Made by a program: the position numbers and the translations under genes
Shown: positions 1-64,000 of the stretch, piece by piece
How positions within the stretch are numbered: position 1 is the stretch's first letter
Layout of the letters: every line of letters starts with the position of its first letter
Assembly: GCA_944384295.1 (NCBI GenBank)
Contig: CALWSU010000005.1
Span: 1 to 64,000 of the forward strand
Direction: 5' to 3'
Source of the DNA: an uncultured Lachnospiraceae bacterium
GTDB taxonomy: Bacteria > Bacillota > Clostridia > Lachnospirales > Anaerotignaceae
DNA: 64,000 nucleotides
The notes under the pieces: model-generated
Told to the model about the DNA's origin: nothing
Database searches by the model: none
What the model saw: only the letters and a program-made list of their open reading frames with translations

Positions 1-124
1 TTGTGTGGCATTTTTTCACTTGTATTTTCAAACATCATTTCTGTATTTTTATTTTCATGTTAAAGTAACAGATTCATATTTTTTGAATTTTGATGATATT
101 TTCAATTGCAATTTGATGTTCTAC

Positions 125-715
125 TTAAAATGTCTTAATTAACGTATCTATTTTCTCTTTTGCTTCTTGTAAAATTTCTTCCACAGGACGTACACCAGCG
201 TCTAAGCCATCTGCCGCAATGCAATCATATCGTTCAATTCCAAAAAAGTGGCTCATTGCTTCCAAATAACGAGAGCCCATCTCCATAGGATTATCTTGAT
301 AAAAACCGCCTCTTGTCGTTAAAAATACCATATGATTTGCCCAACATAAACCTGTAAAACCAGTTTCATTATAGCCAAATGTAATCCCTTCCACACACAG
401 ATTTTCAATATACACCTTTAACAACGCTGGAAAACTCAAATCCCAAAATGGTGCTGCGATGACAATTTTATCTGCTTGCGCAAATTCTCTGGCATAACGA
501 AATCTTGGGTGCTGTAAATCTTGTTTTTCCAATAGTCTTTCTCTTTGCAAAAAAAAGCCGTCCGAAAAATATTGTAATGCTTCGTCCATCAAACAAATTT
601 CTTTGATTTCATATGTATCCAATTCTTTCAAACATTGCATCATATAATCTGCCAATTTTTGTGTACGGGATTGTTCTCTACGAATACAGCAATTGATAAA
701 TAACACTTGTTCCAT
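125..715 (-). CDS. NAD(P)H-dependent flavodoxin-fold oxidoreductase (azoreductase-like)
   Basis: A 196-residue protein of the flavodoxin-like quinone reductase/FMN azoreductase type. The N-terminus VLFINCCIRREQSRT is the strand and phosphate-binding loop for FMN, followed by the IAAPFWDLSFPALLKVYIE segment typical of this family and a TTRGG loop near residue 140. Family members reduce quinones or azo compounds using NAD(P)H in the cytoplasm; the substrate here cannot be read. The ATG at 715 is chosen because AGGAGG lies 8 bases upstream; an in-frame ATG at 739 has no ribosome site. It is monocistronic and reads away from the dac gene. Confidence 0.75.
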   Translation of the reverse strand: MEQVLFINCCIRREQSRTQKLADYMMQCLKELDTYEIKEICLMDEALQYFSDGFFLQRERLLEKQDLQHPRFRYAREFAQADKIVIAAPFWDLSFPALLKVYIENLCVEGITFGYNETGFTGLCWANHMVFLTTRGGFYQDNPMEMGSRYLEAMSHFFGIERYDCIAADGLDAGVRPVEEILQEAKEKIDTLIKTF

Positions 716-803
716 ATGACATTCCTCCTGTTTTTGCATTGCAATTGTTTTCTTTCATCGTAACATACAAAACCTTTCTCTGCAATTTTCTTTTTTTGGA
801 AAA

Positions 804-849
804 CAAAAACAGCCGATTTTTTATAAGAAAAAAGCTCGACTGTTTTTGT
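804..849 (-). terminator. Intrinsic terminator after the miaB-to-dac operon
   Basis: On the minus strand CAAAAACAG and CTGTTTTTG arms pair around an AT-rich loop and run into a T-rich tail, just beyond the stop of the D,D-carboxypeptidase. Confidence 0.7.
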
Positions 850-874
850 TTTTACTATATGCAAAGCAGATTGA

Positions 875-2485
875 TTACCAACGTCTTCTGCCTCTGCGAC
901 GAGAGCCTGTTCTGAGTGTATAGCCGCTTCTTCTATGTCTGCCACCACCACTGCGCACTCTGCGCAATACCAAGAAAATGGCGGCAATTACAACAACCAC
1001 AATCACAAGACCAATCAAACCTTTGAGTGTAAATAAATTATTGAATAAAGATTGGAAGAAATATTGTATTTGATTGAAAATTGTTGCTTTTTCAATATCC
1101 GCTCCTGCGTAAGCCGGCAATTGTGCCACTTGTGCGCCGTCCAAAGTATAGGTCACAGTTGCAATCTGTTCGCCTTTTTGCAAAGGTGCTTTTACCTGCA
1201 TCGTATCATCTTTGGCTTCTTCTTGATATGTTTCATCTATTGTTACACTATTTGTCAAACGCTGAGATGCACCTACAGGCAAAATGGCAATCAATGGTTC
1301 TTGATATACCAATGGTACTGTATCGCCTTGTAAACGGTTTTGTTTTGCCAAAGGCAATTCTTCAATGGCTGCACCTGCTGCAACAAGTTCTACTTGCTCA
1401 TAGTTATTGAATCCATAATCAAACAAACTAGCAGTTTCTGTCCAACGTGTCGGGTCTTCCCCATGAAACAATACAGAAATCAATTTTCTTCCATCTTTTT
1501 CTGCTGCCGCTGTCAGGCATTCACCTGCTTCATCAGTAAATCCTGTTTTGATACCAATTGCATAGGGGTACTGGTAGGTATTATCTGTCACCAATAAATT
1601 ATGGCTTACCCAATTATAATCTTGTGTAAATGTTTTTGTTTCATCTACTGCCTGCCCATCTGCGCCATTACCCGAAAAGCTTTTTTCCGCTGCAATCTCT
1701 GCTAAGGTTTCATTTTGCATAAATGCCATTGCAAACAATGCCATATCATGTGCACAGGAATAATGATTGTCATCATGGTAACCATGTGTATTTGTAAAAT
1801 GAGAATTGATTGCCCCCAATTCTTCCGCTTTCTGATTCATTAAATCTGTAAAAATGGCTTCGCTTTTTGCAAAAGAAATATTTTCATCATTTTCGACTTT
1901 TTTTGCCACTGCCGCTGCCAATACATTCCCAGAGTCATTCCCAGATGGAATCAGCAATCCACGCAATACATTTTCTACTGTGATAGTTTCTCCTACTTTA
2001 TGACCTGCTTTACTGGAATCCAGTGTCACTTCATTGATTTCTGTTCCAACTACAATCAAGTCATCTGGTTTCAGATAATCCATTGCCACAAGCGCGGTCA
2101 AAATCTTTGTCATGCTGGCAGGATACATTTTTGCATCAGCATTTTTTTCATATAAAATTGTTCCTGTTGTTTGGTCAATCAACAAAGCGGCTCCTGCTGT
2201 AATTTCTGGTGCACCATCTGCTTTCAGCCATGCTGGCTGCAAAGATGGTATGGTTGTGGTGTTCGTTTCTGGTATGGTCGTTTGGGTACCATCTTCTGCA
2301 TTTTGCGTATTTTCTGTGTTTTCTGTCTTGTCTGCATCTTCTGTATTTTCCGTATTTTGTACTTCTTGTGTTTCTTGTGTATTTTGTGTTGTTGCTTGCG
2401 CAAACACATCTTTGTAATTGGCTGCACTGACACAAATCCCTGCTGCTAAAATCATAGCCAAACATCTATGCAAATGCTTTTTCAT
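875..2485 (-). CDS. D-alanyl-D-alanine carboxypeptidase (PBP5/DacF family, S11)
   Basis: This 536-residue exported peptidase removes the terminal D-Ala of peptidoglycan pentapeptides. The S11 active-site motifs are all present: SMTK within YPASMTK, SGN within PSGNDSGN, and KTG within IGIKTGF. A signal peptide (residues 1-30) is followed by a low-complexity Thr/Glu/Asn spacer with a three-residue period (about 31-75), the catalytic domain, a C-terminal beta domain and a final membrane helix near residues 490-515. The tail is very basic (RRRGRRRW). It is the last gene of its operon; the start overlaps the preceding stop as ATGA, implying coupling. A second S11 enzyme lies at 31338. The long spacer and C-terminal anchor are unlike plain DacF. 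Confidence 0.93.
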   Translation of the reverse strand: MKKHLHRCLAMILAAGICVSAANYKDVFAQATTQNTQETQEVQNTENTEDADKTENTENTQNAEDGTQTTIPETNTTTIPSLQPAWLKADGAPEITAGAALLIDQTTGTILYEKNADAKMYPASMTKILTALVAMDYLKPDDLIVVGTEINEVTLDSSKAGHKVGETITVENVLRGLLIPSGNDSGNVLAAAVAKKVENDENISFAKSEAIFTDLMNQKAEELGAINSHFTNTHGYHDDNHYSCAHDMALFAMAFMQNETLAEIAAEKSFSGNGADGQAVDETKTFTQDYNWVSHNLLVTDNTYQYPYAIGIKTGFTDEAGECLTAAAEKDGRKLISVLFHGEDPTRWTETASLFDYGFNNYEQVELVAAGAAIEELPLAKQNRLQGDTVPLVYQEPLIAILPVGASQRLTNSVTIDETYQEEAKDDTMQVKAPLQKGEQIATVTYTLDGAQVAQLPAYAGADIEKATIFNQIQYFFQSLFNNLFTLKGLIGLVIVVVVIAAIFLVLRRVRSGGGRHRRSGYTLRTGSRRRGRRRW

Positions 2486-3414
2486 TGCTTTCTTTCCTTC
2501 CTTTCTTTTTTCTCTTTTTGACGTTTTTGTATTGCATCACGCATTTCTTGTAATTCTGAATCAAAATTCAAAGAATGTAACTTGGGAAATGCACGTAACA
2601 AACGGCGTTGTATCAGATTATTTTGCTCTGACACCCGTACTTTATATTCCAATTTTTCTCGAATTTCATTCCATATATACTCTGCACGCAAACGTTCTTC
2701 TTGTCGTCTATCCTCCATTTGTGCATAGGTTTCTTCCACACTCTCACGCCATTTGCGCAAAAATTCCACAGAGGATAACTGCTCAAAATATTCTGCCAAC
2801 TCTTTTTTGGTGGTATACAATTTTGTTTTCTCCAATTTTGCGCGAATTTCTTCTCTACTTTCACGCAAATATGCGAGTTTTTCATTCAAATGCAATACCT
2901 GTTGTATGGTCACACTTGCATCGCTGACCAGATAGATCAAAAATGCCATGATACCAATTTCTCCCCAGAATCTTGGTATTTTATCCACAAGCCATGCCAC
3001 CGCAGGCTGCAAAACATGCATCATCACAACGCATAATGCACCCCATTGTATCGAACGAACCAAACAGACGCGCCCTTTGATATTAAATTTTTTATCGCTG
3101 TAATCCCACCAAGAAGCATGAAACAGTTTTTCCAATAATGCCGCAATGGCGTATTCCACAACAGTCGCCACAAGTACGCCACCCAAAAATTGCAAAAACA
3201 AATTATTTTGCAATGGTGTCAAAAATAAAATCATACATAATGCGCCTGTTCCATAAATCGGGCAAAATGGACCATTGATAAATCCACGATTGACCCATTT
3301 CCCTGTATGGCAAGACACATAACAGGATTCTAACGCCCAACCTAAAAAACTATAGATTAGAAAAAAATAGAATAATTGGAATAACGAAAAATCCGATATT
3401 TCTGCCGACCACAT
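2482..3414 (-). CDS. CmpB/DUF1113-type membrane protein (putative ABC-transporter type IV)
   Basis: A 310-residue protein. The first 160 residues carry about five membrane helices with the family hallmarks FLGWALE, NRGFINGPFCPIYG and the WW-DY segment. The rest is a long charged, helical, probably cytoplasmic tail rich in Glu, Arg and Lys that ends in a Lys-rich stretch. The family is called an ABC-transporter permease in databases but no transport function is established. It starts 6 bases after miaA, and its GGAGGTG ribosome site is inside the miaA stop region. A shorter paralogue without the tail is at 37314. Confidence 0.75.
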   Translation of the reverse strand: MWSAEISDFSLFQLFYFFLIYSFLGWALESCYVSCHTGKWVNRGFINGPFCPIYGTGALCMILFLTPLQNNLFLQFLGGVLVATVVEYAIAALLEKLFHASWWDYSDKKFNIKGRVCLVRSIQWGALCVVMMHVLQPAVAWLVDKIPRFWGEIGIMAFLIYLVSDASVTIQQVLHLNEKLAYLRESREEIRAKLEKTKLYTTKKELAEYFEQLSSVEFLRKWRESVEETYAQMEDRRQEERLRAEYIWNEIREKLEYKVRVSEQNNLIQRRLLRAFPKLHSLNFDSELQEMRDAIQKRQKEKKERKERKQ

Positions 3415-3420
3415 GACACT

Positions 3421-4371
3421 TTACACCTCCTCGGTGTAAATGCCGCATGTCTGTATATAGGAAAGCATTTCCTTCAGAGCCGTTTCGGCATCGGTTTGAG
3501 ATAAATCAATCCAAAGCCCATCAATCTGCCTACGGAACCAAGTCAATTGACGTTTCGCAAAATGTCTGGTACTTGTTTTGAGTGTATCCACCGCTTGCTG
3601 CAACGAGATTTCGCCTGCAAAATATGGCAAAAATTCTTTATACCCCAAACCCTGCATAGAAACCAGGCTGCCATCATATCCCTTGTCCAAAAGACTTTTG
3701 ACTTCCTGCTCTAGTCCTTGCTGCATCATCAAATCCACACGCTGCTCAATTCTTGCGTATAATTTTTCTCGTTGCATGGTCAATATGATTACTGCGGCTT
3801 GATAAGGCGATTCTTTTTGTTTTTGGGCTGCATTATGTGCAGAAAATTTTTCTCCTGTCAAATGATAGTATTCTAATGCACGCGTCACACGCTTGACATT
3901 ATTTGCATGTGTCGTTTGTGCATATTCTGGGTCAATGGCAAGCAATTTTTGATAAAGTACCTCTGCGCCTTCTTTTTCGGCTTGTGCATAACACGCTTGT
4001 CGAAAGCTGTCATCTCCATGTGTTTCTGTAAAAGCATTATCATATAGCAACGCATTGATATAAAAACCTGTACCACCCACCACAATGGGAATCTTTCCTC
4101 TTGCCGTGATTTCTTGTATGGCTTGTTTTGCTTTTTGTTGAAACATCATCACATTATATGGTTCGTCTGGTTTCAAAATATCAATCAAGTGATGTGGTAC
4201 ACCGTCTGCTTCCTCTTTTGTCACTTTTGCAGTGCCAATATCCATACCGCGATAAACCTGCATAGAATCCGCAGATATGATTTCACCATCTATTTTTTTT
4301 GCCAGTAAAATCGACATTGCTGTTTTTCCGCAGGCGGTTGGACCACCAATGATGATCAGCGGTTGTTTCAT
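3421..4371 (-). CDS. miaA: tRNA dimethylallyltransferase MiaA
   Basis: MiaA transfers a dimethylallyl group to N6 of A37 in tRNAs reading UNN codons, the substrate step for MiaB, whose gene is in the same operon. The protein is 316 residues, normal length. It opens with the P-loop GGPTACGKT, followed by the DSMQVYRGMDIGTAK and PHHLID motifs and GGTGFYINALL. The start has GAGGGA 8 bases upstream and lies 9 bases after mutL, so the two are cotranscribed. Confidence 0.96.
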   Translation of the reverse strand: MKQPLIIIGGPTACGKTAMSILLAKKIDGEIISADSMQVYRGMDIGTAKVTKEEADGVPHHLIDILKPDEPYNVMMFQQKAKQAIQEITARGKIPIVVGGTGFYINALLYDNAFTETHGDDSFRQACYAQAEKEGAEVLYQKLLAIDPEYAQTTHANNVKRVTRALEYYHLTGEKFSAHNAAQKQKESPYQAAVIILTMQREKLYARIEQRVDLMMQQGLEQEVKSLLDKGYDGSLVSMQGLGYKEFLPYFAGEISLQQAVDTLKTSTRHFAKRQLTWFRRQIDGLWIDLSQTDAETALKEMLSYIQTCGIYTEEV

Positions 4372-4380
4372 AGACTTCCC

Positions 4381-6321
4381 TCAATTCTGTATGCGTTTGA
4401 ATTTCCTCTCCAGTTCATAGCGGCTCAGTGCCACAATCGTCGGTCTGCCATGTGGACAAGTAAAAGGATTTTCTAACTCCAAAAGTTGTACAATCAAAGC
4501 TTGTGCTTCCTGTATACTCAATTGATCATGTGCTTTGACTGCTGCTTTACAAGCCATCGTTGCCACTACCAATATTTTGGTATCATATACATCTCGTATT
4601 TTACCTTCTGCCAACGCATCCAAAATTTCTGTAAAAAATCCTGTCCCACTTGGTTCTTTGAGCAATACCGGAACTGACTGTAAACCGTATTTTCCATCTG
4701 GAAATTGTTCCAATCCAAAACCAAAACTTTCCAAAAGTTCTTGATTCTCCTGTAAAACCTGCATTTCGGACTGTGTTAGATGCAACATCAAAGGTTCAAG
4801 CAAACGTTGTGAAACAATTTGCGCATTTTGAAACTGATGCATCAGTTTTTCATACAAAATACGTTCATGTGCCGCATGCTGGTCAATCATATAAATACTA
4901 TCGCCTTGCTCCACTAACCAATAGGTGCGGAATAGTTGCCCTATGATTTTATAATTATGGAAAAATGTTTCTTTTTTTGATTCTTTGGGTTTGGAAACCA
5001 CCTGTTTTGTTTCGTTTTTTGTTTCCTCTACAATAAAATCATCTGTAGATGTGGAACTTTTGAATGGTACAGCGGTCTGCTGTATATGCAACGATTGTGC
5101 ATTTTTGTTTTGCAAAAGTTGGTCTACGGTTTGATTTTGTTTTGGCTCAGCCGTTGTATCTATCTCAAAATCTGATTCTTTTTCCTGTGTTGGTAATTGT
5201 ATTTGCTCTATCACAGATTTTGTAGTAGGCAATTCTGATTCATTTTGTTTAACAGTTGCAATCTCTTCCACCATTGGCGTAGGCTGCATACGCAATGCTG
5301 GTTGTTTGTCCCAGCTTGCTTGTGGAATTAACACCTCTTTTTCTAATGTTTGATATACTGCATCATAGAAAAAATCATAAATTGCATTCTCATCTTGAAA
5401 CCGTACCTCTAATTTTGCAGGGTGTACATTGACATCTACTTCCGCCGCATCTACCTCTAAATGCAATACATAGACTGGGAACTTACCAATCATAATCCTT
5501 GTTTTGTACGCCTCTTCCACAGCGGAAGATACAATTTTATTTTTGATATATCTTCCATTGATATAAAGATTTTCGTAATTGCGATTTCCACGAGAAAGTT
5601 CTGGTTTGCCAATCCAACCTGTCAAACGATACCCATCTTTGGAATACGAAATCTCCAGCATAGATTTTGCTGCTTCTTTTCCATATACATAAAATATGGC
5701 TGCTTTGCCATCCCCATTGCCACTCGTTTGTAATATCGTTGTATCATTATTGATATAGCAAAAAGAGATTTCTGTATGCCCCAAAGCAAGTTGATTCATC
5801 AAATCTGCAACATAACCGCTTTCCTTTGCTGGTTTTTTCAAAAACTTTCTACGTGCGGGCACATTATAGAATAGGTTTTTGACAATCACAGTCGTACCAT
5901 CTGTACATGCTGCGTCTTGTATGCTTTTGACTTCTCCGGCTTCGATTTCAATTTTGGTTCCTACTGATTCGTCTTTTGTTTTGGTCAGCATTTCCACTTG
6001 TGCCACTGCAGCAATAGAAGCCAATGCTTCTCCACGAAAACCCATTGTGTAAATATGTTCCAAATCCTCTATTTGTGTCAATTTGCTCGTCGCATGTCGC
6101 AAAAAAGCTTCTTTGACCTGTTCTTTTGGAATCCCACAGCCATTATCGGTAATGCGAATATAGGAAATACCACCTTCACGAATCTCGACTGTAATGTTAC
6201 TCGCACCAGCATCTATGGCGTTTTCTGTCAATTCTTTGACGACTGATTTCGGAGATTCTACGACTTCTCCAGCCGCAATTTTATTGATGGTTTGTTTATC
6301 CAAAAGTTGTATTCTCTGCAA
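4381..6321 (-). CDS. mutL: DNA mismatch repair protein MutL
   Basis: A 646-residue MutL with an N-terminal GHKL ATPase (ENAIDAG, DNGCGI and GFRGEALASI motifs) and a C-terminal dimerisation/endonuclease domain. The endonuclease motif DQHAAHERILYE (around residue 480) and the CPHGRP motif near the C-terminus are intact, so this is a nicking-type MutL, as expected in an organism without MutH. A Gln/Thr/Lys-rich linker of about 100 residues joins the halves. The start codon is TTG at 6321, with GGAGGTG five bases upstream; no better start exists. It follows mutS by 16 bases. Confidence 0.97.
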   Translation of the reverse strand: MQRIQLLDKQTINKIAAGEVVESPKSVVKELTENAIDAGASNITVEIREGGISYIRITDNGCGIPKEQVKEAFLRHATSKLTQIEDLEHIYTMGFRGEALASIAAVAQVEMLTKTKDESVGTKIEIEAGEVKSIQDAACTDGTTVIVKNLFYNVPARRKFLKKPAKESGYVADLMNQLALGHTEISFCYINNDTTILQTSGNGDGKAAIFYVYGKEAAKSMLEISYSKDGYRLTGWIGKPELSRGNRNYENLYINGRYIKNKIVSSAVEEAYKTRIMIGKFPVYVLHLEVDAAEVDVNVHPAKLEVRFQDENAIYDFFYDAVYQTLEKEVLIPQASWDKQPALRMQPTPMVEEIATVKQNESELPTTKSVIEQIQLPTQEKESDFEIDTTAEPKQNQTVDQLLQNKNAQSLHIQQTAVPFKSSTSTDDFIVEETKNETKQVVSKPKESKKETFFHNYKIIGQLFRTYWLVEQGDSIYMIDQHAAHERILYEKLMHQFQNAQIVSQRLLEPLMLHLTQSEMQVLQENQELLESFGFGLEQFPDGKYGLQSVPVLLKEPSGTGFFTEILDALAEGKIRDVYDTKILVVATMACKAAVKAHDQLSIQEAQALIVQLLELENPFTCPHGRPTIVALSRYELERKFKRIQN

Positions 6322-6337
6322 TGCGGCACCTCCTTAT

Positions 6338-8956
6338 TTACATACCTTTTGCTTTTTTTTGCAAAGCAAATAATGTCTGTAATGCTTCTATGGGTGTCAT
6401 TGCCATAATATCCATTTGTTTGAGTTCTTCTGTCAGTTGTGTTTCACCCATAGTAAACATATCTACTTGTTGTACTTCTTGCTGTTCTTGTTTGGATTCG
6501 GCAGCAAGTTTTTTTGCTTTTTTTGTAATATCTGCCGCATTGAGTTTTTTCAAAATTTGATTGCTACGGCGAATGACTTTTGGCGGCAATCCAGCTAAGC
6601 GGGCAACTTGTACACCATAGCTGTGGTCTGCACCGCCACGCTGTATTTTACGTAAAAATATAATATCTTCGCCTTGCTCCTGTACGGCAATACAATAATT
6701 TTTTACGCCTGCCAACTGCCCTTCCAACTCAGACAATTCATGATAATGTGTTGCAAATAATGTTTTTGCGCCAATATGGTTTTTGTCCGCGATATATTCT
6801 AACACCGCCCATGCAATGCTCAATCCGTCAAATGTGCTGGTACCTCGTCCAATTTCGTCTAAAATCAGCAAACTTTTCGATGTGGCATGATGCAAAATAT
6901 TTGCAACTTCCGTCATTTCCACCATAAATGTACTTTGCCCAGCATTCAAATCATCTGATGCGCCTACACGGGTAAAGATACGGTCTACTACGCCAATATG
7001 CGCCGTACGAGCAGGCACAAAGCTTCCAATCTGTGCCATCAGAACAATCAAAGCCACTTGACGCATATAGGTAGATTTCCCCGCCATATTGGGACCTGTA
7101 ATGATGGCAAGGCGTGTATCTTCGCCATCTAAATAGGTGTCATTTGGCACAAAACAGCCATGCATTGCCTTTTCTACCACTGGATGTCTGCCACCTTGTA
7201 TCTCAATGACATCACTTTCGTCTACTATCGGTTTTGTATAATTTTGCTTTTCTGCAACTTCCGCCAAAGATTGCAATGCATCAATGACAGCAATCTTTTG
7301 CGCACATTGTTGGATTCGTTCTACTTCTGCTGCAACCGCATTCCGAATCTCAGTAAAAAGCTGATATTCCAATTCTACAATCTTTTCTTCAGAACCTAAT
7401 ATCAATTCTGCTAACTCATTCAATTCTGACGTGATATAGCGTTCACAATTTGCCAATGTCTGTTTTCGGATATAGTTTTCTGGCACATCAGAAAGATTAG
7501 ATTTTGTTACCTCGATATAGTACCCAAAGACCTTATTGAAACGGATTTTCAAATTTTTAATACCCGTTTTTTCTTTTTGGTCTTCTTCCATTTGTGCAAT
7601 CCATGCTTTTCCTTCGCTTTTGGCTTTGGTATAGGTATCTAATTCATCAGAATACCCCGCACGAATCATGCCACCTTCTCGTACCGAAAATGGAGGGTCA
7701 TCTACAATGGCTTGTGCAAGCAAAGTATGTATGTTTTCGAGTGTATCTAATGATTCATACAGCGTTTGCAAAAAAGGACTGCGGCAGCGTGCCAAAATTC
7801 GTTTGAGCATAGGCAAATTTTCAATCGAATGTTGCAGCATAGAAAGTTCTCTTGCATTCGCATTCTGATATACCACACGCGCCATAATACGCTCAAAGTC
7901 ATACATCGTATCCAATACTTCTTTGATTTCTTCTCGTAAGAACAAATCCTCTTTTAATTCTGCTACACTATCCAATCTCAGGCAAATTTCGTCTGCAACA
8001 AGCAAGGGTTGTTCCACCCATTTGCGCAGCATACGCGCACCCATTGCGGTTTTGGTTTCATCTAATACACTCAAAAGAGAACCTTTTTTTGTTTTTTCCC
8101 GCATGGTTTCTGTCAATTCCAGATTTCTGCGGCTTGCCGCATCTAAAGGCATAAAATCTGCTGTAGTGTAAAAACGCAATGCAGAAATATGCTCTAAATT
8201 ATTCTTTTGTGTTTCCAACAAATACCACAACAAACCACCTGCTGCCGATACCGCAATCTGTTTTTTCTCTAAGCCAAAACCATCTAAAGATGCTACCTGA
8301 AAATGGGATTGCAGTGTATCTTTTGCGGTATGATACGAAAACATACGACTGTCTATTTCTTCCGGCTTTATAGTAAAACGCTCTGTCAATGCTTGTGCCA
8401 TAGGATTGGAAAGAAATTCTGCATTACAAACCAATTCTGCTGGTGAAAAACGTGCTACCTCGTCTTGTATCCGTTCTGCTGCCAATACAGTTGGAAATTC
8501 CGTTGTCTGAAATTCGCCGGTTGTCACATCACATACCGCCAGACCACAGCCATTTTTAGAAGCAAATACAGACATGATATAATTATTTTTTGTTTCATCT
8601 AACGCCGCTTTGTCCAATACAGTACCTGGTGTAATGGTACGCACTACCTCACGTTTGACAATGCCTTTTGCTGCTTTTGGGTCTTCTACCTGCTCACAAA
8701 TCGCCACACGATAGCCTTTTTCTACCAAGCGTGCAATATAGCCATCTGCGCTATGAAATGGTACGCCACACATAGGCGCGCGTTCTTCTTGTCCACAATC
8801 TTTGCCTGTCAATGTGATTTCCAGTTCTTTGGAGGCAATAATAGCATCTTCATAAAACAATTCATAAAAATCCCCCAATCGGAAAAACAGCAAACAATGC
8901 TGATACTCTTTCTTGATTGCAAAATACTGCTCCATCATGGGTGTTAATTTTGCCAT
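6338..8956 (-). CDS. mutS: DNA mismatch repair protein MutS
   Basis: Full-length 872-residue MutS. The mismatch-contact motif of the GDFYELF type is near residue 30, the clamp and lever domains follow, and the C-terminal ABC ATPase has Walker A GPNMAGKST and Walker B LLILDEIGRGTSTFDG. It recognises mismatches and recruits MutL, encoded next. A strong GAGGAGGAG ribosome site precedes the ATG. The 130 bases upstream hold a GC-rich hairpin but no clear terminator, so readthrough from the YlbF-like gene is likely. Confidence 0.98.
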   Translation of the reverse strand: MAKLTPMMEQYFAIKKEYQHCLLFFRLGDFYELFYEDAIIASKELEITLTGKDCGQEERAPMCGVPFHSADGYIARLVEKGYRVAICEQVEDPKAAKGIVKREVVRTITPGTVLDKAALDETKNNYIMSVFASKNGCGLAVCDVTTGEFQTTEFPTVLAAERIQDEVARFSPAELVCNAEFLSNPMAQALTERFTIKPEEIDSRMFSYHTAKDTLQSHFQVASLDGFGLEKKQIAVSAAGGLLWYLLETQKNNLEHISALRFYTTADFMPLDAASRRNLELTETMREKTKKGSLLSVLDETKTAMGARMLRKWVEQPLLVADEICLRLDSVAELKEDLFLREEIKEVLDTMYDFERIMARVVYQNANARELSMLQHSIENLPMLKRILARCRSPFLQTLYESLDTLENIHTLLAQAIVDDPPFSVREGGMIRAGYSDELDTYTKAKSEGKAWIAQMEEDQKEKTGIKNLKIRFNKVFGYYIEVTKSNLSDVPENYIRKQTLANCERYITSELNELAELILGSEEKIVELEYQLFTEIRNAVAAEVERIQQCAQKIAVIDALQSLAEVAEKQNYTKPIVDESDVIEIQGGRHPVVEKAMHGCFVPNDTYLDGEDTRLAIITGPNMAGKSTYMRQVALIVLMAQIGSFVPARTAHIGVVDRIFTRVGASDDLNAGQSTFMVEMTEVANILHHATSKSLLILDEIGRGTSTFDGLSIAWAVLEYIADKNHIGAKTLFATHYHELSELEGQLAGVKNYCIAVQEQGEDIIFLRKIQRGGADHSYGVQVARLAGLPPKVIRRSNQILKKLNAADITKKAKKLAAESKQEQQEVQQVDMFTMGETQLTEELKQMDIMAMTPIEALQTLFALQKKAKGM

Positions 8957-9021
8957 TTTTTCTCCTCCTCATCATGATACATACTTTTCAGCAACAAATT
9001 TAGACACGCTTTTTTACAAGC

Positions 9022-9057
9022 AAACCCGAACCCCTGATATTGCAAGGGATTCGGGTA
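9022..9057 (-). other. GC-rich hairpin between the YlbF-like gene and mutS
   Basis: Arms related as ACCCGAA and TTCGGGT pair around a central stretch. No proper T-tract follows on either strand, so this is better read as a weak terminator or mRNA-processing hairpin. Confidence 0.35.
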
Positions 9058-9086
9058 TGTCATGCGCATATAGTTACCAAGCGAAC

Positions 9087-9491
9087 TTAGTGACAGCCGC
9101 CGCCGCAAGATGCGCAGCTGCTAGGGCTGCAACCATTGTTTTCTGCAGGGTCTTCGCCTGCCAGTGTTGCAGTTACCACATTAAATACAGAATTGATAAA
9201 ATTATTGAAATTCATTTCTGCGGTATATAAATCAGATGCCAATTTATTGTTTTTGATAAATTCGCCGCGTTTTTTCATTTCTTCAGAAAATGCTTTCTGT
9301 TCTTCTGGTGCAATGCCGCCAGCCTGTATTTTTGCCTGGAAATCTTCATGCATTTTGGTATATTCCGCAACTGCCTGAGAGATTTCTGGGTCTTCTTCAT
9401 ATGCTTTCTTTGCTGCTAATAATGCTTCCACCTGTGGTGTTTTCTGCAATTCTTCGCCTAATGCTCTTGCCATTTCAAATACGCTTGCCAT
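9087..9491 (-). CDS. YlbF/YmcA (RicF/RicA) family protein with Cys-rich tail
   Basis: A 134-residue, mostly helical protein of the YlbF/YmcA family. In Bacillus these proteins form, with YaaT/RicT, a Fe-S-containing complex needed for mRNA maturation by RNase Y and for competence and sporulation. The position between miaB and mutS matches ymcA of B. subtilis. The C-terminus holds four cysteines in a C-x4-C-x2-C-x3-C array followed by His, which fits a metal or Fe-S site. It starts 6 bases after miaB with an AAAGGATG ribosome site. Confidence 0.85.
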   Translation of the reverse strand: MASVFEMARALGEELQKTPQVEALLAAKKAYEEDPEISQAVAEYTKMHEDFQAKIQAGGIAPEEQKAFSEEMKKRGEFIKNNKLASDLYTAEMNFNNFINSVFNVVTATLAGEDPAENNGCSPSSCASCGGGCH

Positions 9492-9497
9492 ACGATA

Positions 9498-10928
9498 TTA
9501 CATCCTTTCTCCAATGACATAAAATGTTTTGTTTTCTGTTATTTTCACAGGAACAATTTGACCAATCAAAGTCGCATCTCCCGCAAAATGCACCAATGTA
9601 TTTTGTTCTGTTCTGCCAGTTAAAATGCCCGCATCTTGTTTGCTGCATTCTTCCACCAATACAGGCAATACTTTGCCCACTTGTTCTTGTGTGACTTCAT
9701 GCACAATCGGATTGAGTACGTCTAACATACGTCCAAAACGCTCTTTGACCACATCTTCTGGCACTTGATTTTCCATCGTTGCCGCAGGTGTGCCTGTGCG
9801 TTTGGAATAGATAAACGTAAATGCGGTACAATAACGCACCTGTCGAATCACATCTAATGTTTCTAAAAAATCTTCTTCCGTTTCTCCCGGAAACCCAACA
9901 ATAATATCTGTGCTTAATGTGATGTCTGGCATAGCTTCTTTGACTTTACGCACCAATTCCAAATATCCTTCTTTTGTATAATGGCGGTTCATTTTTTTAA
10001 GTATTTCGCTACTACCAGACTGGAAAGGCAAATGTAAATTTTTACATACCTTATCACAATCTTTCATTGCTGCAATCAATTCATCTGACATATCTTTTGG
10101 GTGTGAAGTCATAAAACGAATCCGTTCTAAGCCCTCAATTTCATTCACTTGACGCAGAAATTGGGCAAATGTAATGGGATTCTCCAATGTTTTGCCATAA
10201 GAATTCACATTTTGCCCCAAAAGCATTACCTCTTTGACACCATCTGCAACCAGTTTTTTGATTTCTTCTAAAATATCTTCTGGATTACGACTACGTTCTC
10301 TACCGCGTACATATGGTACAATGCAGTATGAGCAAAAATTGTTGCACCCAAACATGATATTGACGCTTGCCTTATAGGGAAAATGGCGAATGCTTGGCAA
10401 ATCTTCCACTACTTCCTGATGCTCTTGCCAAATATCAAATACGGTAGATTTGCTTTCTTCCCTTGTTTTCATCAATTCTGGAAGCTTGTACAGATTAAAT
10501 GTACCAAACACCAAATCTACATGGCGATATTTTTGACGAATGGTCTGCAATACGCTGTCTTGCTGCATCATACAACCACACAATGCAACTACAGCATCGG
10601 GATTTTCTTTTTTATAATGCTTTAGCCAGCCTAATTTGCCATATACCTTTAATTCCGCATTTTCTCTAACACAACATGTGTTATAGATGATAAAGTCCGC
10701 ATCTGTTTCCTCATCTGTGCGTACATAGCCCATTTCGTCCAACATACCTTCGAGTTTTTCAGAATCATGTGCATTCATCTGACAACCCATTGCCAAACTA
10801 TAAAACTTTTTTTGTCTGCCTGTTTTGGCAGTATATGCTTCATTTTCTTTACGAATCTGTTGGATAAACTCCATTTGTCTTTCCAGCTCTGCCTCTGGCG
10901 GCAAAGCGGTTGTTCGCTTCTGTTCCAT
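9498..10928 (-). CDS. miaB: tRNA-2-methylthio-N6-dimethylallyladenosine synthase MiaB
   Basis: A radical-SAM methylthiotransferase of 476 residues that adds a methylthio group to i6A37 of tRNA. The N-terminal UPF0004 domain supplies the auxiliary-cluster cysteines (GCQMNAHDSE, TCCVRENAE, CGCM). The radical SAM motif is CNNFCSYC, in FGCNNFCSYCIVPYVRG. A TRAM domain closes the protein. It heads the operon that continues with the YlbF-like gene, mutS, mutL and miaA; a promoter is visible upstream. Confidence 0.97.
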   Translation of the reverse strand: MEQKRTTALPPEAELERQMEFIQQIRKENEAYTAKTGRQKKFYSLAMGCQMNAHDSEKLEGMLDEMGYVRTDEETDADFIIYNTCCVRENAELKVYGKLGWLKHYKKENPDAVVALCGCMMQQDSVLQTIRQKYRHVDLVFGTFNLYKLPELMKTREESKSTVFDIWQEHQEVVEDLPSIRHFPYKASVNIMFGCNNFCSYCIVPYVRGRERSRNPEDILEEIKKLVADGVKEVMLLGQNVNSYGKTLENPITFAQFLRQVNEIEGLERIRFMTSHPKDMSDELIAAMKDCDKVCKNLHLPFQSGSSEILKKMNRHYTKEGYLELVRKVKEAMPDITLSTDIIVGFPGETEEDFLETLDVIRQVRYCTAFTFIYSKRTGTPAATMENQVPEDVVKERFGRMLDVLNPIVHEVTQEQVGKVLPVLVEECSKQDAGILTGRTEQNTLVHFAGDATLIGQIVPVKITENKTFYVIGERM

Positions 10929-10976
10929 GAAAATTCCTTTCTATTGCAAGTTCTTTGCCGTGTTCTGGCGGATTTT

Positions 10977-11005
10977 AGTATATCATAACTTTTCACTATG
11001 CTCAA
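10977..11005 (-). promoter_or_regulatory. Sigma-A-type promoter for the miaB-mutSL operon
   Basis: On the minus strand TTGAGC (11005-11000) and TATACT (10982-10977) are separated by exactly 17 bases, about 50 bases before the miaB start. Confidence 0.65.
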
Positions 11006-11052
11006 TGGCAAAATGCTGCAACAAACGTTTTTTTCATTATTCTTTTATTTTT

Positions 11053-11541
11053 TTATAATGTCAAAAACTGTACAGAGTTTCCATGCTCCCGCACAATTTT
11101 TTCCAACTCTGAAAAAGCAAGAAATACCGATGCGGTATTATCATTGGGATGTACACCAATGCTGGGCGCATCCTTCCAATCTGCATCAAAAATGACCTCT
11201 ACCGCACAATTTGTATCATTCAATACACCCAAAGGCGTCACAGAACCTTTTGTCAGCCCTAAATATTTCATCAATCTTTCTTCTGATGCAAAAGACAGAC
11301 GACCTACACCAATTTTTTCTCCTAATGTCTTTAAGTCTGCTCGTTTGTCTTCTCGAATGACCACCAAAAAATGGCGTTTTCCTTTTGCATCACGCAAAAA
11401 AAGATTTTTTGCCACGTCCTCTGGTGCTTCTAATTGCAATTGCATCATTTCTTCTATTGTAAATACGGCTGGGTGTTCTACCCATGTATGTGGTATTTGA
11501 TGTTGTGCCAAAAATTCTTTGACTTCCTGTTTTTGATACAT
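11053..11541 (-). CDS. YbaK/ProX-type prolyl-tRNA deacylase
   Basis: A 162-residue stand-alone editing-domain protein. Relatives (ProX, PrdX, YbaK) hydrolyse tRNA-Pro mischarged with Ala or Cys. The recognised pieces are HTWVEHPAVFTIEE, the conserved Lys in AKNLFLRD, FLVVIREDKRADLK and the GSVTPLGVLND loop typical of the ProX branch. The ATG at 11541 is preceded by GGAGGG; the longer frame starting at 11598 lacks a site. It is monocistronic. Confidence 0.88.
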   Translation of the reverse strand: MYQKQEVKEFLAQHQIPHTWVEHPAVFTIEEMMQLQLEAPEDVAKNLFLRDAKGKRHFLVVIREDKRADLKTLGEKIGVGRLSFASEERLMKYLGLTKGSVTPLGVLNDTNCAVEVIFDADWKDAPSIGVHPNDNTASVFLAFSELEKIVREHGNSVQFLTL

Positions 11542-11728
11542 AGTATTCCCTCCTTTGTTGGCTTCATTATACGTGCTCTTTTCCAAATTGTAAATCATTT
11601 CACGAAAAAAGGCGTATTGTTCACAAATTATTTACAATCTCTCCATACCATATTCACAGTCATTTTGTATCCTATAAGTGTCCAAAGCAAGGGCAAAGCA
11701 AAAACATAGTAATACATACCCTCCCCTT

Positions 11729-11765
11729 AAAAGAACCTGTCACCCTGCAGGTTCTTTTTATTTTT
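11729..11765 (+). terminator. Orphan plus-strand intrinsic terminator
   Basis: A perfect 11-bp stem (AAAAGAACCTG with CAGGTTCTTTT) with an 8-base loop is followed by a T-rich tract on the plus strand. The gene to its left is on the minus strand, so no annotated plus-strand gene uses it; an unannotated short transcript from about 11600-11760 is possible. Confidence 0.75.
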
Positions 11766-11792
11766 GTCGAAATATGGTATGCTGAGTATAAG
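11764..11792 (+). promoter_or_regulatory. Promoter with Spo0A-box-like -35 before the PdaA-type gene
   Basis: TTGTCG and TATAAG are spaced by 17 bases. The -35 lies inside TTTTTGTCGAAA, which matches the Spo0A box core TTTGTCRAA. The same arrangement occurs before the thioesterase gene at 14518. Confidence 0.5.
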
Positions 11793-11841
11793 GGAAATAT
11801 AGGCAAAAATAAGAACTATGATGGAACAAGGAGGGATTTTT

Positions 11842-12762
11842 ATGTTAGGAAGTTATGATTGGATTTCCATATTGCTTTTGACTGCTTCTCTATTGACTGG
11901 TAACACACCTGTAGAGCAGACAAACCCACCAGAAATACAACAAGAAACACAAGCCGTACCATCTGTCACACAAGCTGTCACACCTACACCAGAGCAGCCA
12001 GAATTGATTTATGACCCAGTACCCACGCCAGAGCAACCCACAGAAAACAGCGCCAGTGTAGGGGCATATGATGAAAAAGAATGGTGGTTCCGTCGCAACA
12101 GCGACCATTTGCCGCCTTCTGCACAAAGTGAAATTGCCATTGGACAATACGATGCGTATTATCTAGGAGATACACAGCATAAAGTGGTTTATCTCACATT
12201 TGATGAAGGCTATGAAAATGGCTATACAGCCCAAATATTGGACATTTTAAAAGAACATAATATCAAAGCTACATTTTTTGTTACCACACCATATATCGAA
12301 TCTGAGCCAGAATTGGTACAACGTATGGTAGACGAGGGACACATCGTGGGCAATCACTCCACCACACACCCCAGAATGTCCACATTGTCCGATGCACAAA
12401 TTCAAACAGAATTACAAGAATGTGCAGACGCATTCCAAGCTCTCACAGGACAAGAAATGCCAAAATATTTCCGTCCACCTTCTGGCGTATATAGCATACA
12501 TTCTTTGGAACAAACACAGGCAGCGGGATATAAAACCATATTTTGGAGCTTTGCCTATGCAGATTGGGACCCAGACAATCAACCGGGCAAACAAGCCGCA
12601 TTTGACATGGTAAAAGACTATACGCATAATGGCTGTATTTTATTGCTGCATGCCGTTTCACAGTCTAATACAGAAGCTCTCAGTGACATGATAGAATACT
12701 TACAAGCACAAGGCTATGTATTCCAAACTTTAGATGATTTACCACCGGCAAATACGATTTAA
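11842..12762 (+). CDS. Polysaccharide deacetylase, PdaA (delta-lactam) type
   Basis: A 306-residue secreted or membrane-anchored NodB-fold deacetylase. PdaA enzymes deacetylate muramic residues to form the delta-lactam of spore cortex. Visible are an N-terminal hydrophobic segment, a Pro/Thr/Gln linker (about 20-70) and the catalytic domain with LTFDEGYENG, HSTTHP (the two metal His), RPPSG and LLLHA. The TFDxGYENG form, without the usual second Asp, is characteristic of PdaA. The ATG at 11842 is preceded by AAGGAGGG; upstream in-frame ATGs have no site. The upstream promoter contains a Spo0A-like box, consistent with sporulation use. Confidence 0.88.
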   Translation: MLGSYDWISILLLTASLLTGNTPVEQTNPPEIQQETQAVPSVTQAVTPTPEQPELIYDPVPTPEQPTENSASVGAYDEKEWWFRRNSDHLPPSAQSEIAIGQYDAYYLGDTQHKVVYLTFDEGYENGYTAQILDILKEHNIKATFFVTTPYIESEPELVQRMVDEGHIVGNHSTTHPRMSTLSDAQIQTELQECADAFQALTGQEMPKYFRPPSGVYSIHSLEQTQAAGYKTIFWSFAYADWDPDNQPGKQAAFDMVKDYTHNGCILLLHAVSQSNTEALSDMIEYLQAQGYVFQTLDDLPPANTI

Positions 12763-12809
12763 AAAAATAGGCTGTAACGAAGTAACAAATTCGTTGCAGC
12801 CTATTTTTT
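12763..12809. terminator. Bidirectional terminator between pdaA-type gene and antiporter
   Basis: A long stem with arms AATAGGCTG and CAGCCTATT, an inner CGAA/TTCG pairing, A-run on the left and T-run on the right; it can serve both convergent genes. Confidence 0.85.
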
Positions 12810-12826
12810 ACAGTGATGCGATTCAT

Positions 12827-14416
12827 TCAAAATTTTGCCATAACCAAAGTGTCATTTTCCTGTATTCTTGTATTTCCATTTGGAATGACTGTACCTGATT
12901 GTCCTTGTACCACAACAATCAAAGTACCTTTTGGCAAAGACAAGTTGTGTACCATTTGGTCTTTCCATTTATGATTCTTGTCTATCGAAATCTCATATAA
13001 TGTCATATTTTCTCTATCTTCAAATTCCTGCCCTGCAATCACAAGCAAATCATGTGGCAATAATAATGTTGCACCATTTGGAATGATAGACTTGCCTTCT
13101 CGCAAAATCAAAATAACCAAAAGTTCCGGTGGCATCTGAATATGTTGTAATTGTTGAAATGCCCAAGGGTGATTTTGAGAAATAGAAAGTTTTAAGAAAG
13201 AAATATCACTTTCATCTCGATAGTCATTGAATGTTTTTCGTACATCGGCATTTTCATCAATCATGCCAAGACGATGCGCCATTGGTGCCAGCAAAGAGCC
13301 TTGCAACGATATTGAAAGCAAAACAATACAAAATACCAGATTAAATAAATTATACTGCATATGAATCCCGCTTAATACAGCTTGTATGGCAAATACAATC
13401 GAAGCAGCACCACGCAGCCCTGCCCATGACACCAAGCCAATCTGACCTTTGGTTGCACGAAATCCAGCCAGCACTGCACCGACCGCTACCGGACGTGCGA
13501 TCAAAGTCAAAAATACCATAATCAAAAGCGCTGGTAAAAATACGGTCGGCAATTGGGACGGCGTAACCAAAAGACCCAATAAGAAGAAAATCATCATTTG
13601 CGCGACACCAGTCAATGCATCAAAAAACAAAACCAATTCTCTCTTTTTTGGCAAATAGGCATTCCCCATCAAAATACCGCACAAATATGCCCCTAAATAT
13701 CCATTTCCCCCTAATATAGAAGGCAATGCATAAGACAATACTGCAACTGCAAACAGAAAAATAGTATTGCCTTGCGCAATATAAAAATTACAGCGATTGA
13801 GTACCCAGATTGCCAATTTTCCCAATATCAAACCTGCTACAATACCGATGGTAATTTGTTGCAACAACAACATAGGTACAGACAAATCACTGCCTTGCAT
13901 CACGCCAATCCAGAGCAATGTCAACATATAAGAGATGGGGTCATTGGAACCTGACTCCATTTCCAGCATAGAAGCGGTATGATATTTCAAATTCAATTTT
14001 TTAGAACGCAATATACTAAATACCGATGCTGCGTCTGTAGAAGAAATGACAGAACCAATCAACATACTCTCTGCCCATGGCAATCCCAATACAAAATGGG
14101 CAAACAGACCTGTCAGCCCGGCAGTCAAAATAACCCCTGCTGTTGACAAAAGTGTAGAAGGTACAGCAACCGAACGCGCTTCTTTGAAATTGGTGCCAAA
14201 ACCACCATAAAACATAATAAAAATCAAACTGACAGAACAAATGATTTCTGAGGTATGATAATCGTTGTATGGTATTTGAAATAATCCATCTTCCCCAAAA
14301 CACATACCTAAAGCCAAAAACGCTAATAGAGAAGGTACGCCCAATTTCTCAGTAAAGCGATTTGATAAAACACATACGATAATGACAACGCCAAATAATA
14401 CCAGTACTGCATACAA
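12827..14416 (-). CDS. CPA1-family cation/proton antiporter (NhaP2-like, with TrkA-C)
   Basis: A 529-residue antiporter with about 12 membrane helices in the first 385 residues, including the conserved SSTDAASVFSILR and ESGSNDP motifs of the CPA1 ion site. The cytoplasmic C-terminus has two TrkA-C-like units, each with the PNG(A/N)T-L-x-x-x-D signature. This matches K+/H+ antiporters such as NhaP2/CvrA; the transported cation is inferred from family only. The start is TTG at 14416 with GGGAGGTG 7 bases upstream. Single gene, ending at a shared terminator. Confidence 0.9.
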   Translation of the reverse strand: MYAVLVLFGVVIIVCVLSNRFTEKLGVPSLLAFLALGMCFGEDGLFQIPYNDYHTSEIICSVSLIFIMFYGGFGTNFKEARSVAVPSTLLSTAGVILTAGLTGLFAHFVLGLPWAESMLIGSVISSTDAASVFSILRSKKLNLKYHTASMLEMESGSNDPISYMLTLLWIGVMQGSDLSVPMLLLQQITIGIVAGLILGKLAIWVLNRCNFYIAQGNTIFLFAVAVLSYALPSILGGNGYLGAYLCGILMGNAYLPKKRELVLFFDALTGVAQMMIFFLLGLLVTPSQLPTVFLPALLIMVFLTLIARPVAVGAVLAGFRATKGQIGLVSWAGLRGAASIVFAIQAVLSGIHMQYNLFNLVFCIVLLSISLQGSLLAPMAHRLGMIDENADVRKTFNDYRDESDISFLKLSISQNHPWAFQQLQHIQMPPELLVILILREGKSIIPNGATLLLPHDLLVIAGQEFEDRENMTLYEISIDKNHKWKDQMVHNLSLPKGTLIVVVQGQSGTVIPNGNTRIQENDTLVMAKF

Positions 14417-14517
14417 TGTGCAACACCTCCCTTTTTTTATTTTTATTTTATAAAATCACCAATCTATCGTTTTATTTTGATAAAATCTATCATGGTAGTG
14501 CAGGAAATTTTATTTTT

Positions 14518-14546
14518 TTGTCGAATACTTCTTTTCATCTTACTAT
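14518..14546 (+). promoter_or_regulatory. Promoter with Spo0A-box-like -35 before the thioesterase gene
   Basis: TTGTCG and TACTAT are separated by 17 bases, and the -35 is embedded in TTTTTGTCGAATA. It is nearly identical in layout to the element at 11764. Confidence 0.5.
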
Positions 14547-14563
14547 AGAAAGCAGGGAATATC

Positions 14564-14995
14564 ATGACACCATACTTACATAAAGTACAATATTATGAAA
14601 CCGATAAAATGGGTATCACACATCATTCCAATTATATTCGTTGGATGGAAGAAGCACGCGTAGATTTTTTAGAAAAAATCGGATGGGGATTTGACCGTTT
14701 GGAACAAGAAGGCATTGTATCACCTGTTGTTGGTGTACAAGTACGTTATCGCCAATCCTCTACATTTGCGGATTGTATCTGTATTGTGGTACAAGTACAA
14801 AAATATAATGGAATATTGATGGAATTGGGCTACGAAATGCGCAATCAACAAACTGGTCAAATTTTGTGTACTGCCACTTCGGAGCATTGTTTTTTAGATC
14901 AAAAAGGAAAACCGGTACGTTTGAAACATCGCTTTCCAGAATTAGACACTCGTTTACATCATCATTTACAAGACTATCAAAACAAAAGTAAATAA
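14564..14995 (+). CDS. Acyl-CoA thioesterase, YbgC/4HBT hot-dog family
   Basis: A 143-residue single-domain hot-dog protein. The N-terminal YYETDKMGITHHSNYIRWMEE segment is the 4HBT signature with the catalytic Asp and adjacent His residues, followed by a SPVVGVQVRYRQSSTFAD beta segment. Family enzymes hydrolyse short acyl-CoA thioesters; the substrate is unknown. It is monocistronic, with a promoter at 14518 and a terminator directly downstream. Confidence 0.88.
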   Translation: MTPYLHKVQYYETDKMGITHHSNYIRWMEEARVDFLEKIGWGFDRLEQEGIVSPVVGVQVRYRQSSTFADCICIVVQVQKYNGILMELGYEMRNQQTGQILCTATSEHCFLDQKGKPVRLKHRFPELDTRLHHHLQDYQNKSK

Positions 14996-15002
14996 GTATA
15001 AG

Positions 15003-15043
15003 AAAAAGGGTATCCTCTCTCAAATGATATGGATACCCTTTTT
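15003..15043. terminator. Bidirectional terminator, thioesterase/purC
   Basis: A perfect 13-bp stem (AAAAAGGGTATCC with GGATACCCTTTTT) lies between the two convergent genes and can end both. Confidence 0.88.
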
Positions 15044-15091
15044 GTCATTATACTTTATACTTTCAATTTGTAGGTGGAAGTATCAGAAATA

Positions 15092-15772
15092 TCAACCCAG
15101 AATGATTTTTGTCAGTTCTACGGGATCCACGATCTTACCATCTTTGTATACACGCATGTTGCCAGAAGCAATTTCGTCAATCAGAATAACTTCGTCATTG
15201 TTGTAACCAAATTCAAATTTGATGTCATACAGATCCAGACCTTTTTTTGCCAATTCATCTGCAACAATCTTTGTAATTTTCAATGTCTGTTCTTTCATGC
15301 TGTCATACATTTCGCCGCTCATAACGCCCAATGCAACCAGACCATCTTTGGTTACCAGTGGATCGCCTTTTGCGTCATCTTTGAATGTTGTTTCTACATA
15401 ACCGCCTTCCAAAACAGTACCATCTGCAATATATTCGCCATATCTGCGAATGAAGCTGCCTGTTGCTTTCAAACGGCAGATTACTTCCAAACCATGACCA
15501 AATACTTTTGCAGGCAGAACTTCCATTGTTGCATTGTCTACATCAGCAGAAACATAATGTGTTTTGATGCCGGCTTGTTTCAAAATTTCAAAAAATTTGA
15601 TGGATGTTTCCAGATTTGCTTTGCCAATGCCTTCAATAGTCAGACCAACAGAGTTTTCACCGGGATCGAATACGCCGTCTTTACCTGTGCAGTCATCTTT
15701 GAATTTTAACAGTACATTGCCGTTTTCCAGTTTATAAACGTCTTTTGTTTTGCCTTGGTAAATCTTTTCCAT
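15092..15772 (-). CDS. purC: Phosphoribosylaminoimidazole-succinocarboxamide synthase (SAICAR synthetase)
   Basis: PurC joins aspartate to CAIR with ATP in purine synthesis. The 226-residue protein begins [12 protein letters not shown], carries the DDCTGKDG phosphate loop, the [12 protein letters not shown] signature, and the [18 protein letters not shown] motif of family enzymes. The ATG at 15772 follows AAAGGATGG; the longer frame to 15820 adds a non-homologous leader. No other pur gene is nearby, so purC is transcribed alone here. Confidence 0.96.
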
Positions 15773-16140
15773 TGTTTTATGCCATCCTTTCCACTTAACC
15801 GGCACAATGTGCCACATCATTTATGTATGGTTACTGTGTTTTTCAACATAATAAAATGTACTGCAAAATCGCTTCAGATACAAGACTTTTTTTAAAATCC
15901 GTGTAATCTCGGCATTTTATGCAATACCTTTTGTATCAAAAAAATCATTTTTCTCACGCATTGTCAAAATTTAGAAAATCCTGCATTTTATTTTTGTGCA
16001 ATTAAGTATGGTAATCTTTGAATTATATCTGCAAATACTGTTTCTATCAGAAACTTTTTTGACAAAACAGACAAAATTCCTACTCTACACAAATTTGATT
16101 TCCTAAGATATATTGTACAAATACAAGTTCTTTGCAAACA
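15773..16140. other. AT-rich intergenic region upstream of purC
   Basis: About 370 bases without a convincing gene. Upstream of purC, a weak -35-like TTGAAA and AT-rich -10-like sequences are visible but no clear riboswitch fold or operator could be recognised. Short ORFs here lack ribosome sites. Confidence 0.5.
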
Positions 16141-16178
16141 AAAAACCGAAAATTCTCTTTCTGAGATCTTCGGTTTTT
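16141..16178 (-). terminator. Intrinsic terminator after rsfS
   Basis: AAAACCGAA and TTCGGTTTT arms on the minus strand followed by T residues, just downstream of rsfS. Confidence 0.75.
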
Positions 16179-16191
16179 CTCATTTTATGTT

Positions 16192-16533
16192 TTATGCTTC
16201 GTTTACTTGTTTTGCATCGCCCCACACATGTTCTAAGCCATAGAATGCACGGTCTTCTTTATTAAACAAATGAATCAACAGATTGCCAAAATCTAATAAA
16301 ATCCATGTACCTGTGCTATAGCCTTCTGAATGATGCATTTTATATCCTGCCTGAAACAATTTCTGTTCTACTTCATCTGCCATGGCGCGCAAATGGTTGA
16401 CATTATTTCCACTTGCAATCACAAAACAATCTGCCACATTAGACAAACCTTGTAAATCCAATACTTGTATATCTTGTCCCATTTTATCATCTAACGCTGC
16501 CTGCGCAATTTTTGCCGCTTCGAGTGCTTCCAT
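16192..16533 (-). CDS. rsfS: Ribosomal silencing factor RsfS
   Basis: A 113-residue RsfS/Iojap protein that binds uL14 on the 50S subunit and blocks subunit joining in starvation. Recognised by DIQVLDLQGLSNVADCFVIASG, HLRAMADEVEQKL, EGYSTGTWILLDFG and the terminal LEHVWGDA. It is the last gene of the yhbY, nadD-yqeK, rsfS operon, in the order usual for Firmicutes, with an AGGAGGAA ribosome site. The 35-base gap before it contains three near-copies of a 9-base repeat. Confidence 0.96.
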   Translation of the reverse strand: MEALEAAKIAQAALDDKMGQDIQVLDLQGLSNVADCFVIASGNNVNHLRAMADEVEQKLFQAGYKMHHSEGYSTGTWILLDFGNLLIHLFNKEDRAFYGLEHVWGDAKQVNEA

Positions 16534-16545
16534 ATTTTTTCCTCC

Positions 16546-16572
16546 TGATTTTACTGATTTTACTAAATTTAC
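16546..16572. repeat. Three tandem 9-base units beside the rsfS ribosome site
   Basis: TGATTTTAC occurs twice in a row and is followed by TAAATTTAC. The array spans the stop codon of the nadD-yqeK ORF and reaches the rsfS ribosome site. Confidence 0.8.
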
Positions 16573-17801
16573 TTGTTTTTATAATATTCTAATGCCTCCA
16601 AAGATAAAGGATGCAACAGTCTGCCACGTTCTTTGACATAGGCAATCGTTTCTTCTAATATAAATTTCATTGCCATATCCAAATCCAGATATGCCAATCT
16701 TCTTGCTTCTTCCAAACCGTCAAATTTTTCCCGATTTGGCTCAATATAATCCGCAATAAACACAATTTTTTCTAAGGTAGACATGTTTGCACGTCCTGTG
16801 GTATGGTAACGAATTGCATTGAGCACTTCTTCATCTTTGACTTTATATTCTCGTTTTGCCACTTCTGCTCCCAAAAAGGGATGAATCAAGTCTGTTTGCT
16901 GTTTCATAATATCATCTAATTTGACTTTATATTCTTTGCAAAAGCGTTCTCTCAATTCTTTGGGATAATCCTTTGCACAATCATGCAGCAAACCTGCTAC
17001 TTTGGCTTTTTGTTGTTCTGCTTGTGTACCAAAAATTTCTGCTAGACGCACCGCTTCTTCGGATACACCCATGGTATGGATATAACGCTTTACAGACAAT
17101 GCAGATTGTAGTTTTTCCTGCATCACTTCGATTGGCAGCATAAATTTCACCTCGTTTTTTCTTTGGTTACGATATAGTCCAAATTTATGGATATAATCCT
17201 CTACTTCCTGTGGCAACAAATACTGAATCGGCATACCTTTTTGCGCACGTGTGCGAATATCCGAAGAAGAAATTGCGAGTGCAGGCACTTCCATATAATG
17301 AATGCGGCTTGCGAACTTTTCGCGCAATTCCCCAATTTCTTCAAACATCTGGTTTTTTTGATAACCTGGTCTTGTTACTGCAACAAAATCGCACAAACTG
17401 AGTAAGCGTTCTGGTTCTTTCCATGTCATAATCTGATGAATCGCATCTGCACCTGTAATAAAGTACAATCTCACATCAGGACGACACATTTTTTTCAATT
17501 GCTCTATGGTATCAATGGTATATGTGATACCAGGACGATCGATTTCCAAACGCGATACTTCAAAATTTTCATTACGCATCGTTGCCAATACCGCCATCAA
17601 GTAGCGATGTTCGTTATGTGTTACCTCTTTATCTGTTTTATGTGCTGGTCGTCCTGTTGGGATAAATACCACCTTATCCACTTGAAAACGATGACGCACA
17701 GCTTCTGCTGTCACAAGATGTCCGTAATGTATTGGATCAAATGTACCACCCATAATGGCAATACTTTTACAATCCCTAAAATTGGCTATTTCATTTCTCA
17801 T
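16569..17801 (-). CDS. nadD: Fused nicotinate-nucleotide adenylyltransferase NadD and YqeK HD-domain Ap4A hydrolase
   Basis: One 410-residue ORF holding two enzymes usually encoded separately. Residues 13-215 are NadD (GGTFDPIHYGHL nucleotide site, FIPTGRPAHK, and the SSSDIRTR motif), which makes NaAD from NaMN. Residues 221-410 are YqeK, an HD-domain symmetrical Ap4A hydrolase (LLHDCAKDYP, LIHPFLGA, AIRYHTTG, FIADYIEPNR). There is no stop between them. At 17141 the YqeK part has an in-frame ATG with GAGGTG six bases before it, so a free YqeK product may also be made. It lies 24 bases after yhbY, with its own GGAGGG site. Confidence 0.93.
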   Translation of the reverse strand: MRNEIANFRDCKSIAIMGGTFDPIHYGHLVTAEAVRHRFQVDKVVFIPTGRPAHKTDKEVTHNEHRYLMAVLATMRNENFEVSRLEIDRPGITYTIDTIEQLKKMCRPDVRLYFITGADAIHQIMTWKEPERLLSLCDFVAVTRPGYQKNQMFEEIGELREKFASRIHYMEVPALAISSSDIRTRAQKGMPIQYLLPQEVEDYIHKFGLYRNQRKNEVKFMLPIEVMQEKLQSALSVKRYIHTMGVSEEAVRLAEIFGTQAEQQKAKVAGLLHDCAKDYPKELRERFCKEYKVKLDDIMKQQTDLIHPFLGAEVAKREYKVKDEEVLNAIRYHTTGRANMSTLEKIVFIADYIEPNREKFDGLEEARRLAYLDLDMAMKFILEETIAYVKERGRLLHPLSLEALEYYKNK

Positions 17802-17825
17802 GGTTTTCCCTCCGCTAAAACATCA

Positions 17826-18125
17826 TTATTTTTTTGCCGGAGGCAATTCGATGGTAGGTTTTTTTGCACGGCGATATAATACAAATTTGTTTCCAATGAC
17901 CTGTATCACTTCTGCGCCTGTGCGGCTAGCAAGCATTTCCGCTGCCTGTGCCGCATCTAGCATGTTGTTGTCTAACACATTGATTTTGACCAATTCTCTG
18001 GCTTCTAGCGCCGCGTGCACGGTATCGCGTAATTCTGGAGTCACACCATTCTTGCCCACCTGAAAAATTGCGTCTATTCCATTTGCCAAAGACCGCAAAT
18101 ATGCTCTTTGTTTACTTGTCAACAT
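17826..18125 (-). CDS. yhbY: YhbY/YqeI CRM-domain RNA-binding protein
   Basis: A 99-residue CRM-domain protein associated with pre-50S ribosomal particles. It shows the family start LTSKQRAYLRSLAN, the GKNG loop within FQVGKNGVTPEL, and RTGAEVIQVIGNKFVLYR. The ATG at 18125 has GGAGG upstream. First gene of the operon that continues into nadD-yqeK and rsfS. An obg gene is often found upstream in Clostridia but is absent here. Confidence 0.94.
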   Translation of the reverse strand: MLTSKQRAYLRSLANGIDAIFQVGKNGVTPELRDTVHAALEARELVKINVLDNNMLDAAQAAEMLASRTGAEVIQVIGNKFVLYRRAKKPTIELPPAKK

Positions 18126-18275
18126 AATTTCCTCCATAACTTTCCATTTTTTGCATCTTTTTACAAATTTTGTTCATACAGATGCTTGTTTTTCCTATAA
18201 TCTCAATTATCATAGCATATGCGGCTGTTTTTTGCAATCAAACCCCAGAAAAAAGCCAATATGTACCATGAGAAA

Positions 18276-18488
18276 TCAACCGCCAATCAAAAAGTCTAAA
18301 ATATTTGCGCCAGTTGAAGTTTCTTCTCGATAAATTTCTGTATATCCACATTGCACACAACTAATGGTAATAAATTTTTTATTTTGAATATCGAATAATT
18401 TCGCCATAGTCCCTCCAGTTGCATGAAACTGGTCTTGTACAAATTCGTGGCATTCACATTTTGGACAAACAAACGGGTGTTTTTGCAT
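18276..18488 (-). CDS. Small zinc-ribbon protein (DUF2082-like)
   Basis: A 70-residue protein with two CxxC pairs, CPKC near residue 8 and CVQCGY near residue 44, separated by a segment holding ATGG and ISC. This layout matches small nucleic-acid-binding Zn-ribbon proteins of the DUF2082 type. No function is established. It has a GGAGG-type site (AGGAGGAATC) and stands alone. Confidence 0.7.
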   Translation of the reverse strand: MQKHPFVCPKCECHEFVQDQFHATGGTMAKLFDIQNKKFITISCVQCGYTEIYREETSTGANILDFLIGG

Positions 18489-18688
18489 AAATAGATTCCT
18501 CCTAACTGTCTATCAATTCAATTTTTCATCATTATACAAAAAATATGTGCAAATACAATCCATATTCCTTGATATTAAGAAACTTATCATAAATTTCTAG
18601 TATTTTCCACTTGAACAAGAACATATATTCTAATATAATGCAAAAAAACAGTATATATGTTCCCATTTGTAAAAGGAGGGTTTCTTTT

Positions 18689-18949
18689 ATGAAACTGCGC
18701 AATCAACAGATTGATATGATTTCTTGGACTTCAAAAGAAGGTATTGTAACACCCGTGCGTTTTCGTCTTGAAGAAAATCATGAAACAAAAATCATTCGTA
18801 TCTGTCGCATTATACAAACAAACAAAAATCTTTTTGGTGGTACACCAACGCTCTGCTTTCGTTGTATGAGTATCATAGATGGATGCGAACGTATGTATGA
18901 AATTATATATGATTGTGGCAATCAAAAATGGCTTCTAAAAAAAATGTAA
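18689..18949 (+). CDS. Small conserved-looking hypothetical protein
   Basis: An 86-residue protein that I cannot assign. It has an AAAAGGAGGG ribosome site 8 bases before the ATG, so translation is credible. The sequence is beta-rich with WTSKEGIVTPVRFRLEEN at the start, LCFRC in the middle and a WLLKKM end; similar short proteins with a PxRFR-type motif and a terminal Trp are, from memory, common hypotheticals in Clostridia. It has no signal peptide or membrane helix. It is followed by a terminator and is therefore monocistronic. Confidence 0.65.
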   Translation: MKLRNQQIDMISWTSKEGIVTPVRFRLEENHETKIIRICRIIQTNKNLFGGTPTLCFRCMSIIDGCERMYEIIYDCGNQKWLLKKM

Positions 18950-18965
18950 TAATCCAAATCATATA

Positions 18966-19001
18966 AAAAAGCCGTCTGGCATATATCAACCAAACGGCTT
19001 T
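18966..19001. terminator. Bidirectional terminator
   Basis: AAGCCGTCTGG pairs with CCAAACGGCTT with one wobble; the minus strand has the stronger T-run. It separates the plus-strand hypothetical gene from the convergent DUF6514-like gene. Confidence 0.75.
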
Positions 19002-19031
19002 GACTTTTCATCTATATTGTTGATTGCTCAA

Positions 19032-19334
19032 TCAACTGGCAATTTCTCCCCAATCCTTTGCAGAAATATAATCATCTGCCAACTCTGCCAGCGCAGATGG
19101 AAAAGTATTTCCCTCATAAAGCTGCTGTAAAAAATCAACTGCTTCTTGTCGTTTTTCCGAAATCCCCTCAATCTGCTCACGTTCCATGATGGTATGGTTT
19201 TGCAATTTTTCGATGGCTATCCCATACAAAGGAGTATCCGAAAATGACATCTGCATCAGTATCATATATCGTAACAAAAATAAATCATGTTGCTCGTCCA
19301 AAATCTGTTTTTCCCATACTAAATTTTGTTTCAT
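19032..19334 (-). CDS. DUF6514-like small protein
   Basis: A 100-residue cytoplasmic protein. The middle LYGIAIEKL stretch, the acidic I-x-G-I-S segment and the later FLQQLYEGNTFPSALAELADDYI resemble DUF6514-type clostridial proteins; this assignment is from memory and moderate. The start at 19334 has AAAGGGG upstream. Its leader carries tandem heptamers at 19360-19378. It lies downstream of spo0A on the same strand, 258 bases away. Confidence 0.6.
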   Translation of the reverse strand: MKQNLVWEKQILDEQHDLFLLRYMILMQMSFSDTPLYGIAIEKLQNHTIMEREQIEGISEKRQEAVDFLQQLYEGNTFPSALAELADDYISAKDWGEIAS

Positions 19335-19359
19335 TGTTTTACGCCCCTTTCCACCGCAT

Positions 19360-19378
19360 ATCACACATCACACATCAT
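19360..19378. repeat. Tandem ATCACAC heptamers in a gene leader
   Basis: Two exact copies and one partial copy of ATCACAC (GTGTGAT on the coding strand) lie about 25 bases upstream of the DUF6514-like start, beside its ribosome site. An AT-rich alternating stretch follows. Confidence 0.75.
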
Positions 19379-19547
19379 ATAATCATATATATATTTGCGG
19401 TTATTTGCGACTCTCGCAAGCTTTGTTATAAAAATTATAAATCTATCACATCTATAAAATCTATAAAGTTTTTGTTAATAATGCGCAAAACAATGTTTTT
19501 TACACTTTCTTTATTTCGTAACTTTGGTTGCCCATTTCCTTAGTAGT

Positions 19548-19590
19548 GTCGCCGAAGGCGCGTCATCTACAAAACGTTCCTTCGGCACTG
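19548..19590 (-). other. Hairpin directly after spo0A
   Basis: GCCGAAGG and CCTTCGGC arms flank a 20-base loop immediately after the spo0A stop. There is no T-run, so it may be an RNA-stabilising hairpin rather than an intrinsic terminator. Confidence 0.4.
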
Positions 19591-19592
19591 TT

Positions 19593-20459
19593 TCAGGAAA
19601 AGGCAATTTCCCTATCTGTTTTCACAACATTTTCTGTTTGTGTGCGAAAGGAAAGTATAGGAAAGGACGTGTTGTACTGCATACGGAAATGTTCCGCTAA
19701 GATTGCGATAAATTGCCCGTTTGTTGGCTTTTCTTCCATCATATAACCACTGATTTCAAAATAGACTTGTCTGCCATTTTTCTTCCATGCACTTTCTACC
19801 GCATGACGTATGGCACGTTCCACTTTGCTTGCTGTGGTGTGATACATTTTCGCAATATCTGGATAAAGACCTTTGGTGATCCCTACCATAATTTCTCTAT
19901 CCTTTACTGCCATTAAAACCGCTTGCCGTATGAAATGGTATCCCTTGATGCTCGCAGGCACTCCCATACGACTGAGCACTGCTGATATTTCCGCCTCCAA
20001 AGATAACTCCATTTCTCTTGGCTGCGTTTGTGTTTGTTGTGGTGCAAGCAAAATTTTTTCTGTTTTTTGATATGGCATATGTTGTTCTGTCAACTGTCGA
20101 ATCCGTTCCAACAACAAATCCCCTTGTATGGGTTTTGCCATGTAATAATCCGCCCCCATTGCCATTGCACGTCTTACTACAGGATCACTATCAATTGCTG
20201 AAATCATGATGCTCACACATGTAATCTGTTGCTGCTTCATATTTTCTAGCACCCAAACACCATCTTTTTCCCCCAAAATGGCATCTAGCAATACGACATC
20301 TGGTCTGGTTTTTGCAATCAGTGAAAAAGCTGCCGGACCATTGTCCGTCATACCAATGACTGTCATATCGCCCTTTCTTTCCAAACACAGTTTTAATTTT
20401 TGCAGATAGTACATATCCCGATCTGCAATCACCACCCGAATTTTACCATTCTCCTGCAT
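19593..20459 (-). CDS. spo0A: Stage 0 sporulation response regulator Spo0A (divergent)
   Basis: The master regulator of sporulation entry, 288 residues against about 267 in Bacillus. The N-terminal receiver has the phospho-acceptor Asp in VVLLDAILG and the Lys in MAKPIQG. The acidic pocket reads ADRD rather than the usual ADDN. A Gln/Thr linker leads to the diagnostic C-terminal DNA-binding domain: MGVPASIKGYHFIRQA, KGLYPDIAKMYHTT, KVERAIRHAVESAW and KPTNGQFIA. The last 25 residues have no counterpart I know. The ATG at 20459 has a GGGGG site; the longer frame to 20525 adds a basic leader. spoIVB, its usual neighbour, is missing here. Confidence 0.92.
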   Translation of the reverse strand: MQENGKIRVVIADRDMYYLQKLKLCLERKGDMTVIGMTDNGPAAFSLIAKTRPDVVLLDAILGEKDGVWVLENMKQQQITCVSIMISAIDSDPVVRRAMAMGADYYMAKPIQGDLLLERIRQLTEQHMPYQKTEKILLAPQQTQTQPREMELSLEAEISAVLSRMGVPASIKGYHFIRQAVLMAVKDREIMVGITKGLYPDIAKMYHTTASKVERAIRHAVESAWKKNGRQVYFEISGYMMEEKPTNGQFIAILAEHFRMQYNTSFPILSFRTQTENVVKTDREIAFS

Positions 20460-20693
20460 TTCAATATTACCCCCATCTCTTCTTGTCTTCTTTTGGAAAC
20501 ACTTCTCTCCCTTGCGCAAACCCATTATAATGCTCGCATTGCGTTCCTTCTACACCTCCTGCGTATCATGTAAGTTTTCTTGCTTTTTTGACATAAAATT
20601 CATAAATCGTGTAATTTTAGTATATTTTTTATGCATTTCATGTATTTATTCTCATTCTGGTACAAAATATGCTGAAACAAAAAGAAAGAAACT
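20460..20693. other. Divergent intergenic region spo0A/adenosine deaminase
   Basis: About 310 bases separate the divergent starts. A TATAAT-like hexamer is visible close to spo0A on the minus strand, next to a four-codon ORF with a GGAGGTG site, but no clear SigH promoter or Spo0A box could be defined. The adenosine deaminase promoter lies at the right end. Confidence 0.4.
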
Positions 20694-20722
20694 TTGCATT
20701 TTCACACAAAAAACGGTATGAT
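20694..20722 (+). promoter_or_regulatory. Sigma-A-type promoter for adenosine deaminase
   Basis: TTGCAT and TATGAT spaced by 17 bases, about 50 bases before the start. Confidence 0.6.
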
Positions 20723-20771
20723 AAAATAAAAAGAGCAAAAATCTTTCATACCAAAAAAGGATGTGTTGTTG

Positions 20772-21794
20772 ATGAAAAAACAAAATTCTACAGCATCAGA
20801 ATCTTGGATTGAACTACATTTGCACCTAGACGGAGCAATCACGCCAGAGATTGCGAAAAAATTGGCTATATTACAAAATATAGAACTACCGACACAAAAT
20901 ACATGCGAATTACAAAATTTATTACAAGTACCATCAAATTGTCAAAATTTAAACGATTTTTTACAATGTTTCGCACTGCCTTTGACATTATTACAAACCA
21001 AAATCGGTATTTCGGAGGCAGTTTTTCTGGTTGCAAGCGCTTTGGAACAGCAACAAGTCATTTATGCAGAATTGCGTTTTGCGCCACAACTGCACACACA
21101 AAAAGGATTATCTCAAGAAGAAATCGTATTATCTGCTTTAGAAGGAGTAAAACGTTCTCCTATTCCACTGAATCTCATACTTTGCTGTATGCGTGGAGAG
21201 AATACACATAATGCAAACCTAGAAACATTATGTCTTGCCAAAAAATATTTGGTCGCACATGGTGGCGTGGTTGCATTAGATTTAGCTGGCGCGGAAGGAC
21301 TATATCCCACTACGGCATATCAGGATATTTTTGCACAAGCAAAACAAATGCAAATTCCATTTACCATACATGCAGGAGAAGCAGCCGGCGCAGACAGCGT
21401 TGCAACTGCGCTTTCTTTTGGAGCAAAACGTATTGGACATGGTGTGCGCAGTTTTGAAAATCCAGCCGTATTAAAACAACTACAACAATCACAAGTTGCA
21501 CTTGAAATGTGTCCTACCAGCAACCGCCAAACAAACGCAATCCATAATATGCAACAATATCCCCTGATTTCTTATTTGAATCAAGGGATTTGTGTGACAT
21601 TGAACACCGATGATATGGCAATCTGCGGCATTACATTAGCAGATGAATTTTGTTATATGCAAGAAAACTTTGGTTTGACAGATGGGCAAAAACTGCGTTT
21701 ATTACAAAATGCAGCAAATGCCGCTTTTACGGATGAAGCTACAAAAAGATATTTGCATCAAACATTGCAAACCACTTACCAAACAAAAATATAA
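20772..21794 (+). CDS. add: Adenosine deaminase
   Basis: A 340-residue amidohydrolase that converts adenosine to inosine in purine salvage. Zinc ligands and catalytic residues are visible: ELHLHLDGA, HAGEA, the RIGHGVRS motif, MCPTSN and NTDD. The start is the ATG at 20772, 11 bases after AAAAAAGG; an in-frame GTG at 20763 is too close to the site. It has its own promoter and terminator. Length and motifs are normal. Confidence 0.95.
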   Translation: MKKQNSTASESWIELHLHLDGAITPEIAKKLAILQNIELPTQNTCELQNLLQVPSNCQNLNDFLQCFALPLTLLQTKIGISEAVFLVASALEQQQVIYAELRFAPQLHTQKGLSQEEIVLSALEGVKRSPIPLNLILCCMRGENTHNANLETLCLAKKYLVAHGGVVALDLAGAEGLYPTTAYQDIFAQAKQMQIPFTIHAGEAAGADSVATALSFGAKRIGHGVRSFENPAVLKQLQQSQVALEMCPTSNRQTNAIHNMQQYPLISYLNQGICVTLNTDDMAICGITLADEFCYMQENFGLTDGQKLRLLQNAANAAFTDEATKRYLHQTLQTTYQTKI

Positions 21795-21796
21795 TT

Positions 21797-21837
21797 AAAA
21801 AGCTGGTATGCTCAAAATATGAGCGTACCAGCTTTTT
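21797..21837. terminator. Bidirectional terminator, add/alcohol dehydrogenase
   Basis: AAAAAGCTGGTA pairs with TACCAGCTTTTT, with an inner GCTC/GAGC stem; serves both convergent genes. Confidence 0.88.
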
Positions 21838-21859
21838 CCGTCAATCAATGGTTGATAAA

Positions 21860-22963
21860 TTATAATAAGCTATTTCTATAAACGTTTTGTATTTTTTCTT
21901 CGTCCAATGCATACAGTGGGAATGTTGCCAATTTGGGAGGATTTTCCATCGCTCTTTTTGCGTAATATTGAATATCATCTTCTGTAAATGTTTCTGGACA
22001 ATCCAAAATATCACGCAATAATGCGCCTAATTCTTCTGTAGATGCCAAACCTAAACAAGATAACACATGTTGCACTCTTTCATTTTCTTTTCCAAACAAG
22101 TCTAAATATGCCTGCATTACCATACCATTCGCGCGTCCATGCGCAATACCTTTTTCATATGTCAAGAAATATCCCAAAGCATGTGGAATGGATGTACTGG
22201 TCTGCGCAATCGCCACACCACCCAAAGCAGATGCTAACATTAATTTTTCTCTGACCTGTGCATCATATTGTCTTGCACGCAATGCGGGAATACAATCTTT
22301 CCAATACGACAAACCCATATCTACGATTTTTTCACTGATGGCATTCGCATTTGCGCTCAAATAACTTTCCACCAAATGACTCATCGCATCCACTGCTGTA
22401 TTATTTGTAATCGCAGATGATAAATGTTCCATATATTTCGGATCTAAAAATGATACACTCGCAAAAAGAGGCTGTACAATACCTTGTTTTGTTCTTTTTT
22501 CATGCAATGTCAAAATTGCGTATTGTGTCACTTCGGAACCAGTTCCCGCAGTCGTAGGCACTTCTACAACAGGCAATGCTTTTGCTTTTGGGTCTTGAAA
22601 TAAAATATTGCTGTCTGCTTCTGGATTTGCGGCTAACACTGCGATTGCTTTTGTTGCATCCATAGGAGAACCGCCACCAATCCCAATCACAAATTCTACC
22701 GCTTCTGTTTTTGCCATTTGTGCTGCACGTACCACCGTTTCTAAATCTGGATTTTCTCCAACTTCATCAAATAATACCCATGCAATAGACAATGCATCTA
22801 AAGCATCTGTCATATCTTGCAGCGCACCATTTTTGCGCGCAGAAGAACGACCTGTCACAATCATCGCTTTTTTTCCGAGCACACACATGGCTTCTTTTTT
22901 CTGTGAGATACAATCTTTCCCAAAATACGCATTTACTGGCATAAAATAACGAAATACATTCAT
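21860..22963 (-). CDS. Iron-containing alcohol dehydrogenase
   Basis: A 367-residue group III Fe-dependent alcohol dehydrogenase. The NAD(P) loop GGGSPMDATKA, the metal-ligand segments DAMSHLVE, SIPHALGY and AHGRANG are present. Enzymes of this family interconvert alcohols and aldehydes, often in fermentation; the substrate is not deducible. GGGTGA lies upstream of the ATG. It starts 30 bases after a small acidic protein gene and is probably cotranscribed with it. Confidence 0.92.
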   Translation of the reverse strand: MNVFRYFMPVNAYFGKDCISQKKEAMCVLGKKAMIVTGRSSARKNGALQDMTDALDALSIAWVLFDEVGENPDLETVVRAAQMAKTEAVEFVIGIGGGSPMDATKAIAVLAANPEADSNILFQDPKAKALPVVEVPTTAGTGSEVTQYAILTLHEKRTKQGIVQPLFASVSFLDPKYMEHLSSAITNNTAVDAMSHLVESYLSANANAISEKIVDMGLSYWKDCIPALRARQYDAQVREKLMLASALGGVAIAQTSTSIPHALGYFLTYEKGIAHGRANGMVMQAYLDLFGKENERVQHVLSCLGLASTEELGALLRDILDCPETFTEDDIQYYAKRAMENPPKLATFPLYALDEEKIQNVYRNSLL

Positions 22964-22993
22964 TTGGTTTCACCCTTTCTTTTTCCCTTGTTT

Positions 22994-23248
22994 TTAGCAA
23001 ACATAATCATACCAATCCCATTCTGCGGATAGGATTGCTTCTGCACTCATTTCTTCTGGTTCTTCTAATAATGCAAACTCTATTTCAAAATCATGGTAGC
23101 GCTCTCCCTCAATAGTAGCAATACCAGTCAATTTATAAAGTTTTCCTTCTCCTTCCAATACTTGCCCTTCTAACAGCAAATCATCTTCTTCGATATAGAT
23201 TTTATGGATTTCATTTGCAATATCTTGTTCTGTAAATGTCAGACGCAC
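22994..23248 (-). CDS. Small acidic hypothetical protein
   Basis: An 84-residue, strongly acidic protein that I do not recognise. It starts with GTG at 23248, preceded by GGAGGG at good spacing, and ends WDWYDYVC. Alternating charged and hydrophobic residues suggest a small beta-rich fold; no membrane segment, signal or Cys pair. It is directly upstream of the alcohol dehydrogenase, likely in one transcript. Confidence 0.6.
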   Translation of the reverse strand: MRLTFTEQDIANEIHKIYIEEDDLLLEGQVLEGEGKLYKLTGIATIEGERYHDFEIEFALLEEPEEMSAEAILSAEWDWYDYVC

Positions 23249-23468
23249 ATGTATCCCTCCTTTGCTTTTGATTGTACCATTGCCAAAATAAAGTTACAAG
23301 AAAATTTCTCTTTTTGGGTATTGTATTTCATGGTATAATCATGATAAAGCAATGGATTATCATTGAAATATTCCAAACCAAAACCTCACAGATGCAAAGA
23401 TACTTTTCTGATTTATTATGGTTTGGAAAACCCATCTTTCTATCAAAAAATCATTTGGAGGTCAAGCC

Positions 23469-24272
23469 ATGCAGTACATTGTTTTGGATTTGGAATTCAA
23501 CCAATCCTTTCCCTTTAAGACCGGACAAAAAACAGAACCGATTGCAGAATGTCCTTTTGAAATCATTCAAATCGGCGCAGTCAAATTAAACGAACAATTT
23601 GAAATCATAGAACAATTCAATCGTATGATACGTCCACAGATTTATCCTCGTTTACACCCTTTTGTAGAAAAAATCACAGGGATTCGAGAAAGTGATTTGG
23701 CAAATCAACCGCTTTTTCCAGAAGCATTTTCCGATTTTCTCAACTTTATCGGCACACGTGATACGATATTATGTACCTGGGGACCAGATGATGTAAAATC
23801 TTTATTTCGTAATATTTTGTACTACAATTTAGATGTAGACGCCATTACAGACCGATATTTGAATATACAGCCTTTTGCTGCACAATATCTGCATCATGAC
23901 AATGGGCAAGCCATCGGTTTGAAAAATGCCGTAACAGAATTGAATATACAAATAGATAATGCGTTTCATAATGCATTATACGATGCGATATATACCGCAA
24001 AAATCTTTCAAATTGTACATCCTCAAAAAATACAGCCAGAAATATTTCAGCCTTTGCTTATGCTGGCAAAAAAAGTCAAACGCACACGGATTGACAAAAA
24101 AGCACTCTTTCAGCATTTCATGACACAATTGAATCGAGAACTGAGTGAAAGCGAAAAAAAATTGATTAAAATGGCGTATTCTTTGGGACGTACACATACA
24201 TTCGATGTTGTGCCACTACAAAAAACAAAAAAAGAACAACTGGTCAAAGAATCCAAAAAAACACGTATATAA
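23469..24272 (+). CDS. DEDDh 3'-5' exonuclease domain protein (KapD/RNase T-like)
   Basis: A 267-residue protein with an N-terminal exonuclease fold: the first acidic motif YIVLDLEFN, the Exo II region containing TWGPDDVKSLF, and HNALYDAIYTAKI as the H-x4-D Exo III motif. The C-terminal 80 residues are basic and may bind nucleic acid. Relatives include KapD and other RNase T/DNA polymerase III epsilon-type enzymes; DNA or RNA substrate is open. The start at 23469 has GGAGG upstream; the frame upstream has no site. Confidence 0.82.
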   Translation: MQYIVLDLEFNQSFPFKTGQKTEPIAECPFEIIQIGAVKLNEQFEIIEQFNRMIRPQIYPRLHPFVEKITGIRESDLANQPLFPEAFSDFLNFIGTRDTILCTWGPDDVKSLFRNILYYNLDVDAITDRYLNIQPFAAQYLHHDNGQAIGLKNAVTELNIQIDNAFHNALYDAIYTAKIFQIVHPQKIQPEIFQPLLMLAKKVKRTRIDKKALFQHFMTQLNRELSESEKKLIKMAYSLGRTHTFDVVPLQKTKKEQLVKESKKTRI

Positions 24273-24275
24273 ACC

Positions 24276-24316
24276 AAAACGCTTGAGAAACAACTCTTGT
24301 TTCTCAAGCGTTTTTA
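24276..24316. terminator. Bidirectional terminator, exonuclease/holA
   Basis: A perfect stem of AAAACGCTTGAGAAACA with its complement around a five-base loop, flanked by A and T runs; ends both convergent transcripts. Confidence 0.92.
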
Positions 24317-24323
24317 CAAAATA

Positions 24324-25325
24324 TCAAGCCATACTACTATATTGTATCAATAGCAATTCTACTGCGAAAGCATCTGCCATACGACCATTTTTGATATCTA
24401 AATCTGTCTGCAAACAATCTCGTAAGGCTTGTTTTAATACCGGAAGCGCAAAACTACGACTTTGCCGCAGGTATTCTTTGACCGCAAAATCTCTAACTTC
24501 CAAACGTTTGGCAATTTCTGTTGGCGGCATTCCTTCTGCCGCAAATACACTGCTGCATAATATCATACGAAATTGTCTTGTAATGAGCGATAATATCATA
24601 AACGGCGATTCTTTGAGTGCAAGTAGATTTTCGTAAATCGAAACCGCACGTTCCGGCTTTTTTTCTCCCATTGCACGAATCATATCAAATACCTTTGCTT
24701 CTAATGATACGGTACAAACTGCGTCAATGTCTTTTGTTGTGATTTCTCCTGTACCATCTTTGTAAGCAATCAGTTTTTCCATCTCACCTTGCAAATGCGC
24801 CATTCCCGCATCTGACAAACGCAACAAATGCACCGCTGCACCACTGCTTAATGTCAGCCCGCCTTGTTTTGCCAATTTTTGCAGCCATGCAATCATATCT
24901 TTTTCTGATAAAGGTTGAAACTCAACTGCTTTTCCTTCTTTCGCAATTGCCTTATATAATTTTCCTATTTTCTCTGCTTTTTCTTCTACAAACAAAATAC
25001 AAGTACTTTCTGGAATTTTTTTGATAAATTCCACCAAAGCTTCGCCTTCTTCTTTCCTACCATTGCGTCGGAAAAATTCGCTGTTGTGTACAACAATCAA
25101 ACGTTTTTCATTTAAAAATGGCATGGTTTCCGCAATATCCATGATTGCATTTGCCGTTGCCTGTTTTCCCTCCAGCAAATCAAAATTCATGGTTTCTGTG
25201 CCTGGTGGTAGTAAAGCCTTTTTCAATGCTTCCTCATAATTTTGTATCAAATAAGCCTCTGTGCCATAAAACAAATAACATCTTTGAAATTCATTTTGTT
25301 TCCATGCTTTTTTTAATTCTTTCAT
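24324..25325 (-). CDS. holA: DNA polymerase III subunit delta
   Basis: HolA is the clamp-loader delta subunit. The 333-residue protein shows the family features CYLFYGTEAYLIQ, MNFDLLEG, ETMPFLNEKRLIVV and the C-terminal helical collar domain. It is the last gene of the comEA-to-holA operon. The ATG at 25325 lies inside the 3' end of comEC (35-base overlap), with AAAGGAT ten bases before it, so its translation is probably coupled to comEC. Confidence 0.94.
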   Translation of the reverse strand: MKELKKAWKQNEFQRCYLFYGTEAYLIQNYEEALKKALLPPGTETMNFDLLEGKQATANAIMDIAETMPFLNEKRLIVVHNSEFFRRNGRKEEGEALVEFIKKIPESTCILFVEEKAEKIGKLYKAIAKEGKAVEFQPLSEKDMIAWLQKLAKQGGLTLSSGAAVHLLRLSDAGMAHLQGEMEKLIAYKDGTGEITTKDIDAVCTVSLEAKVFDMIRAMGEKKPERAVSIYENLLALKESPFMILSLITRQFRMILCSSVFAAEGMPPTEIAKRLEVRDFAVKEYLRQSRSFALPVLKQALRDCLQTDLDIKNGRMADAFAVELLLIQYSSMA

Positions 25326-27651
25326 ACCACGGTATCCTTTCTGCTGCGGTTTGTATGGTATATCCCGTATCTGGCGCAATCTGTATTTCTATGCTGCCCA
25401 TTTTATCGGTGCGCAAAATTTCACTTTGTATCTTTTCCAATTTTTCTATAGTTTGTGGATGTGGATGTCCATACCAATTATTTTCTCCACAAGATATGAT
25501 GGAATAAGTAGGTGCAACTGTTTCCAAAAACGTCTGTAAAGAGGAAGTTGCAGAGCCATGATGTGCCACTTTCAAAATATCAGACTGCAAATCCATACCA
25601 CTTTGCATCATTTGATATTCTCCCTCTGCCTCACAATCTCCAGTAAATAAAATCTTAGTATCACCATACTGATATTGCAATACCAAAGAGCGTTGATTTT
25701 CATTCTCTACCATCCCATCTGGTGGACCAAAACAGGTCAATGTACCAAAATGCTCCTCTTGCAATACATCTCCTTGTTTGAGTGTATAAATTGGTATCTG
25801 TTTCTGTGCTGTCACTTCCTGCATATGTATTTGTATCTCTTCAAATTCTGTATGTTCCACTTCTGCCGCTGGCAAATACAATGCTCCAACTGGCATATCT
25901 TGCAGCAATTCCAAAATCCCAAGACAATGGTCTGTATCAAAATGCGTCAAAAAGACAGCTTCTACACGTTCTATTCCTTGGGAAGCTAGATATGGTTCTA
26001 ATACCGTGACCCCTGTATTTGCTCCAATCTCTTTGTTTGCAACGCCTCCACCATCTATGACATATGCTTTATGGTCACTCGTTGTAATGACTGCGGCATC
26101 ACCCTGTCCCACATCTAAAAACATCACTTGATTTTGATGCAGATACAAACGATTTCCTACCATCGCACACAACAAAATGATAGTTGTTCCAACAACAATA
26201 CTGCGTTCTTGCCATCGTGGGCGATATAGACAACAACAAATCGCCAATCCATATAACAAAAGGATACAGAAAACCGGCATACGTCCCACAGAAATATAAC
26301 TATATGGAATTTGTGTCACCAGCCAGCAAGTTCCTTCAAACAATTTTAATATAGCATAGACAGTGCCACTCAAAAATACACCCGCAGGCAGCCAAAGCAA
26401 TCCTGCTATGGCGGATAAAATAATCATACCCAGCAAAATACCACTCAAGGGCAATATCACCATATTACTCAAAACCGCGACTGTAGATACATCAGAAAAA
26501 TGATATGCCGCAACTGGCAGACCAAAGCCAGAAGCAAAAGCAGAGATTCCAGCCATATGCCCCAATTTTGCATACCATGTTTCTCCTTCTGGCAAAACTC
26601 GACTGCCCATATAAATCCCAATCACAGACAGAAAAGATAATTGGAACCCTGCCTGAAACAGATATAAAGGTTCCAAACATAAAATCACAAGCGCAGCCAA
26701 AGCAATAGAATTGAGCCAATCTGGTTTTCGATAAAATACCCGCCCAAAACTAGCAATCGTAATCATAACTACTGCGCGCATAGAAGACGGTGCAAAACCT
26801 GTAAACAACAAGAAAAACCAACAAGCGAAAATTGTTACAATCGCAGAAGTGCGTAGACTGCATTTTGCATATCGTTCTAACAAATATGCAACACAAGCAG
26901 CAAGAATAGACATATGCAAACCAGAAATACATAAAATATGTGTAACACCTGCTTTTGTGTATAACGTTTCTGTCATACGGTCTATATCATCTCGATTGCC
27001 GGTCAGCATTGCTTTTGCAATCGCGCTTTGCTCCGCAGGCAGCATACGTTCCAAAACATGCTGTACTGATTGATTCCAGCGGAAAAATAAAGTTGCAACT
27101 GATTGGTGCTGCTCTCCTGTTTTCTCCATAACATCAGGAAACATTTTGCAAGTATATCCTTGTGCAGTTAAATACTGCCATTCATCATACCCGCCATAAA
27201 GGTCTGCATGAGAAAATGCCATTGCTTCTCCTTGCAAAATAACGCCTTCTCCTATTTCATGTTCTCCCAATTGCATATCAATCACATAAATCGTTTGTGC
27301 CGGATAAACATTGCCATCTTCCAAATTTATCATATCTGCATGGATACGTAATTTCGGATACCCACCCGAAGTTGTCCCGATATCTGTGATGTAACCGGTT
27401 GCTGTGACTTGCATACTGCCCCCAGCTTTTTCTATCACAGTAGGAGAAGCACTGATATGCGCCAAAATAAAACCAAGCGCAACCATCAGCAAAAACCAAA
27501 CATATCTTAATTTTTTATATTTTATCACAAAATATGAAATTGAAACCAGTGGAAAAATAAAACAGATTAGGCATACCCATTTTGATACACCTAATCTGCA
27601 ATATATACCACATATCATGAATATTGTAATCCAAAAAGCTGGTCGTTTCAT
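25291..27651 (-). CDS. comEC: ComEC DNA-uptake channel protein
   Basis: A 786-residue membrane protein, the inner-membrane channel for single-stranded DNA during transformation. It has N-terminal helices and an OB-like extracellular region, the central Competence domain with many helices (LCISGLHMSI, SSMRAVVM), and a C-terminal metallo-beta-lactamase-like domain with VGQGDAA, THFDTDH and a later HHGS. The gene follows the GerMN gene by 27 bases and lacks an obvious ribosome site. comEB is absent. ComEC and ComEA imply that competence, or vestiges of it, exists in this lineage. Confidence 0.95.
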   Translation of the reverse strand: MKRPAFWITIFMICGIYCRLGVSKWVCLICFIFPLVSISYFVIKYKKLRYVWFLLMVALGFILAHISASPTVIEKAGGSMQVTATGYITDIGTTSGGYPKLRIHADMINLEDGNVYPAQTIYVIDMQLGEHEIGEGVILQGEAMAFSHADLYGGYDEWQYLTAQGYTCKMFPDVMEKTGEQHQSVATLFFRWNQSVQHVLERMLPAEQSAIAKAMLTGNRDDIDRMTETLYTKAGVTHILCISGLHMSILAACVAYLLERYAKCSLRTSAIVTIFACWFFLLFTGFAPSSMRAVVMITIASFGRVFYRKPDWLNSIALAALVILCLEPLYLFQAGFQLSFLSVIGIYMGSRVLPEGETWYAKLGHMAGISAFASGFGLPVAAYHFSDVSTVAVLSNMVILPLSGILLGMIILSAIAGLLWLPAGVFLSGTVYAILKLFEGTCWLVTQIPYSYISVGRMPVFCILLLYGLAICCCLYRPRWQERSIVVGTTIILLCAMVGNRLYLHQNQVMFLDVGQGDAAVITTSDHKAYVIDGGGVANKEIGANTGVTVLEPYLASQGIERVEAVFLTHFDTDHCLGILELLQDMPVGALYLPAAEVEHTEFEEIQIHMQEVTAQKQIPIYTLKQGDVLQEEHFGTLTCFGPPDGMVENENQRSLVLQYQYGDTKILFTGDCEAEGEYQMMQSGMDLQSDILKVAHHGSATSSLQTFLETVAPTYSIISCGENNWYGHPHPQTIEKLEKIQSEILRTDKMGSIEIQIAPDTGYTIQTAAERIPWYERIKKSMETK

Positions 27652-27678
27652 ATTTTCATATTTCTATCATATCAAAAT

Positions 27679-28647
27679 TTATTTTACTGTATTGGTCAAT
27701 AGTGGCGTAATATCAGATACAGCAGTAAATGGTTTGCTATAATCTAGGCTTTTTTGCAAATTTTCTATTTTTTCACCTTCCACCAAAAACTGTACTTTAT
27801 CCACATTATCCAATTCGCATAAAGAATTGACAATCGAATACACCACCAAAGTTTCACTAACTGAATCTGCTGCTGGTTTGGTTAAAAAATCCTGACTCAA
27901 ATTGACATAACAAATTCCATCATCTGTTGTTGTAACTTCCCGAATCTTGACATCAGGAGATACCGTTGGATAATAGCCACTTTCCAATGGTCCCGCAATC
28001 AATTGTTCTAATATCGTTTTTTCTCTTGCCTGATTGGCATTGACTTCGACAACACGGTCTTCAATCATAAAGGCATTTGCACTACTATTGGTAAAGTAAA
28101 GTTGTAAAATCGCGTATTCCGTTGTTTCTGCGGAAATTTCTGCATCAATACAAACATTCTCTCGATTCATTGCGCCAACTTCGACCCCTTCATCCGTACG
28201 CAAATTTCTGCCTTCCACAGATAATTGCACATATTGTATATCTGGCAAAGAGGTCAGTGTCCAAACCAATGCTGAACGGCAAACGACTTCCTGCGCATTG
28301 CGCAAAGCCAGATAACTAGCGGATACATCTACATATGCCGTCTGATTTTCTAACCTTACAGACAAAAAATCTACTTGATGCGGTACAGCACTTACCATAC
28401 CATCTTTTTTGGGTTGTTCTTTCATTTTTTCTAATAAAGTGCGTGCCGCTTCTACCGTTTCGGTTTCTGTCACATCTACATCAATGCTTTTGAGTGTATT
28501 ACTTGGACTCACCAAATAATAAACCTCTGCTTGTTGTGTATTGGGCTGCCCTACTTTACTGCCCAATAAAAACAGACATGGTATTACAATAATACAAAGT
28601 ATAATACCAAAAGCCGCATTTAAAAGCACCTTACTTTTTTTGACCAA
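27679..28647 (-). CDS. Membrane-anchored double GerMN-domain protein
   Basis: A 322-residue protein with one N-terminal membrane helix (ILCIIVIPCLFLLG) and two tandem GerMN units, each with a YVDVS/YVNLS strand followed by a helix (ALVWTLTSL, LVVYSIVNSL). GerMN domains occur in GerM of spore formers and in LpqB, the accessory lipoprotein of the actinobacterial MtrAB two-component system. Here it follows the kinase gene directly, which suggests a role in that signalling unit. The start is TTG at 28647, preceded by AAAGGAGGTG; an in-frame ATG at 28674 overlaps that site and is rejected. Confidence 0.85.
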   Translation of the reverse strand: MVKKSKVLLNAAFGIILCIIVIPCLFLLGSKVGQPNTQQAEVYYLVSPSNTLKSIDVDVTETETVEAARTLLEKMKEQPKKDGMVSAVPHQVDFLSVRLENQTAYVDVSASYLALRNAQEVVCRSALVWTLTSLPDIQYVQLSVEGRNLRTDEGVEVGAMNRENVCIDAEISAETTEYAILQLYFTNSSANAFMIEDRVVEVNANQAREKTILEQLIAGPLESGYYPTVSPDVKIREVTTTDDGICYVNLSQDFLTKPAADSVSETLVVYSIVNSLCELDNVDKVQFLVEGEKIENLQKSLDYSKPFTAVSDITPLLTNTVK

Positions 28648-28677
28648 TCGGAACACCTCCTTTCTTTGGTACATATG

Positions 28678-30126
28678 CTATACCGCGGTATGTGTTTGCC
28701 GTAATGGAATACGTACCTGCATGGTCGTTCCTTCATTTTCTTTGCTATTGACTTTGATGCTACCATTATGCATCATCACTGTTGCGTATGTGATGGATAA
28801 ACCCAAACCCGTTCCACCAGTTTCTCGATCTCTTGTTTTATCTACGCGATAAAAGCGTTCAAAAATACGATTGACTTCTTCTTCTGGTATTCCAATACCA
28901 GTATCTGTCACTGTGATAAACGCATTTTGATGATCTGCATCTAATGTTACTTGTACAGAACCGCCTTCTGGTGTATATTTTACGGCATTATCCACCAAAT
29001 TGGAAATCGCAAGCGTCAATTTCATTTCGTCCACAACTGCCAAAACATCTTTTTCCTTTGTATAATGCATTTGTATCTGTTTTACATCTGCCAAAGGGGT
29101 CAATCGTTTGATGATACCTTCCATCATATGATTCAAATCACTTTCTGCAAAATTCAACGGAATTTCTTTTTGATCCAATTTGACTAATGTCAATAAATCA
29201 TTGATAATTGCGGACATGCGGTCTATCTCTGAATTGATGTCATGCAAAAATTCAACATACATTTCTTTTGGTACATCTTCTTGCAGCAAAATGGATTCAC
29301 TCAAGACCTTGATAGAACTAAGCGGTGTTTTCAATTCATGCGACACATTGGATACAAATTGCTGTCGGCTGGATTCCACTTTTTCCAATTGGTCTGCCAT
29401 ATGATTGCAAGAAAGTGCCAAATCTACAATCTCATTATGTGTACGGTTTTTGACTACAATTCTTTGTTCCAAATGTCCTTCTGCCATTTTTTGTATGACT
29501 TGAATCATGCGTTTCAGTGGCTCTGTAAACAACTGAGATGTTACAATCATCACAATAATGACAATCACAAGCAATGTCGCCAATAAAAAATATGCTTTTC
29601 CTGCAATATTCCCTACTGTATCGGAAACGTCCTGCAAAGAATCCGCAATCAAAACAACGCCATCATGCTGACTGCCACTGCCCACAATAGATGCCGCAGC
29701 ATAGACTGTACCATCTCTTTGTTCCTTTGCAATATCTTTGTTTTCCAATGCCTCCAAAACTTCTGGCAGCAGATAGGTTTTTCCGACTTCTTCATAGCCA
29801 GTATCATATACGACGCGTGCCGCACTATCCAAAATCAATACACGAAAATCCTCATCTTGACTTGTGGTCAATATCATTTCCTGTAACGCTTCTTGATTGG
29901 TTTCATTTACGAAAAAATCATAGGAAGCCAATTGTCCAGCAATGACATTTGCTTCGCTCAGCAATTCCTTTTTTCGTTCTTCTATAAAATATTCCTCAAT
30001 AGAATGCAAAATTGTATTTGCCATCAACAACAGCGGGATAATGCCTACAATGACATACGTAATCAGCAATACCCATCGTAAACTAATGAATGGTGCCTCT
30101 TTTTTTTCAATTAAAATAGTAACCAA
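28678..30126 (-). CDS. Membrane sensor histidine kinase
   Basis: About 482 residues: a first membrane helix (VLLITYVIVGIIPLLLM), an extracellular sensor of about 130 residues, a second helix (FLLATLLVIVIIVMIV), a HAMP domain, the phospho-acceptor helix FVSNVSHELKTPLSSIK and an ATPase domain with NLVDNAVKYTPEGG, DTGIGI and GGTGLGL. There is no PAS domain between HAMP and HisKA, unlike WalK. The start is uncertain: the open frame extends to 30204 but overlaps the regulator by 98 bases without a ribosome site, so TTG at 30126 is preferred. Partner of the regulator encoded just upstream. Confidence 0.9.
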   Translation of the reverse strand: MVTILIEKKEAPFISLRWVLLITYVIVGIIPLLLMANTILHSIEEYFIEERKKELLSEANVIAGQLASYDFFVNETNQEALQEMILTTSQDEDFRVLILDSAARVVYDTGYEEVGKTYLLPEVLEALENKDIAKEQRDGTVYAAASIVGSGSQHDGVVLIADSLQDVSDTVGNIAGKAYFLLATLLVIVIIVMIVTSQLFTEPLKRMIQVIQKMAEGHLEQRIVVKNRTHNEIVDLALSCNHMADQLEKVESSRQQFVSNVSHELKTPLSSIKVLSESILLQEDVPKEMYVEFLHDINSEIDRMSAIINDLLTLVKLDQKEIPLNFAESDLNHMMEGIIKRLTPLADVKQIQMHYTKEKDVLAVVDEMKLTLAISNLVDNAVKYTPEGGSVQVTLDADHQNAFITVTDTGIGIPEEEVNRIFERFYRVDKTRDRETGGTGLGLSITYATVMMHNGSIKVNSKENEGTTMQVRIPLRQTHTAV

Positions 30127-30796
30127 CTCCCCATTTTGTAAAGATATACTTGGGTTCACTTGGATTGGTTTCGATTTTTTCACGCAAGCGACGAACATGC
30201 ACATCTACGGTTCGCACATCGCCTGGATAATCGTACCCCCAAACAGTATCCAATAATTTTTCTCTGCTGTATACCTTTCCTGGGTTTTCCATTAACAACT
30301 CCAACAAATCAAATTCTTTGGCTGTCAGATTGACTTCTCGATTGCCAATAAATACACGTCTGCTGTCATATGACAATTCCAAATCTCTTGCCTTGAGTAT
30401 ATTTTTCGGCTGTGCATCTGTTGCCACTTTTTTGACACTACGGCGCAAAATGGCTTTGATTCTTGCCTTCAATTCCAAAATATTAAATGGTTTTGTGATA
30501 TAATCATCTGCGCCGTATTCCAGCCCCATGATTTTATCCATATCTTCGCCTTTTGCTGTAACCATAATGATTGGAATTTGAGAAAATTCACGCACTTGTT
30601 GACATACTTCCAATCCGTCCATTTTGGGAAGCATAACATCTAATACCACCAAATCGAAATTTCCTTCTTTGACATGCTGCAACGCTTCTTCTCCATCATA
30701 TGCCGCTGTCACTTCCATGCCATCTTGTTCCAAAGAAAACTTGATTCCTTTTACAATCAATTTTTCATCATCGACTACCAAAATTCGGTACGCCAT
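30107..30796 (-). CDS. OmpR-family response regulator
   Basis: A 229-residue regulator. The receiver has VVDDE, the phospho-acceptor Asp in VVLDVMLP, and the TKPF Lys. The C-terminal winged helix has NLTAKEFDLLELL, RTVDVHVRRLREK and the terminal TKWGVGYYF typical of WalR/PhoB/MtrA regulators. It starts 12 bases after comEA with AGGAGGAATC upstream and overlaps the kinase start. Confidence 0.94.
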   Translation of the reverse strand: MAYRILVVDDEKLIVKGIKFSLEQDGMEVTAAYDGEEALQHVKEGNFDLVVLDVMLPKMDGLEVCQQVREFSQIPIIMVTAKGEDMDKIMGLEYGADDYITKPFNILELKARIKAILRRSVKKVATDAQPKNILKARDLELSYDSRRVFIGNREVNLTAKEFDLLELLMENPGKVYSREKLLDTVWGYDYPGDVRTVDVHVRRLREKIETNPSEPKYIFTKWGVGYYFN

Positions 30797-30808
30797 ATTT
30801 GATTCCTC

Positions 30809-31156
30809 CTATTCTATCGTGACATATGCCACAAGGTCAGCATATGTTTTTTCTCCAATACCTTTGATTTCCTGTAACTGTTCTATGCTTTCAAATGCGC
30901 CATGTTCTGTACGATATGCCAAAATTCGTTCTGCCATCACTTCCCCAACCCCATCTAAAAGCATCAGTTCTTCTTTAGAAGCTGTATTGATATTGATTTT
31001 TGTCTGTTGTGTTTGTTGATTTTGGACTGGATTTTGTTGTGGGACATTGCTTTCTTGCAATGATAAAGTACCGCCCCAATAGGCGCGGCTATAAATCACA
31101 CCACAAAGCAAAACACATGCTGCCAAAAACACAACTTTTCGCTTTTCGTGCTTCAT
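30809..31156 (-). CDS. comEA: ComEA helix-hairpin-helix DNA receptor
   Basis: A 115-residue protein with an N-terminal membrane anchor (KVVFLAACVLLCGVIYS), a Gln/Asn-rich linker and a C-terminal double helix-hairpin-helix: KININTASKEELMLLDGVG and IEQLQEIKGIG. ComEA binds double-stranded DNA at the cell surface for transfer to ComEC. First gene of the six-gene operon; AGAGGTG precedes the ATG. Confidence 0.93.
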   Translation of the reverse strand: MKHEKRKVVFLAACVLLCGVIYSRAYWGGTLSLQESNVPQQNPVQNQQTQQTKININTASKEELMLLDGVGEVMAERILAYRTEHGAFESIEQLQEIKGIGEKTYADLVAYVTIE

Positions 31157-31337
31157 ATAAACACCTCTATTCCATCAGCGTCATCAAGCGAAAAAGAATC
31201 CTAAAAATTTTGACATAAAAATTTCATTTTCTTTTTTGTTATTTTCTGGTATACTTTTTGCAATACGATGCATGCTGTGTTACAGGATTCATTTTATTGT
31301 ATCATAAAAAATTATAATATCATAGTAGGAGATTCTT

Positions 31338-32822
31338 ATGAAACCGAAAATTTTATGCTTATTGCTTACGATATTATTGCTATTTCCACATACTTCGACC
31401 ATTTTTGCACAACCTGACAATACTTCCAGTATATCGGGTACCGAAAACATTTCAGATACCAACGATACCGAAGACACTTCCAAACCTTCAGATACTTCTG
31501 ATGTAGCTGATACTTCAGATAATTCTGATACTTCTAATACTTCTGATACTTTGACACTTTCCTGTGAATCGGCTATTTTGATGGACGCTACCACAGGCGC
31601 TATACTATACGAAAAAGATGCGAGTACCAAACAATTTCCTGCCAGCATCACAAAATTGATGACATTGCTTTTGGCTTATGAAAACGGTTCTTTAGACGAT
31701 ACCATTACATTCTCACATGATGCGATATTTAGCATAGAATTTGGCAGTTCTCATATCGCAATACAGGAAGGAGAAACCTTGACACTCGAACAAGTGTTAT
31801 ATGGTATCATGCTGCAATCAGCAAATGAATGTTCTAATGGTGTTGCAGAATATGTAGATGGAGATATTGAAACTTTTGCCAAACATATGACAGAACGCGC
31901 CAAAGAATTAGGCTGTAAAAATACAAATTTTGTCAATGCCAATGGACTGCATGACGAAAACCATTATACCACTGCATATGATATGGCATTGATTGCACAG
32001 ACATTGCTGCAAATAGACGCGTATCGAGAAATGATGGGGAACACATATTATGAAATCCCCCCGACAAACAAACAAACCGAAACACGCTATCTGCATGGGC
32101 AGCATCAAATGCTCAATCCCAATTCCTTATACTATTATGAAACTGCGGAAGGCGGAAAAACTGGTTATACTTCAGAAGCATTAAATACATTGGTCACATA
32201 TGCCAAACAAGGAGATACGGAACTGATTGCTGTTGTACTGCGCTGTAATGGGGCACAGCATTATGTAGATACCAAAACATTATTTGATTATGGATTTTCA
32301 CATTATAAAACAGAAAAAGTATTATCTGCTGGCGATTTGGCACAAACGGTTTCTATCACAGAAACTTATAAAAACAAAACAGAAGAAAAAGCACAGATTT
32401 CCGCAGCCATTCCAAAGGATATTTATGTCACACTGCCCATTGGTGCCAATCCCGCCGATGTAACTACACAGGTGACATGTGAGCCGACCGCTTCTGTGCC
32501 CATTGCAGCTGGTGACGCATTGGGCAGTGTTGCATTATCTTATCAAGGAGAAACAATAGATACAGTTTCATTGACTGCACAAGATTCTGTAGCTGTTACA
32601 ACGGACGAAGAACGCGCCGCACAAAGCGCACAGAAACGCAATCATATCTTAAAAATCATAGGGATTTGCATTGGTGTTTTGTTGTTATGTGGTCTGGGTG
32701 TGATTCTATTTTTCCGTTATCGCATCTATCGCAAAAAGGAATTACGTCGTCAACGTCGTAAATCTGCGAGAAAATTGCGTTTGCAGCAATATGAACAACA
32801 ACATCTGCATCATAGAAAATAA
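31338..32822 (+). CDS. D-alanyl-D-alanine carboxypeptidase (S11), second copy
   Basis: A 494-residue exported S11 peptidase. A signal peptide (1-24) is followed by a Thr/Ser/Asp spacer with a DTS-like three-residue period (about 30-75), then the catalytic domain with SITK (in FPASITK), SAN (QSANECSNG) and KTG (GGKTGYTS). A C-terminal beta domain, a membrane helix near residue 440 (IIGICIGVLLLCGLGVILFF) and a basic tail complete it. It resembles the enzyme at 875 in overall plan. Monocistronic; AGTAGGAGATT before the ATG. Confidence 0.93.
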   Translation: MKPKILCLLLTILLLFPHTSTIFAQPDNTSSISGTENISDTNDTEDTSKPSDTSDVADTSDNSDTSNTSDTLTLSCESAILMDATTGAILYEKDASTKQFPASITKLMTLLLAYENGSLDDTITFSHDAIFSIEFGSSHIAIQEGETLTLEQVLYGIMLQSANECSNGVAEYVDGDIETFAKHMTERAKELGCKNTNFVNANGLHDENHYTTAYDMALIAQTLLQIDAYREMMGNTYYEIPPTNKQTETRYLHGQHQMLNPNSLYYYETAEGGKTGYTSEALNTLVTYAKQGDTELIAVVLRCNGAQHYVDTKTLFDYGFSHYKTEKVLSAGDLAQTVSITETYKNKTEEKAQISAAIPKDIYVTLPIGANPADVTTQVTCEPTASVPIAAGDALGSVALSYQGETIDTVSLTAQDSVAVTTDEERAAQSAQKRNHILKIIGICIGVLLLCGLGVILFFRYRIYRKKELRRQRRKSARKLRLQQYEQQHLHHRK

Positions 32823-32835
32823 AAAATAGAAAATC

Positions 32836-32883
32836 AAAAAAGCCATACCGTTTTTCTATCATAAACGGATATGGCTTTTTTTT
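32836..32883. terminator. Bidirectional terminator
   Basis: AAAAAAGCCATACCGTTT and AACGGATATGGCTTTTTT form a stem with one bulge between the two convergent genes. Confidence 0.85.
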
Positions 32884-32889
32884 GTGATG

Positions 32890-33501
32890 TTATCTATGTG
32901 GCTTATGTTTCATTCTTTTCGGACGATTCCGCTTGCAAAACGTACAAAAACGATTCCATCGGTCTTTGCGCAAAATATGGCGCACATATGCAAAAGTGGC
33001 ATCTTCTCCACATTCTGCCAACATTTTCAACATACGCTCCAATAACTGTACCGTTTCTGGGTGCATCAACACATTCACACGCCGGCTACGTTTGTGATAT
33101 TCCCAAGGACTTGCATCCGTATATGCATCTTTTTGATAGGTGCGACAAGCGGCAATACGGTCCATAAACATTTCCACCACAAAAGGCACTGGCATTTTCA
33201 TACCACCTATAATGTGGTCTGATTCCAATGTATAATCCAGCCAATATTCAAAATGGTGCTTGTTTCGTCCTTTATGGTGCAGCCAGGAAGAAGAATATCC
33301 CTTTGCTTCACGTTCTGCATTGTTGGGGCTACGGTCCCCCTGAAAATATTTCATACCAACCAAAAATTCTGTTGGAGAAAATTTTGATAAATCATGCAAC
33401 AAACCCTGACGATATAATCTGACACGAAAACAATATTGACGTACCAATTTTTTATGGTATGTAATTGTCTGAAAATGTTCCCATGCTTTTTTCCAATTCA
33501 T
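32890..33501 (-). CDS. DUF5662 family protein
   Basis: A 203-residue soluble protein of the DUF5662 type, recognised by HDLSKFSPTEF and HHKGRNKHHFEYWLD. The spaced His, Asp and Glu residues suggest a helical metal-binding fold related to HD-domain hydrolases, but no activity is known. The C-terminus is basic (CKRNRPKRMKHKPHR). The ATG at 33501 has GAGGGGGAG upstream; the longer frame to 33579 is not supported. Confidence 0.75.
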   Translation of the reverse strand: MNWKKAWEHFQTITYHKKLVRQYCFRVRLYRQGLLHDLSKFSPTEFLVGMKYFQGDRSPNNAEREAKGYSSSWLHHKGRNKHHFEYWLDYTLESDHIIGGMKMPVPFVVEMFMDRIAACRTYQKDAYTDASPWEYHKRSRRVNVLMHPETVQLLERMLKMLAECGEDATFAYVRHILRKDRWNRFCTFCKRNRPKRMKHKPHR

Positions 33502-33578
33502 TGGCTCCCCCTCTTTCTTGATTATCCGATTTTTCATCATTTTCATAATCAGACAAAAATACATCTTATCGTAAAGCA

Positions 33579-33617
33579 AACGGGCTTCATCGGCAATCTA
33601 TCGCCATGAAACCCGTT
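33579..33617 (-). terminator. Terminator after the isochorismatase-like gene
   Basis: AACGGGTTTCAT pairs with ATGAAGCCCGTT (one wobble) on the minus strand, with an inner GGC/GCC pair and a T-rich tail. Confidence 0.8.
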
Positions 33618-33625
33618 ATTTGATA

Positions 33626-34168
33626 TTATTTTACTAATTTGGAAATTGTTTTGAATTGTGGCGCTTTGGCACCGCCAGTCAATTCAAATAAGATAGATTC
33701 GCAAGTAGAAAGATAAGCACCTTCTTTTTCCATGCGTTTTAATCCATATTTCAAATCAATCGGCTTTCTGGAACCAACACAATCTACTGGTACGAATACT
33801 TGATAGCCTGCTTCCAATAAGTCACGAACTGTCTGCATCACGCAAATATGCGCTTCTACACCGCATACAATCACATTTTTCTTACCAGATGCTTTCACCC
33901 ATGCGCCAATTTCATCACATACACAACAGGAAAAATCTGTTTTTTCCATATAGGAAAATGTCGCAAAAGCTTCTTTGACAGCAGGTACTGTTTCTCCCAG
34001 ACCTTTTGTATATTGCTGTGATACTACAAATGGAATATCAAATTCTGCCAGCCCTTTTGCCAAAATAACGGTTTTCTCTACGATTGCCGCATTATCATCA
34101 ATGGCAGGCACCAGTTTTTCTTGAAAATCAATAAAAATAGCCGCTGTGTCTTCCGCACGCAATTTCAT
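33626..34168 (-). CDS. Isochorismatase-family cysteine hydrolase
   Basis: A 180-residue single-domain hydrolase of the isochorismatase-like superfamily. The Asp-Lys-Cys triad is visible: IFIDFQEKL, MEKTDFSC and GVEAHICVMQT, with the usual cis-peptide VEAH before the Cys. Relatives include nicotinamidases and YcaC-type hydrolases; the substrate is unknown. AGGAGGA precedes the ATG at 34168. Single gene downstream of sigG. Confidence 0.88.
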   Translation of the reverse strand: MKLRAEDTAAIFIDFQEKLVPAIDDNAAIVEKTVILAKGLAEFDIPFVVSQQYTKGLGETVPAVKEAFATFSYMEKTDFSCCVCDEIGAWVKASGKKNVIVCGVEAHICVMQTVRDLLEAGYQVFVPVDCVGSRKPIDLKYGLKRMEKEGAYLSTCESILFELTGGAKAPQFKTISKLVK

Positions 34169-34286
34169 GAATATCTTCCTCCTGACTTCAAAAATATACA
34201 TTTATTGTAACCGAAAATCATAGGATTGTCCAGAAGAAGACTTTATTTCTATGACAGACTGCTGTATCTCATAGATTTTCATAGAT

Positions 34287-35063
34287 TTACACATATTTAC
34301 GCATTCGTTTGAGTGCGGATTTTTCCAAACGGGATACTTGTGCTTGGCTGATTCCAATTTCTGTACTGACTTCTGTTTGTGTTTTTCCTTCAAAAAAACG
34401 TAAGGACACAATCTTTTTCTCACGTTCTGACAGATGATGCATTGCCTCCTGCAAGGACAAATTTTCCAGCCATAATTTATCCCCATTCTTTTCATCGCTG
34501 ACTTGATCCATCACAAACAAGGTATCTCCACCATCATGATAGACTGGCTCAAACAAAGAAACAGGGTCTTGTATGGCATTGAGTGCCAACACAACACTTT
34601 CTTTGCTCATATCAAGTTCTTTCGCAATTTCTTCTACGGTTGGTTCTTTTGCATGCTCTGCCATCAGACGTTCTCGAACCTGTAATGCGCGATATGCAGT
34701 ATCTCTTAAAGAACGTGATACACGTATGGTATTGTTATCCCGCAAATATCGGCGCACTTCCCCACTGATCATAGGACAAAGATAACTCGATGGCATAACG
34801 TCCATGGTAGGATCAAAATTTTCGATTGCTTTGAGCAGTCCTACTACACCAACCTGAAATAAATCGTCCATATCATCACAACGATTTTCAAAACGCTTGA
34901 TGACACTTAATACCAAACGAAGATTCCCTTCGATTAATAATTCTCTTGCTTCTTTTTCTCCATTATGATACCGTCGAAACAATTCCTTTGCTTCCAATGC
35001 ACTCAATACAGGCAGTTGTGATGTATTGACGCCACTAATTTCCACTTTTTTATAATAACCCAT
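34287..35063 (-). CDS. sigG: RNA polymerase sporulation sigma factor SigG
   Basis: The late forespore sigma factor, 258 residues. The N-terminal KVEISGVNTSQLPVL is the SigG-specific start that includes the SpoIIAB-contact region. Region 2 has EARELLIEGNLRLVLSVIKRF and DDLFQVGVVGLLKAI, region 3 IRVSRSLRDTAYRALQVRERL, region 4 GKTQTEVSTEIGISQAQVSRLEKSAL. The ATG at 35063 has GGAGGTGG 7 bases upstream and gives the family length; the open frame to 35468 is read-through of leader. It follows spoIIGA-sigE, the usual order, but is separated by a terminator and a small plus-strand ORF. Confidence 0.97.
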   Translation of the reverse strand: MGYYKKVEISGVNTSQLPVLSALEAKELFRRYHNGEKEARELLIEGNLRLVLSVIKRFENRCDDMDDLFQVGVVGLLKAIENFDPTMDVMPSSYLCPMISGEVRRYLRDNNTIRVSRSLRDTAYRALQVRERLMAEHAKEPTVEEIAKELDMSKESVVLALNAIQDPVSLFEPVYHDGGDTLFVMDQVSDEKNGDKLWLENLSLQEAMHHLSEREKKIVSLRFFEGKTQTEVSTEIGISQAQVSRLEKSALKRMRKYV

Positions 35064-35312
35064 GGATTCCACCTCCATAGACGATAGATACCGTCTTTGT
35101 GTTGTATGCTTTTGCGCATCATTGGGAAAATTTTGTTTGTATGCTTTTCGATACTTTTGCATACATTTCAGAAACACGGTCATTTCCCCTGTTATCCAAA
35201 ATTCCCATATTTCGTATGAACTATACCTCGCAAATATTTCCATATTCCGATGACTTTTTGTTGTATCGTTTGATACAAAAATGGGTATGGTAACAAAAAA
35301 GAAGGTGAAATT

Positions 35313-35480
35313 ATGCGTTTTCAAGAACAAACGGAAGGCATTACACAAATACAGCCAAAACATGACAGTACAAGACAAATTGCTTATCAAAGCCATGGCT
35401 GCCCTATGCAAGCATGGGAACATGGTTTTGGAAAAATAAGCAATCCTGACTTTTGTCCCTTGTATCATTTAGATGTTTGA
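35313..35480 (+). CDS. Small hypothetical protein between sigG and sigE
   Basis: A 55-codon ORF on the strand opposite to the sigma genes, with GAAGGTG five bases before the ATG and a strong terminator after the stop. The protein starts MRFQEQTEGITQIQ and ends NPDFCPLYHLDV, contains two Cys, and has no membrane helix. I do not recognise it. Divergence from sigG, a ribosome site and a terminator together argue that it is real; a spore role is only guilt by association. Confidence 0.5.
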   Translation: MRFQEQTEGITQIQPKHDSTRQIAYQSHGCPMQAWEHGFGKISNPDFCPLYHLDV

Positions 35481-35493
35481 AACATGACAACAG

Positions 35494-35538
35494 AAAAAAG
35501 ACCTGTGTTTCTTCTTTCCAGAAACATAGGTCTTTTTT
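35494..35538. terminator. Bidirectional terminator, small ORF/sigE
   Basis: AAAAAAGACCTGTGTTTC pairs with GAAACATAGGTCTTTTTT (one wobble); it can end the small plus-strand gene and the spoIIGA-sigE transcript. Confidence 0.88.
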
Positions 35539-35556
35539 ACAGAAATCTACAATATT

Positions 35557-36288
35557 TTACATTAATTTATTGATTTCTTTTTTCAGCCGTGCCATAATTT
35601 TTTTCTCTAATCGAGAAATATAGGATTGTGAAATCCCTAATATGTCTGCCACCTCCTTTTGTGTACGCTCTGTCGTTTCTGGTTGTATGCCAAAACGCAT
35701 CTGTACAATCTGACGTTCTCTACCACTCAGCTTTTCCATTGCCATATGCAATAAATTGCGGTCCACTTCCTCCTCTATACTTTTATAAATCACATCTCCT
35801 TCTGTCCCCAAAATATCTGACAACAATAATTCATTGCCTTCCCAATCCACATTCAGCGGTTCGTCTATAGAAACTTCCGCTTTTGTTTTGCTGTTGCGTC
35901 TTAAATACATCAAAATTTCATTTTCAATACAACGAGAAGCATATGTCGCCAATTTGATATTTTTATCGGTCTTGAATGTATTGATGGCTTTGATTAAACC
36001 AATGCTACCAATGGATATCAAATCTTCCACATTGATACCAGTATTTTCAAATTTACGAGCAATATATACTACCAATCTCAAATTATGCTCTATCAATACC
36101 GACTTGACTTCTAAATCCTCCTCTCCGCCTAATTGCGACAATAGCAATGCTTCTTCCTCTGGTTTGAGCGGCGACGGAAATACATCACTACCACCTATGT
36201 AATATACGCCATCTGTGTTGCGCCATTTCCGCAGTCGATACGACAAACGATATTTCCAAAAAAAGAGCTGATACTTCCAATGCTTCAT
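35557..36288 (-). CDS. sigE: RNA polymerase sporulation sigma factor SigE (pro-sigma-E)
   Basis: The early mother-cell sigma factor, 243 residues. An amphipathic basic pro-sequence of about 30 residues ends in [11 protein letters not shown], the SpoIIGA processing region. Regions 2-4 are highly conserved: [52 protein letters not shown] and [14 protein letters not shown]. The ATG overlaps the spoIIGA stop as ATGA, with GAGGAGGAA upstream. Cleavage by SpoIIGA activates it after septation. Confidence 0.98.
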
Positions 36289-37181
36289 GTGCCTTCCTCC
36301 TCTAATAATGCCGTCGGCATTAAAATTTCATATCCTCCGGCAAATGTATCTCGATATAAGCCTATGGGCATATGTTCGTATCGTTTGGTTTGTTTTTGTG
36401 TTGTAATTTCCATACAATCTACCCAAAACATCAACAATTTGCCTTCTGTGGTACCCAAAGCAGAAAATGGAATCTCTGTCAGCCATGTATGCTGTATCTG
36501 TTGTGCTTGCTGCGTTGGTTGTGTTTGTTGCAAATTCCCTTCTTGACAAAAAGATAATATGCTTTCTGGCGGAAATAATGACAAACAAGCAGCACATTCT
36601 GCAACAGCAACCGGCTTACCTTCTGATGTGCATAAACCATTTCCTGTATCCCAAAAACCACATAATACGCAGCTTCTGCCTTCATATTCCAAGTGTACCT
36701 GACAATATTGATTGCGCTTGATGCCATGCCGTTCCAGCCATTGCGATATTGCACGCATACACAGCCCAAATACCACACAACCCCAAAGCAATTTTTGCCA
36801 TGGCAGCCAATGCAATGATATTGATAGACCACGTCCAATCAAACGTTGTACAGAGGTCATCGCAATACATGCTTCTAAAAAACCAGCTAGTAAAAACGAA
36901 GCTATCACTGTTGCAACCAATAAAGAACATAATTTTTTCCAGCTTCTTGGAAAAAAAGCAATTTCGATTCCCAAAATTGCCAACCCCAATGCCAACCACC
37001 AATCACCAGAAAAACCATATCCCATTACCAACAAAAAACAATATACCGCAGACACCACCACTGCTCCTACACATATGCGCCAAAGTCGGAAGGACACACC
37101 TGCCAGCTTTCCCGTTGTCCACAACAGCAAAAAATGACAACCGCTGCTGACCAAAAACAATACATCTATGTATAGTTCCAT
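36285..37181 (-). CDS. spoIIGA: Sigma-E processing aspartic peptidase SpoIIGA
   Basis: A 298-residue membrane protease that cleaves pro-sigma-E. Five N-terminal membrane helices (residues 1-150) are followed by a cytoplasmic domain with the aspartic-protease motif GFWDTGN near residue 178. Between the two halves of that domain there is a Gln/Thr-rich insert (about 217-230) that looks like a tandem-repeat expansion. GGGGGG lies upstream of the ATG; the promoter is unusual. It is coupled to sigE by a four-base overlap. Confidence 0.94.
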
Positions 37182-37200
37182 TGTCTTTCCCCCCTTTTGT

Positions 37201-37233
37201 ATTATATGAAACCTTTGGAGAAAAACTTGTCAC
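37201..37233 (-). promoter_or_regulatory. spoIIGA promoter with a long spacer and a Spo0A-like box
   Basis: On the minus strand a perfect TATAAT (37206-37201) lies 21 bases after GTGACA (37233-37228). There is no -35 at 17 bases. CTTGTCACA on the plus strand at 37226-37234 matches the Spo0A box TTTGTCRAA at seven of nine positions. The B. subtilis spoIIG promoter is likewise Spo0A-dependent with a 22-base spacer. Confidence 0.5.
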
Positions 37234-37250
37234 AACGGCTGAATGTATCC

Positions 37251-37299
37251 AAAAAAAGACCATCAAATTCCGACAAAAAGCGGAATAAAACGGTCTTTT
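37251..37299 (-). terminator. Terminator after the CmpB-like gene
   Basis: AAAGACC/GGTCTTT outer and ATTCCG/CGGAAT inner stems on the minus strand, followed by T7. Confidence 0.85.
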
Positions 37300-37313
37300 A
37301 CAATCTAAAATCT

Positions 37314-37862
37314 TTATGTAGAAAAAACAAATAATTTTAGCAAAAAGTCTACTGTCATAATGACAAAACAAATGCCACAAAGCCATATCCTCATATAGTC
37401 TGACAACTTAGCATTCATTTTTTCTAAAAGAGGTTGTACCAAATAGAGAAAAAACATACCACCAATCCCAAAACGTATACTTGGATTCAATGCAATACGT
37501 CCTTCAAAATGATAAGAAAATCTGGTATAATCCCAAAGCCAACCTCCTGTTTGCCATTCTAATATGTAACTTGTTGCTAGTTCAATTGCAGTTGTCAGTA
37601 CAACAATACCCAAAAACACCAATATGGGTGTGATAGTACATCTTCCAAGTTGAATTTTTTTCTTTTGCAATGGTAGCAGGCAAAGCAATATCACAATTGC
37701 GCCAATACCATATACCGGCAAATAGGGTCCAAACAAAAAACCTCGATTGGAAAACCCCCACCGATATACTACCACTTCTAAAAATACTTCATATAGCCAG
37801 CCAATGATAGAATAGATGACAAAATATAAATACATTGCCTGCACTTTTTTTGATTTTCCCAC
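37314..37862 (-). CDS. CmpB/DUF1113-type membrane protein, short paralogue
   Basis: A 182-residue protein with about five membrane helices and the family hallmarks SIIGWLYE, NRGFLFGPYLPVYG, a WLWDYT segment and LNPSIRFG. It lacks the long charged tail of the paralogue at 2482. Function is unknown despite the database name of ABC-transporter type IV. The start is GTG at 37862 with AAGGAGG upstream. It has its own terminator, so it is separate from spoIIGA. Confidence 0.78.
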   Translation of the reverse strand: MGKSKKVQAMYLYFVIYSIIGWLYEVFLEVVVYRWGFSNRGFLFGPYLPVYGIGAIVILLCLLPLQKKKIQLGRCTITPILVFLGIVVLTTAIELATSYILEWQTGGWLWDYTRFSYHFEGRIALNPSIRFGIGGMFFLYLVQPLLEKMNAKLSDYMRIWLCGICFVIMTVDFLLKLFVFST

Positions 37863-38033
37863 AAAATCCTCCTTCCGATTGTTTCCATCGTGTACTTTTT
37901 TATCATACCATATACTAACTCTAATGGCTATGTTTTTCTAACAAATGAAAAAGAGGATCTTTTTTCTAAGAAAAACTCCCCTTCTTTTTATCCATTTGCA
38001 AAAATTGATGTTTGGATTACAGCATATTTTTGC
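37863..38033. other. Intergenic region, no clear gene
   Basis: AT-rich. Short plus-strand frames (including one giving Gly-X-Y triplets from the repeat at 38049-38105) have no ribosome site. Nothing else recognisable. Confidence 0.4.
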
Positions 38034-38186
38034 TTATACTTGTGTTGTGGGATCTGTAGGAACCACTGGTTCTGTGGGAACAACCGGTTCTGTAGGTGGT
38101 ACACTGCTGCTGGGCAAGTCTGATTTTCCATAATAGTATTTGTATCCATACTTTGAAACGCTCCTTTGCGCTTTGATTTTACATTT
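38034..38186 (-). pseudogene. Possible relic of a tyrosine/proline-rich protein 3' end
   Basis: A stop-to-stop frame on the minus strand with no start codon reads KYGYKYYYGKSD, then a Pro-rich tandem repeat (PTEPVV units) and a stop. A Tyr cluster followed by a low-complexity tail resembles the C-termini of bacterial tyrosine kinases of capsule systems. An overlapping ORF (ATG at 38146, 53 codons, AAAGGAG ten bases upstream) could instead be a real small gene. The 18-base DNA repeat gives repeats in every frame, so the reading is ambiguous. Confidence 0.3.
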
Positions 38187-38322
38187 TTACTATATGCTGT
38201 CATTCCAATTTTGTGACACAATTATAAAATCAAATTTCGCAAAAGATACAATGCTGCCTCACTTTTTTTTCTATTTTACATATGATAACACAGAGGCATT
38301 ATCACAAGGAGAACCAGGAAGT

Positions 38323-38880
38323 ATGTTCATCAAATCTCGATTCAAAAAACTGCGACAATCCATTTCTCATATGCGTTTGACCGACCGTTTCTTACTTGTA
38401 TTTTTACTATTGCTTTTGCTGCAATCTACACACCATATCTTCTTTTATGAACAATTGCCTACAGGATATGAATCTTTAGACACTATGATTCGCAGTTCTG
38501 CTGCTACCATATTTGGATATTTTATCAGTGGCGCGTTTGGCGGTGAAAGCAAAATACAGAAAACAGATGTTTTGATGCCATCTGTCACAAAAGAAGAAAC
38601 ACAGATGCAAGCACATGAAACCAAATTGTCTGCCACAAATGAGATACCAAATCCTCTCAATATGCCAGAAAATACACCTTTATCCAAAGTACAACGTTGC
38701 CGCATTCAACAACAAATTCTCATTGTGGCTGGAATTGGTCTATTCTCTATATTGATATTATTTCACGCGCGTATTTTTGGTCCAGCACATGAACACGCCA
38801 TAGCAGCACTTTCTCAATTTCAAGATTTTTTAGTAGGCAGTATTGGTTTTTTGGTCGGACATGCGCGTTATGATGGATAA
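38323..38880 (+). CDS. Unknown membrane protein
   Basis: A 185-residue protein I cannot assign. It has a basic N-terminus, a first helix around 27-45 (FLLVFLLLLLLQ), a second hydrophobic stretch with SAATIFGYFISGAFGG, a charged loop, a third helix (ILIVAGIGLFSILILF) and a last hydrophobic segment ending in LVGHARYDG. The pattern of short helices with small residues recalls holin-like proteins, but no family can be named. The ATG at 38323 has AGGAGAACC upstream; the frame further 5' lacks a site. Confidence 0.65.
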   Translation: MFIKSRFKKLRQSISHMRLTDRFLLVFLLLLLLQSTHHIFFYEQLPTGYESLDTMIRSSAATIFGYFISGAFGGESKIQKTDVLMPSVTKEETQMQAHETKLSATNEIPNPLNMPENTPLSKVQRCRIQQQILIVAGIGLFSILILFHARIFGPAHEHAIAALSQFQDFLVGSIGFLVGHARYDG

Positions 38881-38930
38881 ACAAAATAGCCGCTGTGCTT
38901 GTATCTAAAACATACAAACACAGTGGCTAT
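38881..38930 (-). terminator. Terminator after the SGNH gene
   Basis: ATAGCC-x-CTGTG pairs with CACAG-x-GGCTAT, with an inner TTGTAT/ATACAA stem; a T-rich tail follows on the minus strand. It also borders the plus-strand membrane gene. Confidence 0.75.
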
Positions 38931-38943
38931 CACAAAACTGCAT

Positions 38944-39798
38944 TTATTTTACAATGCCATGTTCCATTAAAAAAGTTACCCATTTATCATAACAAGCACC
39001 CTTTAGATGTGCATTATCAAAGGAATATTCTGTCGATAGATTGCCGTTACCATCAGAATATACTTCGTTGACATCTATATAAAAAATTTGCTTATTATCC
39101 GCTAATGTCGCAATATCAGCATTGCGCGTCATAATATTGGGATTATTGATATACGCATCGCTTTGAGAACGAGATTCTGTCACATATAATATCCCTTGTA
39201 TAAAAATCAAAGCATCAGGCTGTAATGCATGAATTTTTTCTACTGCTGCGCGATAAGTTTCCAAAAAACGTTCTCGCGTTCCAGTACCCAATTCATTGAT
39301 ACCAACCATTAAATATATTTTACCAAACTGCCTTTCCTGCAATGCCTGTTCAATCGTACCCATACTGCCATCTGCTAAAGGTGCAATCTTATCATCAAAT
39401 AGAGAATAAATGGTCAATCCCACTTCTGCGTAATAGGTAGCGTTATCCAATCCAGAATAATCATGCATACCCACCATACGCGAATCGCCAATGAATAACG
39501 CATCATCAAAATAAGAAGCATCAACTGTTGTAAATTGCGCTTCTGGTACCAATTCTGCGTTCTCTTCTTTTTCTTCTGTATTCACTTCTGGCTGTACCAT
39601 TGCTTGCCATGTTTCTTCTGTTTCTGGCTGTACATTTCCTCCTGATTTGCAAAACAAACCCACATATGCAGCGCCCGGCTGTATAACGTTGCCGGTTAGT
39701 TGTACACGATTGGATAAATGCAGATATTGACCAAAGCCCTCTACAATCAACATAGACAATATGAGCAAAAACAAAAGTGGATATTTCAATTTTCTCAT
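38944..39798 (-). CDS. SGNH-hydrolase-type exported acyl esterase/transferase partner
   Basis: A 284-residue protein with an N-terminal membrane anchor or signal (YPLLFLLILSMLIVEGF), an acidic linker, and an SGNH domain: FIGDSRMVGM (nucleophile Ser), VGINELG (Asn block) and DNAHLKGA (Asp-His). It starts 11 bases after the MBOAT gene. MBOAT-SGNH pairs commonly O-acylate extracellular polymers (alginate AlgI/AlgJ-X, teichoic acid, peptidoglycan PatA/B); the acceptor here is unknown. Confidence 0.85.
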   Translation of the reverse strand: MRKLKYPLLFLLILSMLIVEGFGQYLHLSNRVQLTGNVIQPGAAYVGLFCKSGGNVQPETEETWQAMVQPEVNTEEKEENAELVPEAQFTTVDASYFDDALFIGDSRMVGMHDYSGLDNATYYAEVGLTIYSLFDDKIAPLADGSMGTIEQALQERQFGKIYLMVGINELGTGTRERFLETYRAAVEKIHALQPDALIFIQGILYVTESRSQSDAYINNPNIMTRNADIATLADNKQIFYIDVNEVYSDGNGNLSTEYSFDNAHLKGACYDKWVTFLMEHGIVK

Positions 39799-39809
39799 CT
39801 GCCATCACC

Positions 39810-41147
39810 TCAAAAAGAAAAATACATAAATGGATTATTTAATCCAATCGAAATTTGGTACACAGAGAACCAGAAAATAATCAATAAAAGCAATACACAT
39901 ATTGGACGACGGTAGTTGCGTTTGAGCCATTGTTCTCCAAAGGGAAATGCAAAAAAAATCCCTGCCAATAAAAATGGTCCATACATACTGCCATATTTCA
40001 AATAATCACCAGCTGCAACGCGAATCCCTTCATGATGTACCAATGGCGCAAAAAGGCGCAAGAAACACATTTGTATATCCGCCATATCTGGCAGTGCAAA
40101 AAATACCCAAGAAAGTGGTATGAGTATCAAAATATAAATATGTCCCAAAAATGGAATATAATCCAAAATTTTTTTCAAAAATAGTTTTTCCAATGCAATC
40201 CAGAAAAACAAGAACATACCCCATAATACAAAATTCCAGCCAAATCCATGCCACAATCCTGTCAACAACCAAACTACAAATAAATTACATATTGTAAACA
40301 AAGTACCCTTTCGGCTGCCGCCCAATGGTATGTAGACATAATCCCGAAACCATCTGCCCAATGTGATATGCCATCTGCGATAAAACTCAGAAATTGATTT
40401 TGATAAATATGGACTATCAAAGTTATCTGGGAATGTATAACCTAACATTTTTCCAATCCCTATCGCCATCAAAGAATATCCTTGAAAATCAAAATAAAGC
40501 TGTAGACTGTATCCAAAAATACCCATCCATGCCAAAGGTGTGGAAACACTCACAAAACCAATGGTTTGTATTTCATGCCAAAGTCCCGCCAATTGATTGG
40601 AAATCAGCACTTTATATCCCAAACCAATGATAAAGCATGCAACGCCAGATTCTATTTGACTGCCTATTTTTACTTGACGCTCTCCCATCAAATAAATCTT
40701 TTTATTTTGCATCTGTTCCATACGTGCGATTGGTCCTGAAATCAACTTTGGAAAACAAAGAATATACGATACACAGTCCCAAAATCCTACTTTTCCGACT
40801 TTTTTCTGATAAGTATCTATCAGAAAAGACACGATTGTAAATACAATAAAGCTAATCCCTGGCATCAAAGTATCAGATGTTTTATTCCAAATCAAAAATC
40901 CAACAAAAGCCAAGCAAGAAATCCATAACGCGACTTTCCCTTTTCGCCTTACCCAACCAAATGCCAACAACGCAAAAAATGTCAACCCCAGCAAATGTGG
41001 CAACCATGCAAAACAAGAAATGCTATAAAAAAGCAATGTACCAACCACCAAAACAATCTTTTTGGCTTGCTCGGTTCGCATTGCGTAATAGATACATAAA
41101 AAAACTGGCATAAACCATATGATAAATGGTAGACTTCCAAAATCCAA
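39810..41147 (-). CDS. MBOAT-family O-acyltransferase (AlgI-like)
   Basis: About 445 residues with 10 or more membrane helices. MBOAT hallmarks are SFLIDTYQKK, PKLISGPIAR, SLQLYFDFQGYS, FYRRWHITLGRWFRDYVYIPLGGS and the catalytic His in LTGLWHGFGWN. It moves acyl groups across the membrane to the SGNH partner encoded next. The TTG at 41147 is preceded by AGGAGAG at good spacing and gives the usual N-terminus MLDFGSLPF; in-frame ATGs at 41180 and 41168 have no site. Confidence 0.88.
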   Translation of the reverse strand: MDFGSLPFIIWFMPVFLCIYYAMRTEQAKKIVLVVGTLLFYSISCFAWLPHLLGLTFFALLAFGWVRRKGKVALWISCLAFVGFLIWNKTSDTLMPGISFIVFTIVSFLIDTYQKKVGKVGFWDCVSYILCFPKLISGPIARMEQMQNKKIYLMGERQVKIGSQIESGVACFIIGLGYKVLISNQLAGLWHEIQTIGFVSVSTPLAWMGIFGYSLQLYFDFQGYSLMAIGIGKMLGYTFPDNFDSPYLSKSISEFYRRWHITLGRWFRDYVYIPLGGSRKGTLFTICNLFVVWLLTGLWHGFGWNFVLWGMFLFFWIALEKLFLKKILDYIPFLGHIYILILIPLSWVFFALPDMADIQMCFLRLFAPLVHHEGIRVAAGDYLKYGSMYGPFLLAGIFFAFPFGEQWLKRNYRRPICVLLLLIIFWFSVYQISIGLNNPFMYFSF

Positions 41148-41275
41148 CGAACTCTCTCCTATCTTCATGTACTTTCTCATCTATACTACATGACTACATA
41201 TGTGATACATATGAGACATACTATTGTTTAGATAAATAACATACGAAAAAAGTTGCTTTTTGTCGAATGTTTGCG

Positions 41276-41307
41276 CAAAAAAACAGACGCCTGTAATCAC
41301 AGACATC
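41276..41307 (-). terminator. Terminator or attenuator in the MBOAT leader
   Basis: GATGTCTGT and ACAGGCGTC pair fully with two wobbles around GATT, followed by TGTTTTTTT on the minus strand. It lies between a sigma-A-like promoter and the MBOAT start, and could also end the chemoreceptor transcript. Confidence 0.65.
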
Positions 41308-41328
41308 ATACACAATTTTGATGATAAG

Positions 41329-41357
41329 ATTATACGGCAGGAAGCCCATAGAAACAA
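41329..41357 (-). promoter_or_regulatory. Sigma-A-type promoter upstream of MBOAT-SGNH
   Basis: TTGTTT and TATAAT spaced by 17 bases on the minus strand, about 180 bases before the MBOAT start. Confidence 0.55.
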
Positions 41358-41491
41358 TACCTCGATACAATTTCCATGTTTTTTGCCGTTTTATACAAAA
41401 ACATTTGTTTTTCTGCTTATTTCTACCGTGTTTTTGTAATTTTAATTCCAAATATTGCCAAAAAAATCCCCCTTTTGTATGCCAAAGGTAC

Positions 41492-41608
41492 ATGACAAAA
41501 GGAGGATTTGAACTTACAAAAATAAGATATTGTTTCTATATGATAGGTTGCATTCTTTTGACTATATTTCTGGTATTTTACATGCTGACTATCAATGATA
41601 CGCGATAG
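41492..41608 (+). CDS. Possible 38-residue single-helix membrane peptide
   Basis: A short plus-strand ORF with AAAGG three bases before its ATG; a better AAAGGAGG lies inside the frame but no good start follows it. Residues 15-32 form one hydrophobic helix (FYMIGCILLTIFLVFYML) and the end is INDTR. It is convergent with the chemoreceptor gene. Weakly supported. Confidence 0.25.
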   Translation: MTKGGFELTKIRYCFYMIGCILLTIFLVFYMLTINDTR

Positions 41609-41617
41609 GCTACCGCA

Positions 41618-43696
41618 TCATAAAGTATTATCTTCTAAATCATTTACTTCATGTAAACGGAATTTTGCTACCAAATCTTTTAAGATATGCGCCTGTCCAG
41701 ACAATTCCTCACTTGTAGCTGCACTTTCTTGTGCAGTTGCAGAATTGGTTTGAATAACATTTGCAATTTGGTCAACACCTGAACTGAGTTGTTCTAACTG
41801 ACCACTTAAAATATGATAGGAATTTGCAATTTTTCCAACCATAGTAACAATCTCATCTGTTTCCGCTGTTGCGTTTTGCAATGCTTCCGCTGTTGTCATT
41901 GCAATCGAATGACCTTCTTCCACTGCCTCTACAGAACCTTGAATCAAATTGGTTGTATTTTTTGCTGCTTCCGCACTTTTTGCTGCCAAATTTCTGACTT
42001 CATCTGCAACAACAGCAAATCCTTTCCCAGCCGCACCTGCACGCGCCGCTTCTACTGCTGCATTCAAAGCTAGTATATTGGTCTGAAACGCAATATCTTC
42101 AATCGTCTTAATAATTTTGATGATTTCGTGGGATCTCTGCGAAATATTGTTAATGGCTTGCAACAAATGAGACATTTCTTGATTGCTCGTTTGAATTTGT
42201 TGTCCCATAATATCTAAGTTTTGATTCACAGTCATCGCTGTTTCTGTATAATCATCTGCTTTCTTGGACAACTCTTGGATTTGTGCAGATAATTCTTCTA
42301 CTGAAGAAGCCTGTTCTGTTGCACCTTCTGCCTGTGATTGTGAGCCAAGCGCTACTTGATGTGCACCATTATCCACTTGTGTTGCAGCTTGCGTAATCGA
42401 TTTGATTGTTAATGATAAATTTGATTGTATTTTTAATAACGCTTCTTTGATTCTATAAAATTCCCCTTGATATTCATGTTGCAATGTAAAGACAAGATTT
42501 CCATTTGACATTTCTCCCAACACAAGTGAGATTTCATCAATATAAACGATATAGGTTTTCAGTCTTGATACAATATCTTGAATATCATCAGCCAATAATC
42601 CAACCTCATCATGGCTTTTGACATCCATTTGTACATCTAAATGTCCATCTGCCAATTGACGCGCCACCATTGTCAATTTTTTCAAAGAACGCACCATTGT
42701 TTTTGCAAAAACAATAATGATGACACTCAATATCAAAATGCACAACACAAAACTTAAAATTGTAGTATGTCTGGTTTGTGCCGCATATGCATTATATTCT
42801 GCTTCTGGCATAACGCCCAAAATCAGATATTGTACGCCTTCTTGGAATACCGAAGTACCATAATAACTTCCATCGCCTCGCGTATAATACATACTTTCTA
42901 CATTTTCTCCGTTAGCCAATGCTGTTTTGATATTATCCGAATAAGGAATATCTGATAAATTTTGTAAAATATAACTTTCATCTGGGTGATACAATACATT
43001 TTGTGCTGTATCATATACTGTAATATAGCCTGTTTGTCCAATCGAAATTTGTGACAAACGTTCTATTAAATTTGTGACTGCAATATCCATACTCAATACA
43101 CCGATGATATTGCCTCCGTCATAAATCGGTGTTGCAATGGTTGCAATCAACTGATTGGTATTTACATCTACATATGCGCCAGACACAACTGTTTGTTGTT
43201 CTGAAATCACGCGTTGATACCATTCTCTGGTTGTAACGTCAAATTCTGGCATAGACAAAAAAGCTCCATGAGATTGTATCAACTGCTTTGTTCCGATACT
43301 TGTCAGACATAGATTGATAATATCCTCGCTATGCGCATCTCTGACACGAATCATTTCTGCCTGCACTGTCTGCGCCTGTTCTGAGCCTTGGAATGTTGCA
43401 GGATCCCAATTGCGCAACGCAGTTAAAATAGTAGGTGATATTGCCTCTGTTTCTGCTACACCAAAAAACTTCTGGAAAAAACTTTCTACTTCTGCTGCAC
43501 TACGATCGACCTCAGCCGATAAGTAGTCATTTTGCATCGTTGTAATTGTATGTGCCACTTTTGTATTTAGTAGTGCCCACACCACAAGCAAAATAACAAC
43601 CAGCGGTCCCAAAATGCCAATCAATAATTTGGGCAAAACCCCAAATCTGACTGTATTTTGTTTTTTTGTTTGTACATTTTCTCCTTTCAATTCCAA
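41618..43696 (-). CDS. Methyl-accepting chemotaxis protein (dCache), first of three
   Basis: A chemoreceptor of about 692 residues: N-terminal helix ([20 protein letters not shown]), a dCache sensor with [21 protein letters not shown], a second helix ([19 protein letters not shown]), a HAMP domain and a coiled-coil signalling domain with the hairpin tip [22 protein letters not shown]. The C-terminus has no CheR-binding pentapeptide. The promoter TATAAT at 43756-43751 overlaps the upstream ATG at 43759, so that ATG cannot be used; TTG at 43696 has AAGGGGG five bases upstream. It is closely similar to the next two genes. Confidence 0.92.
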
Positions 43697-43750
43697 ACGT
43701 TCCCCCTTCAAAATAGATAAACACACATGCTTTTTCACACAACGAGAATT

Positions 43751-43778
43751 ATTATACATAATTTATACAAAAAATCAA
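43751..43778 (-). promoter_or_regulatory. Sigma-A-type promoter for chemoreceptor 1
   Basis: TTGATT and TATAAT spaced by 16 bases on the minus strand, about 50 bases before the TTG start. Confidence 0.7.
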
Positions 43779-43798
43779 CATAAATCGACAAATTTTCT

Positions 43799-43850
43799 AC
43801 AAAAAAAACAATATGAAACGGTTCAAATACGAATCATCTCATATTGTTTT
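43799..43850 (-). terminator. Second hairpin downstream of chemoreceptor 2
   Basis: AAAACAATATGA pairs with its complement around a long loop; T8 follows on the minus strand. It lies just upstream of the chemoreceptor 1 promoter. Confidence 0.65.
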
Positions 43851-43959
43851 CTCATACGATACATATGTATATTATACAAGTACAAAGCAAATCTATAAAG
43901 TTTACTTCTTACAAAAATGTTATTTTTTGGAAATCATTTTTTATGCAAATAGAACATAA

Positions 43960-43995
43960 AAACAGTGGGTATCTATCTATAGATACCCACTGTTT
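43960..43995 (-). terminator. Terminator downstream of chemoreceptor 2
   Basis: A perfect stem with AAACAGTGGGTATCTA and its complement around a very short loop, followed by T-rich sequence on the minus strand. Confidence 0.85.
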
Positions 43996-44018
43996 CAAAA
44001 TCAGAAATCAATTTTGAC

Positions 44019-44096
44019 TATGGATTACGATTAGGAAATCACACAGCGTCAAGCAATACGAATAACCCTTTATCGCTTATGTTTGTCTAATCCATA
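44019..44096. other. Structured element between chemoreceptor genes 1 and 2
   Basis: TATGGATTA (44019-44027) and TAATCCATA (44088-44096) are perfect 9-base complements enclosing a second stem of AAGCAATA with TATCGCTT (one mismatch). It lies between the chemoreceptor 2 stop and its terminator. No known RNA family was recognised. Confidence 0.4.
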
Positions 44097-44176
44097 TGTT
44101 GACAATCGTTTCTCAAACCTTTTTCGCAGGTCTGAAGTCATTTTCTACAGTCTGAACGATAATGATAAATATATTC

Positions 44177-46219
44177 TTACTGTAATTTAAATTTTGCTAC
44201 CAAATCTTTCAAGATATGTGCTTGTCCAGACAATTCCTCACTGGTAGCTGCGCTTTCTTGTGATGTTGCAGAGTTTGTCTGAATTACATTGGCAATTTGG
44301 TCTACACCAATACTTAATTGATCCAATTGTGTTGTCAAATCTTGATAAGATTGTGCAATGGTATGTACTTTCGACACCATTTCTTCTGTTGCTGCGGTTG
44401 CGTTTTCTAATTCTGTTGCTGTAGTAACTGCAATTTGATGCCCTTCTTCCACTGCTTCCACAGAACCTTGTATCAAGTCTGTTGTATTTTTCGCTGCCTC
44501 TGCACTTTTTGCTGCTAAATTACGTACTTCATCAGCAACTACAGCAAAGCCCTTGCCTGCCGCACCTGCACGCGCTGCTTCTACCGCGGCATTCAGTGCC
44601 AATATATTGGTTTGGAATGCAATATCTTCGATTGTTTTGATGATTTTAATAATTTCATTTGATTTTTTAGAAATATTATCAATCGCTTGCAATAAATGTG
44701 CCATTTCTTGATTACTTGTTTGGATTTGTTGTCCCATTTCGCCCAGATTTTGGCTTACAACAATGGCAGTTTCACGATTCTGGTCTGCATCCTTAGACAA
44801 TTCTTGAATTTGTGCAGACAGTTCTTCTACACTAGATGCTTGTTCGGTAGAACCTTGTGCTTGAGATTGGGAACCTAAAGCCACTTGATTTGCGCCAGTA
44901 TCTACTTGTTCTGCTGCTTGCATAATAGAAAGCATCGCTTGAGACAATTGTGACTGAATTTCCAATAATGCCACTTTAATTTTGGAAAACTCACCTGCAT
45001 ATTCATGCTGCAACGTAAATGCGAAATTCCCATGTCCCATTTCTCCCAAAACTTCGGAAATCTCATCAATATATATAATGTAAGTTTTCAATCGCGCGAC
45101 AATATCTTGTATGTCTTGTCCCAACATGCCAACTTCGTCATTGCTCGTAATTGCAATTTCTACATCTAACTTGCCATCTGCCAATTCTCTCGCTGCAAAC
45201 GCCAATTTTCGGATAGAACGGATAATATTGCGCGCAAAGACTGCGATAATGACACTCAATATAATGATACAAAGTGCAAAATATAATGTCATTGTGCTTC
45301 TACTTTGTTGTATGAACGAAACATATTCTGCTTCTGGCATAACACCCAATACAAGATAGTCTATGTTATCTAGGTAAGATATTGTGCCATAGTAAGTATT
45401 GCCCGCTCTTGTGTACTGCATACTTTGAATAGACTGACCGCTTTTCAAAGCTTCTTTCATATTGTCTGAATATTCTACATCATCTACACCCTGCAAAATA
45501 TATTGTTCTTCTGGGTGATATACAACTTCTAAATCGCTGTCAAATACTGTGATATAACCAGTAGAACCTACGCTGATTGCAGAAAGTTCTTTTTCCAGAT
45601 TGGTCAATATAATATCTAAGCTGACCAAACCAATCACAGTGCCATTTTGTGAAACAGGCGTTGCAATGGTTACAACCAATTCCCCTGTGTTCGCGTCTTC
45701 ATAAGCACCTGTAACAATGGTTTTCTGTTCCGCCATTACCTGCTGATACCAGCCCCTGCTTGTGACATCAAATCCTGGCAAAGAAAGAAAATCACCATTG
45801 GATTGTATCACTTGTTTTGTTGCAATGCTAGTCAGACATACATTCATAATGTCTTCAGAACGTGAATTTTGAATTTCTTGTAAATCTTTCTTTAATATCA
45901 AAAATTGTTCTGAGCCTTCAAAATCCTGTGCGCTCCAATTTTGCAACCCTTCTATAATCGTAGGGGAAGCTGCTTCTGTTTCTGCTACACCAAAAAACTT
46001 TTGAAAAAAGGCTTCTACTTGTACAGCACTACGATTGGTTTCTGCTGACAAATAATCGTTTTGCATGGTTGTAATCGTATTTCCAACCTGCCGATTCAAT
46101 AAAATACCAGTAAATAACAAAATCAAAATCAATGGTACCAATGTCCCTAATAAAAGTTTCGGCAACAAACCAAACTTTACCGTTTTTTGCGTGGTATGCT
46201 GCTGTTTTTTGTGTTTCAT
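44177..46219 (-). CDS. Methyl-accepting chemotaxis protein (dCache), second of three
   Basis: A 680-residue chemoreceptor with the same plan as its neighbours: helix ([20 protein letters not shown]), dCache sensor ([21 protein letters not shown]), helix ([18 protein letters not shown]), HAMP, and the signalling hairpin with [20 protein letters not shown]. The sensor differs from its neighbours most strongly in the distal part of the Cache domain. The start is ATG at 46219 with GGAGGG upstream. It has its own promoter and terminator. Confidence 0.94.
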
Positions 46220-46271
46220 AACCCTGCCCTCCAAATACTACATTGAAATACACACTTTTTTCATAGGTAAT

Positions 46272-46299
46272 ATTATATCGAAACGACAAAAAAATGCAA
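46272..46299 (-). promoter_or_regulatory. Sigma-A-type promoter for chemoreceptor 2
   Basis: TTGCAT and TATAAT spaced by 16 bases on the minus strand, about 50 bases before the start. Confidence 0.7.
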
Positions 46300-46426
46300 T
46301 GTTTTTCCTGTTAAGAATAAGAATTTTTAATCATAATCAACAAAATATTGAATAAATCATTGTTTTTTACACATAAAAACTATATTTTTTTTACAATTTG
46401 TATAACAAGAGGAATTTTTTCATCAA

Positions 46427-46466
46427 AAAATCAGGCTTTCTTACAAAAACAAGAAAGCCTGATTTT
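46427..46466 (-). terminator. Terminator after chemoreceptor 3
   Basis: AAAATCAGGCTTTCTT pairs perfectly with AAGAAAGCCTGATTTT around an 8-base loop, followed by T-rich sequence on the minus strand. Confidence 0.9.
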
Positions 46467-46491
46467 CAATTATCTTAATTTTTTACAATTT

Positions 46492-48537
46492 TTATCGCAA
46501 CAAACGAAAACGTCCAATCAAATCATTGAGCAAATGTGCCTGACTTGACAATTCTTCACTCGCAGCGGCACTTTCTTGCGCTGTAGCGGAATTGGTCTGT
46601 ACTACACTTGCAATTTGATCCACCCCAATACTTAACTGATCCAATTGTGTTGTCAATTCTTGATAAGATTGTGTGATTTTGCTAATCATAGAAATCGTTG
46701 TTGCTGTTTGTGCAGTTGCATTTTCTAATGCGTCTGCTGTCATCAAAGCAATGTCATGCCCTTCTTTGACTGCATCCACAGATCCTTGTATCAAGTCTGT
46801 TGTATTTTTTGCTGCTTCTGCACTTTTTGCTGCCAGATTTCTTACTTCATCTGCAACTACGGCAAATCCTTTGCCTGCTGAACCAGCTCTTGCTGCCTCT
46901 ACTGCCGCATTCAATGCCAAAATATTTGTTTGGAATGCAATATCTTCAATTGTTTTGATAATTTTAATAATTTCATTTGATTTTTGAGAGATATTATCAA
47001 TCGCCTGCATCAAGTTTGCCATTTCTTGATTGCTTGTATGGATTTGTTCTCCCATTTCACTCAAGTTATTTGTTGCCGCTACTGCGGTTTCTTTATTTTC
47101 GTCTGCACTCTTAGACAGTTCTTGAATTTGTGCAGATAATTCTTCTACGCTAGAAGCTTGTTCTGTAGATCCTTGTGCTTGTGATTGAGAACCTTGTGAC
47201 ACCTGATTTGCGCCCTGATCCACCTGATTTGCTGCCTCGCCAATGGATAATAATGTTTCAGACATATTACTTTGTATTTCTAACAAAGCTACTTTGACTT
47301 TTGAAAATTCACCCGCATAGTCTTGTTGTAATGTAAATACTAAATTGCCTTTTCCAATCTCTTGCAATACTTGCGTAATTTCATCAATATATACAATATA
47401 TACTTTCAGGCGTGCCACAATATTTTGTATATCTTGCGCCAGCATAGCAATTTCATCTGTACCTTGTATCTCTACTTCCACATCTAAATAGCCATCAGCC
47501 AACTGTTTTGCGGAGGTTGCCAAACGTTTTAAATTTCTTGTAATTCTTAATGCAATGATAAATATAATGATATTCAACAGTATAATACAACCCACGAAAA
47601 ATCCAATTGTAATATTGCGTGTCTGTGCAATGGGTTGTGTATATTCTTGTGCAGGCAAAAGTCCCAAGATTACATAGTCTAAGGAATCAATTGCTATCGT
47701 AGTACCATAATAAGAAGTATCTCCACGTGTATACGACATTTGTTCTACAGACTCATCATTTAATAATGCTTGTTTGATATTATCGGAATATGGAATATCT
47801 GCAACATTTTGCAAAATCAATTCTTCACTTGGATGGTACAAAACGTTTTTGTCAGAATCAAATACTGTCACATAACCTGTTTGACCTATGGTAATCTGAG
47901 ATACTGACTCGATAAGATTTGTCAAAGTAATATCTACCATAACAACGCCCAATGTTTTACCATTTTCCACAACAGGTGTTGCAACTGTTACCACCAATTC
48001 ATTGGTATTGACATCGACATAAGCGCCAGTTGCAATGGTTTTTTGTTCTTGCACTGCACGGCTGTACCATGGTCTGGATACGACATCATATCCTGGTAAC
48101 TTCAAAAAATCCCCATTGGATTGAACAACCTGTTCCGCTGCTGCACTTGCCACACACATATTTAGAATATCTTCCGGCTGTGTTTGTTGTATCCCTTGTA
48201 ATTCTTTTTTCAAGTTTATTTGCTGTTCTGACCCCTCAAATGTGGTTGGGTCCCAATTTTTTAATGCAGCAATGACTTGTGGGGAAGCTGCTTCCGTTTC
48301 TACCACACCAAAAAACTTCTGGAAAAATTGTTCCACTTGCGCAGCACTGCGTGCCGTTTCTGATGACAAGTAGTCATTTTCCATATTTGTTACCATAGAA
48401 GAAACTTGTGCATTTAATGCAATACCCACAATCACCAAAATCACTACCAAGGGTCCCAAAATACCAATTAACATTTTGGGCAAAACGCCAAATTTCACGT
48501 CAAGCTTATGTAATTTTCTCGTACCTTGTTGTTTCAT
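46492..48537 (-). CDS. Methyl-accepting chemotaxis protein (dCache), third of three
   Basis: A 681-residue chemoreceptor: helix ([20 protein letters not shown]), dCache sensor ([21 protein letters not shown]), helix ([19 protein letters not shown]), HAMP, signalling domain with [22 protein letters not shown]. The C-terminus is LIGRFRLLR, again without a pentapeptide tether. The ATG at 48537 has GGAGGTCGAGG upstream and overlaps by ATGA the stop of a 48-codon ORF. It is separately transcribed from its own promoter. Confidence 0.94.
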
Positions 48538-48680
48538 AGTCCTCGACCTCCACACACCTTCGAAAATATCCTAAAATTGAAACGCCCCCTACAGCTGTAA
48601 AGAATTGATTCCATATATGCAAATATGCATATATATTTCCTGTTTACCATACCTATATTCTTATGGTATCGCAGATTCAA
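48534..48680 (-). CDS. Possible 48-residue leader peptide coupled to chemoreceptor 3
   Basis: A TTG start at 48680 has AAGGAGG six bases before it. The frame runs 48 codons and its TGA overlaps the chemoreceptor 3 ATG (ATGA). It begins about 47 bases after the predicted transcription start. The peptide is Arg- and Cys-containing ([19 protein letters not shown]) and unlike any protein I know. Either a translated coupling leader or a small protein; coding potential alone does not decide. Confidence 0.4.
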
Positions 48681-48733
48681 AAAAACCTCCTTCCAACAAA
48701 CAATGCTTTCTTTTGCATTTCTATTATACTGAT

Positions 48734-48762
48734 ATTATAGTCTTCTTGTATAAATAAAGCAA
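48734..48762 (-). promoter_or_regulatory. Sigma-A-type promoter for chemoreceptor 3
   Basis: TTGCTT and TATAAT spaced by 17 bases on the minus strand. Confidence 0.65.
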
Positions 48763-48886
48763 TACATATTACATTTGTATATATAAGAATTCTCTGCAAA
48801 AGAATAGCAATGTCAAAATATACAAAAAGCAACCTCAATTAGCAACGATGTATTTTATGAAACTTTATGAAACAAACATAAATAAT

Positions 48887-48926
48887 AATTCCTCTGGATA
48901 TAATTTTTCATAGTTCCAGAGGAATT
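48887..48926 (-). terminator. Terminator after the SASP gene
   Basis: AATTCCTCTGGA pairs perfectly with TCCAGAGGAATT around a 16-base loop, with a T-rich minus-strand tail. Confidence 0.8.
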
Positions 48927-48939
48927 TATTTCAACAATT

Positions 48940-49140
48940 TTATTTATTTTTCTGCTGCTTCTCATTTTGCTTTGCATCACGTTTTCTTTTTCCCATAATC
49001 CCTCCGATTCTTCCACTTTCTTTGGAGGTCAAGTTTTTCCAGCCACCCATTTCGATTTTTTCCCAAAGCCCTAGTTCCTGGGCAATTTCACATTTCATTT
49101 TTAAATCGGCTTTTTGTTCTGGTGTCAATTCTTTTTTCAA
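48940..49140 (-). CDS. Small acid-soluble spore protein, alpha/beta-type
   Basis: A 66-residue basic protein that fits the alpha/beta SASP pattern, which coats spore DNA. KCEIAQELG corresponds to the germination-protease region, and GGWKNLTSKESGRIGGIMGKRKR to the conserved second helix; the Trp version is seen in clostridial SASP variants. The TTG at 49140 has AAAGGGGAG six bases upstream; the in-frame ATG at 49179 has none. A SigG-like promoter lies upstream, consistent with forespore expression. Confidence 0.78.
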   Translation of the reverse strand: MKKELTPEQKADLKMKCEIAQELGLWEKIEMGGWKNLTSKESGRIGGIMGKRKRDAKQNEKQQKNK

Positions 49141-49200
49141 CCGAAACTCCCCTTTATTTTTTATTTTTGCACATTGCAACCCTCTATATTTGGTATTTTA

Positions 49201-49233
49201 TATTATTGTGAAATTTTTTTTGAAAATTATTCA
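49201..49233 (-). promoter_or_regulatory. SigG-like promoter of the SASP gene
   Basis: TGAATAA (49233-49227) and CAATAATA (49208-49201) are separated by 18 bases on the minus strand. TGAATA at -35 is the SigG consensus, and the -10 is close to CATANTA. Confidence 0.6.
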
Positions 49234-49241
49234 GGAAAGGT

Positions 49242-49270
49242 TTGACAGAATCCACTTCTGATGATAGACT
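49242..49270 (+). promoter_or_regulatory. Sigma-A promoter for the lysine-riboswitch operon
   Basis: A perfect TTGACA followed after 17 bases by TAGACT, about 25 bases before the riboswitch. Confidence 0.75.
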
Positions 49271-49291
49271 AACTTCATAAATACATATTGC

Positions 49292-49464
49292 CATCGTAGA
49301 GGTGCATTTTTCAAGAGTACATATGTCAATATCATAAGGGATACATGCGGCATATGGAAAGGGGAACGTGCCGAAGAAAAAGATTGCCTTATCTCTCTTT
49401 TTCTGGTTGTGCGGTTAAGAGCCGTATAACTGTCATTGGAAAATTCCAATGGAGCGCTACAAAA
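49292..49464 (+). ncRNA. Lysine riboswitch (L-box)
   Basis: The conserved L-box blocks occur in order: GTAGAGGTGC, CAAGAGTA, AAGGGAT, GGAAAGGGGAACGTGCCGAAG, CTGGTTGTGC, a hairpin with CATTGGAAAATTCCAATGG, and GGAGCGCTAC, which closes P1 with GTAG/CTAC. It senses lysine and represses asd-dapA-dapB. The expression platform is less clear: a T7 run (49520-49526) follows a GC-rich stretch without an obvious simple hairpin, so termination through an alternative fold or control of ribosome access are both possible. Confidence 0.92.
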
Positions 49465-49587
49465 ATTTTGTTCCACAGCATACAAAGATTGGGTTGTGGT
49501 ATTTGTCGGCGCGGGTCGGCTTTTTTTGTTTCTATGTATTTTCATAACAGATCAAACATATTTTCTAGGAAGGTAGGTATCACGCAA

Positions 49588-50583
49588 ATGAAAAAAATCA
49601 ATCTTGCCGTTGTGGGCGCAACTGGTATGGTCGGCAGAACCTTTTTAAAAGTATTGGAAGAAAGACAACTGCCTATTGAAAATTTTTATGTTATGGCTTC
49701 CAGCCGTTCTGCTGGTTCTACACTGACATTCAATGGCAAAGAATATGTAGTAGAAGAATTGACAGAACATTCTTTTGACAAACCGATTGACATTGCATTG
49801 TTCTCCGCTGGTGGCGGCACTAGTGAAAAATTTGCACCCATCGCAGCAGCACATGGCTGTATCGTAATTGACAATAGCTCTCAATGGCGTATGGACCCAG
49901 AAGTTCCTTTGGTTGTGCCAGAAGTAAATCCAGAAGACATTGCATGGCATAAAAATATTATTGCAAATCCTAACTGCTCCACCATTCAGGCAATGGTAGC
50001 ACTCAAACCATTAGATGACAAATATAAAATCAAACGCGTGGTATATTCTACATATCAGGCAGTATCCGGCGCAGGTTTGGCGGGCTGGAAAGATTTGGAA
50101 AATGGCTTAAAAGGGGAAGCTCCTAAAAAATTCCCTCACCCTATCGCCAATAACTGCTTGCCACACATTGACGTATTTTTAGACAATGGCTATACAAAAG
50201 AAGAAATGAAAATGGTAAACGAAACCAGAAAAATACTGCATAATGACCAAATGCGTGTAACCGCAACCACAGTACGTGTACCTGTTTTCGATTGCCACAG
50301 TGAATCTATCAATATTGAATTTGAAAAACCTTTTGAAATGGACGAATTATTAGAAACACTCAAAAATGCACCTGGTGTTGTGTTGCAAAATAATTCCGCT
50401 GAAAACGAATATCCTCTGGCTGTTGACGCTGCTGGACATGATGAAGTATTTATCGGACGTGTACGCCGTGACGAAAGTGTTGAAAGTGGTGTCAATATCT
50501 GGGTTGTTGCAGACAATATCAGAAAAGGGGCAGCAACCAATGCTGTACAAATCGCAGAAGAAATTATCAAAAATATGCAGTAA
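49588..50583 (+). CDS. asd: Aspartate-semialdehyde dehydrogenase
   Basis: A 331-residue enzyme that reduces aspartyl phosphate to the semialdehyde, the branch-point for lysine and threonine. NADP loop VVGATGMVGRTFL, SAGGGTSEKFAP, the catalytic Cys in NPNCSTIQ and the substrate segment RVPVFDCHSESINIEF are present. The ATG at 49588 follows AGGAAGGTAGG; the open frame back to 49345 would run through the riboswitch and is rejected. First gene of the asd-dapA-dapB unit. Confidence 0.97.
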   Translation: MKKINLAVVGATGMVGRTFLKVLEERQLPIENFYVMASSRSAGSTLTFNGKEYVVEELTEHSFDKPIDIALFSAGGGTSEKFAPIAAAHGCIVIDNSSQWRMDPEVPLVVPEVNPEDIAWHKNIIANPNCSTIQAMVALKPLDDKYKIKRVVYSTYQAVSGAGLAGWKDLENGLKGEAPKKFPHPIANNCLPHIDVFLDNGYTKEEMKMVNETRKILHNDQMRVTATTVRVPVFDCHSESINIEFEKPFEMDELLETLKNAPGVVLQNNSAENEYPLAVDAAGHDEVFIGRVRRDESVESGVNIWVVADNIRKGAATNAVQIAEEIIKNMQ

Positions 50584-50616
50584 GCAAATATCCATAAATG
50601 ATGAGGAGGTTATGTT

Positions 50617-51498
50617 ATGTCTATTTTCACAGGCGCAGGTGTTGCGTTAGTAACACCCACATATGCTGACGGCAGCGTAAACTTTGACAAACTGAAAGAA
50701 TTGATTGAGTTCCAAATCGCAAACAGCACAGATGCACTGATTATCTGTGGTACCACTGGGGAAGCTTCAACATTATCTGATGAAGTGCAGATTGAATGTG
50801 TACGTTTCTCCAAAGAAGTTGCAAATGGTCGTGTACCTGTGATTGCAGGTGCAGGCAGCAATGACACCGCACATTGTATTGCTTTGGCACAGGGCTGTGA
50901 AAAAGCTGGTGCAGATGCTGTATTGTTGGTAACACCCTACTATAACAAAGCAACACAAAAAGGTCTGATTTTACATTATACCGCCGTTGCAAACAGCATC
51001 GAAATTCCAGTGATACTGTATAATGTACCTGGACGTACTGGCTGCAATCTTGCACCTAAGACTGTATACGAACTGTCTAAAGTAAAAAATATTGTTGCAG
51101 TGAAAGAAGCAAGCGGCAATTTCTCACAAATTGCAGAAATCGCTGCATTATGTGGTGATGATTTCGATATTTACAGCGGCAACGACGACCAAATCGTTCC
51201 CATGTTGGCATTGGGCGCAAAAGGCGTTATCTCTGTTTTGTCTAATGTTGCACCCAAAAACACACATGATATGGTTGCAAAATTCATGCAAGGCGATGTT
51301 GCAGGCGCTGCAAAATTGCAGTTAGAAGCAATCGAATTGATTAATGCTTTATTCTGTGAAGTGAATCCAATCCCTGTAAAAACAGCACTGAACTTAATGG
51401 GCTATGAAGTAGGTCCTTGCCGTTTGCCACTTTGTGATATGGAAGAAAAAAATCTGGAAACTTTGAAAACAGCAATGCAGCATTACGGCTTATTATAA
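50617..51498 (+). CDS. dapA: 4-hydroxy-tetrahydrodipicolinate synthase
   Basis: A 293-residue class I aldolase condensing pyruvate and aspartate semialdehyde. The motif CGTTGEASTL, the Tyr in ILYNVPGRTG, and the Schiff-base Lys in VAVKEASGN are in place. GGAGG precedes the ATG. It lies 33 bases after asd. A hairpin without a T-run follows, before dapB. Confidence 0.98.
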   Translation: MSIFTGAGVALVTPTYADGSVNFDKLKELIEFQIANSTDALIICGTTGEASTLSDEVQIECVRFSKEVANGRVPVIAGAGSNDTAHCIALAQGCEKAGADAVLLVTPYYNKATQKGLILHYTAVANSIEIPVILYNVPGRTGCNLAPKTVYELSKVKNIVAVKEASGNFSQIAEIAALCGDDFDIYSGNDDQIVPMLALGAKGVISVLSNVAPKNTHDMVAKFMQGDVAGAAKLQLEAIELINALFCEVNPIPVKTALNLMGYEVGPCRLPLCDMEEKNLETLKTAMQHYGLL

Positions 51499-51539
51499 TG
51501 TGTTTTATCATGCATTGATTGCTCCAATTTTTCAAGTAT

Positions 51540-51568
51540 ATGGCGTTCTCAAACCACGAGAACGCCAT
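51540..51568 (+). other. Perfect hairpin without T-run between dapA and dapB
   Basis: ATGGCGTTCTC pairs with GAGAACGCCAT around AAACCAC. No T-tract follows on the plus strand, so it may be a processing or stability element in an operon transcript rather than a terminator. Confidence 0.6.
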
Positions 51569-51629
51569 TCATATAAGCGAATATAGAAAAATATAAGAAA
51601 CAATAAAAACAAAAGGAGGTCTTTGGACT

Positions 51630-52382
51630 ATGACAAATATCATCATGCACGGCTGCGGCGGAAAAATGGGTCGTGTGATTGCAGAACTCGTGCAAAATGA
51701 CGCAGATTGTAAGATTGTAGCAGGGATTGACCCTACCACACCTGCGATGGATTTCCCTGTATTTGCTTCTGTGCAGGAATGCAATGTACCTGCTGATGTT
51801 ATCATTGATTTTTCCACTGCTACCGCAGTAGATGCTTTATTAGATTTTGCAAAAGAAAAACAAATTCCTGTTGTTGTTTGCACAACTGCTTTATCTGATG
51901 CAACACAATCCAAATTAGAAGAAACCGCAAAACAAGTTGCTGTATTAAAATCCGCCAATATGTCCATTGGTATCAATCTGCTTTTAGACTTGGTAGCACG
52001 TGCCGCACAAATTTTATATGATGCCAATTTTGATATTGAAGTTGTCGAAAAACACCACAATCAAAAAATTGATGCGCCTAGTGGTACTGCTATGGCATTG
52101 GCAGATGCCATCAATGCTGCTATGGACGAAAAATTTCATTATGTATATGACCGTTCTCAAAAAAGAGAAAAACGGGAACGTACCGAAATCGGAATGCATG
52201 CGATTCGCGGCGGAAATATTGTAGGTGAACATGATGTGATTTTTGCTGGACGTGATGAAGTCATCACTCTCAGCCATCATGCTTCTAGTCGTGAGGTTTT
52301 TGCTGTGGGTGCCTTGAAGGCTGCAAAATTCCTTGCTGGAAAATCTGCTGGTCTATACAGCATGAAAGAAGTACTTTCCTAA
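51630..52382 (+). CDS. dapB: 4-hydroxy-tetrahydrodipicolinate reductase
   Basis: A 250-residue NAD(P)H-dependent reductase of the diaminopimelate pathway. The nucleotide loop MHGCGGKMGR, the VIDFSTATAV segment, EVVEKHHNQKIDAPSGTA with the catalytic His and Lys, and HAIRGGNIVGEH are all present. AAAGGAGG precedes the ATG. It is 131 bases after dapA and probably in the same transcript. Confidence 0.97.
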   Translation: MTNIIMHGCGGKMGRVIAELVQNDADCKIVAGIDPTTPAMDFPVFASVQECNVPADVIIDFSTATAVDALLDFAKEKQIPVVVCTTALSDATQSKLEETAKQVAVLKSANMSIGINLLLDLVARAAQILYDANFDIEVVEKHHNQKIDAPSGTAMALADAINAAMDEKFHYVYDRSQKREKRERTEIGMHAIRGGNIVGEHDVIFAGRDEVITLSHHASSREVFAVGALKAAKFLAGKSAGLYSMKEVLS

Positions 52383-52419
52383 TACAATAAAAATATTTAA
52401 ATATGGAAATATAAAAAAC

Positions 52420-52463
52420 ACGTCTTGCCACAAGTTGGAAAACTTTGCAAGACGTATTTTTTT
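52420..52463. terminator. Terminator between dapB and the SUFU gene
   Basis: ACGTCTTGC pairs with GCAAGACGT, with an inner AAGTT/AACTT stem; T7 on the plus strand ends the dap operon. Confidence 0.85.
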
Positions 52464-52477
52464 GATTGATGCTTGTA

Positions 52478-53215
52478 TTACACTTCTTTCTCTTGTTCTG
52501 GCAAACATACATTCGGGCGATCTGGAAAGAGTATCATACCAAAACCATTGATTCCTGCCATTTTTTGCAGCAATGCTTCTCCGCCCTCTTTTTGTTTAAA
52601 AATCATTTCTTCTTTGTACAATGGCAATAATGCATATAGATTAATCAGTGTGCCATCTTTTGTATGAAACATACTAATATTTTCATGCAATGCAGACAGC
52701 ATCACACCGCATAAAGCCGTGCTTTTTTCATCATAAGACACATAACGGTCCGAATTTGGAATGGTATGTCCCCACCCCAGCCAACTTTGATATTCATGTG
52801 GAAATCGAGCCAAATATTGCAATAAGTCCACCGGCCACCATAATGTATTGTCATAAGAATTTCCATCTGCTGGTTCCGTCAAATTCCATTCTGCTGGAAG
52901 CAGAGTAATCAGTTCCGCACGTTCCAACATTTGATAATCTGGATAAAATTCTTCCGGCAACTGCATCGGCAATGCACTCATACCAACTGTATACAACACA
53001 TGAAAGTCTTGTTTTGTTGGTGCTTCTAAAATATGAATATCCACTTGCAAAAAATCATTTCTTTTATCAAATAAAATACGTTCTGTACGATTGGGAAAAC
53101 AACGCTGCATATGTTTTTGTATTTCTTGTCCATATGGTGTAGTATGTACAGGACGTTTTTTCCCGGTTTGTTTTGGCTCTTTATGATAGAGCGTTTGTTT
53201 ATTTTGTTCTTCCAT
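52478..53215 (-). CDS. Suppressor-of-fused (SUFU) domain protein
   Basis: A 245-residue soluble protein with a SUFU-like domain, recognised by VLYTVGMSALPMQLP, the LITLLPAEW segment and WLGWGHTIPNS. In bacteria such domains occur as stand-alone proteins of unknown role and as immunity proteins of polymorphic toxin systems. No toxin gene is adjacent. The ATG at 53215 is preceded by GAGGGG; the leader contains four 8-base tandem units. It is downstream of ftsY on the same strand. Confidence 0.72.
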   Translation of the reverse strand: MEEQNKQTLYHKEPKQTGKKRPVHTTPYGQEIQKHMQRCFPNRTERILFDKRNDFLQVDIHILEAPTKQDFHVLYTVGMSALPMQLPEEFYPDYQMLERAELITLLPAEWNLTEPADGNSYDNTLWWPVDLLQYLARFPHEYQSWLGWGHTIPNSDRYVSYDEKSTALCGVMLSALHENISMFHTKDGTLINLYALLPLYKEEMIFKQKEGGEALLQKMAGINGFGMILFPDRPNVCLPEQEKEV

Positions 53216-53230
53216 TGCCAACCCCTCACG

Positions 53231-53262
53231 ATTCTATCATTCTATCATTTTATCATTCTATG
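53231..53262. repeat. Four tandem 8-base units in the SUFU leader
   Basis: ATTCTATC, ATTCTATC, ATTTTATC and ATTCTATG follow one another without gap. The array sits between the ftsY stop and the SUFU ribosome site. Confidence 0.9.
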
Positions 53263-53266
53263 CAAA

Positions 53267-54883
53267 TTACAAATTTGTTTCTCCGCCAAACAATGCCTTT
53301 GCAAAATCTGCAGCATCGAATTTCTGTAAATCTTCCATGCTTTCCCCTACCCCAATATAACGTACTGGGATTTTCAGTTCGCTCTTAATTGCAACGACAA
53401 TACCACCTTTTGCAGTACCGTCCAATTTGGTCAAAATAATGCCTGTAATATCTGCAACTTCCATAAAAACTTTTGCCTGCTGCAATGCGTTTTGTCCTGT
53501 GGTAGCATCTAATACCAAATAGGTTTCTTTGTGTGCAGTTGGATATTCTCGTTCTATGACTTTGGAAATCTTGCGCAATTCTTCCATTAAATTTTTCTTA
53601 TTGTGTAATCTGCCTGCGGTATCACAAATTAAGAGATCTGTTTTGCGATTGCGTGCTGCATGCACCGCATCATAGACAACTGCGGCAGGGTCTGCATTTT
53701 CTTCGTGTTTGATTACCTCAATACCAGCGCGTTCGCCCCATACTTCCAATTGGTCAATCGCAGCTGCACGGAATGTATCCGCCGCTGCCAATAAAACGGT
53801 CTTTCCTTCCTGCTTAAAATTATGTGCCAATTTCCCTATGGTTGTTGTTTTCCCAACGCCATTGACACCAATGACAAGCATGACTGTAGGAGAAGGCAAA
53901 TGTTCCGCTTCTTCCACACCATCTTGTAAAATGGCTGTAATCTCATCAATCAGCATACCTTTGATTTGTGCAGGGTCTGTCGTACGTTCGCGTTTGACTC
54001 TTTGGCGCAGATTTTCCACAATATCCATGGTAGTTTGTACCCCCATATCTGCCATAATCAAAGCTTCTTCCAGTTCCTCAAACAAATCTTCATCAATCTT
54101 TGTAAAGCTGCCCAAAACGGCATCAACACCGCCTAATATATTTTGTCTTGTTTTTTGCAGTCCCTCTTTCAGACGTGCAAATAAACCTTTCTTCGGTTTT
54201 TCCTCTTTGATTGCTGCGTCTGCTTGTTCTACAGATTCTATGGTTTCTGTTGCTTCTACCACTTCTTGCGGTTGTTCTATTTCTGGCGTTTCTATTGTTT
54301 TCTGTGGTTGTTCTGTTTCTTTTTCTGCCTGCTCTGTTTCTGTCACAGTTTGCAATTCTTCTTGATTTGTGGTCTGTTCAGATACTGCGACATTGTTATT
54401 TTTTTGTACCTGCATGGCTTCTTCGATTTGCTCCGCCACAAAATCTGCCGCTTCTTCTACAAAGTCTTTGCCTTCTGATTCCTGTTTTGCTTCATATACT
54501 GTACCATCTGCGGCTTCTATTTCTATCTGTACATTTTCTTCTGATTCCTTTTGCTCTTGTGGTTCTTCTGCATGTATTTTGGCATCTTGCAATATCTGTG
54601 CAAATGATGTTGTTTGTGCTGTTTGGTCGGTTTCTTCTTGATATAATGTACCGCCCGCTTTTTCGTGAAATTCAATCACTTCCTCATCCATCACTTCATG
54701 TACTGCCTGATTGATGGCTGTTGTCGTCTGTAATTGTTCATCTACCTGCAAAACAATTTCATCTTGTGTATCTGCCTCATCCACAGAAAAACCTTCTGCT
54801 TGGAGTGTTTCACTTTGTTTTTCTTCCTGCTGTTTTGGCAGTTCTTCTTTGTTTTTTTTCTTAAAAAAATCGAATAATCCCAT
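53267..54883 (-). CDS. ftsY: Signal recognition particle receptor FtsY
   Basis: A 538-residue SRP receptor. The N-terminal 220 residues are acidic, low-complexity and rich in Glu, Gln and Thr (the A domain). The NG domain follows with GVNGVGKTTTIGKLA (G1), AADTFRAAA (G2/G3 region), DTAGR and TKLDGTAKGG. It docks ribosome-SRP complexes at the membrane. The gene lies 18 bases after smc, the common smc-ftsY arrangement, with GAGGTG upstream. Confidence 0.97.
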   Translation of the reverse strand: MGLFDFFKKKNKEELPKQQEEKQSETLQAEGFSVDEADTQDEIVLQVDEQLQTTTAINQAVHEVMDEEVIEFHEKAGGTLYQEETDQTAQTTSFAQILQDAKIHAEEPQEQKESEENVQIEIEAADGTVYEAKQESEGKDFVEEAADFVAEQIEEAMQVQKNNNVAVSEQTTNQEELQTVTETEQAEKETEQPQKTIETPEIEQPQEVVEATETIESVEQADAAIKEEKPKKGLFARLKEGLQKTRQNILGGVDAVLGSFTKIDEDLFEELEEALIMADMGVQTTMDIVENLRQRVKRERTTDPAQIKGMLIDEITAILQDGVEEAEHLPSPTVMLVIGVNGVGKTTTIGKLAHNFKQEGKTVLLAAADTFRAAAIDQLEVWGERAGIEVIKHEENADPAAVVYDAVHAARNRKTDLLICDTAGRLHNKKNLMEELRKISKVIEREYPTAHKETYLVLDATTGQNALQQAKVFMEVADITGIILTKLDGTAKGGIVVAIKSELKIPVRYIGVGESMEDLQKFDAADFAKALFGGETNL

Positions 54884-54901
54884 TTTTACACCTCATATTT
54901 T

Positions 54902-57900
54902 TTATTCTATCTTTTGTTGTGTGGCAAAGTCTACAGAAATCAATTTTGAAACACCTTTTTCCTGCATCGTCACACCATACATTACATCAGCAAATTCCAT
55001 AGTGCCTTTTCGGTGTGTAATGACAATAAACTGTGTTTCCTTTGAGAATTTCGTCAAATATTGTGCATACCGTCGCACATTGGCATCGTCTAATGCTGCT
55101 TCGATTTCATCTAAAATACAAAACGGCGATGGCTTCATTTTCAAAATCGAAAACAAGATTGCAATTGCAGTCAAAGCACGTTCTCCACCAGAAAGCAACT
55201 GCATATTTTGCAAACTTTTTCCAGGAGGTTGTGCCACAATTTCGATGGCACTTTCCAGCGCTTGCTGTTCGTCTGCCAGTTTTAAATACGCTTTGCCGCC
55301 ACCAAACATTTCTTGAAATACTACGCTGAAATTTTCAGAGATAATCGAAAATTGTTCTCGGAATTGCTGTTCCATACGTGCAGTCAATTCTGCAATCATT
55401 TCACGCAATTTTTCTTCCGCTTCCAAAATATCTTCTTTTTGTGCATTTAAGAAGCCATATCGCTCTTTTACTTCTTGATATTGTGCAATTGCGCTTACAT
55501 TGACTTCCCCGATTTGCTGCATTTGGCTTTTCCATTCTTTTCGCTGTTGTTGCAGTTGTGCATACGCGCGTGTATCTTCTTGCGTATATTGCTGTGCTTC
55601 TTCGTAAGTCATTTCATAAATATCAAAAATCTGTGCAAAAATACGCTCTTGTTCCTCACGCAAACGCTCCTGCTTTGTGGCAATACGAAATAATTCTTGC
55701 TCCAATTTCGTGATGGTTTCCTGCGCACTTTGGTTTTTTTGCTCCCAAATTTCTGCTTGCTGCGCCAATTCCGCAATTTTTTGCGTTGTTTCTGTACGTG
55801 TTTGCTGCAATTCTTCCGCTTTTTGGCGTAAAGCATTGGCATGCTGGCGCAATTGTTCTTGTTTTTCTGTGCTTTGATTCTCGTTTTTTTCCAAGAACTC
55901 TATTTGTTGTATAATATTTTCTTCTTCTTGATGTAAGGCTTGTTCTTCTTCGCGCAAACGTTGCAATGTTTCTTCGGCATTCTCTAACTGTTGTGTACTT
56001 TGTGAAACATGAATTTTCGCTTGTGTGATTTCTTCTAATAATTGTTCCCTGCGCTTGTTTTCCACACTAAAATCCTTTTGAAATGCAGATAACGCCGCAT
56101 TGGCTTGTTCCATTGCTGCTTCAGACTGTGCCAAAGCATCTTGACTTTTTACAATATCTTGTTGCGTATGATTGATTTGGGTTTCCAACTGTTCTTTTTC
56201 CAATTGCAGCAATTTTTGTTTCTGTTTGGTTTGCGCTATTTCTTCCTGCATTTTTTCAAACTCTTGCGTACCGCTATGTATGGTAACAGTCAATTTTTGC
56301 AATTCCAATTTTTTATCCATTTGCTGCATTGCGATTTCCTGCAAATCTTCTTCCGCTAACTCCAAAGTTTTTTGTAATTGTTGGATTTTGCTGTCGACTT
56401 GCTGTATTTGTTCTTGCAGTGCTTGTATTTCGCGACTTCTGCCAAATATATGACTGCTTTTTTTTGCTTGAGAACCACCAGTCATAGAACCGCCTGCATG
56501 CATCAAGTCGCCTTCTAATGTCACCATTTTATACTGATGGAGATATTGTTTTGCCAATCGTACCGCATCATCTAAAGATTCTATCACTAATATTCTGCCT
56601 AATAAATATGACATAATACCTTGATATTGCGCATCAAAACTGACCAGCGCATCAGCTGTACCCAATACACCTTTTTCATATAAAATAGATGCACTGCTTT
56701 CTAAGCTGCGTCCACGTACTGCGGTCATTGGTAAAAAAGTCGCACGTCCCAAACGTCTTTGTTTTAGGTAGGTAATGGCTGATTTTGCGTCCTCCTCTGT
56801 ACGAGTCACCACATTTTGCATGGCTCCACCCAAAGCCGATTCTATTGCCATTTCATATTGTTCTGGCACTTGCAATAATTCCCCTACTGCGCCACAAATC
56901 CCACGTTGTTGACGGTCGGGCAATTGCAATAAACTTTTGACGCTATTGTAATATCCTTCATGGTCGCGTTCCATTTCAGACAATAATTTGAAACGCGAAC
57001 GTTTTGCAGAAACTTCTCTTTCTTGATTGTGCAATGCTTGTTCCGCTTGTGTACGGTTTTGCGTTGCATGCTGATAATCCTGTTCCAAAGCCTCTAATTC
57101 TTTTTCTAAAAAAGCGACTTGTGCCTGTTGTTCTCCTGCTTTTTTCTCTAAGACTTGATAGTGAACTTCTTGTTGTTCCAAGCGGCTATCGGTTTGGGCG
57201 ATTTCATCTTCTACTTGTTTTTTGCGCATCCCAAATTGCTCTAACATCGCCTGACGTTTGGCAATTTCTCCTTTTGCTTCGGTGCCTTTACGCATTTGTT
57301 CAAAGATTTCATCTTTGACGCTTTCCGCTTGGGATTGGCTTTCTTCTAACGCCGTATGCAACGCTTGATAGGTTTCTTCTGTTTTGGTCAAATGCTCTTG
57401 TTGCTGTTGTATGGTCAAGCGCAATGCTGCAATCCGGCTGCGGCTAACTTCCTGCTCTTGTTGTTTTTGTACTTGTTGCTGCTGTTTTTGCGCAATCTCT
57501 CGTTGCATACGTGCTGCATTTTCTGCATCATGTTGCATTTGTTCTTTCGCCAGTCGCAATTTCCCTTCTGTTTTTTCAATATCGGTCATTACCTGCGTGA
57601 TACTTTCTGTACAATTTTGCAAAGCAACATTGGCTGCTTCACTTTGCTGTTTTGTATCTTGTAAAGCATCTTTTGCCTCTGCTGCTGCGTCTTGTGCCTG
57701 CGTTTGCTGCAAAGCGGCAGTTGCCGTAATATCTGCCAAATGGCATATCTCCTGTTCTGCTTGTTTGACTTCTGTACAAAATAGCGCAAGCTCTGCCTGT
57801 TTGAGTTGTTCACGCAAATCTAAATACCGCTTTGCCTGTCTGCTTTGTTCTTCTAAAGGCTCTAATTGTATTTCTAACTCTGAAATAATATCTTCTACAC

Positions 57901-58468
57901 GTAAGAGATTTTGTTTTTCTTTTTCTAATTTGCTTTCGGCTTCACTTCTTCTAGCCTTATATTTTACAATGCCTGTGGCTTCCTCAAAAATACGCCTGCG
58001 TTCCTCGCCTTTGGCATTCAAAATTTCATCAATCCGTCCCTGACCAATGATGGAATATCCTTCCCGTCCCACGCCGGTATCCATAAATAATTCTTGTACA
58101 TCTTTCAGACGGCAAGTTGTACCATTGATACGATATTCACTTTCACCTGAACGAAATACCCTTCTGGTAACCTGCACTTCTGAAAACTCCAAAGGCATAC
58201 GACCATCTTGATTATCTATTACAATACTGACTTCTGCAAAACCTTGTGGTTTACGCGTTTCGGTACCAGCAAAAATAATATCTTCCATTTTATCCCCACG
58301 CAGGCTTTTGGCTCTTTGCTCTCCCAATACCCAACGCACCGCATCAGATACATTGCTTTTGCCGCTGCCATTGGGTCCCACTACGGCAGTGATTCCTGGA
58401 TTAAATTCTAATTTTACTTTTTCTGGAAAGGACTTAAAGCCTTGTAAATCCAATCGTTTTAAGTACAT
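54902..58468 (-). CDS. smc: Chromosome segregation protein SMC
   Basis: A full-length 1188-residue SMC. The N-terminal head has GPNGSGKSN and the Q-loop; long coiled coils flank a hinge near residues 500-680 (QRGICGAVGELLQVPEQY, GRATFLPMTAV); the C-terminal head has the signature LLSGGERALTAIA and Walker B FCILDEIEAALDDANV. It loads on DNA with ScpAB to organise chromosomes. The usual upstream neighbour rnc is replaced here by the pyrC-like gene. Confidence 0.98.
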   Translation of the reverse strand: MYLKRLDLQGFKSFPEKVKLEFNPGITAVVGPNGSGKSNVSDAVRWVLGEQRAKSLRGDKMEDIIFAGTETRKPQGFAEVSIVIDNQDGRMPLEFSEVQVTRRVFRSGESEYRINGTTCRLKDVQELFMDTGVGREGYSIIGQGRIDEILNAKGEERRRIFEEATGIVKYKARRSEAESKLEKEKQNLLRVEDIISELEIQLEPLEEQSRQAKRYLDLREQLKQAELALFCTEVKQAEQEICHLADITATAALQQTQAQDAAAEAKDALQDTKQQSEAANVALQNCTESITQVMTDIEKTEGKLRLAKEQMQHDAENAARMQREIAQKQQQQVQKQQEQEVSRSRIAALRLTIQQQQEHLTKTEETYQALHTALEESQSQAESVKDEIFEQMRKGTEAKGEIAKRQAMLEQFGMRKKQVEDEIAQTDSRLEQQEVHYQVLEKKAGEQQAQVAFLEKELEALEQDYQHATQNRTQAEQALHNQEREVSAKRSRFKLLSEMERDHEGYYNSVKSLLQLPDRQQRGICGAVGELLQVPEQYEMAIESALGGAMQNVVTRTEEDAKSAITYLKQRRLGRATFLPMTAVRGRSLESSASILYEKGVLGTADALVSFDAQYQGIMSYLLGRILVIESLDDAVRLAKQYLHQYKMVTLEGDLMHAGGSMTGGSQAKKSSHIFGRSREIQALQEQIQQVDSKIQQLQKTLELAEEDLQEIAMQQMDKKLELQKLTVTIHSGTQEFEKMQEEIAQTKQKQKLLQLEKEQLETQINHTQQDIVKSQDALAQSEAAMEQANAALSAFQKDFSVENKRREQLLEEITQAKIHVSQSTQQLENAEETLQRLREEEQALHQEEENIIQQIEFLEKNENQSTEKQEQLRQHANALRQKAEELQQTRTETTQKIAELAQQAEIWEQKNQSAQETITKLEQELFRIATKQERLREEQERIFAQIFDIYEMTYEEAQQYTQEDTRAYAQLQQQRKEWKSQMQQIGEVNVSAIAQYQEVKERYGFLNAQKEDILEAEEKLREMIAELTARMEQQFREQFSIISENFSVVFQEMFGGGKAYLKLADEQQALESAIEIVAQPPGKSLQNMQLLSGGERALTAIAILFSILKMKPSPFCILDEIEAALDDANVRRYAQYLTKFSKETQFIVITHRKGTMEFADVMYGVTMQEKGVSKLISVDFATQQKIE

Positions 58469-58514
58469 AACTCACCTCATTGTTGCCCACCACACAAAGC
58501 CAAATCATCACAAA

Positions 58515-59789
58515 CTATATTTGTATTGCGCCGCCTACAATGGTATGGCAAACTCTGCCTTTGAGTTGAAATCCCGCAAACGGTGAAAATTTTGCTTTAG
58601 AAGCAAATTCCTTTGGTTCCACCTTGTATGGCTGTGTGGTTTCTATGACAATCAAATCCGCATCATTTCCCACTGCAATGACACCTTTTTGTGTTAATTT
58701 CAAAATTTCAGCAGGTTTTTTCGACATCATTTCGCTCAAACGCTCCAAAGAAATCACACCTGTATCTACCAAATAGGTATAACTAATGGCAAAAGCCGTT
58801 TCCCATGCGGATATACCGTAGGCAGCATTTCCAAATTCTTTATTTTTTTCATTTTGTGGGGTAGGACTATGCCCTGAAGCAATGACATCAATCGTACCAT
58901 CTGCAATACCTTCCAAAATCGCCTGTACGTCATCATGTGTGCGCAATGGAGGGTCTACTTTCACATATGTGTTATAATCTTCTACATCTTCTTCTGTCAA
59001 TGCGAAATAATGTGGACACGTTTCACATGTGACTGCAATCCCTCTTTTTTTGGCATCACGCACCATACGAATCGCACCTCTTGTGCTGATGGTCGCAATA
59101 TGCAAACGTGCGCCTGTTGTTTCTGCTAACAATATATTTCTAGCAACATGCAGTTCTTCTGCCTCTCTTGGCATACCTGCAAGCCCTAAACATGCCGCAG
59201 TATAGCCTTCATTCATGACACCTTTTCCAGATAAGGTTCTATCTTCACAATGTGTCATAACTGGCAAATCGAACATTTTTGTATAACGCATGACATTACG
59301 CAAAAAAGCCGCACTATCAATAATTTCATCTCCATCTGAAATACCTACAATGCCAGCCTGATACATTTCCCCAATTTCTGCCAAATCTCTGCCTTCACAG
59401 CCCATAGACATACTGCCATATGGAAAAATATTGACAGAATCCTGTGCTTTTGCTTTTGAAATGATATATTCTACCACTGTTTTATTATCAATCACGGGCT
59501 TTGTATTGGGTTCACAGGTAATACTTGTAAAGCCACCCTTTGCCGCACTTGCCGCTGAAGTTTCAATATCTTCAATATTTTCAAACCCTGGCTCACAGAT
59601 ATTGCAATGCATATCAATCAATCCCGCTAATACATACTTTCCTGCAACATCTAATATCGTTTCGCCTTTGGGCTGCAAGCCTGTTTTGATTTCTGTAATT
59701 TTACCATTCTGAATCCGTATATCGCACAATGTTTTTGGTATCGCTTCGCCACTGCACAAGCGGCAATTTTTCAACAACAAATCTTTCAT
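58515..59789 (-). CDS. PyrC-like dihydroorotase homologue with degenerate active site
   Basis: A 424-residue type I dihydroorotase homologue that is full length and otherwise well conserved (PNTKPVID, HCED, PPLRT). The catalytic residues are mostly lost: the HxHxR motif reads H61-C-N63-I-C65, the second bridging-region His (AHVST) is T233 within IATIST, and the catalytic Asp of TDHAPH is G306 in ASGHSPT; MNPP reads KVDPP. H180 and SD at 151-152 remain. It is therefore unlikely to be an active dihydroorotase; a structural or regulatory partner of the adjacent PyrB-like protein, as with the inactive PyrC' of Pseudomonas, is the leading idea. It overlaps the pyrB-like stop by ATGA. Confidence 0.85.
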   Translation of the reverse strand: MKDLLLKNCRLCSGEAIPKTLCDIRIQNGKITEIKTGLQPKGETILDVAGKYVLAGLIDMHCNICEPGFENIEDIETSAASAAKGGFTSITCEPNTKPVIDNKTVVEYIISKAKAQDSVNIFPYGSMSMGCEGRDLAEIGEMYQAGIVGISDGDEIIDSAAFLRNVMRYTKMFDLPVMTHCEDRTLSGKGVMNEGYTAACLGLAGMPREAEELHVARNILLAETTGARLHIATISTRGAIRMVRDAKKRGIAVTCETCPHYFALTEEDVEDYNTYVKVDPPLRTHDDVQAILEGIADGTIDVIASGHSPTPQNEKNKEFGNAAYGISAWETAFAISYTYLVDTGVISLERLSEMMSKKPAEILKLTQKGVIAVGNDADLIVIETTQPYKVEPKEFASKAKFSPFAGFQLKGRVCHTIVGGAIQI

Positions 59790-60715
59790 ACCAAGCCACC
59801 CCCCATTTGTGACAATATATAGAACATTGCCATACGTACCGCAACACTATTTGCAATCTGGTCATTGATGATACATTGTGGACTATCAATCACACCGCCT
59901 GAAATCTCAATCCCTCTTTGAATGGGTCCGGGGTGCATGACAATAGCATCCGGCTTTGCATATTGCAGTAACTTATGGTCTATGCGGAAAAATCGTTTAT
60001 ATTCGTCCAATGTTGGCAAATTCATTTTATCCTGCGTTTCTAAGCGCATACGAGTTGTTAATATAACGTCTGCATCTTGTACTGCTTTTTTCGATTCATA
60101 ATGTACTGTAACACCGAATCTTTCCATTTCGGGTAATAACAATGTCGGTGGTCCTGCGACATGTACCTCAGCACCCAATTTTGTCAAGCCCCAAATATTG
60201 CTTTTTGCCACACGACTATGTAAAAAATCTCCAATCATAGCAACTTTTAAGCCTTCAAATTTACCTTTGCTTTCTTTGATTGTTAGTAAATCCAACAAAG
60301 ATTGACCCGGATTTTCATTATATCCATCACCCGCATTGATGACAGATGCTTCGACACATTTTGCCAGCAAACGCGCTGCACCCGCCATAGGATGACGCAA
60401 AATGATAAAGTCTGCACCCATCTGGTCAATCAATTGTCCCATATCCTGCAAGCTTTCTCGTTCCATATCGTGTGCAGAATTTGTCATATCTACCACATTT
60501 GCGCTCAAATGTTGTGCTGCCAATTCATAGGATAATTTTGCTCTTGCACTTTGTTCATAAAATAATATAATGACAGATTTTCCTTGTAAATGTGGGGATT
60601 TTTTATTTTTTTGATTTAAGATATATTTCATGGTTTCGGCTGTTGTCAGGATATAGCGAATATCCTCTGCCGTCAAATCACGTAATCCAAAAAAGTCCTT
60701 CCGATGTAGTGACAT
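59786..60715 (-). CDS. PyrB-like aspartate carbamoyltransferase homologue with degenerate active site
   Basis: A 309-residue ATCase homologue with conserved fold elements (ILFYEQS, RHPMAGA, INAGDG, GDFLHSRVAKSN, MHPGP). Key ligand residues are changed: the STRTR carbamoyl-phosphate loop reads SARAK (56-60); the lysine-bearing KGE motif contributed by the neighbouring subunit reads ERE (85-87); HPTQ reads NPGQ (135-138); the later RxQ motif reads RMR; PxNRG reads PIQRG. Loss of both Thr, the Lys and the His argues against normal catalysis. The start is the second ATG, 8 bases after AGGAGG. It is coupled to the PyrC-like gene, and lspA-rluD lie upstream as in the ancestral pyr region. Confidence 0.85.
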   Translation of the reverse strand: MSLHRKDFFGLRDLTAEDIRYILTTAETMKYILNQKNKKSPHLQGKSVIILFYEQSARAKLSYELAAQHLSANVVDMTNSAHDMERESLQDMGQLIDQMGADFIILRHPMAGAARLLAKCVEASVINAGDGYNENPGQSLLDLLTIKESKGKFEGLKVAMIGDFLHSRVAKSNIWGLTKLGAEVHVAGPPTLLLPEMERFGVTVHYESKKAVQDADVILTTRMRLETQDKMNLPTLDEYKRFFRIDHKLLQYAKPDAIVMHPGPIQRGIEISGGVIDSPQCIINDQIANSVAVRMAMFYILSQMGGGLV

Positions 60716-60737
60716 TGGCATTTCCTCCTGTCATACT

Positions 60738-60806
60738 GTTTCCTGTCATATCTTTGTATCTTTATATCTTTTATCGTTTGATACCTTTCTATCTTTTATC
60801 TTTTAT
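60738..60806. repeat. Degenerate TATCTTT-like repeats in the pyrB-like leader
   Basis: Several spaced copies of TATCTTTN (AAAGATA on the coding strand) fill the gap between rluD and the pyrB-like ribosome site; CCTGTCATA is also duplicated next to it. Confidence 0.7.
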
Positions 60807-60817
60807 TTTTTATGTTT

Positions 60818-61738
60818 TTATGCTTTCAAACGTGTCAACAGGGTTTCAAAATATGGCGGCAAAGGTGCTTCAAATTCCATATATTCTCCTGTAGAAGGAT
60901 GTCGAAAACCCAACACGCGCGCATGCAAGACTTGTCCCTCTAAACCAAAAGGCTGTTTTTTCTTCCCATATACTGTATCTCCTAACAGTGGATGTCCAAT
61001 ATACGTCATGTGTACACGAATTTGATGGGTGCGCCCTGTTTCCAACTGTGCTTCGATGAGCGTAAAATTCCCCAAACGCTCCAACACACGGTAATGTGTG
61101 ACTGCATGCCGGCTATGTTTTTGTGTCACAGCCATTTTTTTTCTATCTTGTGGATTTCTGCCAATTGGCTGGTCGACCGTTCCACTTTCTTCGGAAAATC
61201 CATTATATACGATTGCATTATATTTTCGTGTAATGCTGTGTACCGCTAACTGCTCCGCCAAAGATTGATGTGCTGCATTATTCTTTGCTACCATCAATAC
61301 ACCTGATGTATCTTTATCAATGCGATGCACAATACCTGGACGTTTTTCTCCATTGATTCCAGAAAGTTCTGCGCCACAATGATACATCAGTGCATTGACC
61401 AATGTACCACTGGTATGTCCTGGCGCGGGGTGCACCACCATACCTTGCGGCTTATTCAATACAATCACATCTTGATCCTCATATAAAATATCAAGTGGTA
61501 TATTTTCTGGTAAAATTTCCGGTTCTGCCACATCTGGTATTTGCACATCTATGACGTCTTTTTCTCGCAGTTTATAATTCGGTTTCACAGCTTTGCCATT
61601 GAGTTGTATGTGACCTTGCTCCATCAGTTTTTGTACACCACTTCTGGATACATCTTCCAAAGCGTCCGCTAAAAATACATCAATACGTATGCCAATATCC
61701 TCTTTTTCTGCTGCAAATGTCATATATTCCATATTCAT
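60818..61738 (-). CDS. RluD-family pseudouridine synthase
   Basis: A 306-residue protein with an N-terminal S4 domain (IRIDVFLADALEDVSRSGVQ) and a pseudouridine synthase domain with the catalytic Asp in HRIDKDTSGVLMVAKN, plus the GRTHQIRVHM motif. By position after lspA it corresponds to YlyB of B. subtilis; the modified uridines of 23S rRNA are assumed. The ATG overlaps the lspA stop by four bases. Confidence 0.93.
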   Translation of the reverse strand: MNMEYMTFAAEKEDIGIRIDVFLADALEDVSRSGVQKLMEQGHIQLNGKAVKPNYKLREKDVIDVQIPDVAEPEILPENIPLDILYEDQDVIVLNKPQGMVVHPAPGHTSGTLVNALMYHCGAELSGINGEKRPGIVHRIDKDTSGVLMVAKNNAAHQSLAEQLAVHSITRKYNAIVYNGFSEESGTVDQPIGRNPQDRKKMAVTQKHSRHAVTHYRVLERLGNFTLIEAQLETGRTHQIRVHMTYIGHPLLGDTVYGKKKQPFGLEGQVLHARVLGFRHPSTGEYMEFEAPLPPYFETLLTRLKA

Positions 61739-62217
61739 TCTTCTTTCTTTTTCTCTTTATCCTCTCGTATCACAAACAACATCAAAACACATAATAGTAT
61801 TACACCACATACCACATAAATATCTGCAACATTAAACACAGGCCATTGTATAAATGTAAATTCAAAAAAGTCTACTACATACCCACGAAAAATACGGTCA
61901 ATTACATTTCCAACTGCACCCGCCAAAACCATAATCAATGCCACACGTACTAGATTGTATTCTTTTTTCTTTGGTAATGTCATAAAATAGTATACCAAAA
62001 TAGCTACAATCACGGCAACCATCAATAATATGATCCATTTTTTGCCCGAAAGCATACCAAATGCCACACCACGATTTTCTACAAACGTAAAATCTAAAAC
62101 ACCATCTAACACAGTAATATTATCTATGGGTTTTAGCTGTGTTACTGCTAAATACTTTGTCCATTGATCTAAGCCAATCATCACTAGAACTGCCACCAAA
62201 GACAGTACCCACATCAT
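61735..62217 (-). CDS. lspA: Lipoprotein signal peptidase LspA
   Basis: A 160-residue signal peptidase II with four membrane helices and both catalytic Asp motifs, GNVIDRIFRGYVVDF and FNVADIYVV. It cleaves prolipoproteins after lipid attachment. Of two adjacent ATGs, the first (62217) is 9 bases after AAGGTGG and is chosen; the long frame to 62502 overlaps divIVA and is read-through. Coupled to rluD. Confidence 0.95.
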   Translation of the reverse strand: MMWVLSLVAVLVMIGLDQWTKYLAVTQLKPIDNITVLDGVLDFTFVENRGVAFGMLSGKKWIILLMVAVIVAILVYYFMTLPKKKEYNLVRVALIMVLAGAVGNVIDRIFRGYVVDFFEFTFIQWPVFNVADIYVVCGVILLCVLMLFVIREDKEKKKEE

Positions 62218-62360
62218 GTATGTTCCACCTTTCTTATCCTTCCAATGCTTCTTACTGTTTGATTCTGCAAAAAACAAAAATGGACGAAAACATTTTTTCT
62301 TTACGCTTTCGTCTATCTCTTGCCCAACAGGATTGACACATATTTTTTGAATGCGCAACA

Positions 62361-62401
62361 ATTGACTGAAAGAAACAAACCATTTGTTTCCTTCAGTCAA
62401 T
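62361..62401 (-). terminator. Long hairpin between divIVA and lspA
   Basis: ATTGACTGAA-GGAAACAAA pairs almost perfectly with its complement around a three-base loop. The minus-strand tail is only modestly T-rich, so partial termination is likely. Confidence 0.7.
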
Positions 62402-62428
62402 CTATCCTGTGATTTGCCCAATATTGTA

Positions 62429-62959
62429 TTATGTATTTTGTTCCAATTGCGCTTCTTTCTCCGCCAAAATCTCGTTTTTATCCAACAATTCAATTTCAGC
62501 ATAGAGCAATAATTTCACTCTGGCGCGCATCAATTCATAACGATTCTGCAATGCAGAAATGTCTTGCTCCATTTCATATACTTTGGTACGTGCATTTGCC
62601 AAAATCTCATCACGTTCCAATTTTGCACGTGCAATGATTTGTTCTGCTTCTGCTTTTGCAGTTGCTTTTGTTTCTTCTGCGGCTGCTTCTGCCAATGTCA
62701 AAGTACGTTCCAAAGTTTTTTCTAAATTGCGTAAACGCTCTGTATCTTCTACTGCTGGTTGCACCACTTGTACTGGCTGTACCGGCTGTATCGGCTGGAT
62801 AGGTTCTGCCTGTTTTTGTTTTGCGCGTTCCATACTCTCCCGATACAAGCGCTCATAGTCCTCATAGATATCATCTAAAAAAGTATCTACTTCTTCTGGA
62901 GAATAGCCTACTGCTACTTTTTTAAAATCCTTTGTCGCAATATCATTGGGTGTGACCAC
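62429..62959 (-). CDS. divIVA: DivIVA-domain cell-division/polarity protein
   Basis: A 176-residue coiled-coil protein. The N-terminal VTPNDIATKDFKKVAVGYSP and EVDTFLDDI form the membrane-binding DivIVA domain. A Pro/Gln repeat (IQPIQPVQPVQVVQP) links it to a long coiled coil. DivIVA marks curved membranes at septa and poles. The start is GTG at 62959 with AAGGAGG seven bases upstream; in-frame ATGs upstream would place that site inside the protein. ylmH upstream is the usual neighbour. Confidence 0.92.
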   Translation of the reverse strand: MVTPNDIATKDFKKVAVGYSPEEVDTFLDDIYEDYERLYRESMERAKQKQAEPIQPIQPVQPVQVVQPAVEDTERLRNLEKTLERTLTLAEAAAEETKATAKAEAEQIIARAKLERDEILANARTKVYEMEQDISALQNRYELMRARVKLLLYAEIELLDKNEILAEKEAQLEQNT

Positions 62960-62978
62960 AACAAAACCTCCTTGTCCT

Positions 62979-63767
62979 TTATACATATACGCCAACTTCT
63001 AAACCAATACGTTCCTTTTTGTTTTTGCCGCCTATAGACAGAATGCGAAAACGTCCATATCCTCTGATGGATACCATATCGCCTTCTTTTAATAAAAAGG
63101 AAGCATTGGTCACTGTATTCCAATTTACATTTGCTTTTTCCGCAGCAATCAATGTTTGAATTTTGCCACGGGAAAGATGCAGTACGCCACTTGCTACGCC
63201 ATCTAATCGCAAAGAAGCCACTGTCAATCTACGTATGTCAATTTCCTTTTGTATGATGATTTCGTTACATGCAGTCCGTGTCACACGCACGGGGGTACGT
63301 GAAACCTTTGTCAATTGTGTTGTAATATATTCTGCAATTTCTTCTTTGACAAAACAGATTGTTTCCTGTGTACCAACGAAAATATCGCCTATTTTCCCGC
63401 GGTCAATTCCCAAACCCAATATAGAACCCAAATAATCTCTATGACTCAAATCAGATTGTGCAAACTTTTGTGGCAAAGAGATACGCAATGCACAAATTGG
63501 AAATGCATCTGCATCCAATGTCATATAGTCCGGTGCAAAACCCAACATTCGTCTTTCACTTTCCGTATGTCCGCCAAATGCCATAACTTGCAAATCTGGT
63601 TCATATTGCAGCTTGTCCAAAAATTTTCCGCTTTTTGCCATATCTAAAAAATCGGTAAACGCATAACAATGACGTTTCCAACTGAAAGCAGCCTGATCCA
63701 GAACTTTTGCAAACAAAAGTCTTTCTTCAGGCTGTGTGATCGTCTGTAATAATGCCTGTTTATTCAA
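62979..63767 (-). CDS. ylmH: YlmH S4-domain RNA-binding protein
   Basis: A 262-residue protein. YlmH of Firmicutes has an N-terminal domain (FTDFLDMAKSG, VMAFGGHTESERRMLGFAP, DRGKIGDIFVG) and a C-terminal S4 RNA-binding domain (ASGVLHLSRGKIQTLI, EGDMVSIRGYGRFRI). Recent work links the family to ribosome-associated quality control and division-site RNA binding. The start is TTG at 63767, preceded by GGAGGG. Confidence 0.93.
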   Translation of the reverse strand: MNKQALLQTITQPEERLLFAKVLDQAAFSWKRHCYAFTDFLDMAKSGKFLDKLQYEPDLQVMAFGGHTESERRMLGFAPDYMTLDADAFPICALRISLPQKFAQSDLSHRDYLGSILGLGIDRGKIGDIFVGTQETICFVKEEIAEYITTQLTKVSRTPVRVTRTACNEIIIQKEIDIRRLTVASLRLDGVASGVLHLSRGKIQTLIAAEKANVNWNTVTNASFLLKEGDMVSIRGYGRFRILSIGGKNKKERIGLEVGVYV

Positions 63768-63819
63768 ATGGACTCCCTCCGCTTTTGCAGATGATCAACA
63801 AAATCCTTCCTAACTCTTA

Positions 63820-64000
63820 TCAGAACCACGCAACCAATCCCAATAACAGCTGTTTGACTAGCACCATCAAAATCAAAGCGATGACAGGAGAAAAGTCCAA
63901 CATCATACCGCCACCTAATGGTGATTTATCTAACATTCTTCTGCATGGTCCTAAAATCGGTTCTGTCAATTGATAGATGAACCGACCAACTGGATTATTG
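63820..64000 (-). CDS. YggT family membrane protein (partial, runs off the window)
   Basis: The last 60 codons of a YggT protein; the start lies beyond the right edge. The visible part has NPVGRFIYQLTEPILGPCRR, the family signature, then LGGGMMLDFSPVIALILMVLV, a membrane helix, and ends LLLGLVAWF. YggT genes normally sit between sepF and ylmH in Firmicutes, which agrees with the layout here. Confidence 0.9.
   Translation of the reverse strand, partial: NNPVGRFIYQLTEPILGPCRRMLDKSPLGGGMMLDFSPVIALILMVLVKQLLLGLVAWF

Follow-up and report, generated by a model that had tools for sequence, protein, structure and literature searches.

Transcarbamylases are defined by the motifs SxRT, HPxQ and HxLP, the first two of which are common to all known members (PMC4581275). 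Closest to the locus studied here are the class A complexes of aspartate transcarbamylase (ATCase, PyrB) and dihydroorotase (DHOase, PyrC). In the class A1 dodecamer of Aquifex aeolicus both subunits are active (PMC3880350; PDB 3d6n, 4bjh), and in Pseudomonas class A2 the active ATCase needs an inactive DHOase partner with a structural role, also termed PyrC' (PMC7053772). Amidohydrolase relatives that lack the parental activity but are kept by selection are furthermore known as CRMP/dihydropyrimidinase-related proteins. In Bacillus, both genes end the order lspA-rluD-pyrR-pyrP-pyrB-pyrC.

Here, we compare these systems with a pair of paralogues, pyrB' and pyrC', found in a window of 64,000 nt (the whole stretch of DNA analysed) from a genome of the Anaerotignum group (2.3 Mb, 91.5% complete). 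As in class A2, pyrB and pyrC homologues are paired and the DHOase-like chain is predicted to be without catalysis; the pair differs in that its ATCase-like chain is degenerate as well and a separate canonical ATCase exists. With class A1 it shares both folds (Foldseek, chains A and B of 3d6n), and by analogy the same assembly, a dodecamer of six plus six chains, would be expected, but both active sites that are functional in Aquifex are degenerate here. The gene position is that of the Bacillus operon, and a PyrR site, pyrR and uraA are still found 5' of the pair in relatives, whereas the genes themselves are catalytically degenerate and the remaining pathway is encoded elsewhere. PyrC' also matches CRMP folds; CRMPs, however, are eukaryotic, have an unrelated role and lack an ATCase partner.

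Inactive DHOase partners of ATCase are already known, while we found no description of a pair with both enzymes degenerate in the open-licence literature searched, which is weak evidence of novelty. If the reading given below is true, two consecutive metabolic enzymes were converted jointly to a new role.

Layout of the locus

The coordinates of the pair and its upstream neighbours are listed in Table 1.

Table 1. Features of the pyrB'-pyrC' locus (window coordinates).
Feature	Position	Strand	Basis or remark
PyrB', ATCase catalytic-chain paralogue, 311 aa	59786..60721	-	open frame, motif alignment, structure model
PyrC', type I DHOase paralogue, 424 aa	58515..59789	-	open frame, motif alignment, structure model
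Overlap of pyrB' stop and pyrC' start, 4 bp	59786..59789	-	
Intergenic gap rluD-pyrB'	60722..60817	-	AGGAGG just 5' of start codon
rluD, ancestral upstream neighbour	60818..61738	-	
lspA, ancestral upstream neighbour	61735..62502	-	listed ORF exceeds gene length

An earlier note on this DNA had described two long frames sharing four bases, which agrees with the table. Its interval 58515-60817 stands for the genes (58515-60721), while 60722-60817 is only the gap before rluD. A search of the minus strand of this gap for terminator-like or promoter-like sites found none. The overlap, suggesting translational coupling, has the same length of 4 bp in 48 of the 90 loci that we tabulated (the table holds some loci twice). 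Related loci mostly show the gene order lspA-rluD-pyrB'-pyrC', again mostly with a 4-bp overlap.

Elsewhere in the window, a lysine riboswitch (RF00168, 115.5 bits) covers positions 49289-49467 of the plus strand directly 5' of asd-dapA-dapB. The start of the longest asd ORF (49345) lies within it, i.e., the true asd start is further downstream.

Active-site residues and predicted folds

The roles of individual active-site residues are established for E. coli ATCase. When aligned with solved ATCases, PyrB' carries SARAK in place of STRTR, NPGQ in place of HPTQ and MERES at the loop of Lys84, the residue that reaches in from the neighbouring chain. Thus, the SxRT motif is broken (SARA; the final Thr occurs in 2/54 sequences of the PyrB' clade, with Ser and Arg kept), as is HPxQ (NPGQ). 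Position 134 is Asn in 49 and Asp in 5 of the 54 sequences and never His, the 80s loop is recoded with Lys in only 4/54 at the aligned column, T55 is lost in 52/54, and Q231 in most. The HxLP position reads HPGP, a replacement of Leu by Gly or Ala that is also seen in most canonical ATCases of our set and in B. subtilis. On the other hand, S52 (49/54), R54 (53/54), R105 (53/54), Q137 (51/54) and R167 (54/54) are retained, and the position of R229 holds Arg or Lys throughout (54/54). Judged by alignment, the arginines that would hold the phosphate and carboxylate groups thus remain in PyrB', while the residues handling or activating the carbamoyl group (T55, H134, K84) are gone. Class A complexes contain an active ATCase chain, and PyrB', judged by motif only, is predicted not to be one.

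PyrC' shows a similar picture. Compared to solved DHOases, HCN replaces HxH, a Cys replaces R65, SDGD replaces S-[E/D]-D-G and SGH replaces TDH. In the Aquifex enzyme, the alpha metal is bound by His61, His63 and Asp153, with Asp305 being catalytic (PMC3880350); the window's PyrC' has H61, N63, G153 and G306. Among 55 PyrC' sequences, D153 is always Gly, R65 is always lost, nearly all have a replacement at H63, and only 9 retain D305. As aligned, the alpha-metal site is lost from PyrC'. An invariant Asp beside the former D153 could in principle compensate for that residue, not for H63. Conserved cysteines are also found near the old metal site (residues 62, 65, 92 and 181, with C62 in 52/55, C65 in 43/55 and C181 in 50/55), possibly a new metal or redox site.

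The degeneration of both genes at catalytic residues, as claimed earlier, is therefore a clade-wide feature, such that chance or sequencing error is ruled out as its cause (H134 lost in 54/54 PyrB', D153 turned to Gly in 55/55 PyrC'). Both proteins are nevertheless predicted with good confidence to adopt their parental folds. The PyrB' model (pLDDT 86) has the ATCase fold, with a TM score of 0.85 to 3r7l and the PALA-bound B. subtilis ATCase as top Foldseek match. The PyrC' model (pLDDT 88) shows the amidohydrolase barrel (TM 0.95 to 4yiw), its top match being the B. anthracis DHOase.

Profile models do not register the losses. PyrB' scores 318 bits against a cut-off of 263 with the NCBIfam ATCase equivalog model NF002032, and PyrC' 367 bits against 279 with the DHOase subfamily model TIGR00857. 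Automatic annotation would consequently call PyrB' an active ATCase, and a protein so named distorts pathway predictions for these bacteria. This score, together with the kept R54, R105 and R167, is what speaks for PyrB' as a weak but real second ATCase despite its substitutions. We consider such an isozyme highly improbable, given that PyrB' has lost T55, H134 and the K84 loop clade-wide, that PyrC' as aligned cannot bind the alpha metal, and that a canonical set is present.

Canonical copies in the same genome

This set is found on contig C3 as the operon pyrC-carB-pyrK-pyrD-pyrF-pyrE-pyrB with every catalytic motif present and a PyrI match directly 3' of pyrB, which settles the suggested check for intact pyrB, pyrI and pyrC elsewhere: all three exist. 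The same genome encodes argF on contig C50. PyrB' is 33% identical to the genome's own canonical PyrB, and PyrC' 34% to its PyrC. In the canonical pyr operon at L007:9167-17658, carB is present without an adjoining carA, which is located elsewhere or missing from the draft.

The canonical pyrB motif pattern is found in 68 of 73 genomes with the pair (60/63 of the good-quality ones), the canonical pyrB being of more than one type; the pair is thus nearly always additional. This co-occurrence would suit a role of PyrB' and PyrC' as subunits, accessory or regulatory, of the canonical ATCase or DHOase in the same cell, and the Pseudomonas ATCase, whose assembly needs an inactive DHOase, provides a precedent (PMC7053772). 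However, the canonical partner varies by genus, being either about 33% identical to PyrB' and accompanied by PyrI or about 48% identical and encoded in pyrBC operons without PyrI. Since the pair is retained despite these differing partners, one specific hetero-complex is unlikely, and we regard the accessory role as improbable. As the pair is found both with and without PyrI, we rejected PyrI presence as its determinant.

Distribution and ancestry

PyrB' is present in all six genomes of the same genus (88-89% identity) and is 65-84% identical in those other genera of the family that carry it. Some genera of the family (e.g., g4, g9, g12 and g13) do not have the pair, which is thus dispensable in some lineages. 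Scanning 84,980 species genomes, we obtained 55 loci with PyrC' relatives, covering Anaerotignum, Vallitalea, Petrocella and many Clostridia as well as a single canonical pair from Oscillospiraceae and four outliers belonging to other phyla. A DNA pattern for the altered GDGxN-E-[N/D]-P motif, used as a marker of the pair, matches 73 of the 246 genomes sampled from the order (31/116 genera, nine families) and none of 188 sampled genomes of the class outside the order; the two matches of the latter search are the window's own genome and one genome of the same family.

The earlier note had proposed to search relatives for the same paired substitutions and for joint conservation of both genes. 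Both are observed, with the pair intact at about 85 related loci and in nine families. Absence or frameshift in all close relatives, which would indicate decay, was looked for and not seen. In L083:4992-6262 and L016:228-1498, the PyrC' frame breaks at about residue 248. Since smc, ylmH and ftsY are also split in L083, an assembly error is indicated rather than decay. An antisense gene that seemed to replace PyrC' in L172 and L177 turned out to be an artefact of ORF choice, as PyrC' is present there.

In protein trees, PyrB' forms a single clade of 54 sequences (SH-aLRT 99) and PyrC' a single clade of 55 sequences (SH-aLRT 100). Branching broadly matches between both trees, and both clades lie close to canonical pyrBC pairs from the same order. 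These are quick trees, to be read at the level of clades and not of deeper forks.

In several lineages, pyrR and the uracil permease gene uraA lie between rluD and pyrB'. Among four such loci searched for the PyrR-binding RNA, three show a match at the expected place between rluD and pyrR, found only once the threshold was relaxed (48, 48 and 36 bits with E-values of 0.0015, 0.0015 and 0.28; gathering score 54), while no element passes the gathering threshold. For the PyrR protein, only six genomes of relatives are above the cut-off of a model that also matches other phosphoribosyltransferases. In Oscillospiraceae locus L087, canonical pyrBC are still at the site, followed by pyrK, pyrD and pyrE. 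Given this operon and the order rluD-[PyrR site]-pyrR-uraA-pyrB'-pyrC' in relatives, the pair represents the head of the original operon, i.e., pyrB'-pyrC' descend from an ancestral PyrR-controlled pyrB-pyrC pair, from whose site Anaerotignum lost pyrR and uraA. The ancestral pyr position after lspA-rluD, assumed from the window's gene order, is hereby confirmed. A downstream partner gene travelling with the pair was rejected, since the 3' neighbours vary by family and only upstream pyrR and uraA recur.

Selection and covariation

We computed dN/dS (Nei-Gojobori) for eleven locus pairs, resulting in 0.00-0.10 for PyrB' and 0.03-0.12 for PyrC'. PyrB' usually shows the lowest value when compared to rluD, lspA, ylmH, smc and ftsY; for wider locus pairs, where synonymous sites are near saturation, only this ranking of genes is reliable. 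An illustrative case is the locus pair L043/L044, for which the PyrB' proteins are identical while nearly half of the synonymous sites differ. The pair is thus under stronger selection than most of the adjoining housekeeping genes.

With rluD and lspA distances controlled for, those of PyrB' and PyrC' still covary (partial r 0.53, permutation p 0.0005). As the partial correlation of PyrB' with rluD is also substantial (0.46), we take this covariation as supportive, not decisive. Adjoining pyrB-pyrC homologues that evolve together, a feature of class A, are nonetheless what we observe.

Taken together, strong purifying selection has maintained the two genes as a pair in addition to a canonical copy. 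This rules against a gene pair in decay, for which only the loss of catalytic residues from both genes would speak. Frames are intact in all species examined save one genome with several split genes in its assembly; with the dN/dS values above and a spread over nine families, we reject decay as having next to no probability. Selection for a shared non-classical function, which the earlier note had suggested, finds strong support in the joint conservation across much of the order, the matching trees, the very low dN/dS and the canonical copy that is nearly always present alongside. Very likely, the pair does some job other than the PyrB and PyrC reactions.

Proposed function

Our best explanation, to which we assign a probability of slightly below one half, is a pseudoenzyme complex resembling ATCase-DHOase, with a small anion as its ligand and a pyrimidine-linked role as sensor or regulator. 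Here, PyrB' and PyrC' would still form a hetero-oligomer of the ATCase-DHOase (class A) type, in which PyrC' would serve as a metal-free scaffold and PyrB' trimers would retain an anion pocket made of the phosphate and carboxylate arginines. The pocket may bind a small anionic metabolite tied to pyrimidine or carbamoyl-phosphate status, e.g., carbamoyl phosphate, aspartate or a nucleotide, and would transfer no carbamoyl group. The output of the complex would be ligand-dependent binding to a partner. The link to pyrimidines is suggested because some lineages have PyrR and uraA as the context of the pair; given that both genes are gone from the Anaerotignum site, such a link to pyrimidine control does not hold for all lineages.

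The main rival to this sensor or regulator is a new reaction, i.e., the phosphate/carboxylate pocket of PyrB' would serve an enzyme for another phosphorylated or carboxylated substrate, stabilised by PyrC' as scaffold. Near-invariant pocket residues, including the new Asn/Asp at position 134 (N 49/54, D 5/54), speak for such an enzyme, as does the very low dN/dS of PyrB', whose constraint is stronger than that on PyrC'. Precedents exist in UGTCase and YgeW, ATCase-like proteins whose substrates are new or unknown (PMC4581275). We still rate a new enzyme as rather unlikely: SxRT and HPxQ, common to all known transcarbamylases (PMC4581275), are both broken in PyrB', and apart from pyrR and uraA no metabolic gene recurs beside the pair across families.

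Returning to the pseudoenzyme complex and its wider meaning, we tentatively propose that many families of one order carry an undescribed complex built from dead copies of the second and third pyrimidine enzymes. It may now act as a sensor or as a new enzyme, with PyrR-type control persisting in some lineages.

A separate observation concerns two loci of Verrucomicrobia (L091:3503-6248 and L092:3503-6248), where a pyrR-like gene, an intact pyrB and a degenerate pyrC are found in a row. Their pyrC has NVH for HxH and SNH for TDH, which resembles a class A2-like pair with a pseudo-DHOase in another phylum.
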